Assembly: GCA_029251505.1 (NCBI GenBank)
Contig: JAQXDG010000009.1
Span: 1 to 60,883, forward strand
Length of the DNA stretch: 60,883 nt
Direction: 5' to 3'
Origin: Glaciecola sp.
GTDB lineage: Bacteria; Pseudomonadota; Gammaproteobacteria; Enterobacterales; Alteromonadaceae
In this document: piece after piece, positions 1 to 60,883 of the stretch
Layout of the letters: every line of letters begins with the position of its first letter
Position numbering within the stretch: the first letter of the stretch is position 1
The notes under the pieces: generated by a model
The model's database searches: none
What the model was told of the DNA's origin: nothing
Seen by the model: only the letters and a program-made list of their open reading frames with translations
Translations under genes and position numbers: made by a program

Positions 1-881
1 ATATGTTAGGTAATTTAAGCCAAACACCTTCACCTAAGATTGGTTCGCGTACTGGTAGTCGTGGTAATCCAAACTTAAAACCGTTTAAGTCTAATAATTT
101 AGATATATCTCTAGAATATTATTATGACGAGGCGAGTTATGCGGCTGTTGGTTTGTTCTGGAAAGAAGTTGAAGATTGGATTGATAATTCTCAGGTAACG
201 ACAACCTTCCCTGGCCTATATGATGTTTATGAAGGTCAACGTTGGAATGCTGCTGTCTCTGCTATCACTGGACGTGGTGAGCAAGCAACAGATAGTGCTA
301 TTTATCAAGAATTAGTCAGTAACGGAGTTGGTATTGGTGAAAATAATCGTATTTTACCTGACTCTGCAACTGATCCGTTGATTGATTGGACAATCAATTC
401 TCCAGAGAACGTTGGCACACGAAGTGTAAATGGAGCTGAATTCGCTATACAACATTTATTTGGTGACAGTGGTTTTGGTGCTGGATTAAATGGTACTGTT
501 GTTCAGGGTGACGTTGAATATGATAACTTTATTCTCTCGGCTCAAGCGATCTTACCAGGTCTAAGTAACTCAGCGAACTTCCAAACATTCTATGAAAAAG
601 ATGGTTTGTCTGTGAAGCTTACTGCTGCTTGGCGTGATGAGTATCTTGCTGGTCAAGGTCAGCCGGATACAAGTGATGCACCGCCTGTATATGTAGAAGA
701 GTTTTTACAATGGGATGTAAGTGTTAACTACGATGTTAATGAGCATGTCACTGTATTTTTTGAAGGGGTTAACCTGACAAACGAAACAGAACGTTCATTC
801 GGACGATTTGAAAGACAATTCTTAAGTGCCGCTCAATATGCACCTCGTTATACTTTAGGATTCCGTATTAAATCCCTTTAA
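1..881 (+). CDS. TonB-dependent receptor, C-terminal part (cut by window edge)
   Basis: C-terminal beta-barrel part of an outer-membrane TonB-dependent receptor; the reading frame enters from before base 1, so the plug and most of the barrel are outside the window. Visible barrel traits are alternating aromatic/polar strands, a late segment with the VNLTNETERSFGRF pattern that is typical of the last strands of carbohydrate TonB receptors, and an ending in YTLGFRIKSL. Because GH16, GH3 and GH1 glucanase genes follow, the likely cargo is a beta-glucan oligosaccharide such as laminarin. The substrate is inferred from the neighbours. A strong terminator follows the stop codon. Confidence 0.85.
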   Translation, partial: MLGNLSQTPSPKIGSRTGSRGNPNLKPFKSNNLDISLEYYYDEASYAAVGLFWKEVEDWIDNSQVTTTFPGLYDVYEGQRWNAAVSAITGRGEQATDSAIYQELVSNGVGIGENNRILPDSATDPLIDWTINSPENVGTRSVNGAEFAIQHLFGDSGFGAGLNGTVVQGDVEYDNFILSAQAILPGLSNSANFQTFYEKDGLSVKLTAAWRDEYLAGQGQPDTSDAPPVYVEEFLQWDVSVNYDVNEHVTVFFEGVNLTNETERSFGRFERQFLSAAQYAPRYTLGFRIKSL

Positions 882-902
882 TACATTATTTCTTAAATGA
901 TA

Positions 903-940
903 AAAACCACTATAGGTCGACCCTGTAGTGGTTTTTTTTT
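903..940 (+). terminator. Rho-independent terminator after the TonB receptor
   Basis: A 10-bp perfect stem (arms 903-912 and 926-935) is followed by an uninterrupted T run (932-940). The left arm is preceded by an A run, so it could also stop leftward transcription coming from the GH16 gene. No gene is visible between this site and 1093. Confidence 0.9.
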
Positions 941-1093
941 GATGCAGAGTAGCGCATAAAAATGCTGGTGAGCAATAACGTCACTATTTTTCATCAAGGT
1001 TGCAGTTTATTAATAAGGAATTAAACACCGCAGGATAGACGAGACCAGCAAATTACCTTTGGTCCGCATTAGGGAGTATGATGGAGAGATAAG

Positions 1094-2179
1094 CTATTGA
1101 GTGAGCAGTATCCGTGCTTTTGGATCAATGGCTGCACAGCCTTTTCCGGTATTAAGCGCATTGCTGCACTTATATACCCGAACATAATCAATTAATAACT
1201 GCTTTGGATAATCCGAAGTATCAATACCTTTCTCGTTAGTATTTTCAGGCCACACGCCGCCAATAGCAAGATTAAAGATAAGGTAAAAACGTTCGTTAAA
1301 TGGCGCGTCAGACTCTCCAGTAATCCATTCACCGCTGGCACCTTTACTACGGGTGTACCAGTGACTACTGCGTTGGGTCAAAAAATGATAATTGTCTACG
1401 TACCAGCGGATCTCATCTTGCTCCCATTCAATGGCGTAAGTATGAAAGTTATCTGCAGGATTAATTTTATTGGGCAATATAACACCGCTACCAGTATAGA
1501 TATTGTCTGGCCACGTTGCACCATAATGAAGAGTGCCATGCACCCTTGTTTCTAAAGTGTGGCGTGATTGTGGGACTGCAGGGTCGAACTGCGCATCGGA
1601 TAGTGTGCCCAAATTAACTGCTTCCATAATATCAATCTCGCCTGACGCAGCCCAAGTGCCATAAATATGATCCGTCGGAAGCATCCAAATCGCAGGCCAT
1701 GTACCTTGTCCTTGTGGTAGTTTGGCACGAATCTCCATACGTCCATAACGCCAATCGCCTTTACCTTTACTGAGGACTTTACCAGATGAAAAGGGCAAAG
1801 TTTTAGTGTCAGATAATAAATAATCTGGATGAGTTTGATATAATGCAGGACCGGTTGAAGAACCATATAGTGCTTGTAGAACAAGATGACCGCTTTGAAT
1901 GAAGACATTATTTTCATTTGGGGTATAGCATTGTTTTTCTTCATTACCCCCGCCCCAACAGCTATGTTCGACGGACCATTTACTCGTGTCAAGGCTAGGA
2001 TTAGAAAATTCATCCTTCCAGACAAGTTGCCAGTTAGGGTGAACCGTTATAGAAGTTAAATGATTTGCATTAACAGGAGAAGGTTTGTTTGCATCCGCTA
2101 AATCAGCAAAACTTAGCGGCGCAAACAGACACACACCTATTGGCAATATCCTTATTGCAATCTGCACGTTTACTGACAA
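1094..2179 (-). CDS. GH16 endo-beta-1,3-glucanase (laminarinase-like)
   Basis: Secreted glycoside hydrolase family 16 enzyme that would cut internal beta-1,3 (or mixed 1,3/1,4) glucan bonds. The GH16 catalytic signature is seen as GEIDIME at residues 180-186, giving E181 (nucleophile), D183 and E186 (acid/base). An N-terminal signal peptide ends near residue 25 (LSFA). The length, 361 aa, is usual for a single-domain enzyme; no carbohydrate-binding module is seen. The reading frame opens with TTG at 2179, inside the end of the GH3 gene. A GTG at 2167, just after the GH3 stop, is an equally good start and keeps the signal peptide. Last gene of the MFS-GH3-GH16 operon. Substrate specificity within GH16 is inferred from context. 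Confidence 0.9.
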   Translation of the reverse strand: MSVNVQIAIRILPIGVCLFAPLSFADLADANKPSPVNANHLTSITVHPNWQLVWKDEFSNPSLDTSKWSVEHSCWGGGNEEKQCYTPNENNVFIQSGHLVLQALYGSSTGPALYQTHPDYLLSDTKTLPFSSGKVLSKGKGDWRYGRMEIRAKLPQGQGTWPAIWMLPTDHIYGTWAASGEIDIMEAVNLGTLSDAQFDPAVPQSRHTLETRVHGTLHYGATWPDNIYTGSGVILPNKINPADNFHTYAIEWEQDEIRWYVDNYHFLTQRSSHWYTRSKGASGEWITGESDAPFNERFYLIFNLAIGGVWPENTNEKGIDTSDYPKQLLIDYVRVYKCSNALNTGKGCAAIDPKARILLTQ

Positions 2180-4713
2180 GTAATCGTGTTGGCGGACACA
2201 TCCGTATAACCAATTTCTGAAAGGATAATGTTTACGCTAGCAGCGCTACTTAGACTGAACGCATTGGTAATAGCTGATAAATCTTCACCGGCCTGAGTAA
2301 AGCAGCTCGTCGCAACAGAGACTTGAGACCAAGTGTTTAGCTCGATTGCATTTAATGCAGAGCTAATATCAACATTGCTGGCACAGTTACTGTCGTTTTC
2401 ACAATTGATGCCCACATTGACTGCCCCGTTTGGTTTAGTCACTAGATTTACCCACATGCTGATTGCTTTGTCGGTTGCAACAGCGCTCAAGTCTACGGCT
2501 TTAGGCGCATTAAATAATACTGCACCGGTTCCAGTACCATTAAAGGTTAACTGAAAGCTGTCTTCTTGAACGTTGCGATCATATGTACGATAACTAATGC
2601 TAGGTAACGCTAGCGTATTAGACATTACCGCTGCGGCTTGACCATTAGACACTAATGCCAAATTCCAAGGATAAACAACTGAACGGTTATAGACCATGTT
2701 AGAAGCATTGGCTGAGGTATCGATGTTCAATTCATCCAATTGTGCTGCTAATACTTCTTCAGCGCCATAAGTTAAGCCAAAACCATATGGTAATAACGGC
2801 GCGTAATTTTCATCTCCACGGTTAACGACTTGGTCAGGACTTTTAGGCCAAGAATAAGATAATTTACCATGAAAATCATAATTTACACTGCCATCTGCTT
2901 TCGCCATAATGACATCGGCGACACCGACACCTTCTGAGCCAGGTAACCATGCAGCCACAAACGCATCAGAGGCGTTTAATTCTGGATTCACCCACATAGC
3001 ACGACCACTAATAAAGATCGATACCACAGGGATCCCTTGGTCTTTTAATGACTTTAACAATGCTAAATCAGTTTTGTTACCCGGTTGATATTCTACTGAT
3101 GGACGGTCACCCACACCTTCAGCGTAAGGCTCTTCACCAAATACGACTACTGCAACATCAGGTTTATTTCCTGCACTCGCATCAAAACTACCATCAACAC
3201 TCAATGTGACTTTACCGCCAGCGGCATTAACCGAGTCGGCAATACCAGCGTAAATAGAACTACCACCTGGGAAATCCGCATTGGTATTATTGGTACCTTG
3301 CCACGTGATAGTCCAGCCGCCAGATTGCTTGCCAATATTATCAGCAGCGTCACCAGCAACTAAAATGTTCGCTGTTGGATTTAATGGTAATATGTTGTTA
3401 TTTTTTAATAAAACCAGTGATTTACGCACTGCTTCACGCGCAACTGCACGATGATCTGGATGACCAATAAGCTCCATTTTACCCGAGTAAGCACGCTTTT
3501 CCGGGCTTGGGCGGTCAAAGATACCCGCACGCGCTTTGACTCTTAAAATTCGGGTTACTGCGTCATCAATTCGGCTCATAGGGATCGTGCCATTTTTGAC
3601 TTGGGCAACGGTATTGGCAAATAATGGACGCCATGATTGAGTCGGCGCCATGAATATATCTAATCCAGCATTAATCGCTTGAGGACAGCTTTCATTGGTA
3701 CAGCCGGCAACTTGTCCATGGCCATTCCAATCACCCACTACAAAACCATCAAAACCCATGCGGTTTTTTAGTACTTGATTCAGTAAGTACTCAGAACCGT
3801 GGATCTTGTCACCTTGCCAACGGTTAAACGAGGCCATGACTGACTGAGCGCCAGCTGTAAGGCCGCCAACATACCCTTGCGCATGGATGTTATATAAGTC
3901 TTCTTCTGAACTGATATTGTCGCCTTGGTCAACACCATCAAGCGTGCCACCATCACCGACAAAGTGTTTAACGGTGCTGAGTACTTTATCTTCAGCTAAA
4001 AAGTTTTCCCCAGCCGTGCCTTGTAAACCATGCACAATAGCGGTTGAGTAGGCTTTTACGATTTCTGGATCTTCTGAATAGCCTTCGTAAGTTCGTCCCC
4101 AACGGTCATTGCGAACGACAGCAACTGTGGGAGCAAAAATCCAATCAATACCCGTTGCAAGGACTTCTTTAGCAGTAGCTTGAGCAACACGTTCAATTAA
4201 ATCTGGATCGTTTGCTGCACCAAGACCAATGTTATGTGGAAATAACGTAGCCCCTACCACATTATTATGACCATGAACGGCATCTGTGCCCCAAATGGTG
4301 GGGATAGTAGAGCCATCTAATGAATCATCAATCGAGGCTTGATACATAGACTCAGCTAAATCAATCCAATCTTGAGGCGTTGCCTGTTTATTGTTATCTG
4401 GGTATGCCCCACCGCCATTTAAAAATGAACCAAAGCCGTATTGACGCATATCTTCTAGCGTAATATCTCTAATTTCGGGTTGGATCATTTGCCCGATTTT
4501 TTGTTCTAGCGTCATTGTGCTAAGCATTTTGGCAACTTGTGCTTCAATAGCTGCGTCTTTTTTGACTTCAATATCAAGCTGAGGCCAAATTGGATTTGCT
4601 ACGTTACTTACTGTTGTAACCGCTTCTTGCGCTGATTCATTAGCAGTACCGCAGGCTACTAAGTTCAATGCGATTAAGGTTCCTAAAAGTGCACGAGGCA
4701 TATTAATAAACAT
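2170..4713 (-). CDS. GH3 beta-glucosidase / exo-beta-glucanase lipoprotein
   Basis: Glycoside hydrolase family 3 exo-acting beta-glucosidase that releases glucose from beta-glucan oligomers, probably anchored in the envelope. A lipoprotein signal with lipobox LVAC (Cys21) is visible. The GH3 N-terminal barrel carries KHFVGDGGT (249-257) and the nucleophile Asp in GFVVGDWNG (D328); the GH3 C-terminal domain follows. The last roughly 170 residues form an extra beta-sandwich as in marine ExoP-type enzymes. The length of 847 aa fits that class. ATG at 4713 has AGGA nine bases upstream. It lies 18 bp after the MFS gene and overlaps the GH16 gene, so the three are one operon, with the LacI-type operator in front. 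Confidence 0.93.
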   Translation of the reverse strand: MFINMPRALLGTLIALNLVACGTANESAQEAVTTVSNVANPIWPQLDIEVKKDAAIEAQVAKMLSTMTLEQKIGQMIQPEIRDITLEDMRQYGFGSFLNGGGAYPDNNKQATPQDWIDLAESMYQASIDDSLDGSTIPTIWGTDAVHGHNNVVGATLFPHNIGLGAANDPDLIERVAQATAKEVLATGIDWIFAPTVAVVRNDRWGRTYEGYSEDPEIVKAYSTAIVHGLQGTAGENFLAEDKVLSTVKHFVGDGGTLDGVDQGDNISSEEDLYNIHAQGYVGGLTAGAQSVMASFNRWQGDKIHGSEYLLNQVLKNRMGFDGFVVGDWNGHGQVAGCTNESCPQAINAGLDIFMAPTQSWRPLFANTVAQVKNGTIPMSRIDDAVTRILRVKARAGIFDRPSPEKRAYSGKMELIGHPDHRAVAREAVRKSLVLLKNNNILPLNPTANILVAGDAADNIGKQSGGWTITWQGTNNTNADFPGGSSIYAGIADSVNAAGGKVTLSVDGSFDASAGNKPDVAVVVFGEEPYAEGVGDRPSVEYQPGNKTDLALLKSLKDQGIPVVSIFISGRAMWVNPELNASDAFVAAWLPGSEGVGVADVIMAKADGSVNYDFHGKLSYSWPKSPDQVVNRGDENYAPLLPYGFGLTYGAEEVLAAQLDELNIDTSANASNMVYNRSVVYPWNLALVSNGQAAAVMSNTLALPSISYRTYDRNVQEDSFQLTFNGTGTGAVLFNAPKAVDLSAVATDKAISMWVNLVTKPNGAVNVGINCENDSNCASNVDISSALNAIELNTWSQVSVATSCFTQAGEDLSAITNAFSLSSAASVNIILSEIGYTDVSANTITCQ

Positions 4714-4731
4714 GTGTCTGGTTCCTATCCT

Positions 4732-5970
4732 TTAAATGTCGGTCTTAACTTTATGGCCAGATAAACCATAGAATGCGATGTAGATATAACAGATTGCCGG
4801 TAATAAGAATGAGAGCTGTACGCCAATGCCATCCGCTAATACACCTTGTAATAATGGTAATAATGCGCCACCTACGATAGCCAAACATAGTACACCAGAA
4901 CCTTGTGCGGCATGTTTACCTAAACCGGTTACTGCTAGAGAGAAAATAGTTGGGAACATAATAGAATTACATAAGCCGACAAGTAATATTGCCCACATTG
5001 CAAAATGCCCCGTTGTTGTTACCGCTAGTATAATGAGAACTACTGCCATAAAAGCGTTAAATGCTAATACTTTACCCGCAGCAACATACTGCATGACGTA
5101 TGCACCGACAAAACGACCCACCATTGCACCACCCCAGTATAAGGCGATTAATTTTGACGCTTCGGCTTCACCGATACCTGCTATTTCTGGCAAGCTAAAG
5201 AAATTGACTAAAAAACTACCAATAGCGACTTCTGCTCCCACATAGACGAAAATACCAACTGCACCTAATACTAGATGCGGGTATTTTAATACCGCAGCTA
5301 AATGACCTTGGCCATCTTCACTTGTATCTTGTATGTTTGGTAATTTTAAGTACGCAAATATCGCCGCTAAAATCACTAAGGCTAATGCCAACATCACATA
5401 AGGCAGTTGTACCGCCGAGGCATCGCCTGCAACAGGCTCATGCCCTCCTGCAAATAACAACGAAGCACCAAAAAATGGCGCGATAGTTGTACCAAAAGAG
5501 TTAAATGCTTGGGTCATGGTTAAGCGCGAAGAGGCTGTTTTGGGATCGCCTAGCGCACTCACATATGGATTGGCAGAAACCTGTAGGATAGTAATTCCAG
5601 AAGCTAGGATGAACAAGGCTGCTAAAAACAAGCCATAAATGCCGGCTGTTGCAGCGGGGTAAAACAAACCGCAACCAATAGCTGCAATGGTTAATCCTAA
5701 CACGATACCTTTTTGGTAACCGATCTTAGAAACTAAGCGACCTGCTGGCAGTGATACAATGAAATACGCTCCAAAAAAACAAAACTGGATCAACATTGCT
5801 TGGGTGAAATTTAAGTTAAATGCACCTTTAAGATAGGGGATAAGTATGTCATTTAAGCAGGTGATGAACCCCCACATAAAAAATAACGAAGTCAGTGCAT
5901 ATAGCGCAAACTTAAAGTTTCCTTGAGGTTGTTCCCCAGTATTTGATGATGTTGGTGTTGCAAAGGCCAC
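4732..5970 (-). CDS. FucP/GluP-type sugar MFS transporter
   Basis: Inner-membrane proton-coupled sugar importer of the FucP/glucose-galactose branch of the major facilitator superfamily; about 12 hydrophobic segments are visible. Family hallmarks include [19 protein letters not shown] in the first membrane helix and [15 protein letters not shown] in the middle of the protein. The frame is open to an ATG at 6012. I prefer GTG at 5970 because GGAG sits eight bases in front of it and the extra 14 residues (rich in Ile/Lys) are atypical; the product is then about 412 aa. First gene of the leftward operon with GH3 and GH16, which suggests uptake of glucose or a short beta-glucan product. Transcription starts next to the 6025-6042 palindrome. 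Confidence 0.9.
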
Positions 5971-6024
5971 AATAAATTCTCCAAAGGTGTTGATTTTTTT
6001 TATTATAAACATTAAATTAACATG

Positions 6025-6042
6025 AATGAAAGCGCTTTCATT
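6025..6042. promoter_or_regulatory. LacI-family operator palindrome
   Basis: AATGAAAGCGCTTTCATT is a perfect 18-bp palindrome with the central CG typical of LacI/GalR operators. It sits between the divergent MFS-GH3-GH16 and GH1-LacI-MFS units, 55 bp upstream of the MFS GTG start and 83 bp before the GH1 start. The natural ligand-binding partner is the LacI-type protein at 7483-8481. That pairing is inferred. Confidence 0.85.
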
Positions 6043-6125
6043 GTTTGTTTGATAACTTTTTTCATTTAATTAAACAACATTGTTAATTTTGTATTACACC
6101 GAACTATCGAATAATTGGTAACCCC

Positions 6126-7475
6126 ATGACAAAACTTACCCTACCTTACGACTCTAAAATGTTAGATGAGGAATTTATCTTCGGCGTCGCGACGTCTTCT
6201 TTTCAAATAGAAGGGGCGCGTGCTACTCGTTTGGATTCAATTTGGGATACGTTTTGCGCACAAGAAAATACCATCTCTGACCATACTCATGGCGACGTTG
6301 CTTGTGATCATATTAATCGTTGGCAAGAAGATGTGCAGTTGATTTGTGATCTTGGTGTCGACGCTTATCGTTTTTCGATTTCTTGGCCGCGCGTCATGCA
6401 TCAGGACGGTTCAGTCAATGAAGTTGGGTTTGCCTTTTATGAACATCTTGTCGATGCATTAAAAGCGCAAGGTAAAAAAGTGTTTGTTACCTTGTATCAT
6501 TGGGATTTACCTCAGTACCTTGAAGATGAGGGTGGGTGGTTAAATCGAAATACAGCTGTTGAATTTGCTAAGTATTGTGATGCCATTTCTGCTCGTTTAG
6601 GCTCTAAAGTAGATGCTTACACTACATTAAATGAGCCGTTTTGCGCAGGGTATTTAAGTTATGAGCTTGGCATTCATGCTCCAGGCTTGACCGGCAAAAA
6701 GAACGGTCGACAAGCGTCTCACCATTTGTTACTTGCTCATGGCTTGGCCATGCAAGTGCTCCGTAAAAACTGCCCTGATGCAGACTTAGGGATTGTGATT
6801 AATATCCATCCAGGTTATCCACAAACGGATTCTGCTGCAGATATTGAAGCCACTAAAATGGGGGGGGAATATCTTTTTTATTGGTATCTGGATCCCTTGT
6901 TAAAACAGTGCTATCCAAGTGTCATGGATAAATTAACGGATGCAGAAAAACCCGATATCCAGGATGGCGATATGGCTATTATTGGTCAGCCACTCGATTT
7001 TATTGGCATGAATTATTACACCCGTAACGTTTATACCATGGACGATAATGGCTGGTTCAGCATTGTGCCTCCACCAGCAGGTAATTTAACTGAGATGGGG
7101 TGGGAGATAGTGCCTGGTGCCATGACCGATATGCTAGTGTCATTAAATAATGAGTATCCCTTACCACCGATGTTTATCACTGAGAATGGTGCGGCGATGC
7201 CGGATAAGCTTGTTGGTAAGCAGGTGGATGATCAAGACCGGATTGATTACTTCCAGTCGCATTTTTTAGCGGTACACAATGCAATGGAACAAGGCGTCAA
7301 TATCAAAGGCTATTTTGCATGGAGTTTGTTAGATAACTTTGAATGGGCAGAAGGTTACAGTAAGCGTTTTGGGTTGATTTACATTGACTATGAAACACAA
7401 GAGCGAATATGGAAAGATAGCGCTATTGCTTATAAAAATATGCTAACATCACGTGCATTAGTCACGTCAGAATAA
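6126..7475 (+). CDS. GH1 beta-glucosidase
   Basis: Cytoplasmic glycoside hydrolase family 1 enzyme hydrolysing imported beta-glucosides (cellobiose or laminaribiose type) to glucose. No signal peptide is present. The GH1 acid/base motif TLNEP is at 167-171 (E170) and the nucleophile motif ITENG at 351-355 (E353). The length of 449 aa matches bacterial GH1 beta-glucosidases such as BglA/BglB. First gene of a rightward operon: the LacI regulator starts seven bases after its stop and the second sugar carrier overlaps LacI. The operator at 6025-6042 lies 83 bp upstream. Confidence 0.95.
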   Translation: MTKLTLPYDSKMLDEEFIFGVATSSFQIEGARATRLDSIWDTFCAQENTISDHTHGDVACDHINRWQEDVQLICDLGVDAYRFSISWPRVMHQDGSVNEVGFAFYEHLVDALKAQGKKVFVTLYHWDLPQYLEDEGGWLNRNTAVEFAKYCDAISARLGSKVDAYTTLNEPFCAGYLSYELGIHAPGLTGKKNGRQASHHLLLAHGLAMQVLRKNCPDADLGIVINIHPGYPQTDSAADIEATKMGGEYLFYWYLDPLLKQCYPSVMDKLTDAEKPDIQDGDMAIIGQPLDFIGMNYYTRNVYTMDDNGWFSIVPPPAGNLTEMGWEIVPGAMTDMLVSLNNEYPLPPMFITENGAAMPDKLVGKQVDDQDRIDYFQSHFLAVHNAMEQGVNIKGYFAWSLLDNFEWAEGYSKRFGLIYIDYETQERIWKDSAIAYKNMLTSRALVTSE

Positions 7476-7482
7476 GCGTAAT

Positions 7483-8481
7483 ATGGCCACAATATATCAA
7501 GTAGCAGATCTAGCCGGTGTTTCTCTAGCAACCGTTTCAAGAGTAATGAACGGTAATGTCAAGGTGAGTGATAAAAGCCGAGCTAAAGTTCAATCCGCTA
7601 TGAAAGAATTAGGCTACCAACCTAATATTATCGCGCAGTCTCTTGCGTCTAATCGGACTAATCGGGTTGGGGTCTTGGTATCTGAATTAAGTGGTCCGTT
7701 TTTTAGTTATATGTTAGCGGTCGTGGAAAGCGCTTTACGTGAAGAGGGTAAACACGCAATCATTACTGCGGGTCACTCAGATGTGGCTAAAGAACAAGAA
7801 GGCATTGAATTTTTATTTGGATGTCGCTGTGATGCTTTGATTTTGCACATTGATGCGGTATCCGATGAATATCTACTCAAATTAAAAGAACGTAAAGTGC
7901 CTTTTTCTCTGATCAACCATCGCATTGATGACATTGCTGATTGCTGTTTTACCGTTGATAATGAACAAGGTGGCTACCTAGCAGCAAAAGCAGTGATCGA
8001 CATGGGTCACACCAAGATTGCCTATATCTCAGGTCCAGAATTTAAAGAAGATGCCCGCATGCGTCTTGAAGGTCATAAGCGTGCATTAGAAGAAGCGGGT
8101 TTGACGTTTAATGAAGCACTCCATTATCGTGGTAACTACAACGAAGATGGAGGCAAAGCAGGATTTGATGAATTGTCAGAGCAACGTTTTAGTGCGTTGA
8201 TCTGTGCTAATGATGAAATGGCCACAGGCGCGATGTATTCGGCGCGCAAACACGGTTTGGATCTTCCTCATGATTTGTCAATTGTGGGCTACGATGACCA
8301 GGTGTTTGCTCGATATACTTATCCGACGTTAACCACAATTAAAAATCCGATTGCCGAAATGGGTAGCATGGCAGCCAAATGGGTCCTCAAAGAAGTGTAT
8401 AACATCAACACCGCTGAAATCATCCACAACACTTTCGAACCTAAACTTATCATTCGTAATTCAATAGAAGAGAATATTTAA
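7483..8481 (+). CDS. LacI/GalR-family transcriptional regulator of the beta-glucan locus
   Basis: Sugar-responsive repressor. The N-terminal LacI helix-turn-helix is plain (IYQVADLAGVSLATVSRVMN, residues 4-23), with a hinge to about residue 60. A periplasmic-binding-protein-like effector domain follows (PFFSYMLAVVE, then ICANDEMATGAM and SIVGYDDQ), a full 332-aa LacI protein. It is translationally close to GH1 (7-bp gap) and its stop overlaps the start of the next MFS gene. It most likely binds the 6025-6042 palindrome and is released by glucose or a disaccharide. A second, imperfect AAAGCGCTTT core lies inside its own coding region at 7725-7738. Confidence 0.93.
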   Translation: MATIYQVADLAGVSLATVSRVMNGNVKVSDKSRAKVQSAMKELGYQPNIIAQSLASNRTNRVGVLVSELSGPFFSYMLAVVESALREEGKHAIITAGHSDVAKEQEGIEFLFGCRCDALILHIDAVSDEYLLKLKERKVPFSLINHRIDDIADCCFTVDNEQGGYLAAKAVIDMGHTKIAYISGPEFKEDARMRLEGHKRALEEAGLTFNEALHYRGNYNEDGGKAGFDELSEQRFSALICANDEMATGAMYSARKHGLDLPHDLSIVGYDDQVFARYTYPTLTTIKNPIAEMGSMAAKWVLKEVYNINTAEIIHNTFEPKLIIRNSIEENI

Positions 8482-10043
8482 TGAAGTCACTCCCAACTAG
8501 TACGTTGTTTATCACGATAGTCGTCGCATTAGGTGGGTTTGTTTTTGGTTTTGATGCCTCAGTTATCGCCGGTACGGTTAATTTTATTACTCAAGAATTT
8601 GACTTAACACCTTGGCAGCAGGGTATGGTAGTGAGTGCACCGACCTTAGGTGCGTTGATCGCGATGTTTTTTGCTGGTGCGGTGAGCGACCAGTATGGAC
8701 GTAAACAAACATTATTATTTGTCGCATTGTTATACGTGGTATCTGCGATTTTTTCGGCGCTCGCGACGAGTTTTGAAATGCTGTTAACCGCACGATTTGT
8801 GGGAGGTTTGGCGTTTTGTTCTTTGATGATTGCGCCTATGTATATTGCTGAAATAAGTTCTGCACAGCACCGAGGCAAGTTGGTCTCGGTCAATCAATTC
8901 AATATTGTGCTGGGGCTGTCAGCGTCTTATTTTACTAATTATGGCTTACTCACTCTCAGCCAATCCAATGCGCCTTGGGTTGCACAGTTAATGATTGATT
9001 CGGATGTATGGCGTTGGATGTTAGCATTAGAAATCATTCCTGCCTTGTTGTGGTTCATTCTATTGTTTGGGATCCCTGAAAGTCCCCGTTGGTTAAGCAC
9101 CAAAGGGCGTTTCGATGACGCTAAGGTTAATTTAGCCCGCTTACATTATGCGGATGTTGATTCTGAACTGGATAGTATTAAAGCGACATTAAGTACCACC
9201 ACATTATCCTTAAAAAAACGCATCCAAGGGTTGTGGTCATCGCGTTTACGTTGGCCTATCGTGATTGGTTTGGTAATTGGTATCGTCCAGCAATTAACGG
9301 GAATTAATGTGATTTTCTTCTATGCGCCAACGATTTTTGAACAAAGTGGCGTGGGGACTGACGCATCATTTATTCAAGCCATAGGCGTAGGTGTAATTAA
9401 TGTGTTATTCACTATTGTAGCGATGTTTGCAATAGATAGATTTGGTCGTCGTCCGCTGCTGTTGATTGGTTTGAGCGGTATTTTAGTCAGTATGGTAGTG
9501 TGTGCTTACGGATTTTATCAAGCAGAATATTATTTGGATGTGGTGTCATTACATACCATTTCACAAGAAACCTCTTTAGCGGCAGCGCAACTGACTCCAA
9601 TCCTCGATGTGGTGTATTACTCCGACGTAGAATTTAAGTCAGCCTTGATTACTCTTTTAGGCAATAGTGATTTTCAGACATTCCAAGGTGTGTTGTTACA
9701 ACAAGGGACGCATCTAAATGCGACCTTGATATTAGTGGCAATTTTAAGTTTTGTGGCATTCTTTGCGATGTCCCTTGGACCGGTAATGTGGGTGTTATTT
9801 GCTGAGATATTCCCAACCGAATACCGAGGAGTAGCGATTTCATTTGTGACGGTATTCAATAGCTTGTGTAGCTTCTTAATGCAATTTTTGTTTCCTTGGG
9901 AGTTAGCCACATTTGGTGCTGGATTTACCTTTTTAACTTATGCGATATTTGCGCTTATCGGTTTGATTTTTGTCACTAAATACCTGCCAGAAACCAAAGG
10001 AAAATCCTTAGAACAAATCCAAGCAGATTTTTTAGCCCGCTAA
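8481..10043 (+). CDS. Sugar porter (SP) family MFS transporter
   Basis: Inner-membrane sugar:H+ symporter of the XylE/GLUT-like SP family. Signatures are GFDASVIAGT in TM1, DQYGRK and DRFGRRP in the two cytoplasmic loops, PESPRWL in the central loop, and PETKGKSLEQI at the C-terminus. The length of 520 aa is slightly above the usual 460-490 because of an extended loop around residues 350-405 between TM9 and TM10. Its ATG overlaps the LacI stop (TAATG), showing translational coupling. It gives the locus a second monosaccharide carrier, of a different family from the leftward MFS; glucose is the simplest substrate guess. Confidence 0.92.
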   Translation: MKSLPTSTLFITIVVALGGFVFGFDASVIAGTVNFITQEFDLTPWQQGMVVSAPTLGALIAMFFAGAVSDQYGRKQTLLFVALLYVVSAIFSALATSFEMLLTARFVGGLAFCSLMIAPMYIAEISSAQHRGKLVSVNQFNIVLGLSASYFTNYGLLTLSQSNAPWVAQLMIDSDVWRWMLALEIIPALLWFILLFGIPESPRWLSTKGRFDDAKVNLARLHYADVDSELDSIKATLSTTTLSLKKRIQGLWSSRLRWPIVIGLVIGIVQQLTGINVIFFYAPTIFEQSGVGTDASFIQAIGVGVINVLFTIVAMFAIDRFGRRPLLLIGLSGILVSMVVCAYGFYQAEYYLDVVSLHTISQETSLAAAQLTPILDVVYYSDVEFKSALITLLGNSDFQTFQGVLLQQGTHLNATLILVAILSFVAFFAMSLGPVMWVLFAEIFPTEYRGVAISFVTVFNSLCSFLMQFLFPWELATFGAGFTFLTYAIFALIGLIFVTKYLPETKGKSLEQIQADFLAR

Positions 10044-10058
10044 TGTCAAAAAAAAATT

Positions 10059-10080
10059 CATTTATCATACTTGATAAATG
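10059..10080. repeat. 9-bp inverted repeat next to the Zur box
   Basis: CATTTATCA (10059-10067) and TGATAAATG (10072-10080) form a perfect 9-bp inverted repeat around a 4-base centre. No T run follows on the plus strand, but an A run precedes it. It could be an operator, or a terminator for leftward RNA; neither is supported by a gene on that side. Confidence 0.5.
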
Positions 10081-10082
10081 TT

Positions 10083-10099
10083 ATGTGATAATATAACAT
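10083..10099 (+). promoter_or_regulatory. Zur box in front of the ZnuD-like receptor
   Basis: ATGTGATAATATAACAT matches the gammaproteobacterial Zur palindrome ATGTTATANTATAACAT at every defined position but one. It ends 33 bp before the chosen receptor start, where repressor binding would block transcription under zinc sufficiency. Confidence 0.75.
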
Positions 10100-10132
10100 C
10101 TCCTAAAATCGTCACTTAAGGAAATGTTATTC

Positions 10133-12526
10133 ATGTCTTCTCGTCTTATTAAATTACTCGCATCTGGCCTAGTATTCGCGCCGGTTACTGTTTTAGCTAA
10201 TGATATTTCAGGTGTGATTGTTGATGCTCAAAATCTACCCATCTCGAATGCCACTGTAGAAATTGTTAATACCCAAACAAGTGTTACCTCCAATGCTGCT
10301 GGTCAGTTTACGTTGACTGATTTGTCCACAGGGGCACTTGAATTACACATTACTGCGCCTGATTTTGTACATAAAAACTTGGATTTTGATTTAAATGGTG
10401 ATGTGACCAATGTCAGTGTGCAATTAATGCCGAGTAGCTTAGAAGTCATTGATGTGTTTGCTTCACCTTTTCATGCCTCTGTGATTGAATCGTCTTTACC
10501 TGTTACTGTTTTAGCTGGTGATGCGTTACGTTTAGCACAAACCTCTACACTCGGTGAAACTCTCAATAATCAAGTCGGAGTACATTCGACTTTCTTTGGT
10601 GGTGTGGCGAGCAGCCCAATTATTCGTGGTTTAGATGGACCCCGTGTCATGATCACGCAAAATGGCCTAGACGCGTCAGATGTATCACGAGTAGGCGCTG
10701 ATCATATTGTTGCAGCTGAAAGTGCGACGGCTCAACAAATCGAAGTATTGCGCGGGCCTGCTACGTTATTTTATGGTAGCGGTGCGATTGGTGGTGTCGT
10801 TAACGTCGTTGATGAGCGTATTCCTCAAAACAACGAGACGAAAGCACGCGTATTAGTGTCTAATAGCTCGGTTAACTCTGGCAAAAATGTCTCAGGTGCC
10901 GGTCAGCTTGGTTTAGGTAATGTTGTGCTATATGCCGATGGTGTATGGCGCGATGCGGATGCATATAAAGCTCAAAACGTTATCGAAGAAACTCAATATG
11001 AAGGCACTGGATTTACATTAGGGGCGAGTTATTTATTAGATAACGGTTTTGTCGGCTTGTCATATGAAAATAGCGATCGCCAGTACGGTATCCCAGGGCA
11101 TGCTCATGCAGATGACCATGCAGATGACCATGCTAATGAGCACGTTGCAGAAGAAGGTTCTGTTTATAGTGATATGCAGCAAGATAGGTTGCAATTCCTC
11201 AGTGATCTGTATTTCGATGATCAATTTTTTAGTAAAATATCGACCAAATTAGCTTACACCGATTACACCCATGCTGAAATCGAAGACGGCATGGTGGGTA
11301 CGCGTTTTAACAACAAAACGACAGAAGCAAAAATAACCCTACTGCATCAACCTACATCTGGTTGGAAAGGCGGTATTAGTTTGCATAGCAAAAATTCTAA
11401 TTTTGATGCGATTGGTGCAGAAGCATTTACGCCGGCATCATCTACTAAGATGCTTGGTTTAGCGTTGATGGAAGAAAAACATGTTGGTGACGTGTTAATT
11501 CAATTTGGTGCTCGTGTTGAACGCGTCACTGTTACGTCTGATCATATTGAATTCGATCCTGAGATCTTTGCCGAAGGGCATCATGACGAGATTGTGGGTG
11601 AAGAGATTGCAGGTGCAGAAGACGATCATGCAGATCATTTACAAGAATTTGATTTTGACCAGACGTTTACTCCTACCAGTATTTCTGTTGGTGCAGTATG
11701 GGAATTTACCGAAGGCTATAATCTTGGGGTGTCTGTAGCACGAGCTCAGCGCGCACCAAGTTCAGCGGAGTTGTTGGCCAATGGCTTGCACATTGGTACC
11801 GGTAACTATGAAATTGGTGCCGTGTATGCATTACATGAGCATAATGGTGAAACTGAACTGGAATTGCGTGAAACGGACGCACAGTTAGAAACCTCTAATA
11901 ATATAGACTTTACTTTCCGTAAATTCTCTGGCGATTTAGGCTTGGTATTAAATGTGTTTTACAATCGCGTTGACAATTACTACTTTGAAAATGATTTAGG
12001 TATTAGCATCGAAGCTGGGCATGAAGATCATGCTGATGAACCCATTGCAGATGAAGCGCATGCGGATGAAGAATTAGCACCGGTGTTTTTATTCACTCCT
12101 GAAGATGTTGATTTATATGGGATTGAAGCACAAGTCAATTATGCGCTGAATAGTCAGTGGCAGCTAGCTGCACAAGGTGATTGGATCCGTGGTCGTTTAC
12201 AAGACGGAGGCAATCTAGCGCGAATTCCACCTAAGCGTGTGAGTTCTACGATTACTTATTCTGGTAGTAACTGGGATGCAAGTGTCGCGGTCAAACGTGT
12301 ATTTAACCAAAATCAAATCAGTTCTTTTGAGACTCAAACTCCAGGTTACACCATGCTAGATCTAAACAGTAATTTGTATTTGTCACAAGGAAAATGGGAT
12401 TGGGTTGCGTATCTGAAAATTGAAAATATGACTGATGAACTTGCTTATGTTCACCAGTCATTTCTAAGGGATGTGACCCCTTTACCTGGGCGTAACGTGG
12501 TACTAGGATTAAGAGGAGAGTTTTAA
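10133..12526 (+). CDS. znuD: ZnuD-like TonB-dependent zinc receptor
   Basis: Outer-membrane TonB-dependent receptor, probably for zinc. Parts in order are a signal peptide ending at VLA (about residue 22), a carboxypeptidase-regulatory-like domain (to about 100), the plug (SSPIIRGLDGPRVMI, then IEVLRGPATLFYGSGAIGG) and a beta-barrel ending in GLRGEF with terminal Phe. Three His/Asp/Glu-rich loops (encoded at 11092-11152, 11571-11650 and 12014-12080) resemble the zinc-binding loops of ZnuD. ATG at 10133 is preferred over ATG at 10124, because AAGGA (10118-10122) is ten bases before the former and only one before the latter. A Zur box upstream supports zinc as cargo. Length, about 797 aa, fits the family. 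The specificity is inferred from the loops and the box. Confidence 0.85.
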   Translation: MSSRLIKLLASGLVFAPVTVLANDISGVIVDAQNLPISNATVEIVNTQTSVTSNAAGQFTLTDLSTGALELHITAPDFVHKNLDFDLNGDVTNVSVQLMPSSLEVIDVFASPFHASVIESSLPVTVLAGDALRLAQTSTLGETLNNQVGVHSTFFGGVASSPIIRGLDGPRVMITQNGLDASDVSRVGADHIVAAESATAQQIEVLRGPATLFYGSGAIGGVVNVVDERIPQNNETKARVLVSNSSVNSGKNVSGAGQLGLGNVVLYADGVWRDADAYKAQNVIEETQYEGTGFTLGASYLLDNGFVGLSYENSDRQYGIPGHAHADDHADDHANEHVAEEGSVYSDMQQDRLQFLSDLYFDDQFFSKISTKLAYTDYTHAEIEDGMVGTRFNNKTTEAKITLLHQPTSGWKGGISLHSKNSNFDAIGAEAFTPASSTKMLGLALMEEKHVGDVLIQFGARVERVTVTSDHIEFDPEIFAEGHHDEIVGEEIAGAEDDHADHLQEFDFDQTFTPTSISVGAVWEFTEGYNLGVSVARAQRAPSSAELLANGLHIGTGNYEIGAVYALHEHNGETELELRETDAQLETSNNIDFTFRKFSGDLGLVLNVFYNRVDNYYFENDLGISIEAGHEDHADEPIADEAHADEELAPVFLFTPEDVDLYGIEAQVNYALNSQWQLAAQGDWIRGRLQDGGNLARIPPKRVSSTITYSGSNWDASVAVKRVFNQNQISSFETQTPGYTMLDLNSNLYLSQGKWDWVAYLKIENMTDELAYVHQSFLRDVTPLPGRNVVLGLRGEF

Positions 12527-12533
12527 CTCTCCT
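12514..12533. terminator. Hairpin at the receptor stop codon (weak terminator)
   Basis: AGGAGAGTT and AACTCTCCT are 9-bp arms spanning the receptor stop codon, between two convergent genes. The T content after it is poor, so termination is uncertain. Confidence 0.4.
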
Positions 12534-12541
12534 TAGCTTTG

Positions 12542-13168
12542 TTATATTGCGTTTTGACAGGTTGTTGTATAAGCATTTAACCAGCTGATGTGAAACGGGT
12601 TAAGCTTTATAGCAATCCTGTCTTGATCTGAGCTAACGGGCAGCATGATAGTAACACTGTAACTAGCTTGCCCAATCTGATTATTTTGTACATATTGCTG
12701 ACGATCAAGCATGACTTGATTCAAGATGCTGTGCCCAGTGGGTAAGTTAAATCGTGACAATCTATCAGGCTGTAATAAATGCTCTTGTGATGACATCATA
12801 TCATTCGCGCCTTGATGGGCGATGCTGCGAAAGCTCTCATCATTAATTGCATATTCTAATTGAATGATACCAAAATTTGGCTCCATAAAATTAGCTTGAT
12901 ACTTAAGATTTTGCTTTGCATTAATGAGGAGCCCCATTGGGAATGTTTTGCTGATATCTGCAGTACAATCAAAAGTTACCTGTAAATCTAACCCATCTAC
13001 GCGAGTGCTGTAGTTCGAGCCTGTATTGTTGGTGATGTTGCTGAGCACGGTTCCTGTGTTGTCAAACAATTGTTGGAATGTTGGAACTTGCCCAGCAGAA
13101 AATGGTGAAGTATTTGCCATAGTGTCAACACTAAGTAGAAGTAGTGTCAAAGCGCATAGGTTTTTCAT
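12542..13168 (-). CDS. Secreted/periplasmic protein of unknown function
   Basis: I do not recognise this 208-aa protein. It has a clear signal peptide (MKNLCALTLLLLSVDTMA), then a soluble, beta-rich sequence with two cysteines in the mature part (one in VTFDCTADI, one near the C-terminus in TTTCQNAI) that could form a disulfide. There is no membrane segment after the signal and no known catalytic motif. It converges on the ZnuD-like receptor with only 15 bp between the stops. It lies on the same strand as, and 78 bp downstream of, the glutathione transferase gene. Confidence 0.7.
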   Translation of the reverse strand: MKNLCALTLLLLSVDTMANTSPFSAGQVPTFQQLFDNTGTVLSNITNNTGSNYSTRVDGLDLQVTFDCTADISKTFPMGLLINAKQNLKYQANFMEPNFGIIQLEYAINDESFRSIAHQGANDMMSSQEHLLQPDRLSRFNLPTGHSILNQVMLDRQQYVQNNQIGQASYSVTIMLPVSSDQDRIAIKLNPFHISWLNAYTTTCQNAI

Positions 13169-13246
13169 GTATTACTCTTGCAATCAAATTAAGTAGCCAC
13201 ATCTTAGCAATTGCAATTTTGAGTAGATATAAGAAAGATTCTTAGA

Positions 13247-13825
13247 TTAGGTTGGAATGCTAGTCGATTTGACGTCCTTTCTCTGCGCGGCTGTCATATA
13301 GAATGATTGGATCGCCTCTAAATGAGAAAAATCATGAAGCTTGCGTACTTTTACCCAATCCAAAGACGTATATAAACTGATACTTAGATAGTTCCAGTCC
13401 GTCGCAGAAATGTGTTTATCAGCCACAACATTTTCTAAGTACTTAAATGAACGCTCGATGCGCTCATGTTGCAAGTTGAAATACATTTTATCATCAGTGG
13501 TATCAAATCCCGATTTATCCAACAAAAATAATTGAATATAGGAGTCAGTGATACCATCAATGATTTTGAGTAAATTGAGCTGTGGTATGGATAAATACGG
13601 ACGCGCTAATTTTTCATGTAAGTATTGAGCAATCACCGTTGAATCACATAATACCAATCCATTATCTTCAAACATTGGAATTTTCATCGTCGGATTAAGT
13701 TTGCGTAATATAGCTCGACCCTCGACTGATGAGGTTGGAGCATCAATCATGTCATAGTTGACGTCCATTAATATTAAGCGTAAACGGCGCACATAAGGCG
13801 AGGTAAACGAACCGTATAATTTCAT
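13247..13825 (-). CDS. Glutathione S-transferase family protein
   Basis: Cytosolic GST-fold protein. The N-terminal thioredoxin-like domain is visible as MKLYGSFTSPYVRRLRLIL, with the glutathione-binding IPMFEDNGLVLCDSTVIAQYL segment at about 49-69. The helical C-terminal domain follows and total length is 192 aa, slightly short for a GST. The SPYVRR motif takes the place of the catalytic Ser/Cys region, so the reaction is unknown. It starts five bases after the stop of the large metalloprotease gene and may be co-transcribed with it. The functional link is unclear. Confidence 0.85.
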   Translation of the reverse strand: MKLYGSFTSPYVRRLRLILMDVNYDMIDAPTSSVEGRAILRKLNPTMKIPMFEDNGLVLCDSTVIAQYLHEKLARPYLSIPQLNLLKIIDGITDSYIQLFLLDKSGFDTTDDKMYFNLQHERIERSFKYLENVVADKHISATDWNYLSISLYTSLDWVKVRKLHDFSHLEAIQSFYMTAAQRKDVKSTSIPT

Positions 13826-13830
13826 ACTTA

Positions 13831-16800
13831 TTATCCTTGTTGTAAGCGTAAACCACGACGCGTGGCGATGATCAGCAGCGATAATAATGCAAAAAAGCTC
13901 ATGCTACCACCAGAACTTCCACCAGTAGAAGGAGTGGGTGTTGGTGTTGGCGTAGGGGCTGCGTTGACGGTAATAGTCAGGGTGCCAGTTGCAGTGTTAG
14001 TGCCATCGCTAAGAGTATAGGTAATGACTTCATTACCTGTAAAATTCGCCGCGCTAACATAGCGTACGTTGTTTCCTACCACGCTAACGGCACCTGAACC
14101 ATTGGTGACTGCTGAAGAGAGCGTCAATGTATCTCCTTCAGTGTCGGTATCATTGGCTAATACCAACACGTTAATGGTGCTTCCTGTTATGGTTGTTGCG
14201 GTGTCTGCTACCGCTGTAGGTGCTGTGTTTACCGGTGGTGCCGATACTGTGATAGTTAAGGTGCCGGAGACTGAATCAAGTCCATCAGTTACGTCATAAG
14301 TAAGTACTTCTGAGCCGACAAAATCGGCGGCACTGATGTATTGAACTTGGTTATTAACGACAGTAACAGTGCCTGAGCCAGACGTACTTACATCCGTTAA
14401 TGTCAATGTCTCACCATTGCCATCGGTGTCATTTGAGAGCACGTCAACTGTTATAGATTGCATCGTTTCGGCGTTAGCGGTATCCGCAGTAGTAAGTGGA
14501 GGAATATTAGGCATTAGCTCTTCTACTGTGATCGTTAAGGTTGTTGAAGCTTGTGCTGTACCATCACTGATCGTGTAGCTAATTGTTTCAATGCCGACAA
14601 AACCTGCTGCAGGTGTATAGTTAATTCCTGTTGGCACAATCGTCGCCGTTCCGCCTGCTGAAGCTTGCGTGCTGATAACAGTTAATGTATCACCGCTGTC
14701 AACATCCATATCGTTGGCTAAGACTGCTACCACATTATTGGATGAGTTTTGAGTCACAATTGCGATATCTTCTATAGCAATGGGGGCGTCGTTCACTGGG
14801 GTGACGGTGACACTAGCAATAAATACATTGCTGGTTTGTCCATTTAATGTTGCGACTACATTGACCGATAATGTGCCGATAAAATTAGTGGTAGGGGTAA
14901 TGGTATTATTAGCGATAGCGTAATTTTGACCGGATTGAACTGTGATGAGTTCAGGAGTTTCACTAAACGTAAAGTTATTGATTTGCAGTGTTAATGAAGT
15001 GTCTTCAGCTAAGGATAACGTGTTTTGCCCTGTGATAATGACTGCTGGTGGTGCTGTGATATTTGACGAAAAAACGCCTTCCGAAGGACTATAAAAAATA
15101 TTGTCGCTACATCTTACACGAATATTTTGAAAACGTTGCTCGCCATTGGTACCAGGTAAATTAACTAGTGCGTTGCCATTGTTCGGTATATTCGTTGCAA
15201 GAATAAACGGATAGGTTCCGCCACTATTATTTGATAATTCTATATCCACCGAAGTACAATTAATCGGTGCTTGATCAGTACCTGCGACATTCCAAGCTAC
15301 GGTAATTGGGTTGGTATCAAAAAAATCATTGCGAGTCGGTGCAGTTACCTCAAACACTGCGCCTGTATCGACAACATTAAATGTCACCTCATCCGAGGCG
15401 CTGCCACCTTGATTATCGCGAACGGTAAACTGAAAGTTTAAGTCTCGGTTGGTTGTCGGTAGTGCTTCACCATAACGGGTGAGGCGTTGTATAGCGTTGA
15501 TTTTTTTAGGTAAATATCTCTCAGGTCCATTGCTTGGGCTAAGAGAACGAAATAACGGACCATCACCACTATCAGTTTCATCTTCTAATCGGCTACTGGT
15601 TTCAGTGCCTAGATCATATTGTTCCCAAGAGTAAGTTAACGTATCACTGGCATTGGCATCGGTACCCACCCCCGATAAAATAAACGGAGTATTGGCAGGA
15701 ATGCTAAGGTCAGGACCCGCATTCGCTTGTGGATGGGTGTTTTGGGATGCGACTCGAATACCACAATTAGGGGTGTTTTGACGCGCAAATGCAATTTCGG
15801 CGGCCATCTCATTTAACGAATGTACGTGATAATAATCATCAACTTGTCCAGCAACATTTTGTTCACCACAGATACCGGCATAGGACATGATAGTCGTGCC
15901 TGAGCCGACTTCAAATGCGGCGTTTGCTTCTCGGTTACCCCCGTCACAACTTCCTGTTGTCCCATTAAACGTGTGATTGGCGCCAAACTGATGGCCGAGT
16001 TCATGGGCAACAAAGTCCACCCAAAAGGCATCGTTGGTGGGCGAGCCGCTACCCGTAATACCATCAGCTTTGTACCCATTCCAACATAATGCACCTAGTA
16101 CTGCAAGACCACCGCCATTGGTATTGACGATATGGCCAATATCATAATTGGCACTACCTATACGGTTATCTGTCACCGTTTGATTCAGGTCGCCATCTTG
16201 TGAATCATTGTTAAAAGGGTCGGTGGCTGCATTGGTAAAAATCAACTGATCGTTATCATCGACTAATTGCAATGTGACGCCCAGTTCGACTTCGAATATC
16301 TGATTGAGGCGATTAACCATAATCACGATTTCAGCCATTGCATCTGCAACTGTTCCGCCATGATATTGGGTATATTCTGCTGCTGCAGTCATGGCTAGTC
16401 GATAGGTGATATGGTCCTGTATAGTATTGGCAGGGCCTGTCTTATGCGCTCGAACAGTCGGTTCAAATACGCGATTCACGTCTAATTTTTTAGGCGGAAG
16501 TTTGGTAAAACGTTGTTGCGCCGCTTGTTGTGCCTCAGGTGTTACTTTATAGCTACGGTACTCGTTGTCAGTATCTTTGATTGGATCAATAAATATCCGC
16601 TCAATCTGATTATTAAGCGGGGCATCAAACATTGCACTGATGCCTTTTGGGGAAAAATTAAATCTACCGGTTAAACTAGGATTATTCGTACTGACACCAG
16701 TGAAAGCACGTATTTCTGGGAATTTAGTGGCTAATTTATCGGGCATTACCTGTGCGTCGGTTAAGCGAAATGTATGTAATATCCCGTCAGGACCCGGTAC

Positions 16801-17007
16801 TTGCACCTGAGAAAAATTCGCTTGTGATAACTGTTGCGTAAAACGTGTCTGGGCCAATGTAAAACGATGACTACTGATTGACTCTAAGGCCTTCTTCGCA
16901 GTTTGTGCTTGCCACAAGATTTGATTGTCCTCTTGTGCTTGTACAGTCATCACTGTCGTGCTAAGTAAGAACATGGCTAAGAGTGCTTTCACATTGAGTT
17001 GATTCAT
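13831..17007 (-). CDS. Secreted reprolysin-like zinc metalloprotease with Ig-like repeats and GlyGly-CTERM
   Basis: Large extracellular protease of 1058 aa. It has a signal peptide (residues 1-24, ending VQA), a propeptide region, and a metzincin catalytic domain with HELGHQFGANH at 335-345 (zinc ligands H335, H339, H345; catalytic E336). Beta-sandwich domains follow. Three tandem cadherin/Ig-like repeats of about 90 aa occupy roughly 735-1015, each ending in a variant of S(G/T)TLTITV. Then comes a Pro/Thr linker and a GlyGly-CTERM tail (GGSSGGSMSFFALLSLLI followed by RR). That tail is the rhombosortase sorting signal of type II secretion substrates in Vibrio, Shewanella and Alteromonas relatives. 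The target is not predictable; degradation of protein in algal detritus is a reasonable guess. Confidence 0.9.
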   Translation of the reverse strand: MNQLNVKALLAMFLLSTTVMTVQAQEDNQILWQAQTAKKALESISSHRFTLAQTRFTQQLSQANFSQVQVPGPDGILHTFRLTDAQVMPDKLATKFPEIRAFTGVSTNNPSLTGRFNFSPKGISAMFDAPLNNQIERIFIDPIKDTDNEYRSYKVTPEAQQAAQQRFTKLPPKKLDVNRVFEPTVRAHKTGPANTIQDHITYRLAMTAAAEYTQYHGGTVADAMAEIVIMVNRLNQIFEVELGVTLQLVDDNDQLIFTNAATDPFNNDSQDGDLNQTVTDNRIGSANYDIGHIVNTNGGGLAVLGALCWNGYKADGITGSGSPTNDAFWVDFVAHELGHQFGANHTFNGTTGSCDGGNREANAAFEVGSGTTIMSYAGICGEQNVAGQVDDYYHVHSLNEMAAEIAFARQNTPNCGIRVASQNTHPQANAGPDLSIPANTPFILSGVGTDANASDTLTYSWEQYDLGTETSSRLEDETDSGDGPLFRSLSPSNGPERYLPKKINAIQRLTRYGEALPTTNRDLNFQFTVRDNQGGSASDEVTFNVVDTGAVFEVTAPTRNDFFDTNPITVAWNVAGTDQAPINCTSVDIELSNNSGGTYPFILATNIPNNGNALVNLPGTNGEQRFQNIRVRCSDNIFYSPSEGVFSSNITAPPAVIITGQNTLSLAEDTSLTLQINNFTFSETPELITVQSGQNYAIANNTITPTTNFIGTLSVNVVATLNGQTSNVFIASVTVTPVNDAPIAIEDIAIVTQNSSNNVVAVLANDMDVDSGDTLTVISTQASAGGTATIVPTGINYTPAAGFVGIETISYTISDGTAQASTTLTITVEELMPNIPPLTTADTANAETMQSITVDVLSNDTDGNGETLTLTDVSTSGSGTVTVVNNQVQYISAADFVGSEVLTYDVTDGLDSVSGTLTITVSAPPVNTAPTAVADTATTITGSTINVLVLANDTDTEGDTLTLSSAVTNGSGAVSVVGNNVRYVSAANFTGNEVITYTLSDGTNTATGTLTITVNAAPTPTPTPTPSTGGSSGGSMSFFALLSLLIIATRRGLRLQQG

Positions 17008-17060
17008 TATTTACTCTTCTTTTTATAATTTATGTTATAGCTTAAGTAATAGCTTAAATA

Positions 17061-18266
17061 TTAGTTTAATGTCATATGAAGTGCTTGCTTATAGGCGGAT
17101 ATCGCCGGTACACAGGCTGTCAAAAATGTTGCGCTAATTGCACCCAATGCAATCCATAGCGTATGTATCGTAAAAATATTACCATCAATAAATATGCCAA
17201 AAGCTTCTGCGACCCAAGTATTCGTCACCTGCAAACTGACAAATAATAGTGTCAAACTGAGGAGCGTTGCGACGAGTGTGATCACCAAGGCTTCGGCTTG
17301 AATCAACCAAAAAATAACACTGGGCGGAGCACCAACACTGCGCAGTACGGCTAATTCTTGTGTACGTTCGCGCATGGAGGCTAGTAACATAGTCGCAAGG
17401 CCAATACATGTGGACAACACAATCAACCAAGCGATACCGAGTAACAATGTTTCTACAAATCCAACGAGTTGCCATAACTCATTCAGCACCACACCAGGGA
17501 TAATCGACATTAGTGGTTCAGCCTGATATTGATTGACCGCACGTTGCATCAATAAAGTCCCAATTTTAGACTGTAGCCCGATATAAATCGCTGAAATATT
17601 ATTTGATTGTGGGCTACTGGCAATACGCTTATCTTTATCATGAGCGAGCGTCAAGCCGGCTAACGTGACATGTACAGTTTGATCTATTGGTGTGCCAGTG
17701 GGCGCTAATATGCCTGCAACGGTAAAGCTTATATTGTCATGTTCATGAAAGCTGACATGTCCGACACCGTGATGTAAATGTAGGGTATCACCAATAGCAT
17801 AGTTATGATGGGCGGCAACTTCAGCCCCAATGACGGCATCGGTATCAAACGTAAACGGCTGACCGGCTCTGAATATTAGGGGTTGTTTTTGTCCATATTG
17901 AAAATAGGTAAATAAATCAGCTGTCGTTCCCACAACAGGAAAACCATGATGAGAATCGCCTAGTGCGATAGGCACGGCCCATTTGACGTGTTTGTTTGCG
18001 GCTAATACATCGAAACTAGTCATGCTAATGGCATTAGCGGGTACGCCGATTTTAAATACAGAATAGAGTAATAAATTAATTGGGCCTGTGCGAGGTCCCA
18101 CAATTAAATCTGTACCAGATATGGTGCGCGTGAAACTCGCCTTGGCAGCATGACGAGTATGTTCTACTGCAAATAACAAGAATAAACTGATCGTAATTGC
18201 AAATAATGTTAATACGACTGATTTGCGTCGATAATGTAGGCTTTTGAGTGCTAATGTAAGGCGCAT
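17061..18266 (-). CDS. ABC transporter permease (FtsX/MacB type)
   Basis: Inner-membrane permease of the FtsX/MacB class: one N-terminal TM segment, a large periplasmic domain, and three TM segments at the C-terminus. The periplasmic part holds a His-rich stretch (HHGVGHVSFHEHD) followed by GILAPTGTPIDQTVHVTL. To my memory this is a hallmark of the permease encoded with zinc-starvation genes in Pseudomonas (PA4065 type) and related clusters. I use ATG at 18266 (MRLTLALKSL), because the longer frame to 18359 would overlap the ATPase gene by 92 bp; with this start the gap is one base. Cargo unknown; zinc-related function is an inference. Confidence 0.85.
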   Translation of the reverse strand: MRLTLALKSLHYRRKSVVLTLFAITISLFLLFAVEHTRHAAKASFTRTISGTDLIVGPRTGPINLLLYSVFKIGVPANAISMTSFDVLAANKHVKWAVPIALGDSHHGFPVVGTTADLFTYFQYGQKQPLIFRAGQPFTFDTDAVIGAEVAAHHNYAIGDTLHLHHGVGHVSFHEHDNISFTVAGILAPTGTPIDQTVHVTLAGLTLAHDKDKRIASSPQSNNISAIYIGLQSKIGTLLMQRAVNQYQAEPLMSIIPGVVLNELWQLVGFVETLLLGIAWLIVLSTCIGLATMLLASMRERTQELAVLRSVGAPPSVIFWLIQAEALVITLVATLLSLTLLFVSLQVTNTWVAEAFGIFIDGNIFTIHTLWIALGAISATFLTACVPAISAYKQALHMTLN

Positions 18267-18267
18267 A

Positions 18268-18951
18268 TTAACGAGCCTCGCTATGTGCAACACGATTGAT
18301 TTCGTTAAGTGCAATAGTGCGCGTAAAATAACTCGCAAGGCGTAAGTCGTGGCTGACAAATAATAACGTGGTGTGGTGTTTATCGCACATTGCTAATAAT
18401 GTTTGCATAAAACTATCTGTCGCCGATTCATCTAATGCTGATGTAGGTTCATCGACAATCAATATACTTGGCTTATGGATTAATGCTCGGGCAATCGCAA
18501 CGCGTTGTTGTTGGCCGATACTCAGAGTATTAGCGGGTTCATCGATTATATGTGCGGGTAATTGTAATTGTGCAAGAAGTTCAGGAATAGTGGCTAGTAA
18601 TGCCGTTTTATCGCACGAATGAAACTTCGTACTCAATGCGATATTTTCCCGTACACTTAAATAGCCAATCAAATTAAATTGTTGAAATACAATTCCCATG
18701 TTGTGTGCCCGAAACCGATCTAATTGACGTGCAGTAAGCTGTGCATAAGATTGCTCTAGCACGGTAATGTGGTCGTCTTTTTGCGCTAGCGTCAATGTGC
18801 CACTGATTAAATTCAGTAACGTGCTTTTACCACATCCAGAGGGACCGGCGATAAAGACTCGCTCACCATTGTCAATGACCAGTGAATCAATATCTATTAT
18901 GGGCGTAGTGGCGTAACTAAATGTGAGTTGCTTAAGTGCAATCGCGCTCAA
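18268..18951 (-). CDS. ABC transporter ATP-binding protein (LolD/MacB type)
   Basis: Cytoplasmic ATPase partner of the permease that follows one base later. Walker A is GPSGCGKST (about 35-43), the Q-loop is FQQFN, the ABC signature appears as LSIGQQQR, Walker B is ILIVDEPTS and the switch His is in LLFVSHD. The 227-aa length is normal for LolD/MacB-like ATPases. The start codon is TTG at 18951, supported by GGAG eight bases upstream. No substrate-binding protein or Zur box is visible directly upstream, so the zinc link rests on the permease and the neighbourhood. Confidence 0.92.
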   Translation of the reverse strand: MSAIALKQLTFSYATTPIIDIDSLVIDNGERVFIAGPSGCGKSTLLNLISGTLTLAQKDDHITVLEQSYAQLTARQLDRFRAHNMGIVFQQFNLIGYLSVRENIALSTKFHSCDKTALLATIPELLAQLQLPAHIIDEPANTLSIGQQQRVAIARALIHKPSILIVDEPTSALDESATDSFMQTLLAMCDKHHTTLLFVSHDLRLASYFTRTIALNEINRVAHSEAR

Positions 18952-19024
18952 TAGGATTACTCCATTCGCATTTTTATTATTCTTATATCGAATACGTTAA
19001 CTGATTTTAGTCGGATAATAAAGA

Positions 19025-19501
19025 TTATGCACAGATATCGGCGAATGTTGCTTGGGTTAACTGTTGTAAAGATTGTGGTGCAAGGGCAATTTCTAACCCT
19101 CGTTTACCAGCACTAACATGCATGGTCACTAAGGTTTGTGCTTGGTTGGCAATAATTGTGGTCAGGCGAGACTTTTGACCTAAAGGGCTAACGCCACCCA
19201 TTACATAGCCGGTTTTTTTAGCGACTAATGCCGGGTCGGCCATGCTAGCTTTTTTTGCTTTTGCTGCCTTGGCGACTTGTTTTAACGAGAGTTTTTCGGC
19301 AACCGGTATAATCGCCACGACTAGCTGACCATCACAATCGGTCACTAATGTTTTGTATACCGATTGTGGGTCAATATTTAACTTTTGGGCTGCTTCTAAG
19401 CCATATGACGCCGCCTGCGGATCATGCGCGTAACTTAGTGTGCTAAATTCAACGTTAGCGCGTTTAGCGGCATTGATCGCAGGCGTCATGACCCCTACCA
19501 C
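19025..19501 (-). CDS. ybaK: Cys-tRNA(Pro)/Cys-tRNA(Cys) deacylase YbaK
   Basis: Cytosolic editing enzyme of the YbaK/EbsC family that hydrolyses Cys mischarged on tRNA(Pro). Family features seen are VYKTLVTD near residue 46, [21 protein letters not shown] in the middle (the catalytic Lys region and the GxxSP loop in GGVSPLGQK), and full length of 158 aa. The frame opens with GTG at 19501; ATG at 19489 is an alternative. The gene overlaps the end of the VOC gene by seven bases, so the two are co-translated. Confidence 0.92.
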
Positions 19502-19935
19502 TCACCAGTATTTGGCATACTTGCCCATGGCTCTTGTAGCTCAAGGTTGTCACCTTCTTGAAGAAGCTCAATTGAGATCCCATCAGGAGAGCGTACAAAT
19601 GCCATATGGCCATCACGAGGGGGGCGACTGATCAGTACACCGCCATCTTGTAAGCGTTGGCAGGTATCATAGATGTTTTCCACTCGGTATGCTAAATGGC
19701 CAAAATTACGACCGCCAGTGTATTCTTCTTGATCCCAGTTATAAGTCAGCTCAACTAACGGAGCTTGGTCGACTTTGGCTCGTTCAACATCATCGGGGGC
19801 TGCCAAAAATATCAATGAGAAACGCCCTTTTTCACTGTCATAACGGCGTACATTCACCAATCCTAATAAATCACAATAAAAGTGCAAAGACGCATCGAGA
19901 TCCTTGACTCGTACCATTGTATGTAAATATCGCAT
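19495..19935 (-). CDS. VOC-family protein, lactoylglutathione lyase-like
   Basis: Vicinal-oxygen-chelate enzyme resembling glyoxalase I (GloA), which isomerises the methylglyoxal-glutathione adduct. The double beta-alpha-beta-beta-beta fold is evident: [26 protein letters not shown] at the N-terminus (metal ligand H5) and LVELTYNW, then [10 protein letters not shown], then ISIELLQEG supplying the later ligand positions. The 146-aa length fits. ATG at 19935 has AGGA seven bases before it. It stands 30 bp downstream of the holin gene on the same strand, which may make it part of the yebG-led transcript or only its neighbour. Confidence 0.85.
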
Positions 19936-19964
19936 GTCATTATCCTATTATGTATTTAGTCTAA

Positions 19965-20630
19965 TTATTCTAACGTGTATTTAGGGCGATAGTCACCTTT
20001 TTGTCGCGCTTGGTTAAATGCATCAACTGAAGGATTGCCAGTGAGTTGTTCTTTGACTTTTTGTTGTTGGTACTTATGCTTTTCTAACATTATTTTGGTC
20101 ATGGCTTCAAATTCTGCGGATTCGGGTTGCATATTATTACGGGCTTTACCGTTGATTTTTTCCCATGTTCTAAATCCTCCAATCCCTAACACACCAAGAA
20201 TAATAGGCATAAACAGCTCAGTGTTCATTGATGGTAGCTGGTAAAATTGCGCCACGGTTTGAATTTGTTCACTTGTCGCTTCTTGAAATGCGGCTTCGCC
20301 TAATATTTCACTCATATCTAAGCTTAGCATAATAAGCCAAGTGCCTAATGGTCTCAGCAGAGCTTCATACGCTAACCCTAATGCGCCAATCCAAATGATT
20401 GCAGGACGAGCGCCGGCGACAAAAATACTAGGATGATTGGCTTGTGCCATATTGATCTGTAATTGCATGTGCTGTTCTTTGAGTTCAGCGGTGAGGGTTT
20501 GTAGTGCTATACGTTGTTTTTCTATATCGATTTGTCCCATTTCTTCATCACTGGTGACGAGCTCATCGATGCCATTGGAGAGTTTTTCGATTAAATCTCC
20601 GATGACTGGAACAGACTGTAATATACCCAT
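19965..20630 (-). CDS. Three-TM holin (GTA/phage holin_3TM type)
   Basis: Small inner-membrane protein of the 3-transmembrane phage/gene-transfer-agent holin family. A charged coiled-coil stretch (about 27-65) precedes the membrane part. ARPAIIW (74-80) marks the family, followed by hydrophobic segments at about 77-91 and 93-105, and a third at about 139-154 (FMPIILGVLGIGG). The 221-aa total includes a polar C-terminal tail. Holins open the inner membrane for a muramidase, and a GH108 muramidase gene lies 50 bp upstream on the same strand. AGGAG six bases before ATG at 20630 gives a strong start. No capsid, tail or integrase gene is near, so this is a stand-alone cassette. Confidence 0.85.
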   Translation of the reverse strand: MGILQSVPVIGDLIEKLSNGIDELVTSDEEMGQIDIEKQRIALQTLTAELKEQHMQLQINMAQANHPSIFVAGARPAIIWIGALGLAYEALLRPLGTWLIMLSLDMSEILGEAAFQEATSEQIQTVAQFYQLPSMNTELFMPIILGVLGIGGFRTWEKINGKARNNMQPESAEFEAMTKIMLEKHKYQQQKVKEQLTGNPSVDAFNQARQKGDYRPKYTLE

Positions 20631-20680
20631 GCTTCACTCCTTGTCTTTTTTGTAATGTAATGTAATGGGTGCGTGATTGA

Positions 20681-21271
20681 TTACGCTAAATAATATGTTT
20701 GGGCTCGGCGTAGCCAGCCATTTAAAAAAATCTGTTGATTAGGCTGCCGTGCGACAATACGATGATAAAATGCGATTCGTTCATCACACAGTGCATTAAT
20801 TAAGTAGTCGCCCATTTGTTGATATACCTGATCACAAGCGCGGGCGGTAATAGGACCTAATTGCCCATCTTGACTGATATTAACCAGACCACTAAGGTTG
20901 AGTACGTGTTGCAATAATTTGATAGCTTGCTTGGGACCATGATTGACAGCCATATCAAAGATAACGGGTTGTATGGCACTGGAGAGTAAATAGACTTTGG
21001 GTTGTTGATAATACATGACCCAGTATATTTGCATCACCTGAGCTTGAGTTAAGGACGTGATCGTGGCGTTTGCTAAGTCAGGGGAGTCTTCGGCTGTTAA
21101 GCTTTTAGTGGTGACGCTTAGATTGTCTTGATATGCGTTTAACGTATGTTGGGTAATGCCATATTTAGTCGCCCCGCCACGGTCTTGAGGGTGATCACTA
21201 AAGACACCTTCATGGGTTAAGGTGCGCGAAAAAATACGCTCAAACAGCGCCTGCTGGGTGGTTAGACTCAC
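20681..21271 (-). CDS. GH108 muramidase (endolysin / TtsA-like)
   Basis: Peptidoglycan hydrolase of glycoside hydrolase family 108 with the family motif HEGVFSDHPQDRGGATKYGIT near the N-terminus (catalytic Glu21) and a C-terminal peptidoglycan-binding region ending in NGWLRRAQTYY. There is no signal peptide, as expected for an enzyme released through a holin. The frame is open to a TTG at 21286. GTG at 21271 is chosen because AGGT lies about nine bases upstream and the E. coli-like spacing is better. Relatives serve phage lysis or, as TtsA, export of typhoid toxin. It lies between yebG and the holin gene, all leftward. Confidence 0.88.
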   Translation of the reverse strand: MSLTTQQALFERIFSRTLTHEGVFSDHPQDRGGATKYGITQHTLNAYQDNLSVTTKSLTAEDSPDLANATITSLTQAQVMQIYWVMYYQQPKVYLLSSAIQPVIFDMAVNHGPKQAIKLLQHVLNLSGLVNISQDGQLGPITARACDQVYQQMGDYLINALCDERIAFYHRIVARQPNQQIFLNGWLRRAQTYYLA

Positions 21272-21371
21272 GGATCTACCTGTCAATTAGTCATCATAAT
21301 GTTTAGTATAGATGATTAATTAAGACTCACAGCGCTCTCTGTGTATTAATTTTGATGTCATTGTTATAACG

Positions 21372-21665
21372 CTATTCGCCTGCCGCTTCATTAATTGAGA
21401 CGATGTCAGCACTTTCGGATTCCAGGACTTCATCCGCATCCAAACCGCGGAATAATTTAGCCACACCCTCTTTGTTTTTGGCGAGCACAATCGATAATTC
21501 TTCGCAGATACTTTCATCTAGTTCGATACCTTTCGCCGCTATATACACTGCTAAGTTATCAGCGATACTTAACATTTTATCGTATTTGTCAGCTTCTTTT
21601 TTGTCGGTAGTCACAAGTTTATCTACCCCTTTATGTTGCACTACATATTGTGTAATTACGGCCAC
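21372..21665 (-). CDS. yebG: YebG family DNA-damage-inducible protein
   Basis: Small SOS protein of the YebG family: 97 aa against 96 in E. coli, beginning MAVITQYVVQHKGV and with the conserved TDKKEADKYDKML segment. Its function in DNA damage is poorly understood. GTG at 21665 follows GGAG with seven bases of spacing. A perfect LexA core (CTGT-N8-ACAG) is centred about 52 bp upstream at 21708-21727, matching LexA control of yebG in E. coli. The muramidase gene starts about 100 bp downstream without a convincing terminator between them. Confidence 0.9.
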   Translation of the reverse strand: MAVITQYVVQHKGVDKLVTTDKKEADKYDKMLSIADNLAVYIAAKGIELDESICEELSIVLAKNKEGVAKLFRGLDADEVLESESADIVSINEAAGE

Positions 21666-21707
21666 GATTGCGCTCCAGTGTTGCTACTATTTAGTAAGTA
21701 TACTCAA

Positions 21708-21727
21708 TACTGTATAAATTAACAGTT
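21708..21727 (-). promoter_or_regulatory. LexA (SOS) box of yebG
   Basis: TACTGTATAAATTAACAGTT contains CTGT (21710-21713) and ACAG (21722-21725) separated by an AT-rich eight-base spacer: a perfect SOS-box core. It serves the leftward yebG unit. Confidence 0.9.
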
Positions 21728-21754
21728 AATATTTACTTTTTCAAGAATGATCTA

Positions 21755-21774
21755 TACTGTATATATATCCAGTT
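21755..21774 (+). promoter_or_regulatory. LexA (SOS) box of umuDC
   Basis: TACTGTATATATATCCAGTT differs from the E. coli consensus TACTGTATATATATACAGTA only near its right end (CCAG in place of ACAG, final T). It lies 44 bp before the umuD start. Confidence 0.9.
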
Positions 21775-21817
21775 ATTTGCTGGGTAATGATAAACATTAA
21801 TGAGTGAGGTACAGGTC

Positions 21818-22234
21818 ATGTTACAAGTGATACCGCTCGCGGCACAAGCAGGCATTGCCGGCTTTGAATCCCCTGCAGCGGAATATAAACAACTTGGGTT
21901 GGACTTAGATGAGCTGCTCATTGATCACCCTACGGCCACGTTTATTGGGTTGGCGAAAGGTGATTCGATGACTGGATACGGCATCTTTGATGGTGATTTA
22001 TTGATTGTTGATCGCGCAGCACATCGTGCGTCATTCGATATTGTCGTGGCGAACTTAAATGGGGTTTTTGTCTGTAAATTATTCGACCGTAAAGCGTTAG
22101 TGTTACTCTCGGGCGCGGATGAGCATGTACCTTATGTGCTGAGTGCTGGCGATGTGTTTGATGAAGAAGGGATTGTTATACGATCGATCCGGATGCACCG
22201 TAGTTCTAAAATGGTCAGTAAATGTTTGCCTTAG
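21818..22234 (+). CDS. umuD: UmuD, SOS mutagenesis protein (LexA-like autoprotease)
   Basis: Subunit of DNA polymerase V. Upon RecA filament formation it self-cleaves to UmuD' and activates UmuC. The peptidase S24 fold is seen: the AG cleavage site (AGIAG-FESP), GDSM with the catalytic Ser near residue 60, GDLLIVDR, and VCKLFD with the catalytic Lys near residue 97. The frame opens at ATG 21800. ATG at 21818 is preferred since GAGGT stands in front of it and the product (138 aa) then aligns end-to-end with E. coli UmuD. It overlaps umuC by 13 bases and is preceded by an SOS box. Confidence 0.95.
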   Translation: MLQVIPLAAQAGIAGFESPAAEYKQLGLDLDELLIDHPTATFIGLAKGDSMTGYGIFDGDLLIVDRAAHRASFDIVVANLNGVFVCKLFDRKALVLLSGADEHVPYVLSAGDVFDEEGIVIRSIRMHRSSKMVSKCLP

Positions 22235-23484
22235 TGGATGCGAATAGTTTTTATGCGTCAGCAGAAAAAGTCTTTGATCCGAGTATTCGACGTAAGCCTG
22301 TGGTGGTCTTAACGAATAATGATGGTTGCATTTGTGCTATGTGTGAACGTGCTAAACAAACAGGCGTAAAGAAGTTCGGGCCATATCATGAGGTGAAAGA
22401 CCAACTCGCCAAATTTGGCTGTGTGATACGTTCTTCTAATTATGAATTGTATGATGATCTGTCTACGAAAATGATGGATGTCGTGGCACGCTTTGCCCCA
22501 GAACAACATGTTTATTCGATTGATGAGTGTTTTTTGCAGTTTAGTGGATTTGTACCTGAAAGCGGTTGGGAAGTCTATGGACAAGATATTCGCCGAGCAG
22601 TGTGGCGTGAAGTGCGCTTGCCGGTAGGGGTCGGTATTGCGAGTACGCCAACATTAGCGAAAGCCGCGAGTCATGCAGGTAAGCGCCTACCAGGGTTTCA
22701 TCGTGGTATTGCGGTGATTGATTCTCCTGTCGTACGTGAACAAATATTACAACAAATGCAGACCCAAGACGTGTGGGGAGTAGGTAAAAAAATCGCACAG
22801 CGTTTGGCATTTATGGGCATTAACAATGCGTGGCAACTTGCGTGTGCTTCACCCAAAGCCATGCGTAAACAGTTTTCGGTTGAGATTGAACGCACGGTGC
22901 GTGAGCTTAATGGTGAAACGTGTTTAGCGTGGACGGAAACGCGAGCAGCGAAACAACAAATATTTTCGACTCGTGCGTTCGGTGAAAAGGTAACAGACTA
23001 TACCAGCTTGAGACAATCATTATGTCTACATGCTGAGCATGTTGGTGCGAAAGCTAGACGGCAAAAGAGCGCAGTCAAAGCAATACAGTTTTTTGCGCGC
23101 GCCAATCCTTTTCAACCTGATCAGTATTATCATAAATCGTGCATTCATCGTTTTGTCGTGCCGACATCTGATACCACACAGTTAGTATTGGCTGCTACTG
23201 AGGCTGCGCAGCAAATATTCAAACTTGGCGTTGTGTTTCACAAATCAGGTGCCGGGGCGATAGAGTTAGTACAAAATGAGTTCATCCAAACCGATCTTTT
23301 TGATAGTAATCCAGAGCGACCAGAATTAATGGCGTGTATGGATCATATTAATCGTAAATATGGAGCGCATACACTAGGCGTTGCTGCTAAAGGAATACAA
23401 CCCAAATGGCGCATGCGACGAGCATATTTATCTCCGCAGTATACGACTCAGTGGAAGGATATCCCGACAATAGAATGCAAATAG
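22222..23484 (+). CDS. umuC: UmuC, DNA polymerase V catalytic subunit
   Basis: Y-family translesion polymerase. Seen are MFALVDANSFYASAEKVFDP (palm aspartate in VDAN), VVLTNNDGCI, SIDECFLQFSGF with the catalytic Asp-Glu pair, and the helix-hairpin-helix part VWGVGKKIAQRLA. The little-finger domain and UmuC C-terminal region follow. Length of 420 aa equals that of E. coli UmuC (422). It is translationally coupled to umuD through a 13-base overlap and shares its SOS box. Confidence 0.96.
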   Translation: MFALVDANSFYASAEKVFDPSIRRKPVVVLTNNDGCICAMCERAKQTGVKKFGPYHEVKDQLAKFGCVIRSSNYELYDDLSTKMMDVVARFAPEQHVYSIDECFLQFSGFVPESGWEVYGQDIRRAVWREVRLPVGVGIASTPTLAKAASHAGKRLPGFHRGIAVIDSPVVREQILQQMQTQDVWGVGKKIAQRLAFMGINNAWQLACASPKAMRKQFSVEIERTVRELNGETCLAWTETRAAKQQIFSTRAFGEKVTDYTSLRQSLCLHAEHVGAKARRQKSAVKAIQFFARANPFQPDQYYHKSCIHRFVVPTSDTTQLVLAATEAAQQIFKLGVVFHKSGAGAIELVQNEFIQTDLFDSNPERPELMACMDHINRKYGAHTLGVAAKGIQPKWRMRRAYLSPQYTTQWKDIPTIECK

Positions 23485-23539
23485 TTATTAAATCTACAGC
23501 AAGTATCGATTATAGTATGTATATTACTTGTAATCGTAA

Positions 23540-24157
23540 GTGTTGGGTAATGATGGAATGTATAAAAAACGAATAAAAGGCTTTATTTTCGATTTGGATG
23601 GCACGTTAGTAACGAGTGATCTTGATTTTGTAAAGCTAAAAAACGAGGTTGGCTGTCCACAAGACCAAGACATTTTAGCGTACATCAGACACATCGATGA
23701 TCCTGCAACGAAGGCCGCCGCGCAACAATTAGTTGAACAAATGGAACTTGAAGATGCCTTGTCCTGCCAATGGATCCCTGGCGCTGAAGCATTTATTGAA
23801 CAGTTACGCATGAAAGATGTGCCCATGGCTATTGTCACCCGTAATTGCCGTGTAGCGACATCACTTAAAATTGATAATCATAATATTCCAATAAAATTGG
23901 TATTGACACGAGAAGATGCAACGTGCAAACCGGATCCTGAAGCATTACTTTTTATAGCTAAACAATGGGGTTTTGCACCAAGCGAAGTAGCCTATGTGGG
24001 TGATTACCTTTATGATATTCAAGCAGCTAATCGTGCGCAAATGCAAGCTTGGTCGTATAAATATCAACTACCACAGCAATCTGAATCCCAAATTGACTTA
24101 CACTTCAATTGCTTTACACAATTAGATATTGAGCAATTAAATATCCAAACGTTATGA
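23540..24157 (+). CDS. HAD-superfamily hydrolase (phosphoglycolate-phosphatase-like)
   Basis: Haloacid dehalogenase-type phosphatase. Motif I is FIFDLDGTLVTSD (nucleophile and acid Asp), motif II is AIVTRN, the Lys of motif III is in CKPDPEAL and motif IV is VGDYLYDIQAA. A small alpha-helical cap is inserted after motif I. About 200 aa, close to Gph/YjjG-like enzymes; the physiological phosphate ester cannot be read from sequence. The frame opens with GTG at 23540; ATG at 23558 is a possible alternative. It follows umuC by 55 bp and converges with the PilB-like gene. SOS co-expression is possible by read-through but not shown. Confidence 0.85.
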   Translation: MLGNDGMYKKRIKGFIFDLDGTLVTSDLDFVKLKNEVGCPQDQDILAYIRHIDDPATKAAAQQLVEQMELEDALSCQWIPGAEAFIEQLRMKDVPMAIVTRNCRVATSLKIDNHNIPIKLVLTREDATCKPDPEALLFIAKQWGFAPSEVAYVGDYLYDIQAANRAQMQAWSYKYQLPQQSESQIDLHFNCFTQLDIEQLNIQTL

Positions 24158-24175
24158 ATAAATATTGAGTTAAAC

Positions 24176-26332
24176 CTAATCTACGCCACCCAAAATTTGT
24201 ATCTGTTTAATATCAGTGATCCCTGACAATACTTTTTTGATCCCATCTTGCATTAATGTGCGCATCCCGTCTTGAGATGCTTGTTTAGCCAGTTCAGAGA
24301 CATTGGAATTATGGTAAATCAAACTCCGTAACTCTGGAGTCATCCGCAATAATTCATGCACGCCGGTCCTTCCTTTATAACCAATATCTCCACAGTGTTC
24401 ACAACCGTTAGCTTGGTATAATGTCACTGGCTGTATAAGCGACAATTCATGAATGACGGCACTACCATACTGACGTTCAATAAATGCGAGTTCGTCAGCA
24501 GATGCTATGTAGGACGTTTTACACTCAGGACACAGCGTCTGGATAAGCCGCTGAGCTAAAATGCCGACACAGGCATCAGAAAAATTAACCGGATCTAGCC
24601 CTAAATCCAATAATCGTGTAATCGTTTCCGGCGCAGAGTTGGTGTGCAGAGTAGAAAGCACTAAATGGCCTGTCAGTGATGCTTCTATGCCTGCATGTGC
24701 CGTTTCTTTGTCACGCATTTCACCTATTAATATAATATCAGGATCAGCACGTAAAAATGCACGTAGGGCGTTTGCAAAGGTAAACCCAATTTTGGGATTC
24801 ACTTGGACTTGTTGTAATCCTGCTTGAGTTATTTCTACGGGATCTTCAGCAGTCCAAATCTTTTTATCGGGTGTATTTAAGTATCCTAGGATAGCGTGAA
24901 GCGTCGTGGTTTTACCAGAACCAGTAGGCCCTACTACTAACATAATACCATGAGGTCGACGGACAATGTTTTTAAGCATTGTCATGTTTTGGTTAGAAAG
25001 ATTCATTTTATCAATCGGCATGGCACCACCAGTTGCCAATATACGCATGACCACCCCTTCACCGGCGACAGTTGGAATCGTCGCAACCCGAACTTCAACT
25101 AATTGGCCGGATAACTTAAATGCAAGCTTACCATCTTGGGGAATGCGTTTTTCTGCGATATTCAAATTAGCCATGATCTTAATCCGTGCAATGACGGCAT
25201 TATGATGGGAGGCAGGCACTTGGTTAATATCGCGACATACACCATCAACACGCATGCGTACTCGAGTTGGTGCTGATTTTTCTGGATCAATATGGATATC
25301 GGATGCATTAAGTCGTTTGGCATCATGTAATATCCGTGATACCAAGCGAACGACAGCCGGTGCATCATCAGACATTTCTTCGAAGTGTTCATCGCTATCA
25401 TCGCTAGTGGTACCAATCTCATCAAGGATTTCGTCCATTTCACCTGGGCCAACACCACTGTCAGATTCACCAAGAAACTGCAATATATGAGTCGCCAACC
25501 CAACCGCAATCTCATAAGCATCAATACTTAATGCGCGCTCAATCTCCATAATCAGTGATGCATTATTAGGTTGGGACATTAATATAATGGGTTTGTCATT
25601 CGAATCAGCAATAATAACAACGAGATTACGTTTTAAATAAGACACATTTAAGCGATGTTCATTACTGTAAACATGATACTTGTCAGGGTCATATTGGATA
25701 AAAGGAACTTGATAATGCATGGATAGTGAACGACCGATATCAGCTGGTGCAATACGGTGCTCACCGATTAGTTTTTGCATAAGTAGCTTAGGATCTGTTT
25801 TGACATACTTATCTTCTAGGAGCGTAGTGAGAGATTTTTCACTAATTAATTCTCGATGTACTAATGTATCCAAAGGGCGTAATGTTCCACCTAATTCATA
25901 CCTAAACTGTTGACCGAGCAACGCGGCTAATTGTAACCCCGCATGTAAATCTGCATCAGTAAAGCCATCGACATGGTTAATAAATTGAATAACGCCAAGT
26001 AGCACGTTGGCATGTATGATGGGGATACATAAAATATTACGCGTCGTAAATTGATTTTGTTTATCAAATTTATCAGCAAAGCGTAAGCGAGGATGGATGG
26101 CAAACAATGCTTGGGCGTCATAGGGATCATCAATAATGACGGGTTCTTGAGATAAGGCGACATATCCAGCGATAGAGAGCGGGGAAATGGGAACTGCTAT
26201 TTGCTGAGTCGTTTTTCCTGTTTTAAAGCGCGCTAACAAGTCTTGCTGTTGTTTACGGCGCTGAAAAATACTCACACGTTCAACCGAAAAGTGAGATAAT
26301 AATACCTGCTGTAATGTCTCAAACGCATCCAA
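24176..26332 (-). CDS. GspE/PilB-type ATPase with N-terminal GAF and MshEN-like domains
   Basis: Assembly ATPase of the type II secretion / type IV pilus superfamily, found here without any other pilus or secretion gene. Domain order: GAF (about 1-145), an MshEN-like domain (about 155-270), and the ATPase. The ATPase has Walker A GPTGSGKTTT, the Asp box, Walker B ILIGEMRD and the His box STLHTN. A tetracysteine zinc site (CPEC, then CEHC) and the T2SSE ending follow. The RLG-type c-di-GMP motifs of MshEN are degenerate here (KLIG, DIGR). The coordinates use TTG 26332. A coding-like helical stretch (IQAILNAHESLLDAFETL) continues in frame upstream to an ATT at 26404 with GGAG seven bases before it, so the true protein may be 24 aa longer. 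Confidence 0.85.
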   Translation of the reverse strand: MDAFETLQQVLLSHFSVERVSIFQRRKQQQDLLARFKTGKTTQQIAVPISPLSIAGYVALSQEPVIIDDPYDAQALFAIHPRLRFADKFDKQNQFTTRNILCIPIIHANVLLGVIQFINHVDGFTDADLHAGLQLAALLGQQFRYELGGTLRPLDTLVHRELISEKSLTTLLEDKYVKTDPKLLMQKLIGEHRIAPADIGRSLSMHYQVPFIQYDPDKYHVYSNEHRLNVSYLKRNLVVIIADSNDKPIILMSQPNNASLIMEIERALSIDAYEIAVGLATHILQFLGESDSGVGPGEMDEILDEIGTTSDDSDEHFEEMSDDAPAVVRLVSRILHDAKRLNASDIHIDPEKSAPTRVRMRVDGVCRDINQVPASHHNAVIARIKIMANLNIAEKRIPQDGKLAFKLSGQLVEVRVATIPTVAGEGVVMRILATGGAMPIDKMNLSNQNMTMLKNIVRRPHGIMLVVGPTGSGKTTTLHAILGYLNTPDKKIWTAEDPVEITQAGLQQVQVNPKIGFTFANALRAFLRADPDIILIGEMRDKETAHAGIEASLTGHLVLSTLHTNSAPETITRLLDLGLDPVNFSDACVGILAQRLIQTLCPECKTSYIASADELAFIERQYGSAVIHELSLIQPVTLYQANGCEHCGDIGYKGRTGVHELLRMTPELRSLIYHNSNVSELAKQASQDGMRTLMQDGIKKVLSGITDIKQIQILGGVD

Positions 26333-26551
26333 AAGACTCTCATGAGCATTTAAAATAGCCTGAATGTCAGCAATGTTGACCGCAGTATTCGTTGAGGTAT
26401 TAATAGATAAACTCCGTAAAATAAAGATATAACTCAGTTATTTAAAAGATAGTCGAAGAATAGCTAAAAAGGTAATCAGGCATCTAAATGATAGTAAAAC
26501 CGTGCCTAAGGGCAGGAAGCAAAGCCTGTAGTAATTAAACAGAGACAACAC

Positions 26552-26579
26552 TTGCATAAATTCATAATACATGTATAAT
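26552..26579 (+). promoter_or_regulatory. Putative sigma-70 promoter of the S10 operon
   Basis: TTGCAT (26552-26557) and a consensus TATAAT (26574-26579) are separated by 16 bp. They are followed by a GC-rich discriminator (TGCGCC), as in growth-rate-controlled ribosomal promoters. Transcription would begin near 26586, leaving a leader of about 210 nt before rpsJ. Confidence 0.7.
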
Positions 26580-26585
26580 TTGCGC

Positions 26586-27107
<522 letters not shown>

Positions 27108-27124
27108 CAAGAGAGGGTTTTAAC

Positions 27125-27763
27125 ATGGCGATAGGTCTAGTCGGTCGTAAAGTAGGTATGACTCGCATCTTCACTGAAGATGGTGTGTCAATTCCTGTGA
27201 CCGTTATTGAAGCGACCCCAAACCGAGTGACTCAGTTACGTACTGAGGAAACAGACGGTTATCGTGCTCTACAAATTACTGCTGGCGATAAAAAAGCTAG
27301 CCGTGTAAACAAAGCTGAAGCAGGTCATTTTGCTAAAGCCGGTGTTGAAGCGGGAAGTGGTTTGTGGGAATTCCGTCTTGACGGAAATGAAGGCGAAGGT
27401 ATTGAAGTAGGCAGTGAAATCACTGTTGAACTTTTCAATGATGTCACTAAAGTCGACGTAGCTGGTACTTCAAAAGGTAAAGGTTTCCAAGGCGCTATCA
27501 AGCGTTGGAACTTCAGCTCACAGCGTATGACTCACGGTAACTCATTATCACACCGTGCGCCTGGTTCAATTGGTCAAAACCAATCACCAGGTAAAGTATT
27601 TAAAGGTAAGAAGATGGCGGGCCAAATGGGCAACAAACGCGTCACTACTATGTCTTTAGAACTGGTACGTGTTGATGTTGAAAACAACCTTTTATTAATT
27701 AAAGGTGCCGTTCCTGGCGCAACTGGCGGTGATGTAATTATCCGTCCAGCTGTTAAAGCGTAA
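27125..27763 (+). CDS. rplC: 50S ribosomal protein L3
   Basis: Early-assembling large-subunit protein near the peptidyl transferase centre; 212 aa, beginning [20 protein letters not shown]. The loop containing the conserved Gln methylated by PrmB in E. coli is present ([19 protein letters not shown]). It lies 17 bp after rpsJ. Confidence 0.99.
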
Positions 27764-27781
27764 CGTGTAGGGAGTAAACTG

Positions 27782-28387
27782 ATGGAATTAACATTAAAAG
27801 ATGCGAATAGCATCCTTGAAGTATCAGATGCGACCTTCGGGCTTGAATTCAACGAAGCACTTGTTCATCAAGTAGTCGTTGCTTTCGGTGCCGGCGCGCG
27901 TCAAGGTACAAAAGCACAAAAGACTCGTGCTGAAGTCCGTGGTGGTGGTAAGAAGCCATGGAATCAAAAAGGTACAGGCCGTGCCCGTGCTGGTACTATC
28001 CGAAGCCCAATCTGGGTTGGTGGTGGTCGTGCATTTGCAGCGAAACCTCGTAGCTTTGAACAAAAAGTCAATAAAAAGATGTATCGCGGCGCAATCCGTA
28101 GCATCTTGTCAGAATTGATTCGTCAAGATCGTTTAATCGTTGTTGAGAAGTTTGGTGTTGACGCACCTAAGACTAAGGCGCTTTTAGCACAACTTAGTAC
28201 TTACGACTTAACTGACGTATTAATCGTGACCCCTGAGGTCGATGAGAATTTATTCTTAGCGTCACGTAACTTGTATAAAGTTGACGTACGCGATGTACAG
28301 GGTATTGATCCAGTTAGCTTAATTGCATTTGAAAAAGTGTTAATTACTGCAGACGCACTGAAGCAACTTGAGGAGGCATTAGCATGA
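27782..28387 (+). CDS. rplD: 50S ribosomal protein L4
   Basis: Large-subunit protein whose extended loop ([19 protein letters not shown]) lines the exit tunnel; 201 aa as in E. coli. In enterobacteria L4 is also the translational and transcriptional repressor of its own operon through the leader. Its stop overlaps the rplW start (GCATGA). Confidence 0.99.
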
Positions 28388-28683
28388 ACGAAGAACGTTT
28401 ATTAAAAGTGCTTTTAGCACCTCACGTTTCAGAAAAGTCTACAATGGCAGCTGAAGCAAATAATACTGTTGTATTTAAAGTAGTTAAAGACGCGAACAAA
28501 GCAGAAATTAAAGCTGCTGTTGAAAAACTTTTCGAAGTTGAAGTAAACAACGTTCGTACTGTGAATTGTAAGGGTAAAACCAAACGTCACGGTCAGTCTT
28601 TCGGCAAACGCAGTGACTGGAAAAAAGCATATGTTGTGCTTAAAGAAGGTCAAGACATCGACTTCGTCGGTGCAGGCGAGTAA
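28384..28683 (+). CDS. rplW: 50S ribosomal protein L23
   Basis: Protein at the tunnel exit that docks trigger factor and SRP; 99 aa, with the typical [15 protein letters not shown] start and [11 protein letters not shown] segment. Overlaps rplD by four bases and is followed by rplB after 14 bp. Confidence 0.99.
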
Positions 28684-28697
28684 GAAGGGGATTAGAA

Positions 28698-29522
28698 ATG
28701 CCATTATTGAAAGCTAAGCCAACTTCTGCCGGTCGTCGTCACGTTGTCCAAGTTGTTAACCCTGATTTGCATAAAGGCGCACCACACGCACCTTTACTTG
28801 ATACTAAGAGCAAATCTGGTGGTCGTAACAACAATGGTCGTATTACGGTACGTCACATCGGTGGTGGTCATAAGCAACATTACCGCATAGTTGATTTTAA
28901 ACGTAATAAAGACGGCATACCAGCCAAAGTCGAGCGTCTAGAATATGATCCAAACCGTTCTGCAAATATCGCACTAGTGCTTTATGCAGATGGTGAGCGT
29001 CGCTACATTTTAGCCCCTAAAGGTCTAAAAGCAGGTGATGCAATTCAATCTGGAGCTGATGCGCCAATTAAAGCAGGTAATACGTTACCAATGCTTAATA
29101 TACCAGTTGGTTCAACAGTTCATGCCATCGAGATGAAGCCAGGCAAAGGTGCACAAATTGCACGTTCTGCTGGTGCTTACGCGCAAATTTTAGCGCGTGA
29201 CTCAGGATATGTAACATTACGTCTTCGCTCTGGTGAAGTACGTAAAGTATTGTCAGATTGCCGTGCCACTATTGGTGAAATCGGTAACGCTGAACATATG
29301 CTTCGTTCATTAGGTAAAGCAGGTGCATCTCGCTGGCGCGGGATTCGTCCAACAGTTCGTGGTGTTGCCATGAACCCAGTAGATCACCCGCACGGTGGTG
29401 GTGAAGGTCGTACCTCTGGTGGCCGTCATCCAGTATCGCCTTGGGGCGTTCCTACCAAAGGTAAGAAAACCCGAAGTAATAAGCGTACCGATAAACTTAT
29501 CGTACGTCGTCGAAATAAATAA
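28698..29522 (+). CDS. rplB: 50S ribosomal protein L2
   Basis: Largest conserved 50S core protein, required for subunit joining and peptidyl transfer; 274 aa. The conserved C-terminal [17 protein letters not shown], including the functionally key His, is intact. Confidence 0.99.
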
Positions 29523-29537
29523 CAGCGAGGATTCACC

Positions 29538-29813
29538 ATGCCACGTTCTCTCAAGAAGGGTCCCTTCATTGACCTACACTTGCTGAAGAAGGTAGAAGCT
29601 GCAGTGGAAAAGAGCGACAAAAAACCAATTAAGACTTGGTCTCGTCGTTCTATGATCATCCCAGATATGATTGGGTTGACCATTGCGGTCCATAACGGTC
29701 GCCAGCATGTACCTGTGTTCGTCTCTGACGAAATGGTCGGCCATAAGTTGGGCGAATTTGCACCAACGCGTACTTATCGCGGCCATGTCGCAGATAAGAA
29801 AGCCAAACGATAA
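29538..29813 (+). CDS. rpsS: 30S ribosomal protein S19
   Basis: Small-subunit head protein that forms a complex with S13; 91 aa beginning [20 protein letters not shown] and ending [13 protein letters not shown]. Standard position between rplB and rplV. Confidence 0.99.
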
Positions 29814-29825
29814 TAGGAGATTAAA

Positions 29826-30158
29826 ATGGAAGCATTAGCTAAACACCGTTTTGCTCGTACATCGGCTCAAAAGGCACGCTTGGTAGCAGATCAAATTCGC
29901 GGTTTACACGTAGAAAAAGCGTTAGAAGTTTTAACTTACAGCAACAAAAAAGCTGCTGTTTTAGTTAAAAAAGTACTCGAGTCGGCAATTGCCAACGCAG
30001 AGCACAATGACGGCGCTGATATCGACGAGTTAACTGTTGCGAAAATCTTCGTTGATGAAGGTCCGACTATGAAGCGTATCAAAACACGTGCCAAAGGCCG
30101 TGCCGATCGTATCTTTAAGCGTAGCAGTCACATTACTGTGGTTGTGGCGGATAACTAG
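29826..30158 (+). CDS. rplV: 50S ribosomal protein L22
   Basis: Tunnel-lining 50S protein, 110 aa, with the beta-hairpin region [18 protein letters not shown] that narrows the exit tunnel and is a known site of macrolide-resistance mutations in other bacteria. It is followed by rpsC after nine bases. Confidence 0.99.
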
Positions 30159-30167
30159 GAGTAGATT

Positions 30168-30872
30168 ATGGGACAGAAAGTTCATCCTACCGGTATACGC
30201 CTGGGTATCAGCAAACCATGGACATCAACCTGGTACGCTAATACAGCAGACTATGCCGATAACTTGTTTAACGACCATCAGGTCCGTCAATATTTGACTA
30301 AACAGTTAAAAAGCGCGTCACTTTCTAAAATTGTTATCGAACGCCCTGCAAAGAGCATTAAAGTAACAATCCACACAGCCCGTCCAGGCGTTGTGATTGG
30401 AAAGAAAGGTGAAGACGTAGAGAAGCTTCGCAATCACGTATCTAAGTTAGCCGGTGTGCCAGCTCAGATCAATATTGCTGAAGTACGTAAACCCGAGCTA
30501 GATGGTCAGTTAGTAGCTGATAGTATTTCTAGCCAGCTTGAACGCCGTGTTATGTTCCGTCGCGCTATGAAGCGTGCGGTACAAAACGCCATGCGATTAG
30601 GCGCTAAAGGTATCAAAGTACAAGTAAGCGGTCGTCTAGGCGGCGCTGAAATTGCACGTGCAGAATGGTATCGTGAAGGTCGTGTTCCATTACACACTTT
30701 CCGTGCTGATATTGACTATGCAACTTCAGAAGCAAATACTACTTACGGTATCATTGGCGTTAAAGTATGGATCTTCAAAGGTGAAGTATTAGGTGGATTA
30801 CCACTTACTCAAGAGCAGCCAGCTGCTCCAGCACCTAAGAAGAAAGGCCGCAACGCTAAGCGAGAGGGCTAA
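30168..30872 (+). CDS. rpsC: 30S ribosomal protein S3
   Basis: mRNA-entry-channel protein of 234 aa with a KH domain ([15 protein letters not shown]) and the C-terminal S3 domain. The end (GRNAKREG) is a variable basic tail. It begins [18 protein letters not shown] as usual. Confidence 0.99.
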
Positions 30873-30874
30873 TC

Positions 30875-31288
30875 ATGTTACAACCTAAGCGTACGAAATT
30901 TCGTAAGATGCATAAAGGCCGTAACCGTGGACTTGCCATTGCTGGTAGCAAAGTAAGTTTCGGAACATTTGGTCTGAAATCCGTCGGCCGTGGTCGCATG
31001 ACTGCTCGTCAAATCGAAGCAGCCCGTCGTGCTATGACTCGTCACGTTAAACGTCAAGGTAAAATTTGGATTCGAGTTTTCCCTGACAAACCAATTACTG
31101 AGAAGCCTCTAGAAGTGCGTCAAGGTAAAGGTAAAGGTAACGTTGAGTACTGGGTATGCCAAATTCAACCGGGTCGCGTGTTATATGAGATGGAAGGTGT
31201 TCCTGAGTCTCTAGCACGTGAAGCGTTTGCATTAGCAGCGGCGAAACTGCCATTTAAAACAACCTTTGTAACTCGAACGGTGATGTAA
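30875..31288 (+). CDS. rplP: 50S ribosomal protein L16
   Basis: 50S protein close to the A-site tRNA; 137 aa, beginning [19 protein letters not shown]. The position of the Arg hydroxylated by YcfD/RoxA in E. coli lies in the conserved [19 protein letters not shown] region. It follows rpsC after two bases. Confidence 0.99.
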
Positions 31289-31480
31289 ATGAATGCGACT
31301 GAACTAAAAGCAAAAAGTCTAGCTGAATTAAACGAAGAATTGTTAACACTTCTTCGTGAACAGTTTAACTTACGCATGCAATATTCTACTGGACAGCTTG
31401 AAAAAACTGACCAATTAAGAACAGTGCGTCGTAGCATCGCGCGTGTTAAAACCATCATGACTCAAAAGGCTGGTGAATAA
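31289..31480 (+). CDS. rpmC: 50S ribosomal protein L29
   Basis: Small helical protein at the tunnel exit next to L23; 63 aa, beginning [19 protein letters not shown]. It directly abuts rplP, and its stop overlaps the rpsQ start (TAATG). Confidence 0.99.
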
Positions 31481-31731
31481 TGACTGAACAAACTATTCGT
31501 ACAGTACAGGGTCGTGTAGTAAGCAACAAGATGGATAAAACCATCACTGTTGCGGTAGAACGCAAAGTGAAGCATCCTATTTATGGGAAATTCATCAAAC
31601 GTACTACTAAACTTCACGCACACGATGAAGCTAACGTATGTAATGAAGGCGATTTTGTGTCTATCACAGAATGTCGTCCTCTTTCTAAATCCAAAAACTG
31701 GATGTTAGTTGACGTAATTACTAAAGCTTAA
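31480..31731 (+). CDS. rpsQ: 30S ribosomal protein S17
   Basis: Primary 16S rRNA-binding protein of 83 aa with the usual [20 protein letters not shown] start. Last gene of this operon: a strong terminator follows 26 bp later, and rplN, normally next, is absent. Confidence 0.99.
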
Positions 31732-31757
31732 TGTATTAAGTTTTAGATATTGCATTT

Positions 31758-31793
31758 AAAAGCCGCTAAGGAGCAATCTTTAGCGGCTTTTTT
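31758..31793 (+). terminator. Rho-independent terminator of the S10 operon
   Basis: AAAAGCCGCTAA (31758-31769) pairs perfectly with TTAGCGGCTTTT (31780-31791), followed by more T. This cleanly ends the S10 operon after rpsQ. Confidence 0.95.
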
Positions 31794-31829
31794 GTATGTG
31801 CATTTATCGTAGCGATAAGCACTTGGTAT

Positions 31830-32000
31830 ATGACCATTGAATTCGTCCTTGTTAGCGAGACAAACAAGACTGAAACGACAAACTTGCAAGTTGTAGCGAG
31901 GACTAATGATGTAGATGTGCAGAATGAATCTGTTATTGTTGTAAATGACCCAAATTTGTCAGCCTTGTCAGAGAAAACTGACCAATCAACTCCCTCTTAA
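31830..32000 (+). CDS. Possible small protein of unknown function (56 aa)
   Basis: A short open frame, ATG 31830 to TAA 31998-32000, encodes MTIEFVLVSETNKTETTNLQ and on to a Ser/Pro end; it is acidic and lacks any motif. No good ribosome binding site is visible. Its stop is two bases before the GTG of the next ORF. It may be a separate small gene, or the front half of one gene whose back half (32003-32335) lies in another frame after an indel. I do not recognise it. Confidence 0.3.
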   Translation: MTIEFVLVSETNKTETTNLQVVARTNDVDVQNESVIVVNDPNLSALSEKTDQSTPS

Positions 32001-32002
32001 AT

Positions 32003-32335
32003 GTGTCATCTGCCGCACTTGATTTTGAGTTAAATCAAGATTTGCAGCGATTGTCCCGATCTTATAATGAGTTATCAGCAACTAACGAGCAATTAAAAGC
32101 ACGAATTACCAGCTATAAACAACTCCTAAATGAACACGAGATAGCGTTTAGCGTATCTCAACCGACAGAGTTAGATCTTGACGTGGTTAATGATCATTTA
32201 CCCGATAATTCTCTATTTCAGTTACTGACACATGATCTCTTAGTTCAACCCTGGCTTATGGCTACAAACACACAATCTAATTCAGGCGATGCGGAAGGTG
32301 ATGACATGAAATTTTACACTTTGATGACGTTTTAA
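32003..32335 (+). CDS. Hypothetical protein with a coiled-coil segment (110 aa)
   Basis: Unrecognised 110-aa protein. Residues about 8-45 (from FELNQDLQRL) look like an amphipathic coiled coil; the rest is acidic without a motif. The start GTG at 32003 has no convincing ribosome binding site, and the frame stays open only to a TGA at 31979. It stands alone between the S10 terminator and a repeat-like stretch, so it may be a gene remnant. Confidence 0.4.
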   Translation: MSSAALDFELNQDLQRLSRSYNELSATNEQLKARITSYKQLLNEHEIAFSVSQPTELDLDVVNDHLPDNSLFQLLTHDLLVQPWLMATNTQSNSGDAEGDDMKFYTLMTF

Positions 32336-32336
32336 T

Positions 32337-32395
32337 TTGGATCTGACCCTATATATCCCAAATAAGGTTTGTGTATTTAGGGTACACAGGGTCTT
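32337..32395. repeat. Degenerate GG(A/C)TCTGACCC-type repeat
   Basis: TTTGGATCTGACCCTATA, directly after the stop of the preceding ORF, resembles one arm of the perfect inverted repeat at 51726-51769 (ATTCGGCTCTGACCCC). It carries its own imperfect partner about 40 bases on (AGGGTACACAGGGTC). It is probably a decayed member of the same repeat family. Confidence 0.45.
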
Positions 32396-32431
32396 ATTTG
32401 CTATGACTATCTGCATATATAGTAAGATAAC

Positions 32432-32890
32432 TTAGATAGTATATTCTTCACCATTCGGTGCGGTAAACTCACGACAGGTAGGAAACTCGATTTGTACATC
32501 TTGGATCCCTGCATTCTGCTCGCAACCGCGATTACCTTTACGGTCAAATTTGATTTCAACGTGCAAATCATTTTCTCTTAAAACGATTGAATCTGGAGAT
32601 TCAATGTGACCGCAAAGTGCAACAAACTGCTTTGGTTGTGATAGACCACAATGGGTGCCATCTGCAAAATACGCCATGATATGACGGAAATAGACCACGT
32701 ACTCTTTCACTTCTGCATGTGAACCATGATCAAGAGGGAAGCGTTCATCAAGCATTTTCATAACAGCTTCTGAGTTATCCATGACTTGAAAAGCACTCTG
32801 CCATCTGATGTTGGCTACAGTAGAAAATTGACCCATTAATGCATGTTGATTTGATTGTGCTTGGTGTAAGTTCATTGCTGGCATATTCAT
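32432..32890 (-). CDS. Stand-alone malate synthase G-like domain protein
   Basis: About 152 aa, starting at ATG 32890, which has AGGAGG six bases upstream (a longer frame to 32917 lacks one). From about residue 35 it reads like the segment of malate synthase G in front of the catalytic barrel: IRW, LDERFPLDHGSHAEVKEYVV, ADGTHCGL, PKQFVALCG, then SIVLRENDLHVEIKFDRKG and an AGIQDVQIE end. The matching malate synthase G pattern is ARW, GSHAD, GL-P-QFVGY-G, GLHIEIQID and AGVKDLLLE. The TIM barrel with the catalytic Arg, Glu and Asp residues is missing, so it cannot be an active synthase. It is divergent from a DUF3612 regulator of the type linked to glyoxylate-shunt genes. The match is from memory of the family, not from a search. 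Confidence 0.6.
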   Translation of the reverse strand: MNMPAMNLHQAQSNQHALMGQFSTVANIRWQSAFQVMDNSEAVMKMLDERFPLDHGSHAEVKEYVVYFRHIMAYFADGTHCGLSQPKQFVALCGHIESPDSIVLRENDLHVEIKFDRKGNRGCEQNAGIQDVQIEFPTCREFTAPNGEEYTI

Positions 32891-33049
32891 AATGTTCCTC
32901 CTAGATGGGGTTAGCATCTGTATGTCATGTGTATCAGTTTACCGTATGTGTCACTGAATAAAGGTTGCGTGAGATAAAGTTTAAAAGATATCTTTACCGC
33001 GCTTGATTAGAATAATAGAATAAAAATCTGAATAATTTCACAATAAAAA

Positions 33050-33084
33050 TTACACAATGTAAATTTTACAAAAAACATGTGTAA
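33050..33084. promoter_or_regulatory. Inverted repeats before the DUF3612 regulator (candidate operator)
   Basis: TTACACA (33050-33056) and TGTGTAA (33078-33084) form a 7-bp inverted repeat. A near-palindrome TGTAAATTTTACA (33058-33070) lies inside it. It lies 41 bp before the regulator start, in the space between the divergent genes. Autoregulation by the HTH protein is a guess. Confidence 0.4.
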
Positions 33085-33125
33085 TAAGAGTTAACTGTTT
33101 CCACCCTAAATTAATGAGAATTCAT

Positions 33126-34691
33126 ATGAAATCAGTCTTGGCAAAAGGTAGTGGTAGTTTAGGTAGAAAAACCCATTTACTTGGTACTAAGGTACGGAAT
33201 TTACGTAAACGTAATAACCTGACATTGGATGATTTGTCTTCTCGATGTATTCGCTTAAATGCAGAGTATGCCCCGTCAGTATCCTATTTATCGATGATTG
33301 AACGCGGTAAACGTGTGCCTAGTTTGGATATGTTAGAAGTCATTGCGCAGGTGTTTCAAAAAGACGCGAATTGGTTTTTGGATGACGTGCCCGAGCAAGA
33401 TGATATCGTGATTGATAAAGGTAATCATGGTGGGATCTCTGGAATGCCACTGGAACCGAGCTTTTTATTTAGCAATGATATTTTACAAATCGCGATCCCT
33501 GAAATGCTTTCTCAAACAGGGATTAGTGGTCGGCAATTTGCCCATTTGTTAATTCGTGCACACCAAGAACATCATCAAAACCATTTCCCTGATTTAGAAA
33601 AAGCCGCAGAGGAAATTGGACAAAAGCGCATGCCATTAGCCCCTGATGAACTCATGATGTTAGCGCGTCAACAAGGCTTAACGATTAAGTGGTTTTCGCG
33701 TTTACCGCGAGGCTTTGCCGCTGAATATGGGGTTCATACGACGTCAGTGGTAACGTCCTATTTAGGTGCCGATAATACGTTATATCTAAATAAAATCTTA
33801 GAAAAATACGAAAAACGCTTAAAATACGATATTGCTGTGCATATTGGTCATAGTGTGTTGCATAACAACGATGGACTGAAAAGTGTGTTGGTGACAGGGT
33901 TAAACCAATATTCAGTGATGCAAGGCGGGAATAACCAAAAACTGCAATCTTCGCAAATCAATACCCAAGATATTTTGCAAGCGTGGCGTGATTTTGAGGC
34001 GAGTTTTTTTGCGGGTGCGTTGTTGTGTCCTAAGGTGCCATTTCGACAGCTATTGGATCGCAATGGCTATGAGATAGCCACCCATGAGCAGGTTGGTGTC
34101 TCTGCGTCAGTCGCGATGCGCCGCATGACAGCGGTGTCACCGTATAAACATTGGCATTATTTTGATGCTTATGCACCGGGCAAGCTCAAGGCTGTATATC
34201 GAGGCAATGGTATTCCGTTACCTTGGGGCAATATGCGAGAAGTGGCGGATCCGTGTCAGCACTGGGCGGTCTTTCGGATGATCAATACGCCGGTTAAAGG
34301 CACGTCGGCTCAATTATCAATTCTGAATGTCGGTAATGAACCGCGGATTTATTGTTGTGAATCCACTAATGTGGTTGATTTAGCCAAAAATAAACATGTT
34401 CTGTGTTCAGGGATTGATCTTAATCCTGCGATTAACGCCCAAGGTGGCGATGCGCAAGCCATAGCCCATGAGATTAAAAACTTATGTGTTAAAGGTGGCG
34501 GTTCAGCGCAGTTGCCCGTTGCAATGCAAAAGAAATTACAAACGGTCGCGCGTATATTGAATATCAATTGGGTCGAACGCGGCGTGTTAACGGATCCGCG
34601 CTTGATTTGCTCTCGTGGTACCGAATGCCCACGTGAACCGAGTTGTTATGCTGACGATGAAAATGTGATTAGTAGTACGTATATTGCGTAA
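33126..34691 (+). CDS. XRE-family regulator with DUF3612 / ScfR-like C-terminal part
   Basis: Transcriptional regulator of about 521 aa. The N-terminus holds a Cro/C1-type helix-turn-helix (KVRNLRKRNNLTLDDLSSRC, then YLSMIERGKRVPSLDMLEVI). A long ligand-sensing region follows, ending in a cysteine cluster (LICSRGTECPREPSCYADDE) like that of short-chain acyl-CoA-responsive ScfR/PrpR/RamB regulators. I recall DUF3612 proteins beside malate synthase or isocitrate lyase genes in Vibrio, so control of acetate/glyoxylate metabolism is likely. ATG at 33126 is used; ATG 33114 is possible. It diverges from the malate-synthase-like gene. Confidence 0.8.
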   Translation: MKSVLAKGSGSLGRKTHLLGTKVRNLRKRNNLTLDDLSSRCIRLNAEYAPSVSYLSMIERGKRVPSLDMLEVIAQVFQKDANWFLDDVPEQDDIVIDKGNHGGISGMPLEPSFLFSNDILQIAIPEMLSQTGISGRQFAHLLIRAHQEHHQNHFPDLEKAAEEIGQKRMPLAPDELMMLARQQGLTIKWFSRLPRGFAAEYGVHTTSVVTSYLGADNTLYLNKILEKYEKRLKYDIAVHIGHSVLHNNDGLKSVLVTGLNQYSVMQGGNNQKLQSSQINTQDILQAWRDFEASFFAGALLCPKVPFRQLLDRNGYEIATHEQVGVSASVAMRRMTAVSPYKHWHYFDAYAPGKLKAVYRGNGIPLPWGNMREVADPCQHWAVFRMINTPVKGTSAQLSILNVGNEPRIYCCESTNVVDLAKNKHVLCSGIDLNPAINAQGGDAQAIAHEIKNLCVKGGGSAQLPVAMQKKLQTVARILNINWVERGVLTDPRLICSRGTECPREPSCYADDENVISSTYIA

Positions 34692-34707
34692 CTATCAGAC
34701 ATTACCA

Positions 34708-35343
34708 TTAGCTATCGATTAAGCCTTGATTGACGGCATAACGGACTAACTCAGCAAGGCTATCTAGGTTCAGCTTACTCTTGATGTTACGCCTGTGGGC
34801 TTCGACGGTACGGATGCTGATCGTCAAGGTTTGAGCGATATCTTTACTCGATTGTCCCTTGGCGATATAAGATAAAATCATTTGTTCGCGCGCAGTTAAC
34901 CGCGCGTTAGCTTGTGCCGGTGGGTTATCAATTAACATTTTGGCAATGCTACTGCTAAAATAAGATTTACCTTGGGCAATGCTTTTAATCGCTTGGTACA
35001 CTTCTTCTGAGTTGGTGTCTTTAAGAATGTATCCAGATGCGCCAGCTTGGACTGCGTTGGTGACAAATTCAGCGCTCTCATGCATGCTGAATATCAAGAC
35101 TTTGGCACTGTCCATTGATTCAGTGATAATTTCAGTTGCCTCAAGGCCATTGAGTTTGGGCATGCTGATATCCATTAAAATGACATTCGGCTGACATTGT
35201 TTGGCGGTTTCTAGTACCGCACTGCCATCGCCGCAGTTGCCGACAATAGCAATATCATCATAAAACGATAAACACGCACTTAACCCATCTTGCACCATAG
35301 GATGATCATCGACGAGCATGACTTTGATTAGCGCTGGATTCAT
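34708..35343 (-). CDS. NarL/LuxR-family response regulator
   Basis: Two-component response regulator: receiver domain with acidic pair D12/D13, phosphoacceptor D58 (VILMDISMPKLNG) and Lys near 108, then a LuxR-type HTH (LTAREQMILSYIAKGQSSKDIAQTL). The 211 aa length is standard. Its start overlaps the kinase stop by four bases (ATGA), so the two are co-translated. It is probably the activator of the divergent TRAP transporter operon. Confidence 0.94.
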   Translation of the reverse strand: MNPALIKVMLVDDHPMVQDGLSACLSFYDDIAIVGNCGDGSAVLETAKQCQPNVILMDISMPKLNGLEATEIITESMDSAKVLIFSMHESAEFVTNAVQAGASGYILKDTNSEEVYQAIKSIAQGKSYFSSSIAKMLIDNPPAQANARLTAREQMILSYIAKGQSSKDIAQTLTISIRTVEAHRRNIKSKLNLDSLAELVRYAVNQGLIDS

Positions 35344-36743
35344 ATTGGCTCCGCAGTGGTTTGTTCAAGGTGAGATGGATTGTAGTGGTTAGCAAATGCC
35401 GAACGGGGTATTTTAACCAAGATAGTCGTGCCTTTATTTGAGGATTTCATCTCAAATTTACCACTATGATATTCGACACGTTCAGCTAGATTACGCGTGC
35501 CTATACCATTTTCGGAAGGGTTTTCTAACTGTGCTTTGTGCATCCCAATACCGTTATCCACAATGCTCAAATTAAGCCAATTATCAACAATGGTCAAGGT
35601 GATGATGGTGTCGCTAGCATGAGCGTGTTTTTCTATGTTCATTAATGATTCTTGTACGACACGATACAAGGTGATATTGATATGATCGGGTAACAACTTA
35701 CTTAATGCGGGTTTATTAATTGTTATATTGAGCCCTGTGCGCTCACTACACTCAGAGCCCAATGCATCTAAAGCAGCAGCAAGACCAAGCTCATCTAAAA
35801 TCCGAGGATGCAAGTGATGCGAGATGCGGCGGATCTCGGTGATGGCATTACTCAAGTTGTGTTGCGCTTGAGATAACGGTTGAGGTTTAGGAATATCCTG
35901 TTTGCCGAGATGTTTACACGTCGCTTCTAACGAATATTTAATTGATACTAATACTTGCACAATACCATCATGCAGTTCACGCGATATGTGACGCTGCTCT
36001 TCTTCCTTCAGGCTAACGATTTTTTGCCCGAGTTGGTGGATCTTCTTATCACTTTCTTTTTTCTGGGTGAAGTGCAACACAGCGCCAACGATAAAAATCC
36101 CAAATATCGACGATAACGCGACAAATAAAATGATGAAGCGAGTGTTATCAATGTGCTTATCAATCGTTGATTGAATCGTTGAAAGCTGCAAATTAACGTT
36201 ATCTAAATACACGCCGGTACCGATCATCCACTGCCATTGAGGTAATAGTGCAGAATAACTCAGTTTCTCGGTGACAGTATTGGTGGTGGGTTGATTCCAA
36301 GGATAACGATAAAAATCCCCGCCACTCCGTGCGTTACCAATTAATATCTGAATAGTCGGCTCATTTTTATCATTGACTAGGTCCCAATAATTTTGCCCAA
36401 CACGATACGGCTCCGTGGGATGAACAACATTTGTCCCTTGGTCATCATAAACGAAAAAATACCCGTCGTTGTTATTATAAATTAATCTCGAAATGATCTT
36501 CGCAACCTGTCTTTTGGCATCATATTCGTTTTCGACAGCATAAATATGGTCAATCGCAGAAGTCGCTATTGTCGTGTAGTTTTTAAGTTCTTGTTGTTTT
36601 TGTTCAATTAAAAAAGACTCGAGTGCATCCAGATTTTGTTGGGATAAATCACGATACTCATTGGTCACAAAAAAATACGTTAATAACGCCGTTAACACCA
36701 CCTGGAGAACGGCAAACAACTGCATTCGAATAGAAAAAGACAT
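35340..36743 (-). CDS. Cache-domain sensor histidine kinase (HisKA_3 type)
   Basis: Membrane sensor kinase: TM1 near the N-terminus, and a periplasmic single Cache domain (NNNDGYFFVYDDQGTNVVHP, then WMIGTGVYLD) that usually binds small organic ligands. TM2 follows (FIILFVALSSIFGIFIVGAV), then a HisKA_3 dimerisation domain with phospho-acceptor His in SRELHDGI, and a GHKL ATPase end (NGIGTRNLAERV). I use ATG 36743; the frame also opens with TTG 36755. It pairs with the NarL-type regulator (4-bp overlap) and is divergent from the TRAP genes, so its Cache domain may sense the TRAP substrate. Confidence 0.92.
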   Translation of the reverse strand: MSFSIRMQLFAVLQVVLTALLTYFFVTNEYRDLSQQNLDALESFLIEQKQQELKNYTTIATSAIDHIYAVENEYDAKRQVAKIISRLIYNNNDGYFFVYDDQGTNVVHPTEPYRVGQNYWDLVNDKNEPTIQILIGNARSGGDFYRYPWNQPTTNTVTEKLSYSALLPQWQWMIGTGVYLDNVNLQLSTIQSTIDKHIDNTRFIILFVALSSIFGIFIVGAVLHFTQKKESDKKIHQLGQKIVSLKEEEQRHISRELHDGIVQVLVSIKYSLEATCKHLGKQDIPKPQPLSQAQHNLSNAITEIRRISHHLHPRILDELGLAAALDALGSECSERTGLNITINKPALSKLLPDHINITLYRVVQESLMNIEKHAHASDTIITLTIVDNWLNLSIVDNGIGMHKAQLENPSENGIGTRNLAERVEYHSGKFEMKSSNKGTTILVKIPRSAFANHYNPSHLEQTTAEPI

Positions 36744-36900
36744 AGGTAAGACCAAAGGTGTATGTAAATTCGTTGTTAATGTTCTCAGATAAATGACTGC
36801 ATATCTATCTTTACTGGCAAATAAAAGTAATTAACATCAATAAAACAGGGGCTCTAGACTATGGTCGTAGGTAGTTGTGCTTAGCCGGAATGTCGGTAGT

Positions 36901-36942
36901 AGTACGGATTGTACTTGGGGTTAAATTAATTTACATTATACT
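36901..36942 (+). promoter_or_regulatory. Candidate promoter/operator of the TRAP operon
   Basis: AGTAC (36901-36905) and GTACT (36911-36915) form an inverted repeat with a five-base spacer. It abuts a possible -35 (TTGGGG, 36915-36920), which with 16 bp spacing precedes TATACT (36937-36942). The position suits activation by the NarL-type regulator. The dctP ATG is 24 bp further on. Confidence 0.45.
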
Positions 36943-36966
36943 TACATTTTAAATAAGGAAGCACAC

Positions 36967-38034
36967 ATGAAAATTAAAACGTTGGTTAAAACCTTGTTAT
37001 TAACCTCTTTATTAGTTAGTCCGCTGTTACAAGCTCAAGAAAAAGTCAATTGGCGCCTTGCTGAAACATGGGGGCCAAACTTCCCTATTTTTGGTGATGC
37101 GACTAAGAACATGGCCAAAATGGTTGATGAAATGTCAGGCGGCCGTTTTAAGATCCGTATTGATTCGTCAAACAAACATAAATCTGCATTAGGTATTTTT
37201 GATTTCGTGAAAACGGGTCAATATCAAATGGGTCACTCGGCGTCGTATTATTGGAAAGGTAAAGACATCGAAACTTTATTCTTCACAACATTACCGTTTG
37301 GTATGACGACTGCCGAGCAGTATGCGTGGTTCTACCACGGTGGTGGTATGGAATTGATGAAAGAAACGTATGATAAATACGGCATTATGTCATTTCCAGG
37401 TGGTAACACGGGTAATCAAATGGGCGGTTGGTTCCGTAAAGAAATCAACTCATTAGAAGACTTAAAAGGTCTTAAAATGCGTATTCCAGGATTTGCTGGT
37501 GAAGTATTGGCAAAACTCGGTGCTAAACCGACTAACATTCCATCAGCTGAGCTTTACACTGCACTAGAGCGCAACACGATTGATGCGTTAGAGTGGGTAG
37601 GTCCTTCATTAGATTTACGTATGGGTTTCCACAAAATTGCGCCTTACTACTACACAGGTTGGCATGAGCCGGCAACTGAGTTGCAGTTTATGGTTAATCA
37701 AAAAGCCTTTGATAAATTACCAGAAGACTTACAACATATTTTAACGGTAGCAATGAAAACTGCTGCGTATGATATGTATACCCAGTCTACACATGAAAGT
37801 GCGATGAACTTAGCGACACTCCAAGCAGAGTATCCGAATGTGAAAATTCGTTCATTCTCAAAAGAGATCATGAATGCGATTAAAGCAGAAAATGATAAAT
37901 TGTTAGTTGAATTTGCGGCTGCGGATCCACAATCTAAGAAAATCTTAGACTCGATTGCTAGCTACCAAAAGAACGCGCGAGAGTGGACGAACTTCTCTGA
38001 CCGCGCATATTTAGATAACTTTGACGCAAAATAA
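36967..38034 (+). CDS. dctP: TRAP transporter substrate-binding protein DctP (TakP-like)
   Basis: Periplasmic solute-binding subunit of a tripartite ATP-independent transporter. A signal peptide ends at LLQAQ (about 24). The DctP fold shows the conserved Arg-containing MRIPGFAGEVLAKLGAKP and the ELYTALERNTIDALEWVGP hinge segment. GGNTGNQMGGWFR and APYYYTGWHEPATELQFMVN look like the alpha-keto-acid-binding TakP branch rather than the classical C4-dicarboxylate proteins. Length is 355 aa. First gene of dctP-dctQ-dctM; a hairpin with a T run separates it from dctQ. Confidence 0.92.
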   Translation: MKIKTLVKTLLLTSLLVSPLLQAQEKVNWRLAETWGPNFPIFGDATKNMAKMVDEMSGGRFKIRIDSSNKHKSALGIFDFVKTGQYQMGHSASYYWKGKDIETLFFTTLPFGMTTAEQYAWFYHGGGMELMKETYDKYGIMSFPGGNTGNQMGGWFRKEINSLEDLKGLKMRIPGFAGEVLAKLGAKPTNIPSAELYTALERNTIDALEWVGPSLDLRMGFHKIAPYYYTGWHEPATELQFMVNQKAFDKLPEDLQHILTVAMKTAAYDMYTQSTHESAMNLATLQAEYPNVKIRSFSKEIMNAIKAENDKLLVEFAAADPQSKKILDSIASYQKNAREWTNFSDRAYLDNFDAK

Positions 38035-38067
38035 TTGCTCAATAGTCTGCTAAATTCACAGTAAGAC

Positions 38068-38105
38068 GAGGTGCCGGATTTGTGTCCGGCGCCTCTATTT
38101 TTTTC
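38068..38105 (+). terminator. Hairpin with T run between dctP and dctQ (attenuator)
   Basis: An 11-bp GC-rich stem (arms 38068-38078 and 38085-38095, one G-T pair) is followed by a T-rich run (38096-38104). It can partly terminate or protect the dctP mRNA, giving more binding protein than membrane subunits. Confidence 0.8.
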
Positions 38106-38125
38106 CAATCAAAAAGAAGAAATTC

Positions 38126-38659
38126 ATGATTTTTTTACATAATGCATTACGCAAATTCATCGATGCGATGGGGTATATGTGCGTATTACTCATGCTCTTA
38201 ATGGTTGCCAATGTCTTTTATGATGTATTGATGCGGTATTTTTTCAATGACGTCAGTATTGGTATGCAAGAGCTCGAGTGGCATTTGTTTGCAGCGATGT
38301 TCATGTTTGGTATCGGTTATACCTTAAAAGAAGACGGACACGTGCGTGTCGATATCTTTTATGAAAAATGGCTACCACATACCCAAGCCAAGATGGATAT
38401 TTTAGCTGCACTAGTATTTGCACTACCTATAGCTGTCATCGTGATGTATTACGGCTATAGCTATACCCTAGATGCCTATCAAATGAATGAAGGCAGTCCC
38501 GATCCAGGTGGTTTACCGTCTCGATGGATTATCCGTTCGGTGATCCCGTTATCGAATTTATTTTTAATTTTATGTATTTTTTATACGATTTTAGAAAACT
38601 TATTAAAGCTAAAACGTCCGAATGTACATGAAGATCACATCCATAATGAGGGCGTGTAA
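38126..38659 (+). CDS. dctQ: TRAP transporter small membrane subunit DctQ
   Basis: Four-TM small permease subunit of 177 aa; the conserved ELEWHLFAAMFMFGIGYTLKEDGHVRVDI segment begins at about residue 50. It forms the QM membrane complex with DctM, whose gene starts two bases after its stop. No fusion to DctM. Confidence 0.93.
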   Translation: MIFLHNALRKFIDAMGYMCVLLMLLMVANVFYDVLMRYFFNDVSIGMQELEWHLFAAMFMFGIGYTLKEDGHVRVDIFYEKWLPHTQAKMDILAALVFALPIAVIVMYYGYSYTLDAYQMNEGSPDPGGLPSRWIIRSVIPLSNLFLILCIFYTILENLLKLKRPNVHEDHIHNEGV

Positions 38660-38661
38660 GC

Positions 38662-39942
38662 ATGGAAGGTTTAGTCTTATTTTTCGTCGCCCTAATATTA
38701 TTATTTATGGGCTATTACGTGGCATTTACCTTTGCGGGTGTGTCTGTTTTGGTGGGTGTGTTTTTCTTAGGTATTGATTTATTTGAGTTCATGCCATATC
38801 GCATTATGAGCATCATGGAAAATACGACCTTGATGTCGATTCCGATGTTTATCTTTATGGGGATCGTGCTGCAAAAAACCGGCTTAGCCGAGCGTTTGCT
38901 AGAATCCTCGGCCAAATTGTTTGGCAGCATGTCTGGTGGTGTGGCTATTTCAACCATCATTGTGGGGGCGTTATTGGCGGCGTCTACTGGCGTAGTTGGT
39001 GCGTCCGTAGTAGCAATGGGCGTTATCTCATTACCGGTGATGCTCAAAAATAACTACCATCAACCCACTGCTGCTGGGGTTATATGTGCTTCAGGCACTC
39101 TGGGTCAAATTATTCCTCCGTCGATTATCTTGATTATCCTTGGTGATGTCATGGGCTTGCCAGTGGGTGATTTGTTTAAAGCTGCGGTGATACCTGGAAT
39201 GATGTTAATTGGCGCATATGTGCTATATATTTTGGTGTTGAGTTACGTTAAACCTGATTTTTGTCCTCCGATCCCTGTCGAAGAAGACAAAATGACGATA
39301 TTGAAGCAAGCTGCCAAAGATATTGTCCCACCGTTATTATTAATTGTGGTGGTATTAGGATCGATATTTACAGGTATTGCGACACCGACTGAGTCTTCCG
39401 CGATTGGCGCGGTTGGTGCGTTAGTGTTAGCGCAGTTTTATGGCGGCGTATCATTTAAAACGATCTTAGCCGTCTCCAAAGACTCCGTAAAAGTCTCTTC
39501 GATGATATTTGCTGTCTTGATCGGAGCAACCGCCTTTTCCATGGTATTTAGCTACTCCGGTGGTGAATATCTGGTAGAAGAATTCTTCTTGAGCCTGCCC
39601 GGTGAAAAGTGGACCTTTATTATCTTGGTCATGATTGCCATATTGATTTTGGGCTTCTTTATTGATTTTATTGAGATTGCATTCTTGGTCGTGCCGATTA
39701 TCGCACCCGTCGCAATGGCATTAGATATTAATATGATTTGGTTTGCGATTTTGATTACGATGAATTTACAGACGTCGTTTTTATCGCCGCCATTTGGGTT
39801 TAGTCTCTTCTATCTCAAAGGGGTTGCGCCCAAATCCATGAAGACCACGACGATTTATAAAGGGGTCGTACCGTTTATTTTATTACAAATATTTGTGTTG
39901 GGCTTAATCGTCGCATTCCCTGATACGTTTATTATGTACTAA
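38662..39942 (+). CDS. dctM: TRAP transporter large membrane subunit DctM
   Basis: Sodium-coupled transporter core with about 12 membrane segments and 426 aa. Family motifs include SIPMFIFMG, the ASGTLGQIIPPSIILIILG re-entrant segment and ATPTESSAIGAVGA. The gene follows dctQ by two bases and ends at a clear terminator. Confidence 0.95.
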   Translation: MEGLVLFFVALILLFMGYYVAFTFAGVSVLVGVFFLGIDLFEFMPYRIMSIMENTTLMSIPMFIFMGIVLQKTGLAERLLESSAKLFGSMSGGVAISTIIVGALLAASTGVVGASVVAMGVISLPVMLKNNYHQPTAAGVICASGTLGQIIPPSIILIILGDVMGLPVGDLFKAAVIPGMMLIGAYVLYILVLSYVKPDFCPPIPVEEDKMTILKQAAKDIVPPLLLIVVVLGSIFTGIATPTESSAIGAVGALVLAQFYGGVSFKTILAVSKDSVKVSSMIFAVLIGATAFSMVFSYSGGEYLVEEFFLSLPGEKWTFIILVMIAILILGFFIDFIEIAFLVVPIIAPVAMALDINMIWFAILITMNLQTSFLSPPFGFSLFYLKGVAPKSMKTTTIYKGVVPFILLQIFVLGLIVAFPDTFIMY

Positions 39943-39971
39943 TACAACTAATCTGTGTGGCAATAAGATGG

Positions 39972-40005
39972 AAGGTCGTTCTCGTGAAGTGAACGGCCTT
40001 TTTTT
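39972..40005 (+). terminator. Rho-independent terminator of the TRAP operon
   Basis: AAGGTCGTTC (39972-39981) pairs with GAACGGCCTT (39991-40000) with one G-T pair, followed by seven T. It lies between dctM and the convergent CIA30 gene. Confidence 0.92.
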
Positions 40006-40019
40006 GTCCTTGTGAATAT

Positions 40020-40559
40020 TTAAATTGTCGGTTTAAAATCAATATCGACAATATCTAATACAAATTCACCGGTTTGTTTGTCCGTGAGCATAAAACCCAT
40101 TTGAATCACATCTTGCCAAGTTAATTTAGGGCGGTTTGGGACGCTACGTCCACGCCATACCGGCTTAAAATCTGTTAAGTTAAACACATGCTGAGTCGTA
40201 GTATTGGCTTGTGTGTCAAAGCTTGCACTATAAGCGACCCCATCAAATCCTCGCTCGGTACGAAAACGTAATTGATAGGTGTTACCATCACCAACAACCG
40301 TCAAGATTAAATGGTGGTCGTCAGGTAAATTTAAGGAAATGACACGTCTTACTGAGGCGAACCCACCGTTGTTGGCTAAAGATACATTACCTGAGAAGCG
40401 CAGTCCTTGTTCGGTATATGCCATGCTGCTAGTAGAGACGCCACCCATAACTGAGTCATTGACTGATACCCATGGGTTAGTTTGACCTGCTGCGTGTGGA
40501 CTAAGAAGTGTTAATACTGACATTAAAAGACCTATAAAAAATAAATAATAAGTGCGCAT
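40020..40559 (-). CDS. CIA30-family protein, exported
   Basis: Protein of 179 aa with a signal peptide (MRTYYLFFIGLLMSVLTLLS, cleavage near AAGQ) and a CIA30/NDUFAF1-like galactose-binding-type fold: VNDSVMGGVSTSS and GFASVRR are the family's usual start. In mitochondria the family helps complex I assembly; the role of bacterial exported versions is unknown. It converges with dctM across the terminator. Confidence 0.8.
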   Translation of the reverse strand: MRTYYLFFIGLLMSVLTLLSPHAAGQTNPWVSVNDSVMGGVSTSSMAYTEQGLRFSGNVSLANNGGFASVRRVISLNLPDDHHLILTVVGDGNTYQLRFRTERGFDGVAYSASFDTQANTTTQHVFNLTDFKPVWRGRSVPNRPKLTWQDVIQMGFMLTDKQTGEFVLDIVDIDFKPTI

Positions 40560-40700
40560 CAGTGCCTCTGGTGCATGAATGGTTAATCTAGGTACGCACG
40601 AGAGTGGATAAAGTTTAGGGGGATGGTGTATTACTTATGATATTATTCAGTGTATGTTAGTATTTTGTCCTTACAACTATGCGCGAGTTATGAGACAACG

Positions 40701-41621
40701 ATGAAATCAACAACTACCTATTTACTGTATTCATTAATGATACTTGCAATATCTTTATTCGCAGCTAGCGCTATTGCTGTGGTTGTTGAGCCAGCAGATA
40801 AAAGTGGATCTGACCCTAATATAAAATTGGTTAATGTGCCTTATTCGGCTGTCGCCAAACTGCCCCAAATACCGGCTACAAAAACGGTGAAATATGGCAT
40901 GGATCCGGAACAATATTTTTTATATTGGCCAGCCCAGGTGAATGATAATACAGCGTTAGAGGACGCTCAGCGTGCACCTGTAATCATGATCCACGGCGGT
41001 TGTTGGTTAAGTGCCTTTGATATTAGTCATAGCATTGCGCAAGCAAATGGTTTGGCACAAGCGGGGCACACAGTATATTCTATTGAGTATCGTCGTAGTG
41101 GCGAAACCGGTGGCGGATGGCCGGTGACGTTTGCTGATGTTATGTTAGGGATCACCTCCATCATCGAAGCATTACCGGAAAATACCACCACAGTGAATCT
41201 AATCGGGCACTCAGCCGGTGGCCATTTAGCATTGTTGGCTGCGACAGATATACAACGACACTTGTCGTTGTTGGGGCGCTCAGAACTTAGGTTCAATATC
41301 GTCGGCTTAGCAGCTATTGTTGATATTAAGCAATACGCGTTAGGGCAAAACAGTTGCCAAGCGGTCACCTCTGATTTTATGGCTGGCATGCCAGATGAAA
41401 AAGTCAGTGACTACTATGTGGCGAATCCACTAAACCTAGCACTCAGCGATAAAGCTCTGGCTCAGATCACATTATTACAAGGCGATGCGGATACCATAGT
41501 ACCGATTTCTCAGGCGCGACACCCCGATGTTCGTACCATTATTGAACCCGGTGCTGGTCATTTTGATTGGATCCACCCTCAATCATCTGCCTTTCAAACT
41601 TTATTAGGAGTATTACAATGA
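40701..41621 (+). CDS. Exported alpha/beta hydrolase, kynurenine-formamidase-like
   Basis: Alpha/beta hydrolase of about 306 aa. The oxyanion motif HGGCW, the nucleophile elbow GHSAGG and a late GAGHFDW His complete a Ser-Asp-His triad. The pattern is that of BNA7/esterase-type kynurenine formamidases. Next to kynureninase, the likely reaction is N-formylkynurenine to kynurenine plus formate. ATG 40701 is chosen; the frame opens at 40650. The first about 25 residues (YLLYSLMILAISLFAASAIA) form a signal peptide or anchor, unusual for a formamidase, which suggests action outside the cytoplasm. It overlaps kynU by four bases. Confidence 0.75.
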   Translation: MKSTTTYLLYSLMILAISLFAASAIAVVVEPADKSGSDPNIKLVNVPYSAVAKLPQIPATKTVKYGMDPEQYFLYWPAQVNDNTALEDAQRAPVIMIHGGCWLSAFDISHSIAQANGLAQAGHTVYSIEYRRSGETGGGWPVTFADVMLGITSIIEALPENTTTVNLIGHSAGGHLALLAATDIQRHLSLLGRSELRFNIVGLAAIVDIKQYALGQNSCQAVTSDFMAGMPDEKVSDYYVANPLNLALSDKALAQITLLQGDADTIVPISQARHPDVRTIIEPGAGHFDWIHPQSSAFQTLLGVLQ

Positions 41622-42898
41622 TTGCATCCTTGTACCAACAAGCCGAGCAATTAGATGCTCATGATCCATTACGAGAAGTAAAAGGCCAGTTTGTGTTGCC
41701 TGAAAATATGATTTATTTGGATGGAAATTCCTTGGGTCCGGTAACGCATGCTGCTAAGCAACGCGCTCATGAAGTGGTCGAGCAACAATGGCAACTCGAT
41801 TTAATTAAAAGTTGGAATCAACATAATTGGATTGGTTTACCCCAACAAGTCGGGGCTAAAATTGCACCGTTAATTGGGGCTCACCCTGATGAAGTGATTG
41901 CGTGTGATTCGATTTCGGTCAATTTATATAAATTATTGCACGCGGCGTTGGCGATCCAAGAGAGCCGCTATGTTGCACAATCTGAGCATCTTAAACTTGC
42001 ACGACGCACTCGCATAGTGACGCAAACAGGTAATTTTCCAACCGATGGCTATATTGCTCAAGGTTTGGTGGCGCATCATGCACAGGACTTAACCTTAGAT
42101 TATGTGGCCGAAGATGCGATTGTCGAGTCCTTAGGTTTGGATGTGGCTGTGTTAATGCTCACGCATGTCAATTACAAAACCGGTTATATGCTGGATATGG
42201 CTTACATTACAGAGCAAGCGCATGCATTGGGTATTGTTGTCATTTGGGATCTAGCGCACACAACCGGCGTGATCCCAATAGACTGTACCTTGTGGAATGT
42301 CGATTTTGCCGTTGGCTGCGGTTACAAATACCTCAATGGTGGGCCTGGGGCACCGGCGTTTGTCTATGCGGCAGCTCGTCATCATGCGCAGCTAAAGCAA
42401 CCGCTTAGTGGCTGGATGGGCCATGCTCAGCCATTTGCCTTTACCCAAGAGTATGTCGCAGGCAAAGGTATGTTGGCATTTTTGTGTGGTACTCCTGCGG
42501 TCATTTCTATGTCGATTTTGGATGCTGCATTAGATGTGTTTAGTGCTGTTACGATGGAAGATGTACGTTATAAATCTGCGCAGTTAACGCGTTTTTGTTT
42601 GTTATGTATTGAAGCACAAGGATTATTAACCGATTTGCCGTGTATTTCCCCTAAAGATAGCAGTGTACGCGGAAGTCAGTTAGCATTTACTCACCCGCAA
42701 GCCTATGCAATATGCCAAGCAATGATTGATAAAGGGGTGGTGGCAGATTTTCGAGCGCCGGATGTTCTGCGTTTAGGCTTTGCGCCTTTATATGTGAGTT
42801 ATCAAGATATTGTACGCAGTGTCGAGGTATTATCTGACATTATACATGCGCAGACATATTTAGATGATGCGTTTCAAATACAACATGCTGTGACCTAG
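41618..42898 (+). CDS. kynU: Kynureninase
   Basis: PLP enzyme cleaving kynurenine to anthranilate and alanine. Family signatures: MIYLDGNSLGP at about 31-41, WDLAHTTG (PLP-contacting Asp) and the Schiff-base Lys in GCGYKYLNGGPG (K237 from this start). The 426-aa length is normal. ATG at 41618 has AGGAG seven bases upstream and overlaps the hydrolase stop (ATGA). Part of a close-packed run with the hydrolase and an MFS carrier; tryptophan 2,3-dioxygenase is not in the window. Confidence 0.95.
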   Translation: MIASLYQQAEQLDAHDPLREVKGQFVLPENMIYLDGNSLGPVTHAAKQRAHEVVEQQWQLDLIKSWNQHNWIGLPQQVGAKIAPLIGAHPDEVIACDSISVNLYKLLHAALAIQESRYVAQSEHLKLARRTRIVTQTGNFPTDGYIAQGLVAHHAQDLTLDYVAEDAIVESLGLDVAVLMLTHVNYKTGYMLDMAYITEQAHALGIVVIWDLAHTTGVIPIDCTLWNVDFAVGCGYKYLNGGPGAPAFVYAAARHHAQLKQPLSGWMGHAQPFAFTQEYVAGKGMLAFLCGTPAVISMSILDAALDVFSAVTMEDVRYKSAQLTRFCLLCIEAQGLLTDLPCISPKDSSVRGSQLAFTHPQAYAICQAMIDKGVVADFRAPDVLRLGFAPLYVSYQDIVRSVEVLSDIIHAQTYLDDAFQIQHAVT

Positions 42899-42906
42899 TT
42901 TTATTT

Positions 42907-44214
42907 ATGCCGAGTCAATTTACCCGCTTACTGAGTATTTCAACCTTGACCCAACTTGCCGATGAAATCGTGTCGGCTAAGATTGTGTTGCCGTGGATCT
43001 TGTTAAGCTTGAATGCACCGTTGTGGATACTTGCGTTAATTGTTCCCATTAAAGAATCCGGCGCATTATTACCCCAATGGAGCGTCCAAAAAATCCTAGC
43101 TGCGAAGTTTTCAACAGCCAGCATTTGGCGTACCGGTATGCTCATGCAAGGAGCTGCGTTGTTCGCAATCGTTGTCGTGATGTGGTGGTTAGTGGCGGCT
43201 TCATTCGCTGCTTATTGGGTGTTATTGGCAGTGGTCGTATTAAGTTTGGGACGGGCGTTATGTTCGTTTACCATTAAAGATATTCAAGCACATAATGTGG
43301 CAAAAGGGCGACGAGGTAAATTGATTGGAGCCGGTGGTTCTACCGCAGGGCTGGTGACTATTTTGGTTGCGCTCTTGTTGTGGCAGTATAGCGCTGATTC
43401 GGCTGTCATTGACAGTGAGGCACCTGAGCAAACTGTCCTTGGAGTGTTAGTGATTGCTGGCTGTTTGTGCTACGGGGTTGGCTTGTGGGTGAGTTTGTCT
43501 TTGTCTATGCCTGAGCCCATTGTCGCTGAGCCGATTGTCGCGGAGCCTAACACGCCTGAGTCGAACATGTCTCCTGTGGGAGCGGTTGGGGCGGTTCCCT
43601 CTACACCCTCTTCGAGTTCTATGAGTTTGTGGCAATATGTGACACATGAAAGTGATTTGCGAGAATTGATAATTAGTCGTGTGTTATTAATGCATGGCCC
43701 AATCGTGCTGCCATTAATGGTGTTATTGATTGCTGAGCGCTATGTAGGCATATCGAGTTTAGCATTAGTGATGCTGGCCTCAGCAATCGCCAGTTTTGTG
43801 TCTTCCTATATTTGGGGCTGGTTTTCGGATTATTCGGCACGGACTACTTTAGCTATTGCAGCCGCCGGTTGTATGTTGAGTCTTGGGTGGTTATTAACGC
43901 CTTGGGGGCTAGCGCAACTGTATGCGGCAGGTATAGGATTTTTGCTTATGAATTTATGTTACTCAGGGATCCGTACTGCACGCAAAACCTATTTAATCGA
44001 TATGGTTAGTCACGCTAAGCGACAACGTTATGTTGCCGCAGGCAATACTATTGTTGGTTGTGCTTTATTGCTATTAGGTAGTGCTTACGCCGGGCTGTTT
44101 AGTATCGATTATGACGGCATTAAAGTCTGGGTAATTAGCTGGTGTGGATTGATGTTATGTTTAGGGATGTTGCACACGCGCAGGTTACGGTATGATAGCC
44201 CCACTGATGAATAA
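42907..44214 (+). CDS. MFS transporter (substrate unknown)
   Basis: Membrane protein of 435 aa with about 12 hydrophobic segments and MFS architecture. The central cytoplasmic loop (about 200-240) is low-complexity, with a PIVAEP duplication and a Ser/Pro stretch. WGWFSDYSAR in the second half resembles an MFS loop motif. It starts eight bases after kynU, so import of kynurenine or formylkynurenine, or export of anthranilate, is a context-based guess. Confidence 0.8.
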   Translation: MPSQFTRLLSISTLTQLADEIVSAKIVLPWILLSLNAPLWILALIVPIKESGALLPQWSVQKILAAKFSTASIWRTGMLMQGAALFAIVVVMWWLVAASFAAYWVLLAVVVLSLGRALCSFTIKDIQAHNVAKGRRGKLIGAGGSTAGLVTILVALLLWQYSADSAVIDSEAPEQTVLGVLVIAGCLCYGVGLWVSLSLSMPEPIVAEPIVAEPNTPESNMSPVGAVGAVPSTPSSSSMSLWQYVTHESDLRELIISRVLLMHGPIVLPLMVLLIAERYVGISSLALVMLASAIASFVSSYIWGWFSDYSARTTLAIAAAGCMLSLGWLLTPWGLAQLYAAGIGFLLMNLCYSGIRTARKTYLIDMVSHAKRQRYVAAGNTIVGCALLLLGSAYAGLFSIDYDGIKVWVISWCGLMLCLGMLHTRRLRYDSPTDE

Positions 44215-44223
44215 TTATTATGG

Positions 44224-45603
44224 ATGAAGTCTGCTGTGTCATTACCTATGTACCGACCTAGTGTAACGCAATCACTCAGTCGGTTTGCGTATACAGTGCT
44301 GGTGACGCTGATTTGGTTAGTTGCGATACTCCGATGGTGCTGTTTGGGTTTAGTTCGTTCGGCAAAATTTGAACGTAAGCGCGCTCAACGGTACGGTGCA
44401 TTAGGTCAGCTTACCTCTAGACAGCGCGGTGGCATTTTATTTCATTGTGTCTCGGTTGGGGAAGTCGTTGCTGCGTCATGTGTCATTAAAGGATTGCTCA
44501 ACACGCAACCTGATTTACCTATAGTGATCACCACCACCACGGCAACGGGCGCACAACGTGTGCGGGATATTTTCGGTGCTGATTTACCTAGCTCCTTAAC
44601 TGGTTCCTTATCTGATTCCTTATCCGCAAATCTGGCCCATCATTATTTGCCCTACGATTTACCTTGGTTAATGTCTCGGTTACTCACGCATATCCAACCA
44701 AAATTAGTCTGTATTACAGAAGTGGAGTTATGGCCGAATCTATTGGCGAAGAGCGCACAAAAACACATTCCTGTCTGTGTCATCAATGCTCGTATGACAG
44801 CTAAATCTGCGCGCACTTATCGCAAAATTAGCGCTGTGTTTATGCCGATGCTACACCAAGTCACTACAGTCTGTGCACAAGGTCAACGTGATGCAGATGC
44901 GTATTTGAGTTTAGGATTAGCCCCTGAAAAACTCGTGTTAACCCACAATGTGAAATTTGATCAAGTCAGTGATGCAGTAGTACCAGACACCATTATTGAG
45001 TTGTCCAACACGCTCAAGCTGTTAGGTAAGCAGGTGTTACTAGCAGGGTCGACTCATCAAGGTGAAGAAAGCTTTTGGCTGGACGTGTATAAAAAATTGC
45101 AAACTGATTTTACTCAAGCACTATTGATTATTGTGCCACGTCACCCACAACGATTTGCACAAGTTGAAGCCGAAATACTGAGCAGCGGACTTAATTATAT
45201 TAACTGGGCTGATCGAGATAAGCTCAATGCTCAAACTCAAGTCTTGCTGGTCGATACGATGGGGGTATTGACGCCACTGTATACGTGTGCGGATATTGCC
45301 TTTGTCGGTGGCAGTATCTCTGATAAAGGGGGGCATAATGCCTTAGAGCCAGCGAGTATGGGTGTACCGGTAATGATGGGACCTCATATTTATAACAATC
45401 CCGTTATCTGTCAGACTTTGATTACTGCCGGTGGCTTGCGTATTGTTACCGATGCGACAAATGCGCAACAGCTTTGCCATACATGGTTGTCTGACCCTTT
45501 ATTAGCCAAAGCGAGTGGGCAGTCCGGTCAAGCGGTGATCCTCGACAATCAAGGCGCCTTAGCGCGCACATTAACGCAAATATGGGATTTATACCCACAA
45601 TAA
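44224..45603 (+). CDS. waaA: 3-deoxy-D-manno-octulosonic acid (Kdo) transferase WaaA
   Basis: Inner-membrane-bound GT30 enzyme adding Kdo to lipid A precursor, essential for LPS in most Gram-negatives. It has an N-terminal membrane segment (YTVLVTLIWLVAILRWCCLGL), then FHCVSVGEV with the catalytic Glu (E80). The donor-side domain includes TEVELWPNLL, AGSTHQGEE and FVGGSISDKGGHNALEP. Length 459 aa is somewhat above E. coli WaaA (425). It begins nine bases after the MFS gene, an odd place for a core LPS gene, which must then be read with the kynurenine genes or from an internal promoter. Confidence 0.95.
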   Translation: MKSAVSLPMYRPSVTQSLSRFAYTVLVTLIWLVAILRWCCLGLVRSAKFERKRAQRYGALGQLTSRQRGGILFHCVSVGEVVAASCVIKGLLNTQPDLPIVITTTTATGAQRVRDIFGADLPSSLTGSLSDSLSANLAHHYLPYDLPWLMSRLLTHIQPKLVCITEVELWPNLLAKSAQKHIPVCVINARMTAKSARTYRKISAVFMPMLHQVTTVCAQGQRDADAYLSLGLAPEKLVLTHNVKFDQVSDAVVPDTIIELSNTLKLLGKQVLLAGSTHQGEESFWLDVYKKLQTDFTQALLIIVPRHPQRFAQVEAEILSSGLNYINWADRDKLNAQTQVLLVDTMGVLTPLYTCADIAFVGGSISDKGGHNALEPASMGVPVMMGPHIYNNPVICQTLITAGGLRIVTDATNAQQLCHTWLSDPLLAKASGQSGQAVILDNQGALARTLTQIWDLYPQ

Positions 45604-45647
45604 TCAAATAACTGTTAGCAATATTGACGCTACTGCGAAGGAATAAT

Positions 45648-46475
45648 ATGAGCCAAGTAACCGCTGCATGTAAAGAACAAAAAGTAGCCTTAATTACAGG
45701 TGGATTAAGTGGTATTGGCTTAGGTTTAGTAAAACATTATTTGCGTGATAATTTTCATATTGTGGTCTTTGATATTGTCGCCCCTGATGCGTTAAATACA
45801 CACTGTGACAAAGCGACTTATCAGCTCATGACTGGTTTACATGTGAGCTATTTTCAAGTCAATATCGCCAATAATAAACAGGTACAACACGCTGTTAAAA
45901 GCATGGTAACTGAACTAGGTCGGCCTAATTTGGTGGTCAATTGTGCTGGCATTCTGCGTGCTGGCGAATTTGCTAGTTTAAGTGCGGATGATTTTACTGC
46001 CTCATATCAAATCAATGTGCTGGGTTCGCGACATTTAGCTGCAGCTTGTTTACCCCTGATGCACTCTGGCGACCATTTTGCGTTTATCGCTTCCATGGCG
46101 GGCACGGTCGGAATTTATGGTTATAGTGCTTATGGTAGTAGCAAGTTTGCGGTCTTAGGTATGGCGCAATGTATTCGGGCTGAATACGCGCCCAAAGGGA
46201 TCACAATCAGTGTGATTTGCCCACCTGAGATTGATACACCCATGGTCATCCAAGAAATCAAAACGATGCATCCGGCAACTCGGATATTAAAAGATTTTGC
46301 GGGGCGCTTAACTCTGCCTCAAGCACTAAAAGGTATTACTCGTGGCCTTGATAAGCGCCAGTTTATGATCGTGCCAGGCAGCAAAGCAAAATGTACATTA
46401 TGGCTCAATCGCCTGACACCAATATGGGTGCAGAACTGGGTGATTGATATCATTGTTAAATGGCAGGCACGTTAA
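45648..46475 (+). CDS. Short-chain dehydrogenase/reductase
   Basis: Classical SDR with the dinucleotide motif TGGLSGIGLG, NCAG, and the catalytic Ser-Tyr-Lys in SMAGTVGIYGYSAYGSSKFA. Length about 275 aa; a C-terminal extension with a hydrophobic stretch recalls 3-ketodihydrosphingosine-reductase-like and membrane-associated SDRs. ATG 45648 is preferred over the open frame at 45624, since AAGGA is correctly spaced. It follows waaA closely and meets the next gene tail-to-tail with a 4-bp overlap. Substrate unknown. Confidence 0.88.
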   Translation: MSQVTAACKEQKVALITGGLSGIGLGLVKHYLRDNFHIVVFDIVAPDALNTHCDKATYQLMTGLHVSYFQVNIANNKQVQHAVKSMVTELGRPNLVVNCAGILRAGEFASLSADDFTASYQINVLGSRHLAAACLPLMHSGDHFAFIASMAGTVGIYGYSAYGSSKFAVLGMAQCIRAEYAPKGITISVICPPEIDTPMVIQEIKTMHPATRILKDFAGRLTLPQALKGITRGLDKRQFMIVPGSKAKCTLWLNRLTPIWVQNWVIDIIVKWQAR

Positions 46476-47146
46476 ATAAACGTACTGATCTGCGCTAGTG
46501 ATTTTTTATTTCGAGCATGTTCTGGTACGGTGGCATTCGCCGCTGGATAGCCAGCAATAATCAACATGTAAGGTCGCTCATCTTCTGGGCGTCCACATAT
46601 TTTAGTTAAAAATGACATGGGTTTTGGGGTGTGAGTTAACGTCACTAAACCGGATTGATGTAGGGCTGTGATCAGCATTCCCGTCGCAATCCCGACTGAT
46701 TCATGAACATAATAATTTGTGTGTTTTTCACCTGCCTGCACGCCGCCTTTCTTTTGACTAAAAATAGCAATGAGCCAAGGTGCATGCGCTAAATACGGTT
46801 TTTGTGCATCGGTACCTAAAGGCTTTAATGCATTGATCCATTCGTCGCCAGCGCGTCCGGCATAAAAGGCCTGTTCGTGGGCTTCAGCAGCATCTCTAAC
46901 TTGGCGTTTAATGTCATTATCCTGCATCGCAACAAAATGCCAAGGTTGATGATTAGCGCCACTCGGTGCGGTGCCTGCCGCTCTAATACAGTTTTCGATA
47001 ATAGATTGTGGGACATCGCGGTCGCTAAACTGACGGATACTATGGCGTCGTTGCATTGATGCATAAAATTCTGCGGATCGCGCAATCATTTCGTCAACGG
47101 GGTATTCGATAAAGTCAGATAGGGGCGTGTTGGCGTGAGTTTTCAT
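46472..47146 (-). CDS. Iodotyrosine-deiodinase-like nitroreductase-family flavoprotein
   Basis: FMN-dependent protein of the nitroreductase superfamily, 224 aa. RRHSIRQFSDRDVP and AGTAPSGANHQPWHFV bind FMN. The active-site lid carries E91, Y95 (HEQAFYAGR) and K116 (TDAQKPYL), the Glu-Tyr-Lys set that holds the halotyrosine zwitterion in iodotyrosine deiodinases. The later HYY/ES, THTPKPM and GYPAANATVP segments also follow the human enzyme. So a reductive dehalogenase of iodo- or bromotyrosine is more likely than a plain nitroreductase. It is transcribed apart from its neighbours. Confidence 0.85.
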   Translation of the reverse strand: MKTHANTPLSDFIEYPVDEMIARSAEFYASMQRRHSIRQFSDRDVPQSIIENCIRAAGTAPSGANHQPWHFVAMQDNDIKRQVRDAAEAHEQAFYAGRAGDEWINALKPLGTDAQKPYLAHAPWLIAIFSQKKGGVQAGEKHTNYYVHESVGIATGMLITALHQSGLVTLTHTPKPMSFLTKICGRPEDERPYMLIIAGYPAANATVPEHARNKKSLAQISTFI

Positions 47147-47181
47147 AAGTCGCTTCTTTTTATTTTTTAAAATAATAACAT

Positions 47182-47213
47182 AAAAAAGGCCACCTATTAA
47201 TTAGGCAGCCTTT
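47182..47213 (-). terminator. Rho-independent terminator of the M3 peptidase gene
   Basis: On the minus strand AAAGGC-TG-CCTA pairs with TAGG-TG-GCCTTT (arms between 47185 and 47213), followed by a T run (read from 47187 downwards). It ends the peptidase transcript before the deiodinase-like gene. Confidence 0.85.
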
Positions 47214-47243
47214 GTCTGGTTGAAAGCGAGGTTATTGCTCAGT

Positions 47244-49451
47244 CTATTTATCTGATTTTTTATCCGCTTTAGGCACTGGGAATCCACGATCACGCATCAA
47301 GGCTTCCACGTTGGCATCACGTCCACGGAACGCACGGTATGCATCCGCTGGATCCATCGCATTACGCACAGCAAATAGATATTTAACTAAACGGTCAGCG
47401 ACATCTTTATCGTAAAAGCCACCTGGCGCTTGGGCAAAGGCTTCTGCCGCATCAGAGGTTAATACTTCGGCCCACATGTAACCATAATAGGCTGCTGCAT
47501 AGCCTTCACCAGAGAATATATGACCAAAATGCGTGGTTCTATGGCGCATGACGATTTCTTCCGGCATACCCAATTTAGTGAGCTCTTCACGTTCAAAAGT
47601 GTCGAGATCAATTAACGCTGGGTCAGTCGTGTGATACTTTAAATCCATGATGGCAGAAGCCATATATTCAGTGGTTTTAAAGCCTTCATTAAACGTCGCC
47701 GCTTGTTTGATTTTGTTAACTAACTCAGCAGGGATCGGCTCACCTGTTTCATAATGAACGAGGTAATTGTTAATCACTTCATCGGTCAGTAACCAACGCT
47801 CAAGTAGCTGCGATTGAAACTCAGTATAATCGCGTACACCACTATGAGAAGAGGGATAAGCAACGTCAGAGGCTAAGAAATGCAATGCATGACCAAATTC
47901 ATGGAAATACGTTTCTGCGTCGTCCCAAGAAATAAGTGACGGTTCGCCTTCAGCGCCTTTGACAAAGTTAGAGTTGTTGGATGATAAGACATTGGTTTCA
48001 CCATCAAATGTAGTGTATGAACGATAATACGTCGCCCAAGCACCAGAGCGTTTTCCTTGACGTGCGAACGGGTCAAGATACCATAAACCAATATTGTCAC
48101 CGGTGGTCTTATCGTTGACTTCCCATACTTTCACATCTTCATGCCATACTGGTACGCTGCCTTCTGCAACCGGCGTAAATGAGAAATTGAATAAACGACC
48201 GGCGACATAGAACATCGCTTCACGTAATTTATCCAATTGTAGATATTGTTTTACTTCGTCAGAATCCAGCGCATATTTGGCTTTACGCACTTTTTCAGCA
48301 TAATAGCGATAATCCCAAGGGGCAATCGTGATATCTGCGCCTTCCGCATCAGCGATAGCCTGCATGTCAGCGACTTCTTCATCAACCCGAGCAAGGGCTG
48401 CCGGCCAGACTTTGTTCATTAAGTCCATGGCGTTTTGTGGCGTTTTCGCCATGCGATCTTGTAACCGCCACTGTGCATAATTATCAAAACCGAGTAATTG
48501 CACACGTTCATGACGTAACGTTAAGATTTGTTTAATGATGTCACTATTATCGAATTCATCACCATTATCGCCACGTGAGTAATAGGTATTCCACACTTTT
48601 TCACGCAGTTCACGATTATCCGAATACGTTAAAAACGGGTCCATTGACGAACGTGTGTTGGTAATGGCGTATTTGCCTTCTTCACCGCGTTGAGCGGCCG
48701 CTGCAGCCGATGCTTTAACAAACGACTCTGGTAAACCGGATAGTTGGTCTTTGCTAATATAGGTGACGTAACTTTCTTCGTCATTTAAGACGTTATTACC
48801 GAATTTAGTATGCAGCTCGGCTAATTTTTTATTAATTTCAGCAGTACGTTTTTGTCCAGCTTCATCCAATAAAATACCGCTACGGACAAATCCTTCAAAA
48901 GAAGACTTAACTATTCGCTGCTGTTCAAGGTTTAAAGTTTGATATTCAGCGCCTTCATATATCGCTTTGACGCGTTCGAATAACGCTTTGTTTTGGGAAA
49001 TTTTGCTGCTGAACTCAGACAGTTTTGGGCTTAATTCGCGTTGGATCTCACGAAATTCTGGGCTGGACATGTTGGATGACCAAATTCCCCAATAGGTAAA
49101 TACATTATCTAAGACTTTGCCTGCTCGTTCCATCGCCGCGAAGGTATTGTCAAAGTTTGGCGTTGCTGGATTAGTGGCAATTGCGTCGATTTCAGCGAGT
49201 TGTAGTACCATGCCTTGCTCGACAGCGGATTTTAATCCGGACAAGTCCATTTTATCAAACGCAGGTACGCCTTCATATGGGCCTTGGAAATCTTGCATTA
49301 AAATCGATGAAGAGACATCTGTAGTAGCACTTGGAGCGCTGATGACAGACTCAGTCGCGGGTGTAGTGGTGGTCGTATCAGGTTTATCAGAACAGCCTGA
49401 TAAACCAATCACTATCGCAGCAGAAAGTACTGAAAGTAAGGGTTTGTTCAT
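47244..49451 (-). CDS. M3-family zinc metallopeptidase, lipoprotein (Dcp-like)
   Basis: Oligopeptidase of family M3 (peptidyl-dipeptidase Dcp / oligopeptidase A type), 735 aa. Lipoprotein signal with lipobox LSGC (Cys20), followed by a Thr/Ser-rich linker, so it acts in the periplasm. Zinc site HEFGH at 517-521 (H517, E518, H521) with the third ligand E544 in DYTEFQSQLLE. It would degrade short peptides to dipeptides for uptake. It has its own terminator. Confidence 0.93.
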   Translation of the reverse strand: MNKPLLSVLSAAIVIGLSGCSDKPDTTTTTPATESVISAPSATTDVSSSILMQDFQGPYEGVPAFDKMDLSGLKSAVEQGMVLQLAEIDAIATNPATPNFDNTFAAMERAGKVLDNVFTYWGIWSSNMSSPEFREIQRELSPKLSEFSSKISQNKALFERVKAIYEGAEYQTLNLEQQRIVKSSFEGFVRSGILLDEAGQKRTAEINKKLAELHTKFGNNVLNDEESYVTYISKDQLSGLPESFVKASAAAAAQRGEEGKYAITNTRSSMDPFLTYSDNRELREKVWNTYYSRGDNGDEFDNSDIIKQILTLRHERVQLLGFDNYAQWRLQDRMAKTPQNAMDLMNKVWPAALARVDEEVADMQAIADAEGADITIAPWDYRYYAEKVRKAKYALDSDEVKQYLQLDKLREAMFYVAGRLFNFSFTPVAEGSVPVWHEDVKVWEVNDKTTGDNIGLWYLDPFARQGKRSGAWATYYRSYTTFDGETNVLSSNNSNFVKGAEGEPSLISWDDAETYFHEFGHALHFLASDVAYPSSHSGVRDYTEFQSQLLERWLLTDEVINNYLVHYETGEPIPAELVNKIKQAATFNEGFKTTEYMASAIMDLKYHTTDPALIDLDTFEREELTKLGMPEEIVMRHRTTHFGHIFSGEGYAAAYYGYMWAEVLTSDAAEAFAQAPGGFYDKDVADRLVKYLFAVRNAMDPADAYRAFRGRDANVEALMRDRGFPVPKADKKSDK

Positions 49452-49574
49452 ATTTGTTTTCCATCGTTAATATTATTGTTTTTACGATGTATACAATATG
49501 AAATACTGAGCCTATTTGCAAACTTTTAGGACAATTATAGGGGGCTACATTTTAGCCATTGCTCAACCCTGCAT

Positions 49575-50429
49575 TTAAGCGAAAACGATGGTTTTGTTTT
49601 TGTCGATCATGACGCGATCTTCTAAGTGATAACGCAAGCCATTGGCGAGTGCGGTTTTTTCGCAATCACGTCCTTTACGTACCATATCTTGGGCTGCGTC
49701 ACTGTGCGAAATTCGCATCACTTGTTGTTCAATAATAGGGCCTTCATCCAAATCTGAAGTAACATAATGACAGGTTGCGCCGATTAATTTAACGCCGCGA
49801 TCATAGGCTTGCTGATACGGTTTTGCGCCTGCAAATGATGGTAAGAAACTGTGATGAATATTGATGGCACTGCCATGCCATTTTTCACACATGTGTTGCG
49901 GTAAAATTTGCATAAAACGTGCTAATACCACCGTGTCAATATGGTAAGTTGCGAGTGTATCTTCAATTTGCGCAAAGGCATTGGCCTTGTCCTGATTTTT
50001 AAAATCAACGAACACAAACGGGACTTTATACCATGCAGCGATGTCGGCGATTTTTTCATGATTAGCGATAATACAAGGAATATCACAGTTGAGTTCACCG
50101 GTATGCCAACGATGCAAAATATCTGCTAAGCAATGAGTTTCGTGGCTGGCTAATAATGCAACTTTAGGCAGACTTGCAGGATCAGATATCTTCCATTCCA
50201 TATTAAATTTATTAGCAATGGGGGTAAATGCGGCTTCAAAGGTTGCCATGTCTAAGTCGACAGAGTCGGCTTGAATTTCATGGCGCATAAAAAAGCGCTT
50301 AGTCGTTAAATCAGTATGGTGATTCGCTTCGAGAATGGTGGCGCCGTATTGAGCTAAAAACTGGGAAACTTGCGCGACAAGGCCAACTTGGTCAGGACAT
50401 TGAATGGTGAGTCGAAAAGAATGCTGCAT
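49575..50429 (-). CDS. purU: Formyltetrahydrofolate deformylase
   Basis: Hydrolyses 10-formyl-THF to formate and THF, balancing one-carbon pools and feeding formate to PurT. An ACT domain occupies about 1-80 (FRLTIQCPDQVGLVAQVSQFL). The formyltransferase-type domain includes ANHEKIADIA and the catalytic Asn-His-Asp region (INIHHSFLPSFAGAKPYQQA, then TSDLDEGPII). 284 aa against 280 in E. coli. The 123 bp between it and the M3 gene hold nothing evident. Confidence 0.95.
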   Translation of the reverse strand: MQHSFRLTIQCPDQVGLVAQVSQFLAQYGATILEANHHTDLTTKRFFMRHEIQADSVDLDMATFEAAFTPIANKFNMEWKISDPASLPKVALLASHETHCLADILHRWHTGELNCDIPCIIANHEKIADIAAWYKVPFVFVDFKNQDKANAFAQIEDTLATYHIDTVVLARFMQILPQHMCEKWHGSAINIHHSFLPSFAGAKPYQQAYDRGVKLIGATCHYVTSDLDEGPIIEQQVMRISHSDAAQDMVRKGRDCEKTALANGLRYHLEDRVMIDKNKTIVFA

Positions 50430-50565
50430 GTAAAAATTCCATTAAAACAATAATCTAAATAAACATTAACCGTATGTTATCACGGTTAACTCAGTTTGGT
50501 TATCTACAATATGACGCAAAATTTTCCCTAGGAAAATCATGTCCTTTTAAAGGGTCTCGAAAATC

Positions 50566-50865
50566 CTACGGGATAATATTCTTAGTATGTGAGCCATCGT
50601 TAGTGAAGGACTCATGATTGATATATTTCACACCAGAAGATCCTGAAACCGATTCATACAAACTAAACGTATTAAATTCACAGGTGATATTAGGTTGAAA
50701 CAAAGGAACACTGGGTACGTTAACTTTTCGTTGTAGTGTGACATGAGGCCGAAAAGGACGCTTTTCTATAGGAAAATGCTTGCATCGATAATTGTGTCAA
50801 TCCTTCATGTAAATTTTTGAAATATAGATAATACACAAAATTTTATTAAGCGACTCCCACTAATG
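50566..50865 (-). pseudogene. thpR: Decayed thpR (RNA 2',3'-cyclic phosphodiesterase) remnant
   Basis: Read leftward, about 70 codons up to TAG at 50566-50568 encode PIEKRPFRPHVTLQRKV and on to NIIP. This is the second HxTx motif and C-terminal part of a ThpR/LigT 2H phosphoesterase. Just upstream an in-frame TGA interrupts it, while another frame continues with FKNLHEGLTQL, which fits the preceding helix. So there is at least one frameshift, and the N-terminal half with the first HxTx motif is missing. It occupies most of the 560-bp gap between purU and phaB. Confidence 0.7.
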
Positions 50866-50881
50866 TCGTATAAAAAATAAC

Positions 50882-50989
50882 CGCTCATTAAGCGTACAAT
50901 ATCGGAACGATTTGCGAATGTCAGTTATTTTTACAATGATGATTTAGCATTACGTCATCATTATTCTAGTTGAGTTAAGGAGAGTTCAA
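50882..50989 (+). promoter_or_regulatory. phaB upstream region with two inverted repeats
   Basis: CGCT/AGCG (about 50883-50894) and AATGATGA/TCATCATT (50935-50942, 50955-50962) are inverted repeats in front of phaB, and AAGGAG precedes the ATG. They may be an operator or leader hairpin; no known regulator motif is recognised. Confidence 0.4.
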
Positions 50990-51712
50990 ATGGCACGAGT
51001 TGCTTTAGTTACAGGTGGTACACGCGGAATTGGTGAGGCGATATGCCTTAAATTAAACGGATTAGGTTACACTGTATTAGCAAACTACGGTGGTAATGAT
51101 CAAGCAGCAAAAGAATTTACAGAGCGCACAGGTATTGCGGCAATGAAATTTGATGTATCAGATTTTGATACTACCGCTGCTGCAATTAAACAAATTGAAA
51201 ATGATTATGGTCCAGTTGAAGTGTTAATCAACAACGCGGGGATTACGCGTGACGGGACGATGCACCGTATGTCGTTCGAACAATGGGATGCAGTTATTCA
51301 AACTAACCTTGCGTCTTGTTTTAATACTTGCCGTGCCGTTATCGAAGGGATGCGTGAGCGTAACTTTGGACGTATTGTTAATGTCGGTTCAGTCAACGGT
51401 CAAGCTGGTCAATACGGTCAAGTGAACTATGCGGCTGCTAAGTCTGGTATTCATGGTTTTACAAAAGCACTAGCACTAGAAGGTGCGGCTAAAGGGATTA
51501 CGGTCAATGCGATTGCCCCAGGATATGTTGATACTGATATGGTTCGAGCTGTACCTGAAGAAGTGTTAACTAAGATCATCCGTACTATACCTGTAGGCCG
51601 TCTAGGTCGTCCAGAAGACATCGCTAACAGCGTGGCATTCTTAGTGGATGATGAGTCAGGCTTTATTACCGGATCTACGTTGTCGATCAACGGCGGCCAG
51701 CATATGTACTAA
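50990..51712 (+). CDS. phaB: Acetoacetyl-CoA reductase
   Basis: NADPH-dependent SDR making (R)-3-hydroxybutyryl-CoA, the PHB monomer. TGGTRGIGEA (NADP binding), NNAGITRDGTMHRM, the catalytic Ser-Tyr-Lys in VGSVNGQAGQYGQVNYAAAKSG and the C-terminal SINGGQHMY closely follow PhaB of Cupriavidus. 240 aa. It is the only rightward gene of the PHB region; phaA is not in the window. NADPH could come from the transhydrogenase encoded at 56212-59018. Confidence 0.95.
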   Translation: MARVALVTGGTRGIGEAICLKLNGLGYTVLANYGGNDQAAKEFTERTGIAAMKFDVSDFDTTAAAIKQIENDYGPVEVLINNAGITRDGTMHRMSFEQWDAVIQTNLASCFNTCRAVIEGMRERNFGRIVNVGSVNGQAGQYGQVNYAAAKSGIHGFTKALALEGAAKGITVNAIAPGYVDTDMVRAVPEEVLTKIIRTIPVGRLGRPEDIANSVAFLVDDESGFITGSTLSINGGQHMY

Positions 51713-51725
51713 GCTGAATAAATAA

Positions 51726-51769
51726 ATGGGGTCAGAGCCGAATTTATTTATTCGGCTCTGACCCCATTA
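51726..51769. repeat. Perfect 19-bp inverted repeat (GGGGTCAGAGCC type)
   Basis: AATGGGGTCAGAGCCGAAT and its exact complement ATTCGGCTCTGACCCCATT surround a 6-base loop (positions good to about one base). The sequence type is that of dispersed REP-like elements common in gammaproteobacteria. It separates phaB from the convergent transglycosylase gene, may act as a terminator, and supplies the last codons of that gene. Confidence 0.85.
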
Positions 51770-52964
51770 AAATAGCAGCCTTTTTAAATACTTCTGGGTG
51801 AGCAAACCCATCCGCAATCATATCGTTATCCAATTGAAATTCACGGATCGCAGCGCGTGTACCTGAACCAATAATCCCATCAATTCCGCTAATAGCATAA
51901 CCTAACTGCTGTAAATGCCGCTGCAATGTTTTTGCTTGTTCACGTAAGATTGGCTGACTGTCAGGAAATGGAGTGACCAATCCTGGTGCATCATTGATTT
52001 GTTCAGCAAGTTTACCTACGGCAATAGCGTATGATTGGGAATTATTCCAACGCATGATGATATTGAAGTTTTGATACGCTAAAAATATCGGTCCATTGTA
52101 GCCTGAAGGTACAACCACAGAGGCTAAATAATCAATATCAGGTAAGGCGTGACCATAAATCGTAGTGACACCTTGAGTGCGCCAAAACGATAGCGGTTTT
52201 TTGATTTTTCGATCGGCTAACGCATAATCAAAGTTTGCAGGTAACGTAATTTCACGTCCCCAGCGAAAGCCCGGTTCCCAGCCTAATTGATGTAAAAAAT
52301 TAGCAGCCGATGCCAGTGCATCTTGCTCTGAATTAAAAAGATCGATAGAGCCATCACCATCGCCATCAATAGCATATTGAGCATAAGTTGTGGGCATAAA
52401 CTGCGTATGACCCATCGCACCAGCCCAAGAGCCTTTCATCGTCGCAACATCTAAAGACTGCGTTTGAATGATATCTAATACAGTTAATAACTCTTTAGAA
52501 AAAAAGGTTTTGCGGCGAGGCTCGCACGCTAGAGTAGCTAACGCATCGATGGTTGGGATCTTGCCTTTGTAATTACCAAAGTTAGTTTCTAAGCCCCAAA
52601 ACGACATTAGGTATTGTCCAGGTACACCATATTTATCGGTTAACGTACGTAAAAAAGCTTTATGCTCGGCGAATTTTTTTTGCCCAGTACTGATGCGCCA
52701 GTCATTGACTCGCTTGCTGTAATAATCGGCAAATGTAGCCAAAAACTCAGGCTGGTTGCGGTCAAGTTTGACGACTTGAGCACGTTGTTGAGCTGTTTTT
52801 AAGGTGATATCTAAGGTGTTTTGTGTGATGCCTTGGTTCAAGGCTTGCTGAGATAGCGACGCAATACATTGAGAAAAATCAGTTTGCGCATGGCTTACAA
52901 AACTCATGCTTAAGGTGGTGACGAGTGCTAATACACTGTGGGAAAACTTCATGCGCGATCTCAT
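51744..52964 (-). CDS. Lytic murein transglycosylase (MltB family) with peptidoglycan-binding domain
   Basis: Periplasmic lytic transglycosylase cleaving peptidoglycan to anhydromuropeptides. A signal peptide ends at SHAQ (about 26). The SLT_2 domain has the catalytic Glu in LMSFWGLETNFG (E126), followed by GAMGHTQFMPTTYAQYAIDGDGDG. A C-terminal PG_binding_1 domain follows (LQRHLQQLGYAISGIDGIIGSGTRAAIREFQ). 406 aa. The last residues (MGSEPNK) are encoded by an arm of the adjacent repeat. ATG 52952 is an alternative start. Confidence 0.93.
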   Translation of the reverse strand: MRSRMKFSHSVLALVTTLSMSFVSHAQTDFSQCIASLSQQALNQGITQNTLDITLKTAQQRAQVVKLDRNQPEFLATFADYYSKRVNDWRISTGQKKFAEHKAFLRTLTDKYGVPGQYLMSFWGLETNFGNYKGKIPTIDALATLACEPRRKTFFSKELLTVLDIIQTQSLDVATMKGSWAGAMGHTQFMPTTYAQYAIDGDGDGSIDLFNSEQDALASAANFLHQLGWEPGFRWGREITLPANFDYALADRKIKKPLSFWRTQGVTTIYGHALPDIDYLASVVVPSGYNGPIFLAYQNFNIIMRWNNSQSYAIAVGKLAEQINDAPGLVTPFPDSQPILREQAKTLQRHLQQLGYAISGIDGIIGSGTRAAIREFQLDNDMIADGFAHPEVFKKAAILMGSEPNK

Positions 52965-53016
52965 TCCGGAAAAGTATCATTATAGTACGAGATTTTGCAT
53001 GAAGTTTCACATAGAT

Positions 53017-54243
53017 TTATGAATTATCGTATTTCTGGATAAATTCAGTGACGAGTGGACGAATGTGTTTACGAAATTTCGACCCACTAAAAATGCCATA
53101 GTGCCCAGCTCCTTGTTGTACATGGTGTTTACGCATATTTTTAGGAATGTTTTTACAAATATCTTGTGCCGCTTCAGTTTGTTTTAAGCCACAGATATCA
53201 TCATCAGCACCTTCAACGGTCAGTAATGCAGTGTTATCTATCGCATTAAAGTCGACAGTCTTACCTTGATAAGTAATTGTGCCTTGAGCTAACTCATTGT
53301 TTTTGAAAATCCGTTCAATGGTTTCCAAATAAAACTCTGCAGGGATATCTAATACTGCCATGTATTCATCATAAAATGCACGAAAACGATCGGTATCTTC
53401 CGTTTCACCCATCAACATATTTTGGAAAAAATTCATGTATTTTTTGTTGTGAGATTCTTGGTTCATGGAAATAAACCCACCCAACTGCATAAACCCTGGG
53501 TAGACTTTGCGGCCTTCGCCTGGATATCCATATGGGACATTCATTATCGCCACATTAGTAAACCAACTCATTGGCCTTTCTTGCGCAAAATCATTCACTC
53601 TAGTAGGATTTTGTGTTGGATCAATTGGACCTGCCATCAAGGTTAATGATGTTGGTGTCGCTTTGTCTTTATTTTGGGCCATCACAGCAGTTGCAATCAA
53701 CGCTTGAACGGTGGGTTGACATATCGCAATCAAATGAGTGTCTTCACCCAAAAACTGCATAAATTCAATTAGGTATGTCACATAACAATCGAAGGAAAAA
53801 GGTCCTTCAGATAATGGCACTTCTCGCGCGTCTGCCCAGTCTGTAATATAGACTTCATGGTCAGGCAATAACGCTTCCACTGTACCTTTTAATAGCGTAG
53901 CAAAATGACCTGATAAAGGCGCCACGAGTAATACTTTGTGGCTGTCGGTTTTACCCAAGCGGTTAAAGTGAATCAAATCACAAAACGGTTTAGCTAAGGC
54001 GATTTCTTCACGAACTAAAAATACCTTGTCATCAATTTCAACTTCATCGATATTAAACCCAACCTTATCGTAACGGCGGGTTAAGCGCATGGCAGTTTCT
54101 AACGACGCTTTCGTGAGTTTTCCTGGCCATGTTTTTCCAAATAGGTTAGCAGGGTGACTCGTCAAATCGTTCATAAGGCTTAAGCCTTCATGCATGATTT
54201 GTGCTGAACGCGTCAGATATTCATATGCTTGATAATGACTCAT
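53017..54243 (-). CDS. phaZ: Intracellular PHB depolymerase PhaZ
   Basis: Mobilises native PHB granules. Alpha/beta hydrolase fold with the Cys nucleophile of the i-PhaZ family in AICQPTVQ (C175), an Asp in VEGADDDICG (about 347-349) and the His in GAGHYGIFSG (H381). ATG 54243 (MSHYQAYEY) is used since AGAGG is seven bases before it; the frame extends to 54309 without a site. About 408 aa. It is transcribed leftward after the phasins, beyond a terminator. Confidence 0.93.
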   Translation of the reverse strand: MSHYQAYEYLTRSAQIMHEGLSLMNDLTSHPANLFGKTWPGKLTKASLETAMRLTRRYDKVGFNIDEVEIDDKVFLVREEIALAKPFCDLIHFNRLGKTDSHKVLLVAPLSGHFATLLKGTVEALLPDHEVYITDWADAREVPLSEGPFSFDCYVTYLIEFMQFLGEDTHLIAICQPTVQALIATAVMAQNKDKATPTSLTLMAGPIDPTQNPTRVNDFAQERPMSWFTNVAIMNVPYGYPGEGRKVYPGFMQLGGFISMNQESHNKKYMNFFQNMLMGETEDTDRFRAFYDEYMAVLDIPAEFYLETIERIFKNNELAQGTITYQGKTVDFNAIDNTALLTVEGADDDICGLKQTEAAQDICKNIPKNMRKHHVQQGAGHYGIFSGSKFRKHIRPLVTEFIQKYDNS

Positions 54244-54289
54244 GCAGTATCCTCTGTTTAAAGGTAAATAAGTATCAATAAGATACAAA

Positions 54290-54336
54290 AAAACACTCCG
54301 GTGCAACACTATAAGTAGGTAGCAACGAAGTGTTTT
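54290..54336 (-). terminator. Rho-independent terminator after the phasin gene
   Basis: Read leftward, AAAACACT (54336-54329) pairs with AGTGTTTT (54297-54290) and a T run follows. The long loop contains further partial pairing. It separates the abundant phasin message from phaZ. Confidence 0.7.
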
Positions 54337-54360
54337 GGTATTACTTGTGAGCGTAGCTAA

Positions 54361-54720
54361 TTACTTAGGCACTGCTGCAGTTGCTGCTGTAGCCATCTTG
54401 CTACCAAGATCTTCAGACGCTTCTTTAACAAGTTCAGTGGCTTTCTTTTGAGCCGCAGTAATGACTTCATAAGATTCTTTAGCAGCGTCAGTTACAGTTT
54501 CCTGTAAACCTTCGATGTAGGCTTTTTGCGTTTCCGCTAAAGACATCACATCTTTTTGCTTGCTAGCAGTCTCTACAAAAGACATACCGTCATTTAATAA
54601 GCTAGAAAACAATGCATTTTGCTTTTCAGCGATGTCTTGTAAAGTAGACATGTTTAAGGTTGCAAGTTCAGTTACTGGCTTCATTGATTCTTTAAGTTGA
54701 TCGTTTAATTGTTCAAACAT
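54361..54720 (-). CDS. Phasin (PHB granule-associated protein)
   Basis: Small amphipathic granule-coat protein of 119 aa, mostly helical; MFEQLNDQLKESMKPVTELATLNM and later AQKKATELVKEASEDLG fit the phasin_2 family. GGAG stands seven bases before the ATG. It lies directly downstream of the longer PhaF-like phasin and has its own terminator. Confidence 0.88.
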   Translation of the reverse strand: MFEQLNDQLKESMKPVTELATLNMSTLQDIAEKQNALFSSLLNDGMSFVETASKQKDVMSLAETQKAYIEGLQETVTDAAKESYEVITAAQKKATELVKEASEDLGSKMATAATAAVPK

Positions 54721-54769
54721 GATGTTACTCCGTGTAGTTAAGATAAAAATATAAAATTAAAATTTGTGA

Positions 54770-55408
54770 TTACAGTTTTTTCGCTTCAGCTTTCGCCGGA
54801 GTCGAAGATACGATTGTCGCTGCGGGTGTAGCAACGATTTTCGCTTCAGCTTTCACTGCTGGCTTTGCAATTGGCTTAGCGACAGGTTTGCTTTTTGATT
54901 GTACAGCTGGTTTTGCAGCCGGCTTGCTGGCTGCTTTTACTGCTGGTGTCGCTTTGGCTGCAGGTTTAGCAACGGGTTTAACTTTAGCTTTCTTCGGTGC
55001 AGCTTGCGCAGCAGGCTTGTCAGCTGGAGCTACTGGCTTAATTGGTGCTACAGCGGGTGCTGCGGCATGAGTGGCTGCTGGAACATTCGCAACACTTTCA
55101 TTTAAGCTAGTTTTTAATAAATCTGTGTATTCTTCGCGGATGTTATTCATCGCGCCGTATGTGTCTTTAGATGCATGTGCAAAGCGGTCTTTTAAAGCTT
55201 CAGCATACGAAGTTTGTGCGGCGATAACACCTTTCACTTCGGTTTGCACGCTCATAGACTCAACATACTTCAGACTATCAGCCATAAAACCTGTAAAAAA
55301 TTCTGTTTGCATTTGCGATAACGCTTCCAACCTTTTCGCGTTTAATGCAACAAGCGAATTTACCGGCTGAGACGATTTTTTAACTTGCTCTGAAAATTTA
55401 CCAAACAT
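54770..55408 (-). CDS. PhaF-like phasin with Lys/Ala/Pro-rich tail
   Basis: Phasin of about 212 aa. The N-terminal part (MFGKFSEQVKKSSQPVNSLV and about 110 further residues) is a phasin domain. The C-terminal part (about 125-212) is a low-complexity tail with repeated KPVAKP and KPAAKP units, resembling the histone-H1-like DNA-binding tail of Pseudomonas PhaF, which ties granules to the nucleoid. ATG 55408 is preferred over 55453: GAGGAAAG lies just upstream and the family start motif is MFGK/MFEQ. Confidence 0.85.
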   Translation of the reverse strand: MFGKFSEQVKKSSQPVNSLVALNAKRLEALSQMQTEFFTGFMADSLKYVESMSVQTEVKGVIAAQTSYAEALKDRFAHASKDTYGAMNNIREEYTDLLKTSLNESVANVPAATHAAAPAVAPIKPVAPADKPAAQAAPKKAKVKPVAKPAAKATPAVKAASKPAAKPAVQSKSKPVAKPIAKPAVKAEAKIVATPAATIVSSTPAKAEAKKL

Positions 55409-55630
55409 GATTCTTTCCTCAATCATTTCCAATTTAATGCTGCGTTGCAACATTGGCTTGATTTAATAATAGTGGCTCATAAAAGAAAGATCAAGTGCAT
55501 TTTGTTGCGCTGCAGCATAAAAATAGTGATTAATTTTTGTTCGATATATAAAACAATAACTTACAAGATGTTGTCCTGCAAAAAAAGTTAGTCTTACGAC
55601 GATGGTATGAAGTGAGTTTTGGAAGAGAGG

Positions 55631-56053
55631 TTATTTCTTTTCTTTATTAGGATTCCAAGCTTGCATGTTGGTTTCCATCATTTTCGAAAAAATCCCGACA
55701 GGCGAAGTATCAACCATGTTTTTAACTAGGCTTTGTACTTTGTCTTGCTGCTCAATAAATTGCACAATGGATTGTTCTAAATATTGCCTTACATAAGGCT
55801 GCATATCTGAATCATAGAAACGGATAAGTTGTTGCAGTAATTTATCTGTTAGTAATGACTGGGATTGGTTGGTTTCTGATTCACTAATAATTTGGAGCAA
55901 GATGGATTTGGTGATCACATCGCTTGTCTTGGAGTCGACAATTTCAAATTCAGTGCGTGCATTGATTAAGGTTTTAATGTGGTCAAGATTGATATATTTA
56001 CTTTGTGAGGTATCGTACAAACGACGATTGGGGTACTTCTTAATAGTGACCAC
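55631..56053 (-). CDS. phaR: PHB synthesis repressor PhaR
   Basis: DNA- and PHB-binding regulator that represses phasin genes until granules form. PHB_acc_N domain IKKYPNRRLYDTSQSKYINLDHIK at the N-terminus, then PHB_acc regions. The frame opens at 56128, but GTG 56053 (VVTIKKYPNRRLY), behind AAGGG, gives the usual family start and about 140 aa. It lies upstream of, and in the same direction as, the two phasin genes, its likely targets. Confidence 0.92.
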   Translation of the reverse strand: MVTIKKYPNRRLYDTSQSKYINLDHIKTLINARTEFEIVDSKTSDVITKSILLQIISESETNQSQSLLTDKLLQQLIRFYDSDMQPYVRQYLEQSIVQFIEQQDKVQSLVKNMVDTSPVGIFSKMMETNMQAWNPNKEKK

Positions 56054-56128
56054 GAATAAATTGCCCTTAAAATGAAACCAAATGTTTGGTATTGCAGTCA
56101 CTGTATAGAAGTTTAGAGTTCCTAGCAA

Positions 56129-56197
56129 CCTGCTCTACTGTATTTATCTATTATCGGCAATACTTGCGTATAGCTATGATAAACAACGTAGAGCAGG
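56129..56197. repeat. Long imperfect hairpin between pntB and phaR
   Basis: CCTGCTCTAC (56129-56138) and GTAGAGCAGG (56188-56197) are perfect 10-bp arms. A second pair TTTATC/GATAAA lies inside at about 56142 and 56178, giving a two-tier stem. No T run follows on either strand. It could be a structured RNA or a protein site; none is recognised. Confidence 0.5.
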
Positions 56198-56211
56198 GGC
56201 TAAATGTCCCT

Positions 56212-57576
56212 TTAATCAGTAAATTGACGAACAATATGGTTTAACACTTCTTTGGCATCACCAAAGATCATGCGGGTGTTATCTTTAAAGAACAACGGAT
56301 TATCAACACCAGCAAAGCCTGATGACATACTACGCTTGATCACAAACACGTTTTTGGCTAAATCAGCATTAATGACCGGCATGCCGTAAATCGGACTGCC
56401 TTTTAATTCACGCGCTGCCGGGTTCACCACATCGTTGGCACCGATAACAATTGCGACATCAAAGTTTTCCATACGCTGATTCACTTCGTCCATTTCTAAT
56501 AATAAATCATACGAAACATCAGCCTCAGCCAATAACACATTCATATGACCGGGCATACGACCCGCAACGGGGTGGATCCCATAGACGACTTCAGCATCAT
56601 TACTTTCCAGTAATTCTTGCAGTTCTTTCATTGCATGTTGGGCTTGTGCCACTGCCATACCATAACCAGGAATAACCAATATAGATTGTGCAGCCTCTAA
56701 CACATAAAACGCATCGTCGGCACTGATAGGTTTGATTTCACCTTCGACCACAATATCCATACTAACCACTTCTTGAAAGCCACTTGTGAGGACATTGACT
56801 AATGATCGGTTCATCGCTTTACACATGATATTGGTTAAGATAATACCACTTGCACCAACTAATGCACCGGCAACAATCAACAAGTTATTTTCTAATGCAA
56901 AACCGGCAGCACACGCGGCTAAACCAGAATAACTATTTAATAACGAGATGACGACTGGCATATCTGCGCCACCAATGGGCAGCACTACCATCACGCCGAT
57001 GGCTAATGCCAGGGCAATGACAACACAAATAAACAGCGTCGATGACGGGTAAATGACGTATAAAGCACTAAATAGTACTGTCACCCCAATTAACGCGTAG
57101 TTGGCAATAGCTTGACTATTAAACACGATAGGCTTGCCTGAGATACGCTCAGATAGTTTTCCCCATGCAATCAATGACCCCGAAAAGGTCACTGCACCAA
57201 TAATCAACGCAATCACACTAATGGTTGCCAGACCTGCCGTTAAATCCGAACCGACCATCGCAGCAATAGCAACCACAGCACTAGCTAATCCGCCCACGCC
57301 ATTAAATAATGAGACCAGTTCTGGCATCTCTGTCATTTCGACTTTTTTCGACACATAGACGCCGACCGCAGAACCGGCTAACACACTAATGATAATCCAG
57401 CTGTATGACAAAATATGCTGGTCAAGTAATGTCACAATCATCGCTATTAACATGGCTATGGCTGAAAGCCGATTGCCTTTGCGTGCTGTACTTGGGTGGC
57501 CGAGTAATTTTAGTCCATAAATAAATAACGCTGCCGAGATAACATATATGATATTAATAAAAATAGTGATATCCAC
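56212..57576 (-). CDS. pntB: NAD(P) transhydrogenase subunit beta
   Basis: Membrane plus NADP(H)-binding (dIII) subunit of the proton-translocating transhydrogenase: NADH + NADP+ to NAD+ + NADPH at the cost of the proton gradient. About nine membrane helices in the first 270 residues, then the dIII domain with GYGMAVAQAQHAM, HPVAGRMPGHMNVLLAEA and VIGANDVVNPAA. 454 aa. Last gene of pntAA-pntAB-pntB. Confidence 0.96.
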   Translation of the reverse strand: MDITIFINIIYVISAALFIYGLKLLGHPSTARKGNRLSAIAMLIAMIVTLLDQHILSYSWIIISVLAGSAVGVYVSKKVEMTEMPELVSLFNGVGGLASAVVAIAAMVGSDLTAGLATISVIALIIGAVTFSGSLIAWGKLSERISGKPIVFNSQAIANYALIGVTVLFSALYVIYPSSTLFICVVIALALAIGVMVVLPIGGADMPVVISLLNSYSGLAACAAGFALENNLLIVAGALVGASGIILTNIMCKAMNRSLVNVLTSGFQEVVSMDIVVEGEIKPISADDAFYVLEAAQSILVIPGYGMAVAQAQHAMKELQELLESNDAEVVYGIHPVAGRMPGHMNVLLAEADVSYDLLLEMDEVNQRMENFDVAIVIGANDVVNPAARELKGSPIYGMPVINADLAKNVFVIKRSMSSGFAGVDNPLFFKDNTRMIFGDAKEVLNHIVRQFTD

Positions 57577-57588
57577 AATCTTGTCCCC

Positions 57589-57864
57589 TTACTTCTTTTT
57601 AAACATGGCAAGCATGCGGTCTGTCACTAAATAGCCACCGACGACATTAATTGTCGCAAAAAACACGCCGATAATACCCAATACCGTTGCCGCTTCTCCC
57701 GACTCACCGCCTGCGAGCACGATAGCGGCTAACACCGTGATCCCCGAAATCGCATTTGCTCCTGACATTAACGGAGTATGCAAGGTTGCAGGGACCTTTT
57801 GGATCAGCTCAAAGCCCACAAAAATGGCTAACATTAAAATAAATAACAAATATATAGCGATCAT
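57589..57864 (-). CDS. pntAB: NAD(P) transhydrogenase subunit alpha part 2 (membrane part)
   Basis: 91-aa membrane piece with three helices (for example VGFELIQKVPATLHTPLMSGANAISGI). It equals the C-terminal membrane domain of E. coli PntA, here a separate gene as in Rhodospirillum rubrum. It overlaps pntAA by four bases (ATGA). Confidence 0.95.
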   Translation of the reverse strand: MIAIYLLFILMLAIFVGFELIQKVPATLHTPLMSGANAISGITVLAAIVLAGGESGEAATVLGIIGVFFATINVVGGYLVTDRMLAMFKKK

Positions 57865-59018
57865 GCGCTGGCCTCCGAAGTCAGATTTAAGTGCTTACGA
57901 ATGACGGGATTAATAATGCTGCCGCCATGTGTGATCACACAGCTTTGTAAAATGTCATCTTCCATATCAAGTGTAAATGTCTTGGTTTCTTTGTCACAAA
58001 ACTCAGCAATCAAGTTAAACATATTATTGGCATACATTTGACTAGCGTCTTTGGCAACAAAACAAGGCCAATTACCATTACCGACAAGGTAAACGTTTTG
58101 ATTTAATATTGTCTTGCCTGCAACCGTTCCTTCAACATTACCGCCTGACTCAGCTGCCATATCGACAATTACGCTACCTGGTTTCATTTTGCCAACCGTC
58201 TTAGCATTAATCAAACGCGGTGGCTTGCGACCAAATAATTGCGCGGTGGTAATGACAATATCGGAATCTGCAATACAGGCTTCTTGAGCCGCTTGTTGGA
58301 TCGCCATTTGTTCTGGCGTTAATTCGGTGGCATACCCTTGTGCGGTTTGTTCCGTTTGCCCCAAATCAATATCTAGAAATTTGCCACCAAGAGAACGCAC
58401 TTGCTCAGCGACGACGGCTCTGGTATCAAAAGCGGTCACGGCAGCACCAAGACGTTTTGCTGTCGCAATGGCTTGTAATCCTGCCACACCAGCACCAATG
58501 ACAAATACTTTAGCTGCTTTAATCGTCCCGGCGGGTGTCATCATCATTGGTAGGATGGTTTGTAGTTGATGCATCCCGATCCCGACCATGGCATACCCCG
58601 CTAGACTAGCTTGAGAGCTAAGCGCATCCATTTTTTGGCAACGACTGGAGCGAGGGATCATTTCTACACTAATACTGGTTTGGCCTGACTCGGATAACGC
58701 AGTCAAATATGAAGCTTCGTTAAATGGGTCAAGAAAACTGATTAATACTGCATCTTTTTGACAGTGTGTAATATCGGTTAATTCGAGCTTATTAACACTC
58801 ACCACAATATTACCCGCAGCCAGTGTTTCGGCGCGTGATAATACTTTCGCCCCTGCTGCTTCATAGGCTTCATCGGAAATAAATATATCAGTGCCGATCC
58901 CACTCTCAACGGCGATATCTAGGCCTAAAAGCCCGTATGCTTTGAGATTGCTGGGCAGCAAAGCGCAGCGCTGTTCGCCGGGCTTTGTCTCTTTTGGAAA
59001 AGCAATCGTTGTCATCAT
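57861..59018 (-). CDS. pntAA: NAD(P) transhydrogenase subunit alpha part 1 (NAD-binding)
   Basis: Cytoplasmic NAD(H)-binding dI subunit, 385 aa, of the alanine dehydrogenase/PNT fold: FPKETKPGEQRCALLPSNL at the N-terminus, the Rossmann motif KVFVIGAGVAGLQAIATAKRLGA and the mobile-loop and RQD-like area around MIPRSSRCQKMDALSS (the Arg-Gln of the dI active loop). First gene of the pnt operon. In E. coli the same part is fused to the membrane segment. It likely provides NADPH for PhaB. Confidence 0.96.
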   Translation of the reverse strand: MMTTIAFPKETKPGEQRCALLPSNLKAYGLLGLDIAVESGIGTDIFISDEAYEAAGAKVLSRAETLAAGNIVVSVNKLELTDITHCQKDAVLISFLDPFNEASYLTALSESGQTSISVEMIPRSSRCQKMDALSSQASLAGYAMVGIGMHQLQTILPMMMTPAGTIKAAKVFVIGAGVAGLQAIATAKRLGAAVTAFDTRAVVAEQVRSLGGKFLDIDLGQTEQTAQGYATELTPEQMAIQQAAQEACIADSDIVITTAQLFGRKPPRLINAKTVGKMKPGSVIVDMAAESGGNVEGTVAGKTILNQNVYLVGNGNWPCFVAKDASQMYANNMFNLIAEFCDKETKTFTLDMEDDILQSCVITHGGSIINPVIRKHLNLTSEASA

Positions 59019-59140
59019 TACCTCATACTAGTTAACTAAAAAATGGGCGTGAGCAAACCTTAACTCAATTAAGGCTGTTGACAGTGTCGTTTAAGTGACA
59101 GGGCAGGAAGTCTTGAAAGTTACTTCCTAGCCGACGCCGT

Positions 59141-60856
59141 CTACAAACGTTTTAACACATATTGACCGGGCGCTGGATAGAGCGCTGGATAGTTTTTATG
59201 TGCACCAGGCACGAGTGCCTTGGTTTGTTTACTCGATTTTTGGTTAAGCCACGAATGCCAATCCGTCCACCACGATCCGGGGTGTTCGGTGGCGCCGTTA
59301 AACCATTCTTCTGCATCGTTAGGAAGGTTATCATTGAGCCAATGAGGGTATTTGCCACCTTTGATAGGGTTGATAACGCCCGCTAGATGGCCGGAGCCTG
59401 CTAGTACGAAACGTTTTTCACCTGAAATATATTGCAATCCTGAGTATGCAGATTGCCACAACACGATATGATCAGCCATCGTAGCAAGGACATACACGGG
59501 CACATCGATGTTAGCTAGGTCTATGCCCACCCCATCAATAACCCAAGCATTCGGATCTTTTAATTTATTATCCCAATATGTGTTGCGCAAGTAATCTTTA
59601 AAACATGCAGCAGGGATATTGGTCGAATCAGAATTCCAATATAAAATATCAAATGGTGCAGGATCTTTGCCCTGTAAATAGTTTTTAATAAAGAAAGACC
59701 AGAACAAACTATTTTCTCTCAGTAAACTAAATGAAAGCGCTAAAATTCGACCATCAAAAATGCCTTTCATGTCTGCGTTATTTTCAATCACAGGTAACAT
59801 TTCTTCAGATAGATAGTTAGCAATTTCACCAGGCTCAGAAAAATCTAGTAAGGTAGTCAGTAGGGTTAACGACGCAATACGTGTATCGCCTTGCGCTCGT
59901 AAATAAGCCGTGGTGACGGAGCTTAATGTCCCGCCCACACAGAATCCAGTTAAATTAACTTGCTTTGCTTTAGTGATTTCACACACGGCATCAAGCGCAG
60001 CGATGGGACCTTTTTTCATATAGTCAGTGAAGTCATAGGCCGCTAAATCAGCTTCAGGATTAATCCACGAAATGACGAATAGATCATTACCCGCATCTAA
60101 TAAGGCTTTAATAGCCGATTTTCTTTCATCTAGATCCAATACGTAAAATTTGTTGATGAACGGGGGAACAAACAACAAAGGCAGTTCGTTGGTTTTTGCC
60201 ACAGTGGGATAATAATGAATTAACTCAATAAGTTCGTTTTTGAAGACGACTTCACCGGGTGTCATCGCTAGATTTTCACCGACAGTAAATGCGTCATGAT
60301 CGGTTTGGGTAATTTTGAACGCTTCGATAGGGCTCTTTTCAAAATCTTCCATGAAGTTCTGCATGCCTTTGAGAATGCTTTCGCCTTTGGATTTTAAAAT
60401 ATCCTCACACACTTCAGGATTGGTTAAGACATAGTTAGTAGGCGATACTGAGTTGATATATTGTCGGGTATAAAATTTAATTTGATCTGCGGTTTTAGAG
60501 TCTTTAAAGTCCATCGCATCAACAATGTTTTCAAGCATTTGTGAGTTCAACAAATAGGCTTGCTTTACATAGCTGTAGACTGGATTGGCTTGCCATTCAT
60601 CATGACTAAAACGGCGATCAGAGTGCTGCTCATCTATAATATTTTGCGACGCCTCTCCCATCATAGCCATGCTAGCTTGTTGCCATAGGGCAGACTGCTT
60701 TTCCATGAAAGTAAACTGAGATTGTAATAATTTGGCAGAATCGATTTCGACTTTGTCGGACATTAATGAAATCAGCTTGTTTGGCGAAAAAACAGAATTT
60801 GAACTAGCCAAACCCTCATCACCTGATGCTTGTTTGGTTAAAATATCTTGAACCAT
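59141..60856 (-). CDS. phaC: Class I poly(3-hydroxyalkanoate) synthase
   Basis: Polymerises (R)-3-hydroxyacyl-CoA to PHB on granules. PhaC N-terminal domain with DEWQANPVYSYVKQAYLLNS, then the alpha/beta-hydrolase core. The lipase-like box GFCVGG carries the catalytic Cys306. The catalytic Asp lies in the late VYVLATMADHIVLWQSAY and the His in GSGHLAGVINP. 571 aa, a complete class I enzyme, with no phaE partner needed. It is encoded leftward, 122 bp upstream of pntAA; a short AGGAAGT/ACTTCCT repeat lies in that gap. Confidence 0.97.
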   Translation of the reverse strand: MVQDILTKQASGDEGLASSNSVFSPNKLISLMSDKVEIDSAKLLQSQFTFMEKQSALWQQASMAMMGEASQNIIDEQHSDRRFSHDEWQANPVYSYVKQAYLLNSQMLENIVDAMDFKDSKTADQIKFYTRQYINSVSPTNYVLTNPEVCEDILKSKGESILKGMQNFMEDFEKSPIEAFKITQTDHDAFTVGENLAMTPGEVVFKNELIELIHYYPTVAKTNELPLLFVPPFINKFYVLDLDERKSAIKALLDAGNDLFVISWINPEADLAAYDFTDYMKKGPIAALDAVCEITKAKQVNLTGFCVGGTLSSVTTAYLRAQGDTRIASLTLLTTLLDFSEPGEIANYLSEEMLPVIENNADMKGIFDGRILALSFSLLRENSLFWSFFIKNYLQGKDPAPFDILYWNSDSTNIPAACFKDYLRNTYWDNKLKDPNAWVIDGVGIDLANIDVPVYVLATMADHIVLWQSAYSGLQYISGEKRFVLAGSGHLAGVINPIKGGKYPHWLNDNLPNDAEEWFNGATEHPGSWWTDWHSWLNQKSSKQTKALVPGAHKNYPALYPAPGQYVLKRL

Positions 60857-60883
60857 TGCATTAAATACCTGACTATATTTGTT

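Follow-up and report, generated by a model that had tools for sequence, protein, structure and literature searches.

A free-standing alpha/beta domain of malate synthase G encoded divergently from a DUF3612 regulator in Glaciecola and other genera

Trigger enzymes and pseudoenzyme co-regulators are enzyme-derived proteins tied to transcription regulators. The locus described here likewise ties an enzyme-derived protein to a regulator, with the difference that an accessory domain alone is left of the enzyme, and that it is the single recognisable target of the regulator besides the regulator itself. Among regulators, the closest described systems are those of RamB class 2 and ScfR, which, in the available portion of the paper that treats them (PMC10370305), adjoin malate synthase and isocitrate lyase genes in glyoxylate-cycle operons, and whose binding motif consists of two near-identical boxes with an 18-bp spacer. 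DUF3612 regulators are likewise found, in a part of the genomes, beside malate synthase and isocitrate lyase genes, and have repeated near-identical boxes. However, set against that portion, its C-terminal part differs, its boxes are three in number with a 14-bp period, and its target here is usually one non-catalytic domain.

The window, that is, the whole stretch of DNA analysed, spans 60,883 nucleotides of a Glaciecola sp. contig (JAQXDG010000009.1). The gene for the stand-alone alpha/beta domain of malate synthase G (MSG) lies at 32432..32890 on the minus strand, with 152 codons and the stop included in the range. Its frame is open from the ATG at 32890 to the stop at 32432, with no internal stop, and a ribosome binding site AGGAGG stands on the same strand at 32902-32897, 6 nucleotides before the ATG. 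The initial annotation had read from these letters an intact frame with a strong ribosome site, a relationship to MSG, the loss of the catalytic barrel, and a real gene instead of a decaying one: the results below agree with it on these points. Its description of the protein as the MSG region that precedes the TIM barrel is right about MSG and wrong about a simple pre-barrel position, since the domain is discontinuous and includes a hairpin from beyond a barrel segment. The first alpha/beta segment, with the RWxS stretch, covers codons 27-135 (32486..32812, minus strand), as given by the alignment with full MSGs and by a structural match that starts at residue 27. The second is the C-terminal hairpin EFTAPNGEEYTI, codons 139-152 (32435..32476, minus strand), supported by the alignment, the AlphaFold model and the structural match. 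In the alignment, the stand-alone protein retains both pieces, which a barrel segment parts in the enzyme; neither the alignment with full MSGs nor the structural match places any barrel in the 152 amino acids.

The Pfam model MSG_insertion (PF20658) matches the protein with an E-value of 4.4e-13 (49.7 bits, for a cut-off of 24.8), and a sequence search aligns residues 43-136 with residues 170-263 of E. coli MSG (E 4.4e-11). An AlphaFold model built from 52 related sequences has a mean pLDDT of 79.7, with residues 1-28 below 50 and most of the domain above 90. Its residues 27-152 match MSG 132-329, and E. coli MSG (1p7t) is found with Z 20.9 over 126 residues. Among the matches listed, solved MSG structures have Z 19.6-20.9 and rmsd 1.1-1.8 over 122-133 aligned residues, and the stretch of the MSG chain covered runs from ~132 to ~330. 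The hairpin pattern F/Y-T-A-x-x-G-x-x-Y, searched as a regular expression, matches 76 of the 78 stand-alone proteins. Of the other two, L039 shows a near variant and L038 is without the hairpin; the end of L142, which lies outside the count of 78, is without it as well.

Judged by profiles, alignments and the predicted fold, the protein is the alpha/beta domain of MSG without its catalytic barrel, and not an enzyme. It has the sequence family and the fold of the insertion domain PF20658, and it differs from the MSG enzyme in being free-standing, with the barrel, the N-terminal clasp, the C-terminal plug and the catalytic motifs missing. It is the same kind of short protein as NCBIfam NF006511 (PRK08951), a model of 190 positions that aligns over residues 1-138 with E 9.1e-46 and 156.2 bits, below the curated cut-off of 173. 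The name of that family, 'malate synthase', implies an enzyme, whereas the domain protein is none. A comparison of 49 rows linked to DUF3612 with 19 unlinked rows, 5 divergent rows being omitted, separates the domain protein from unlinked MSGs by seven residues, F51, V65, H70, A73, F75, G82 and A91: these are conserved in linked domains, mostly kept also inside full linked enzymes, and rare in unlinked MSGs. Residues H58, H110 and E112 are among those conserved in both forms.

The divergent neighbour is a DUF3612 protein (Pfam, E 2.4e-100), encoded at 33126..34691 on the plus strand; the start at 33126 is the probable one when relatives are compared, and the first ATG of the frame is at 33114. 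The N-terminus holds an XRE-type helix-turn-helix (HTH_3, E 3.8e-08, 33.7 bits for a cut-off of 23), and the middle part has a weak match to Peptidase_M78 (IrrE-like, DUF955), at 15.4 bits, below the cut-off of 22. Of the initial label, a divergent 'DUF3612/ScfR-like regulator', the family, the orientation and the helix-turn-helix stand; the ScfR likeness does not extend to the C-terminal domain, for which no Pfam match appears up to E 1. The RamB equivalog model covers residues 23-91 only, with 15.6 of 700 bits. As to the Fe-S cluster and the binding of CoA esters that belong to this group of regulators, the conserved cysteines C495, C501 and C507 have a spacing unlike the C-X2-C-X4-C motif of PrpR, as given in the accessible part of PMC6765138. 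The structure model of the regulator is poor (mean pLDDT 53.1), and no mention of DUF3612 was found in the open-access literature. Identifying the pair with the Shewanella regulon SO0072 would be wrong: in the extracts of PMC3223726, SO0072 is listed as an ABC efflux regulon, and the regulators named for aceBA are LiuR, TyrR, HexR, PdhR and PsrA.

The distribution of the pair was followed in 100 DUF3612 loci: 17 from relatives, the best 80 of 521, which are biased towards close relatives, and 3 from a class-wide sample; at least 4 of the 80 come from genomes already counted among the 17. In these 100 loci, best 80 of 521 included, a domain-bearing protein is immediately divergent from DUF3612 in 98, so that the pair, whose conservation the initial annotation had left to be checked, is indeed conserved in Glaciecola, Shewanella, Vibrio and others. 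With the same inclusion of the best 80 of 521, the divergent gene is a stand-alone domain in 79 loci, an intermediate of 247-340 amino acids in 6, and a full MSG in 12, of which 11 have aceA next; the remaining loci are L115 with a broken MSG, L139 with aceA-glcB and L141 with aceB-aceA. The divergent cluster contains aceA in 15 of these loci, among them L141, L139 and L142, where it follows a stand-alone domain. The best 80 of 521 span Glaciecola, Opacimonas, Shewanella, Vibrio, Marinomonas, Neiella, Psychrosphaera and others, and have the domain protein immediately divergent in 80 of 80.

Among 60 relatives, DUF3612 is present in 17 and the divergent domain is adjacent in each of the 17: it is a short protein in 13, a 334-aa form in one (G011) and part of a full MSG followed by aceA in 3. 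The 43 relatives without DUF3612 have no stand-alone copy. Within the genus of the window, G003, G007 and G009 are without the regulator and also without the domain gene. In the class-wide sample of 232 genomes, less biased than the best 80 of 521, DUF3612 is present in 4 genomes, and 3 of these, with no others, carry a stand-alone domain that is uninterrupted. At the DUF3612 locus itself it is found in 2 of the 4: G000 has the stand-alone domain, and G262 (L142) the stand-alone domain and then aceA. In G192, the divergent genes are aceA and an ordinary glcB (L139), with a separate stand-alone copy elsewhere (L140). In G073 (L141), they are aceB-aceA, and no such domain was found in the genome.

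Second, unlinked stand-alone copies lie at L049:5795-6247, L048:8002-8574 and L140:6048-6614, each with its own copy of the repeat element described below; the one in L049 adjoins a gene that, on inspection by eye, resembles the LysR type, and the one in L048 is just behind a full glcB. The bypass locus of the window genome (L047:4195-9208) consists of aceA, a LysR-type regulator and glcB, and these genes stand together, in varying orientation, in G011 (L050), G014 (L136), G040 (L132) and G055 (L048). In Marinomonas phaeophyticola (L115, ~5690-7905), the linked MSG is split into two overlapping frames of 325 and 435 amino acids, by a recent break or an assembly error. An MSG-like stretch of G143 (L143:4134-4596) has several stop codons and is apparently a decaying gene. 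As to viral relatives, two stretches matched the pattern, and neither is a relative by tblastn.

The gap between the domain gene and the regulator holds a 40-bp block, AATTTCACAAtaaAAATTttACAnTGTgAATTTTACAAAa, at 33034..33073 (no strand assigned). It consists of three AATTTYACA-type repeats with a 14-bp period, and we infer from co-occurrence that DUF3612 binds it: it is thus a predicted operator. A promoter-like site directed towards the domain gene (33012..33041, minus strand, 9 of 12 matches) overlaps it, and is weak, the region having 10 such sites for 8.8 expected. The element agrees with the seed at 30 or more of its 40 positions in 98 of the 100 loci (best 80 of 521 included), while shuffled gaps, with a seed differing at two positions, reach at most 26; below 30 are L141, with 29, and L142, with 20 in a cut stretch whose site was later found by whole-genome search. 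In 20 whole genomes searched with at most 3 mismatches, 20 sites occur in 17 genomes, 17 of them in the gap beside DUF3612 and 3 beside the unlinked second copies of G011, G055 and G192. That search found none in G003 and G010, both without DUF3612, nor in G073, and a reversed pattern under the same settings gave 0 sites. The 42 distinct sites from which a matrix was built score 32-63, and the three second-copy sites, outside the matrix, 46-51. That the bypass genes elsewhere are under the same element was considered and rejected: at the aceA, glcB and aceB loci of 8 reduced-form genomes (L047, L050, L131-L136, L138), the best score is -11 or lower.

In 4 of the 9 genomes from the genus (G000, G001, G004 and G005), a two-repeat half-site with 2-3 mismatches precedes aceA by about 340 bp, at L047 ~3845-3868 and in the matching stretches of L144, L147 and L148; it was not found there in G002, G003, G006, G008 and G009. 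It may mean that the regulator has further targets with weaker sites, and is too weak to count, since the reversed control likewise yields two-repeat matches when 2 mismatches are allowed.

We now turn to the origin of the gene. A complete glcB in this position in other genomes, which the initial annotation took as the mark of a truncation, is observed in 12 of the 100 loci (best 80 of 521 included): it establishes descent from the enzyme, yet not decay, given the dN/dS values, the absence of internal stops and the complete fold. Strict expressions for 8 catalytic or conserved MSG motifs find 6-8 of them in each of the 12 full linked MSGs and 0 in each of the 6 intermediates; dead intermediates of 247-340 amino acids are found in Glaciecola. 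By comparison of the loci, descent of the domain gene from a linked MSG is clear, and gene order in other genomes shows an MSG of the source type forming, with aceA, an operon divergent from DUF3612.

The number of reductions was probably more than one, as far as trees can tell. In the regulator tree (63 rows, with Vibrio and Shewanella thinned and 4 repeats omitted), the clade of the window groups with the Glaciecola intermediates and the full-MSG Alteromonadaceae M269 (SH-aLRT 99); Vibrio and most Shewanella fall elsewhere, and the minimum number of changes between full and reduced forms is 3. The AU test on this tree, with 5 long-branch rows omitted (L141, L139, L142, L038, L040), rejects a single clade of all reduced forms (45 vs 13 rows, p-AU 0.00026) and, less strongly, a single stand-alone clade (39 vs 19 rows, p 0.026). 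A single origin is thus rejected on the regulator tree; the domain tree does not reject it. The latter unites the linked domains (52 rows), whether stand-alone or part of full enzymes, and a long branch sets them apart from unlinked MSGs (99). Its version for AU tests, with 68 rows, 96-102 short columns and 5 long rows omitted, has all 36 reduced rows on one side of a branch with support 81, not starred, and rejects neither 'stand-alone plus second copies' as one clade (p-AU 0.56) nor a Glaciecola clade that includes the window (p-AU 0.46). The domain of the window is placed close to G011's second copy (91) and not among the Glaciecola intermediates, and the second copy of G192 groups with G192's own MSG (83, long branch), which would make it a separate origin. 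The regulator tree could alternatively reflect an exchange of genes at this locus, or the takeover of the site by a second copy of the kind found in G011 (L049). Alignment A4 is without L062, L104 and L122; a stop falls within the L062 range.

Substitution patterns indicate that the remnant domain gene is under strong purifying selection. Of 13 pairs compared, 12 gave a finite dN/dS, between 0.02 and 0.17, one of these pairs consisting of two intermediates. The values are rough, dS being near or above 1 in many pairs; the regulator has lower values, 0.00-0.05. None of the 78 stand-alone copies has an internal stop, and a simple pseudogene is therefore unlikely. Codon adaptation of the domain gene exceeds that of the regulator in 10 of 10 genomes (the window and 9 others, one with a 334-aa form). 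In the window, it exceeds all 44 open reading frames listed, a set that counts the same gene once more with its longer start, and it ranks first among the non-ribosomal frames examined; in G026 and G014 it is unremarkable. Some comparison sets in other genomes include ribosomal genes, and the reference of G049 contains 1 ribosomal gene. High expression, as predicted from codon use, is thus clear in the window and mixed elsewhere.

In V. vulnificus, the qPCR primers for 'glcB' VV2_1647 encode LGCHKG and LETRTT, as Vibrio stand-alone proteins do, which identifies VV2_1647 as the domain gene in the portion of PMC10014275 available; there, it rises in stationary phase, as aceA and aceB do, and a mutant is said to have a lower level of its protein. 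A marine polysaccharide expression set includes, at about 0.5%, a 'malate synthase-related protein' that is, by its name in the excerpt of PMC7546218, likely the product of the domain gene.

What might such a protein do? Our best reading, tentative and below an even chance, is that it modulates the glyoxylate bypass at the protein level, as a dedicated factor under DUF3612 control; the non-catalytic role in sensing or tuning the bypass that the initial annotation suggested likewise stays a proposal. In the older arrangement, DUF3612 would have stood divergent from bypass genes, as the RamB class 2 regulators do in the accessible text of PMC10370305. It would bind the 40-bp element in the gap and, by analogy with RamB and PrpR, may respond to a C2 or acyl-CoA signal. 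In most genomes covered, the bypass enzymes are now elsewhere, and the only recognisable target would be the domain gene, probably with the regulator itself. The domain protein would then be the output of the regulation, since a regulator kept for one gene needs the product of that gene. It could act on C2 metabolism at the protein level by binding a bypass enzyme, with malate synthase, through the former barrel contact, as the partner of first choice, or else isocitrate lyase, and binding would tune the flux at the isocitrate/glyoxylate branch. In favour of this effector are the single kind of target, adjacency, aceA in the cluster, the element sites, the dN/dS values, the complete fold and, as far as the excerpted source goes, the rise of VV2_1647 with aceA and aceB and the report of its protein level, together with a codon adaptation above that of the regulator. 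Against it count G073, a genome in which a distant DUF3612 adjoins aceB-aceA and the domain was not found, the aceA half-site in 4 of 9 genus genomes, and the unremarkable codon use in G026 and G014. Malate synthases also vary in stand-alone genomes, with only malate synthase A (MSA) in G025 and G049 and only MSG in the window genome, and isocitrate lyase kinds differ: no enzyme partner is always present, which favours the regulator as the partner. A trans-acting spare part for MSA only, an enzyme without the domain, is not a general answer: among the 14 relatives that carry a reduced form, MSA is present in 4, and the other 10 have, outside the locus, MSG only.

The chief rival of the effector is a protein that binds DUF3612 and alters its DNA binding, as co-sensor or feedback inhibitor, as the full linked MSG would also do. 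We consider it doubtful, if worth keeping in view. DUF3612 is the one partner in every stand-alone genome of both samples (60 relatives, 232 class-wide), and the seven linked-domain residues, rare in unlinked MSGs, are shared even inside full enzymes; domain and regulator are jointly missing in G003, G007 and G009, a loss that shared control would explain by itself as well. However, such a pair would control itself without output, no second kind of target with the triple-repeat pattern appearing in 20 genomes, and G073 does without the domain. Another proposal, quite improbable in our estimate, is a buffer or sensor that needs no protein partner and has a C2 or CoA metabolite, or a metal, as its ligand: the source enzyme belongs to C2 metabolism, and linked and unlinked forms alike conserve residues such as H58, H110 and E112, but MSG substrates bind within the barrel, which is missing here. 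There is finally the possibility that the gene is what is left of a glcB-aceA operon and is slowly fading, retained by chance or for the promoter DNA of the regulator, as relatives with a full MSG at the same site and the dead Glaciecola intermediates would suggest. It appears very unlikely in view of the low dN/dS, the complete fold, the lack of internal stops in the 78 copies, second copies that have their own element, and V. vulnificus expression as the portion of PMC10014275 reports it. Taken as a whole, a regulon cut down, probably several times in parallel, to a regulator and one non-catalytic domain that controls bypass flux, by binding either a bypass enzyme or its own regulator, is a conjecture that comes near an even chance and stays short of it.

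The domain (PF20658) and the short family (NF006511) are already catalogued, and the protein itself is not new. In the open-access literature, as far as its available text extends, no description was found of the fixed pair, the 40-bp element, the reduction or the single-target regulon, nor of a role for the alpha/beta domain within MSG; the same text yields no function for the domain alone, in line with the earlier remark that none was described. The locus, whose small, conserved protein is found in many marine bacteria, suggests that a metabolic operon can be pared to a single non-enzymatic part and that this part is still needed. It gives DUF3612 regulators a likely function and a predicted 40-bp operator, and the natural excision of the accessory domain, kept under what seems to be a dedicated regulator, would allow its role to be tested apart from the enzyme. 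Short Vibrio and Shewanella proteins named 'malate synthase' by one family model, or 'glcB' in one paper, are not enzymes. If the modulator reading is true, the alpha/beta domain of MSG is itself a regulatory protein module.

On the side of the locus away from the regulator, the S10-operon run of ribosomal genes stops after rpsQ (window 31731-32003), with a terminator-like hairpin at 31758-31791, and the domain locus follows. A reading frame of 110 amino acids with a GTG start, at 32003-32335, has a best neighbour match of E 1.0, which is not convincing. On that same side of the domain gene, G001 (L031) and G004 (L033) have two open reading frames of about 690-830 amino acids.
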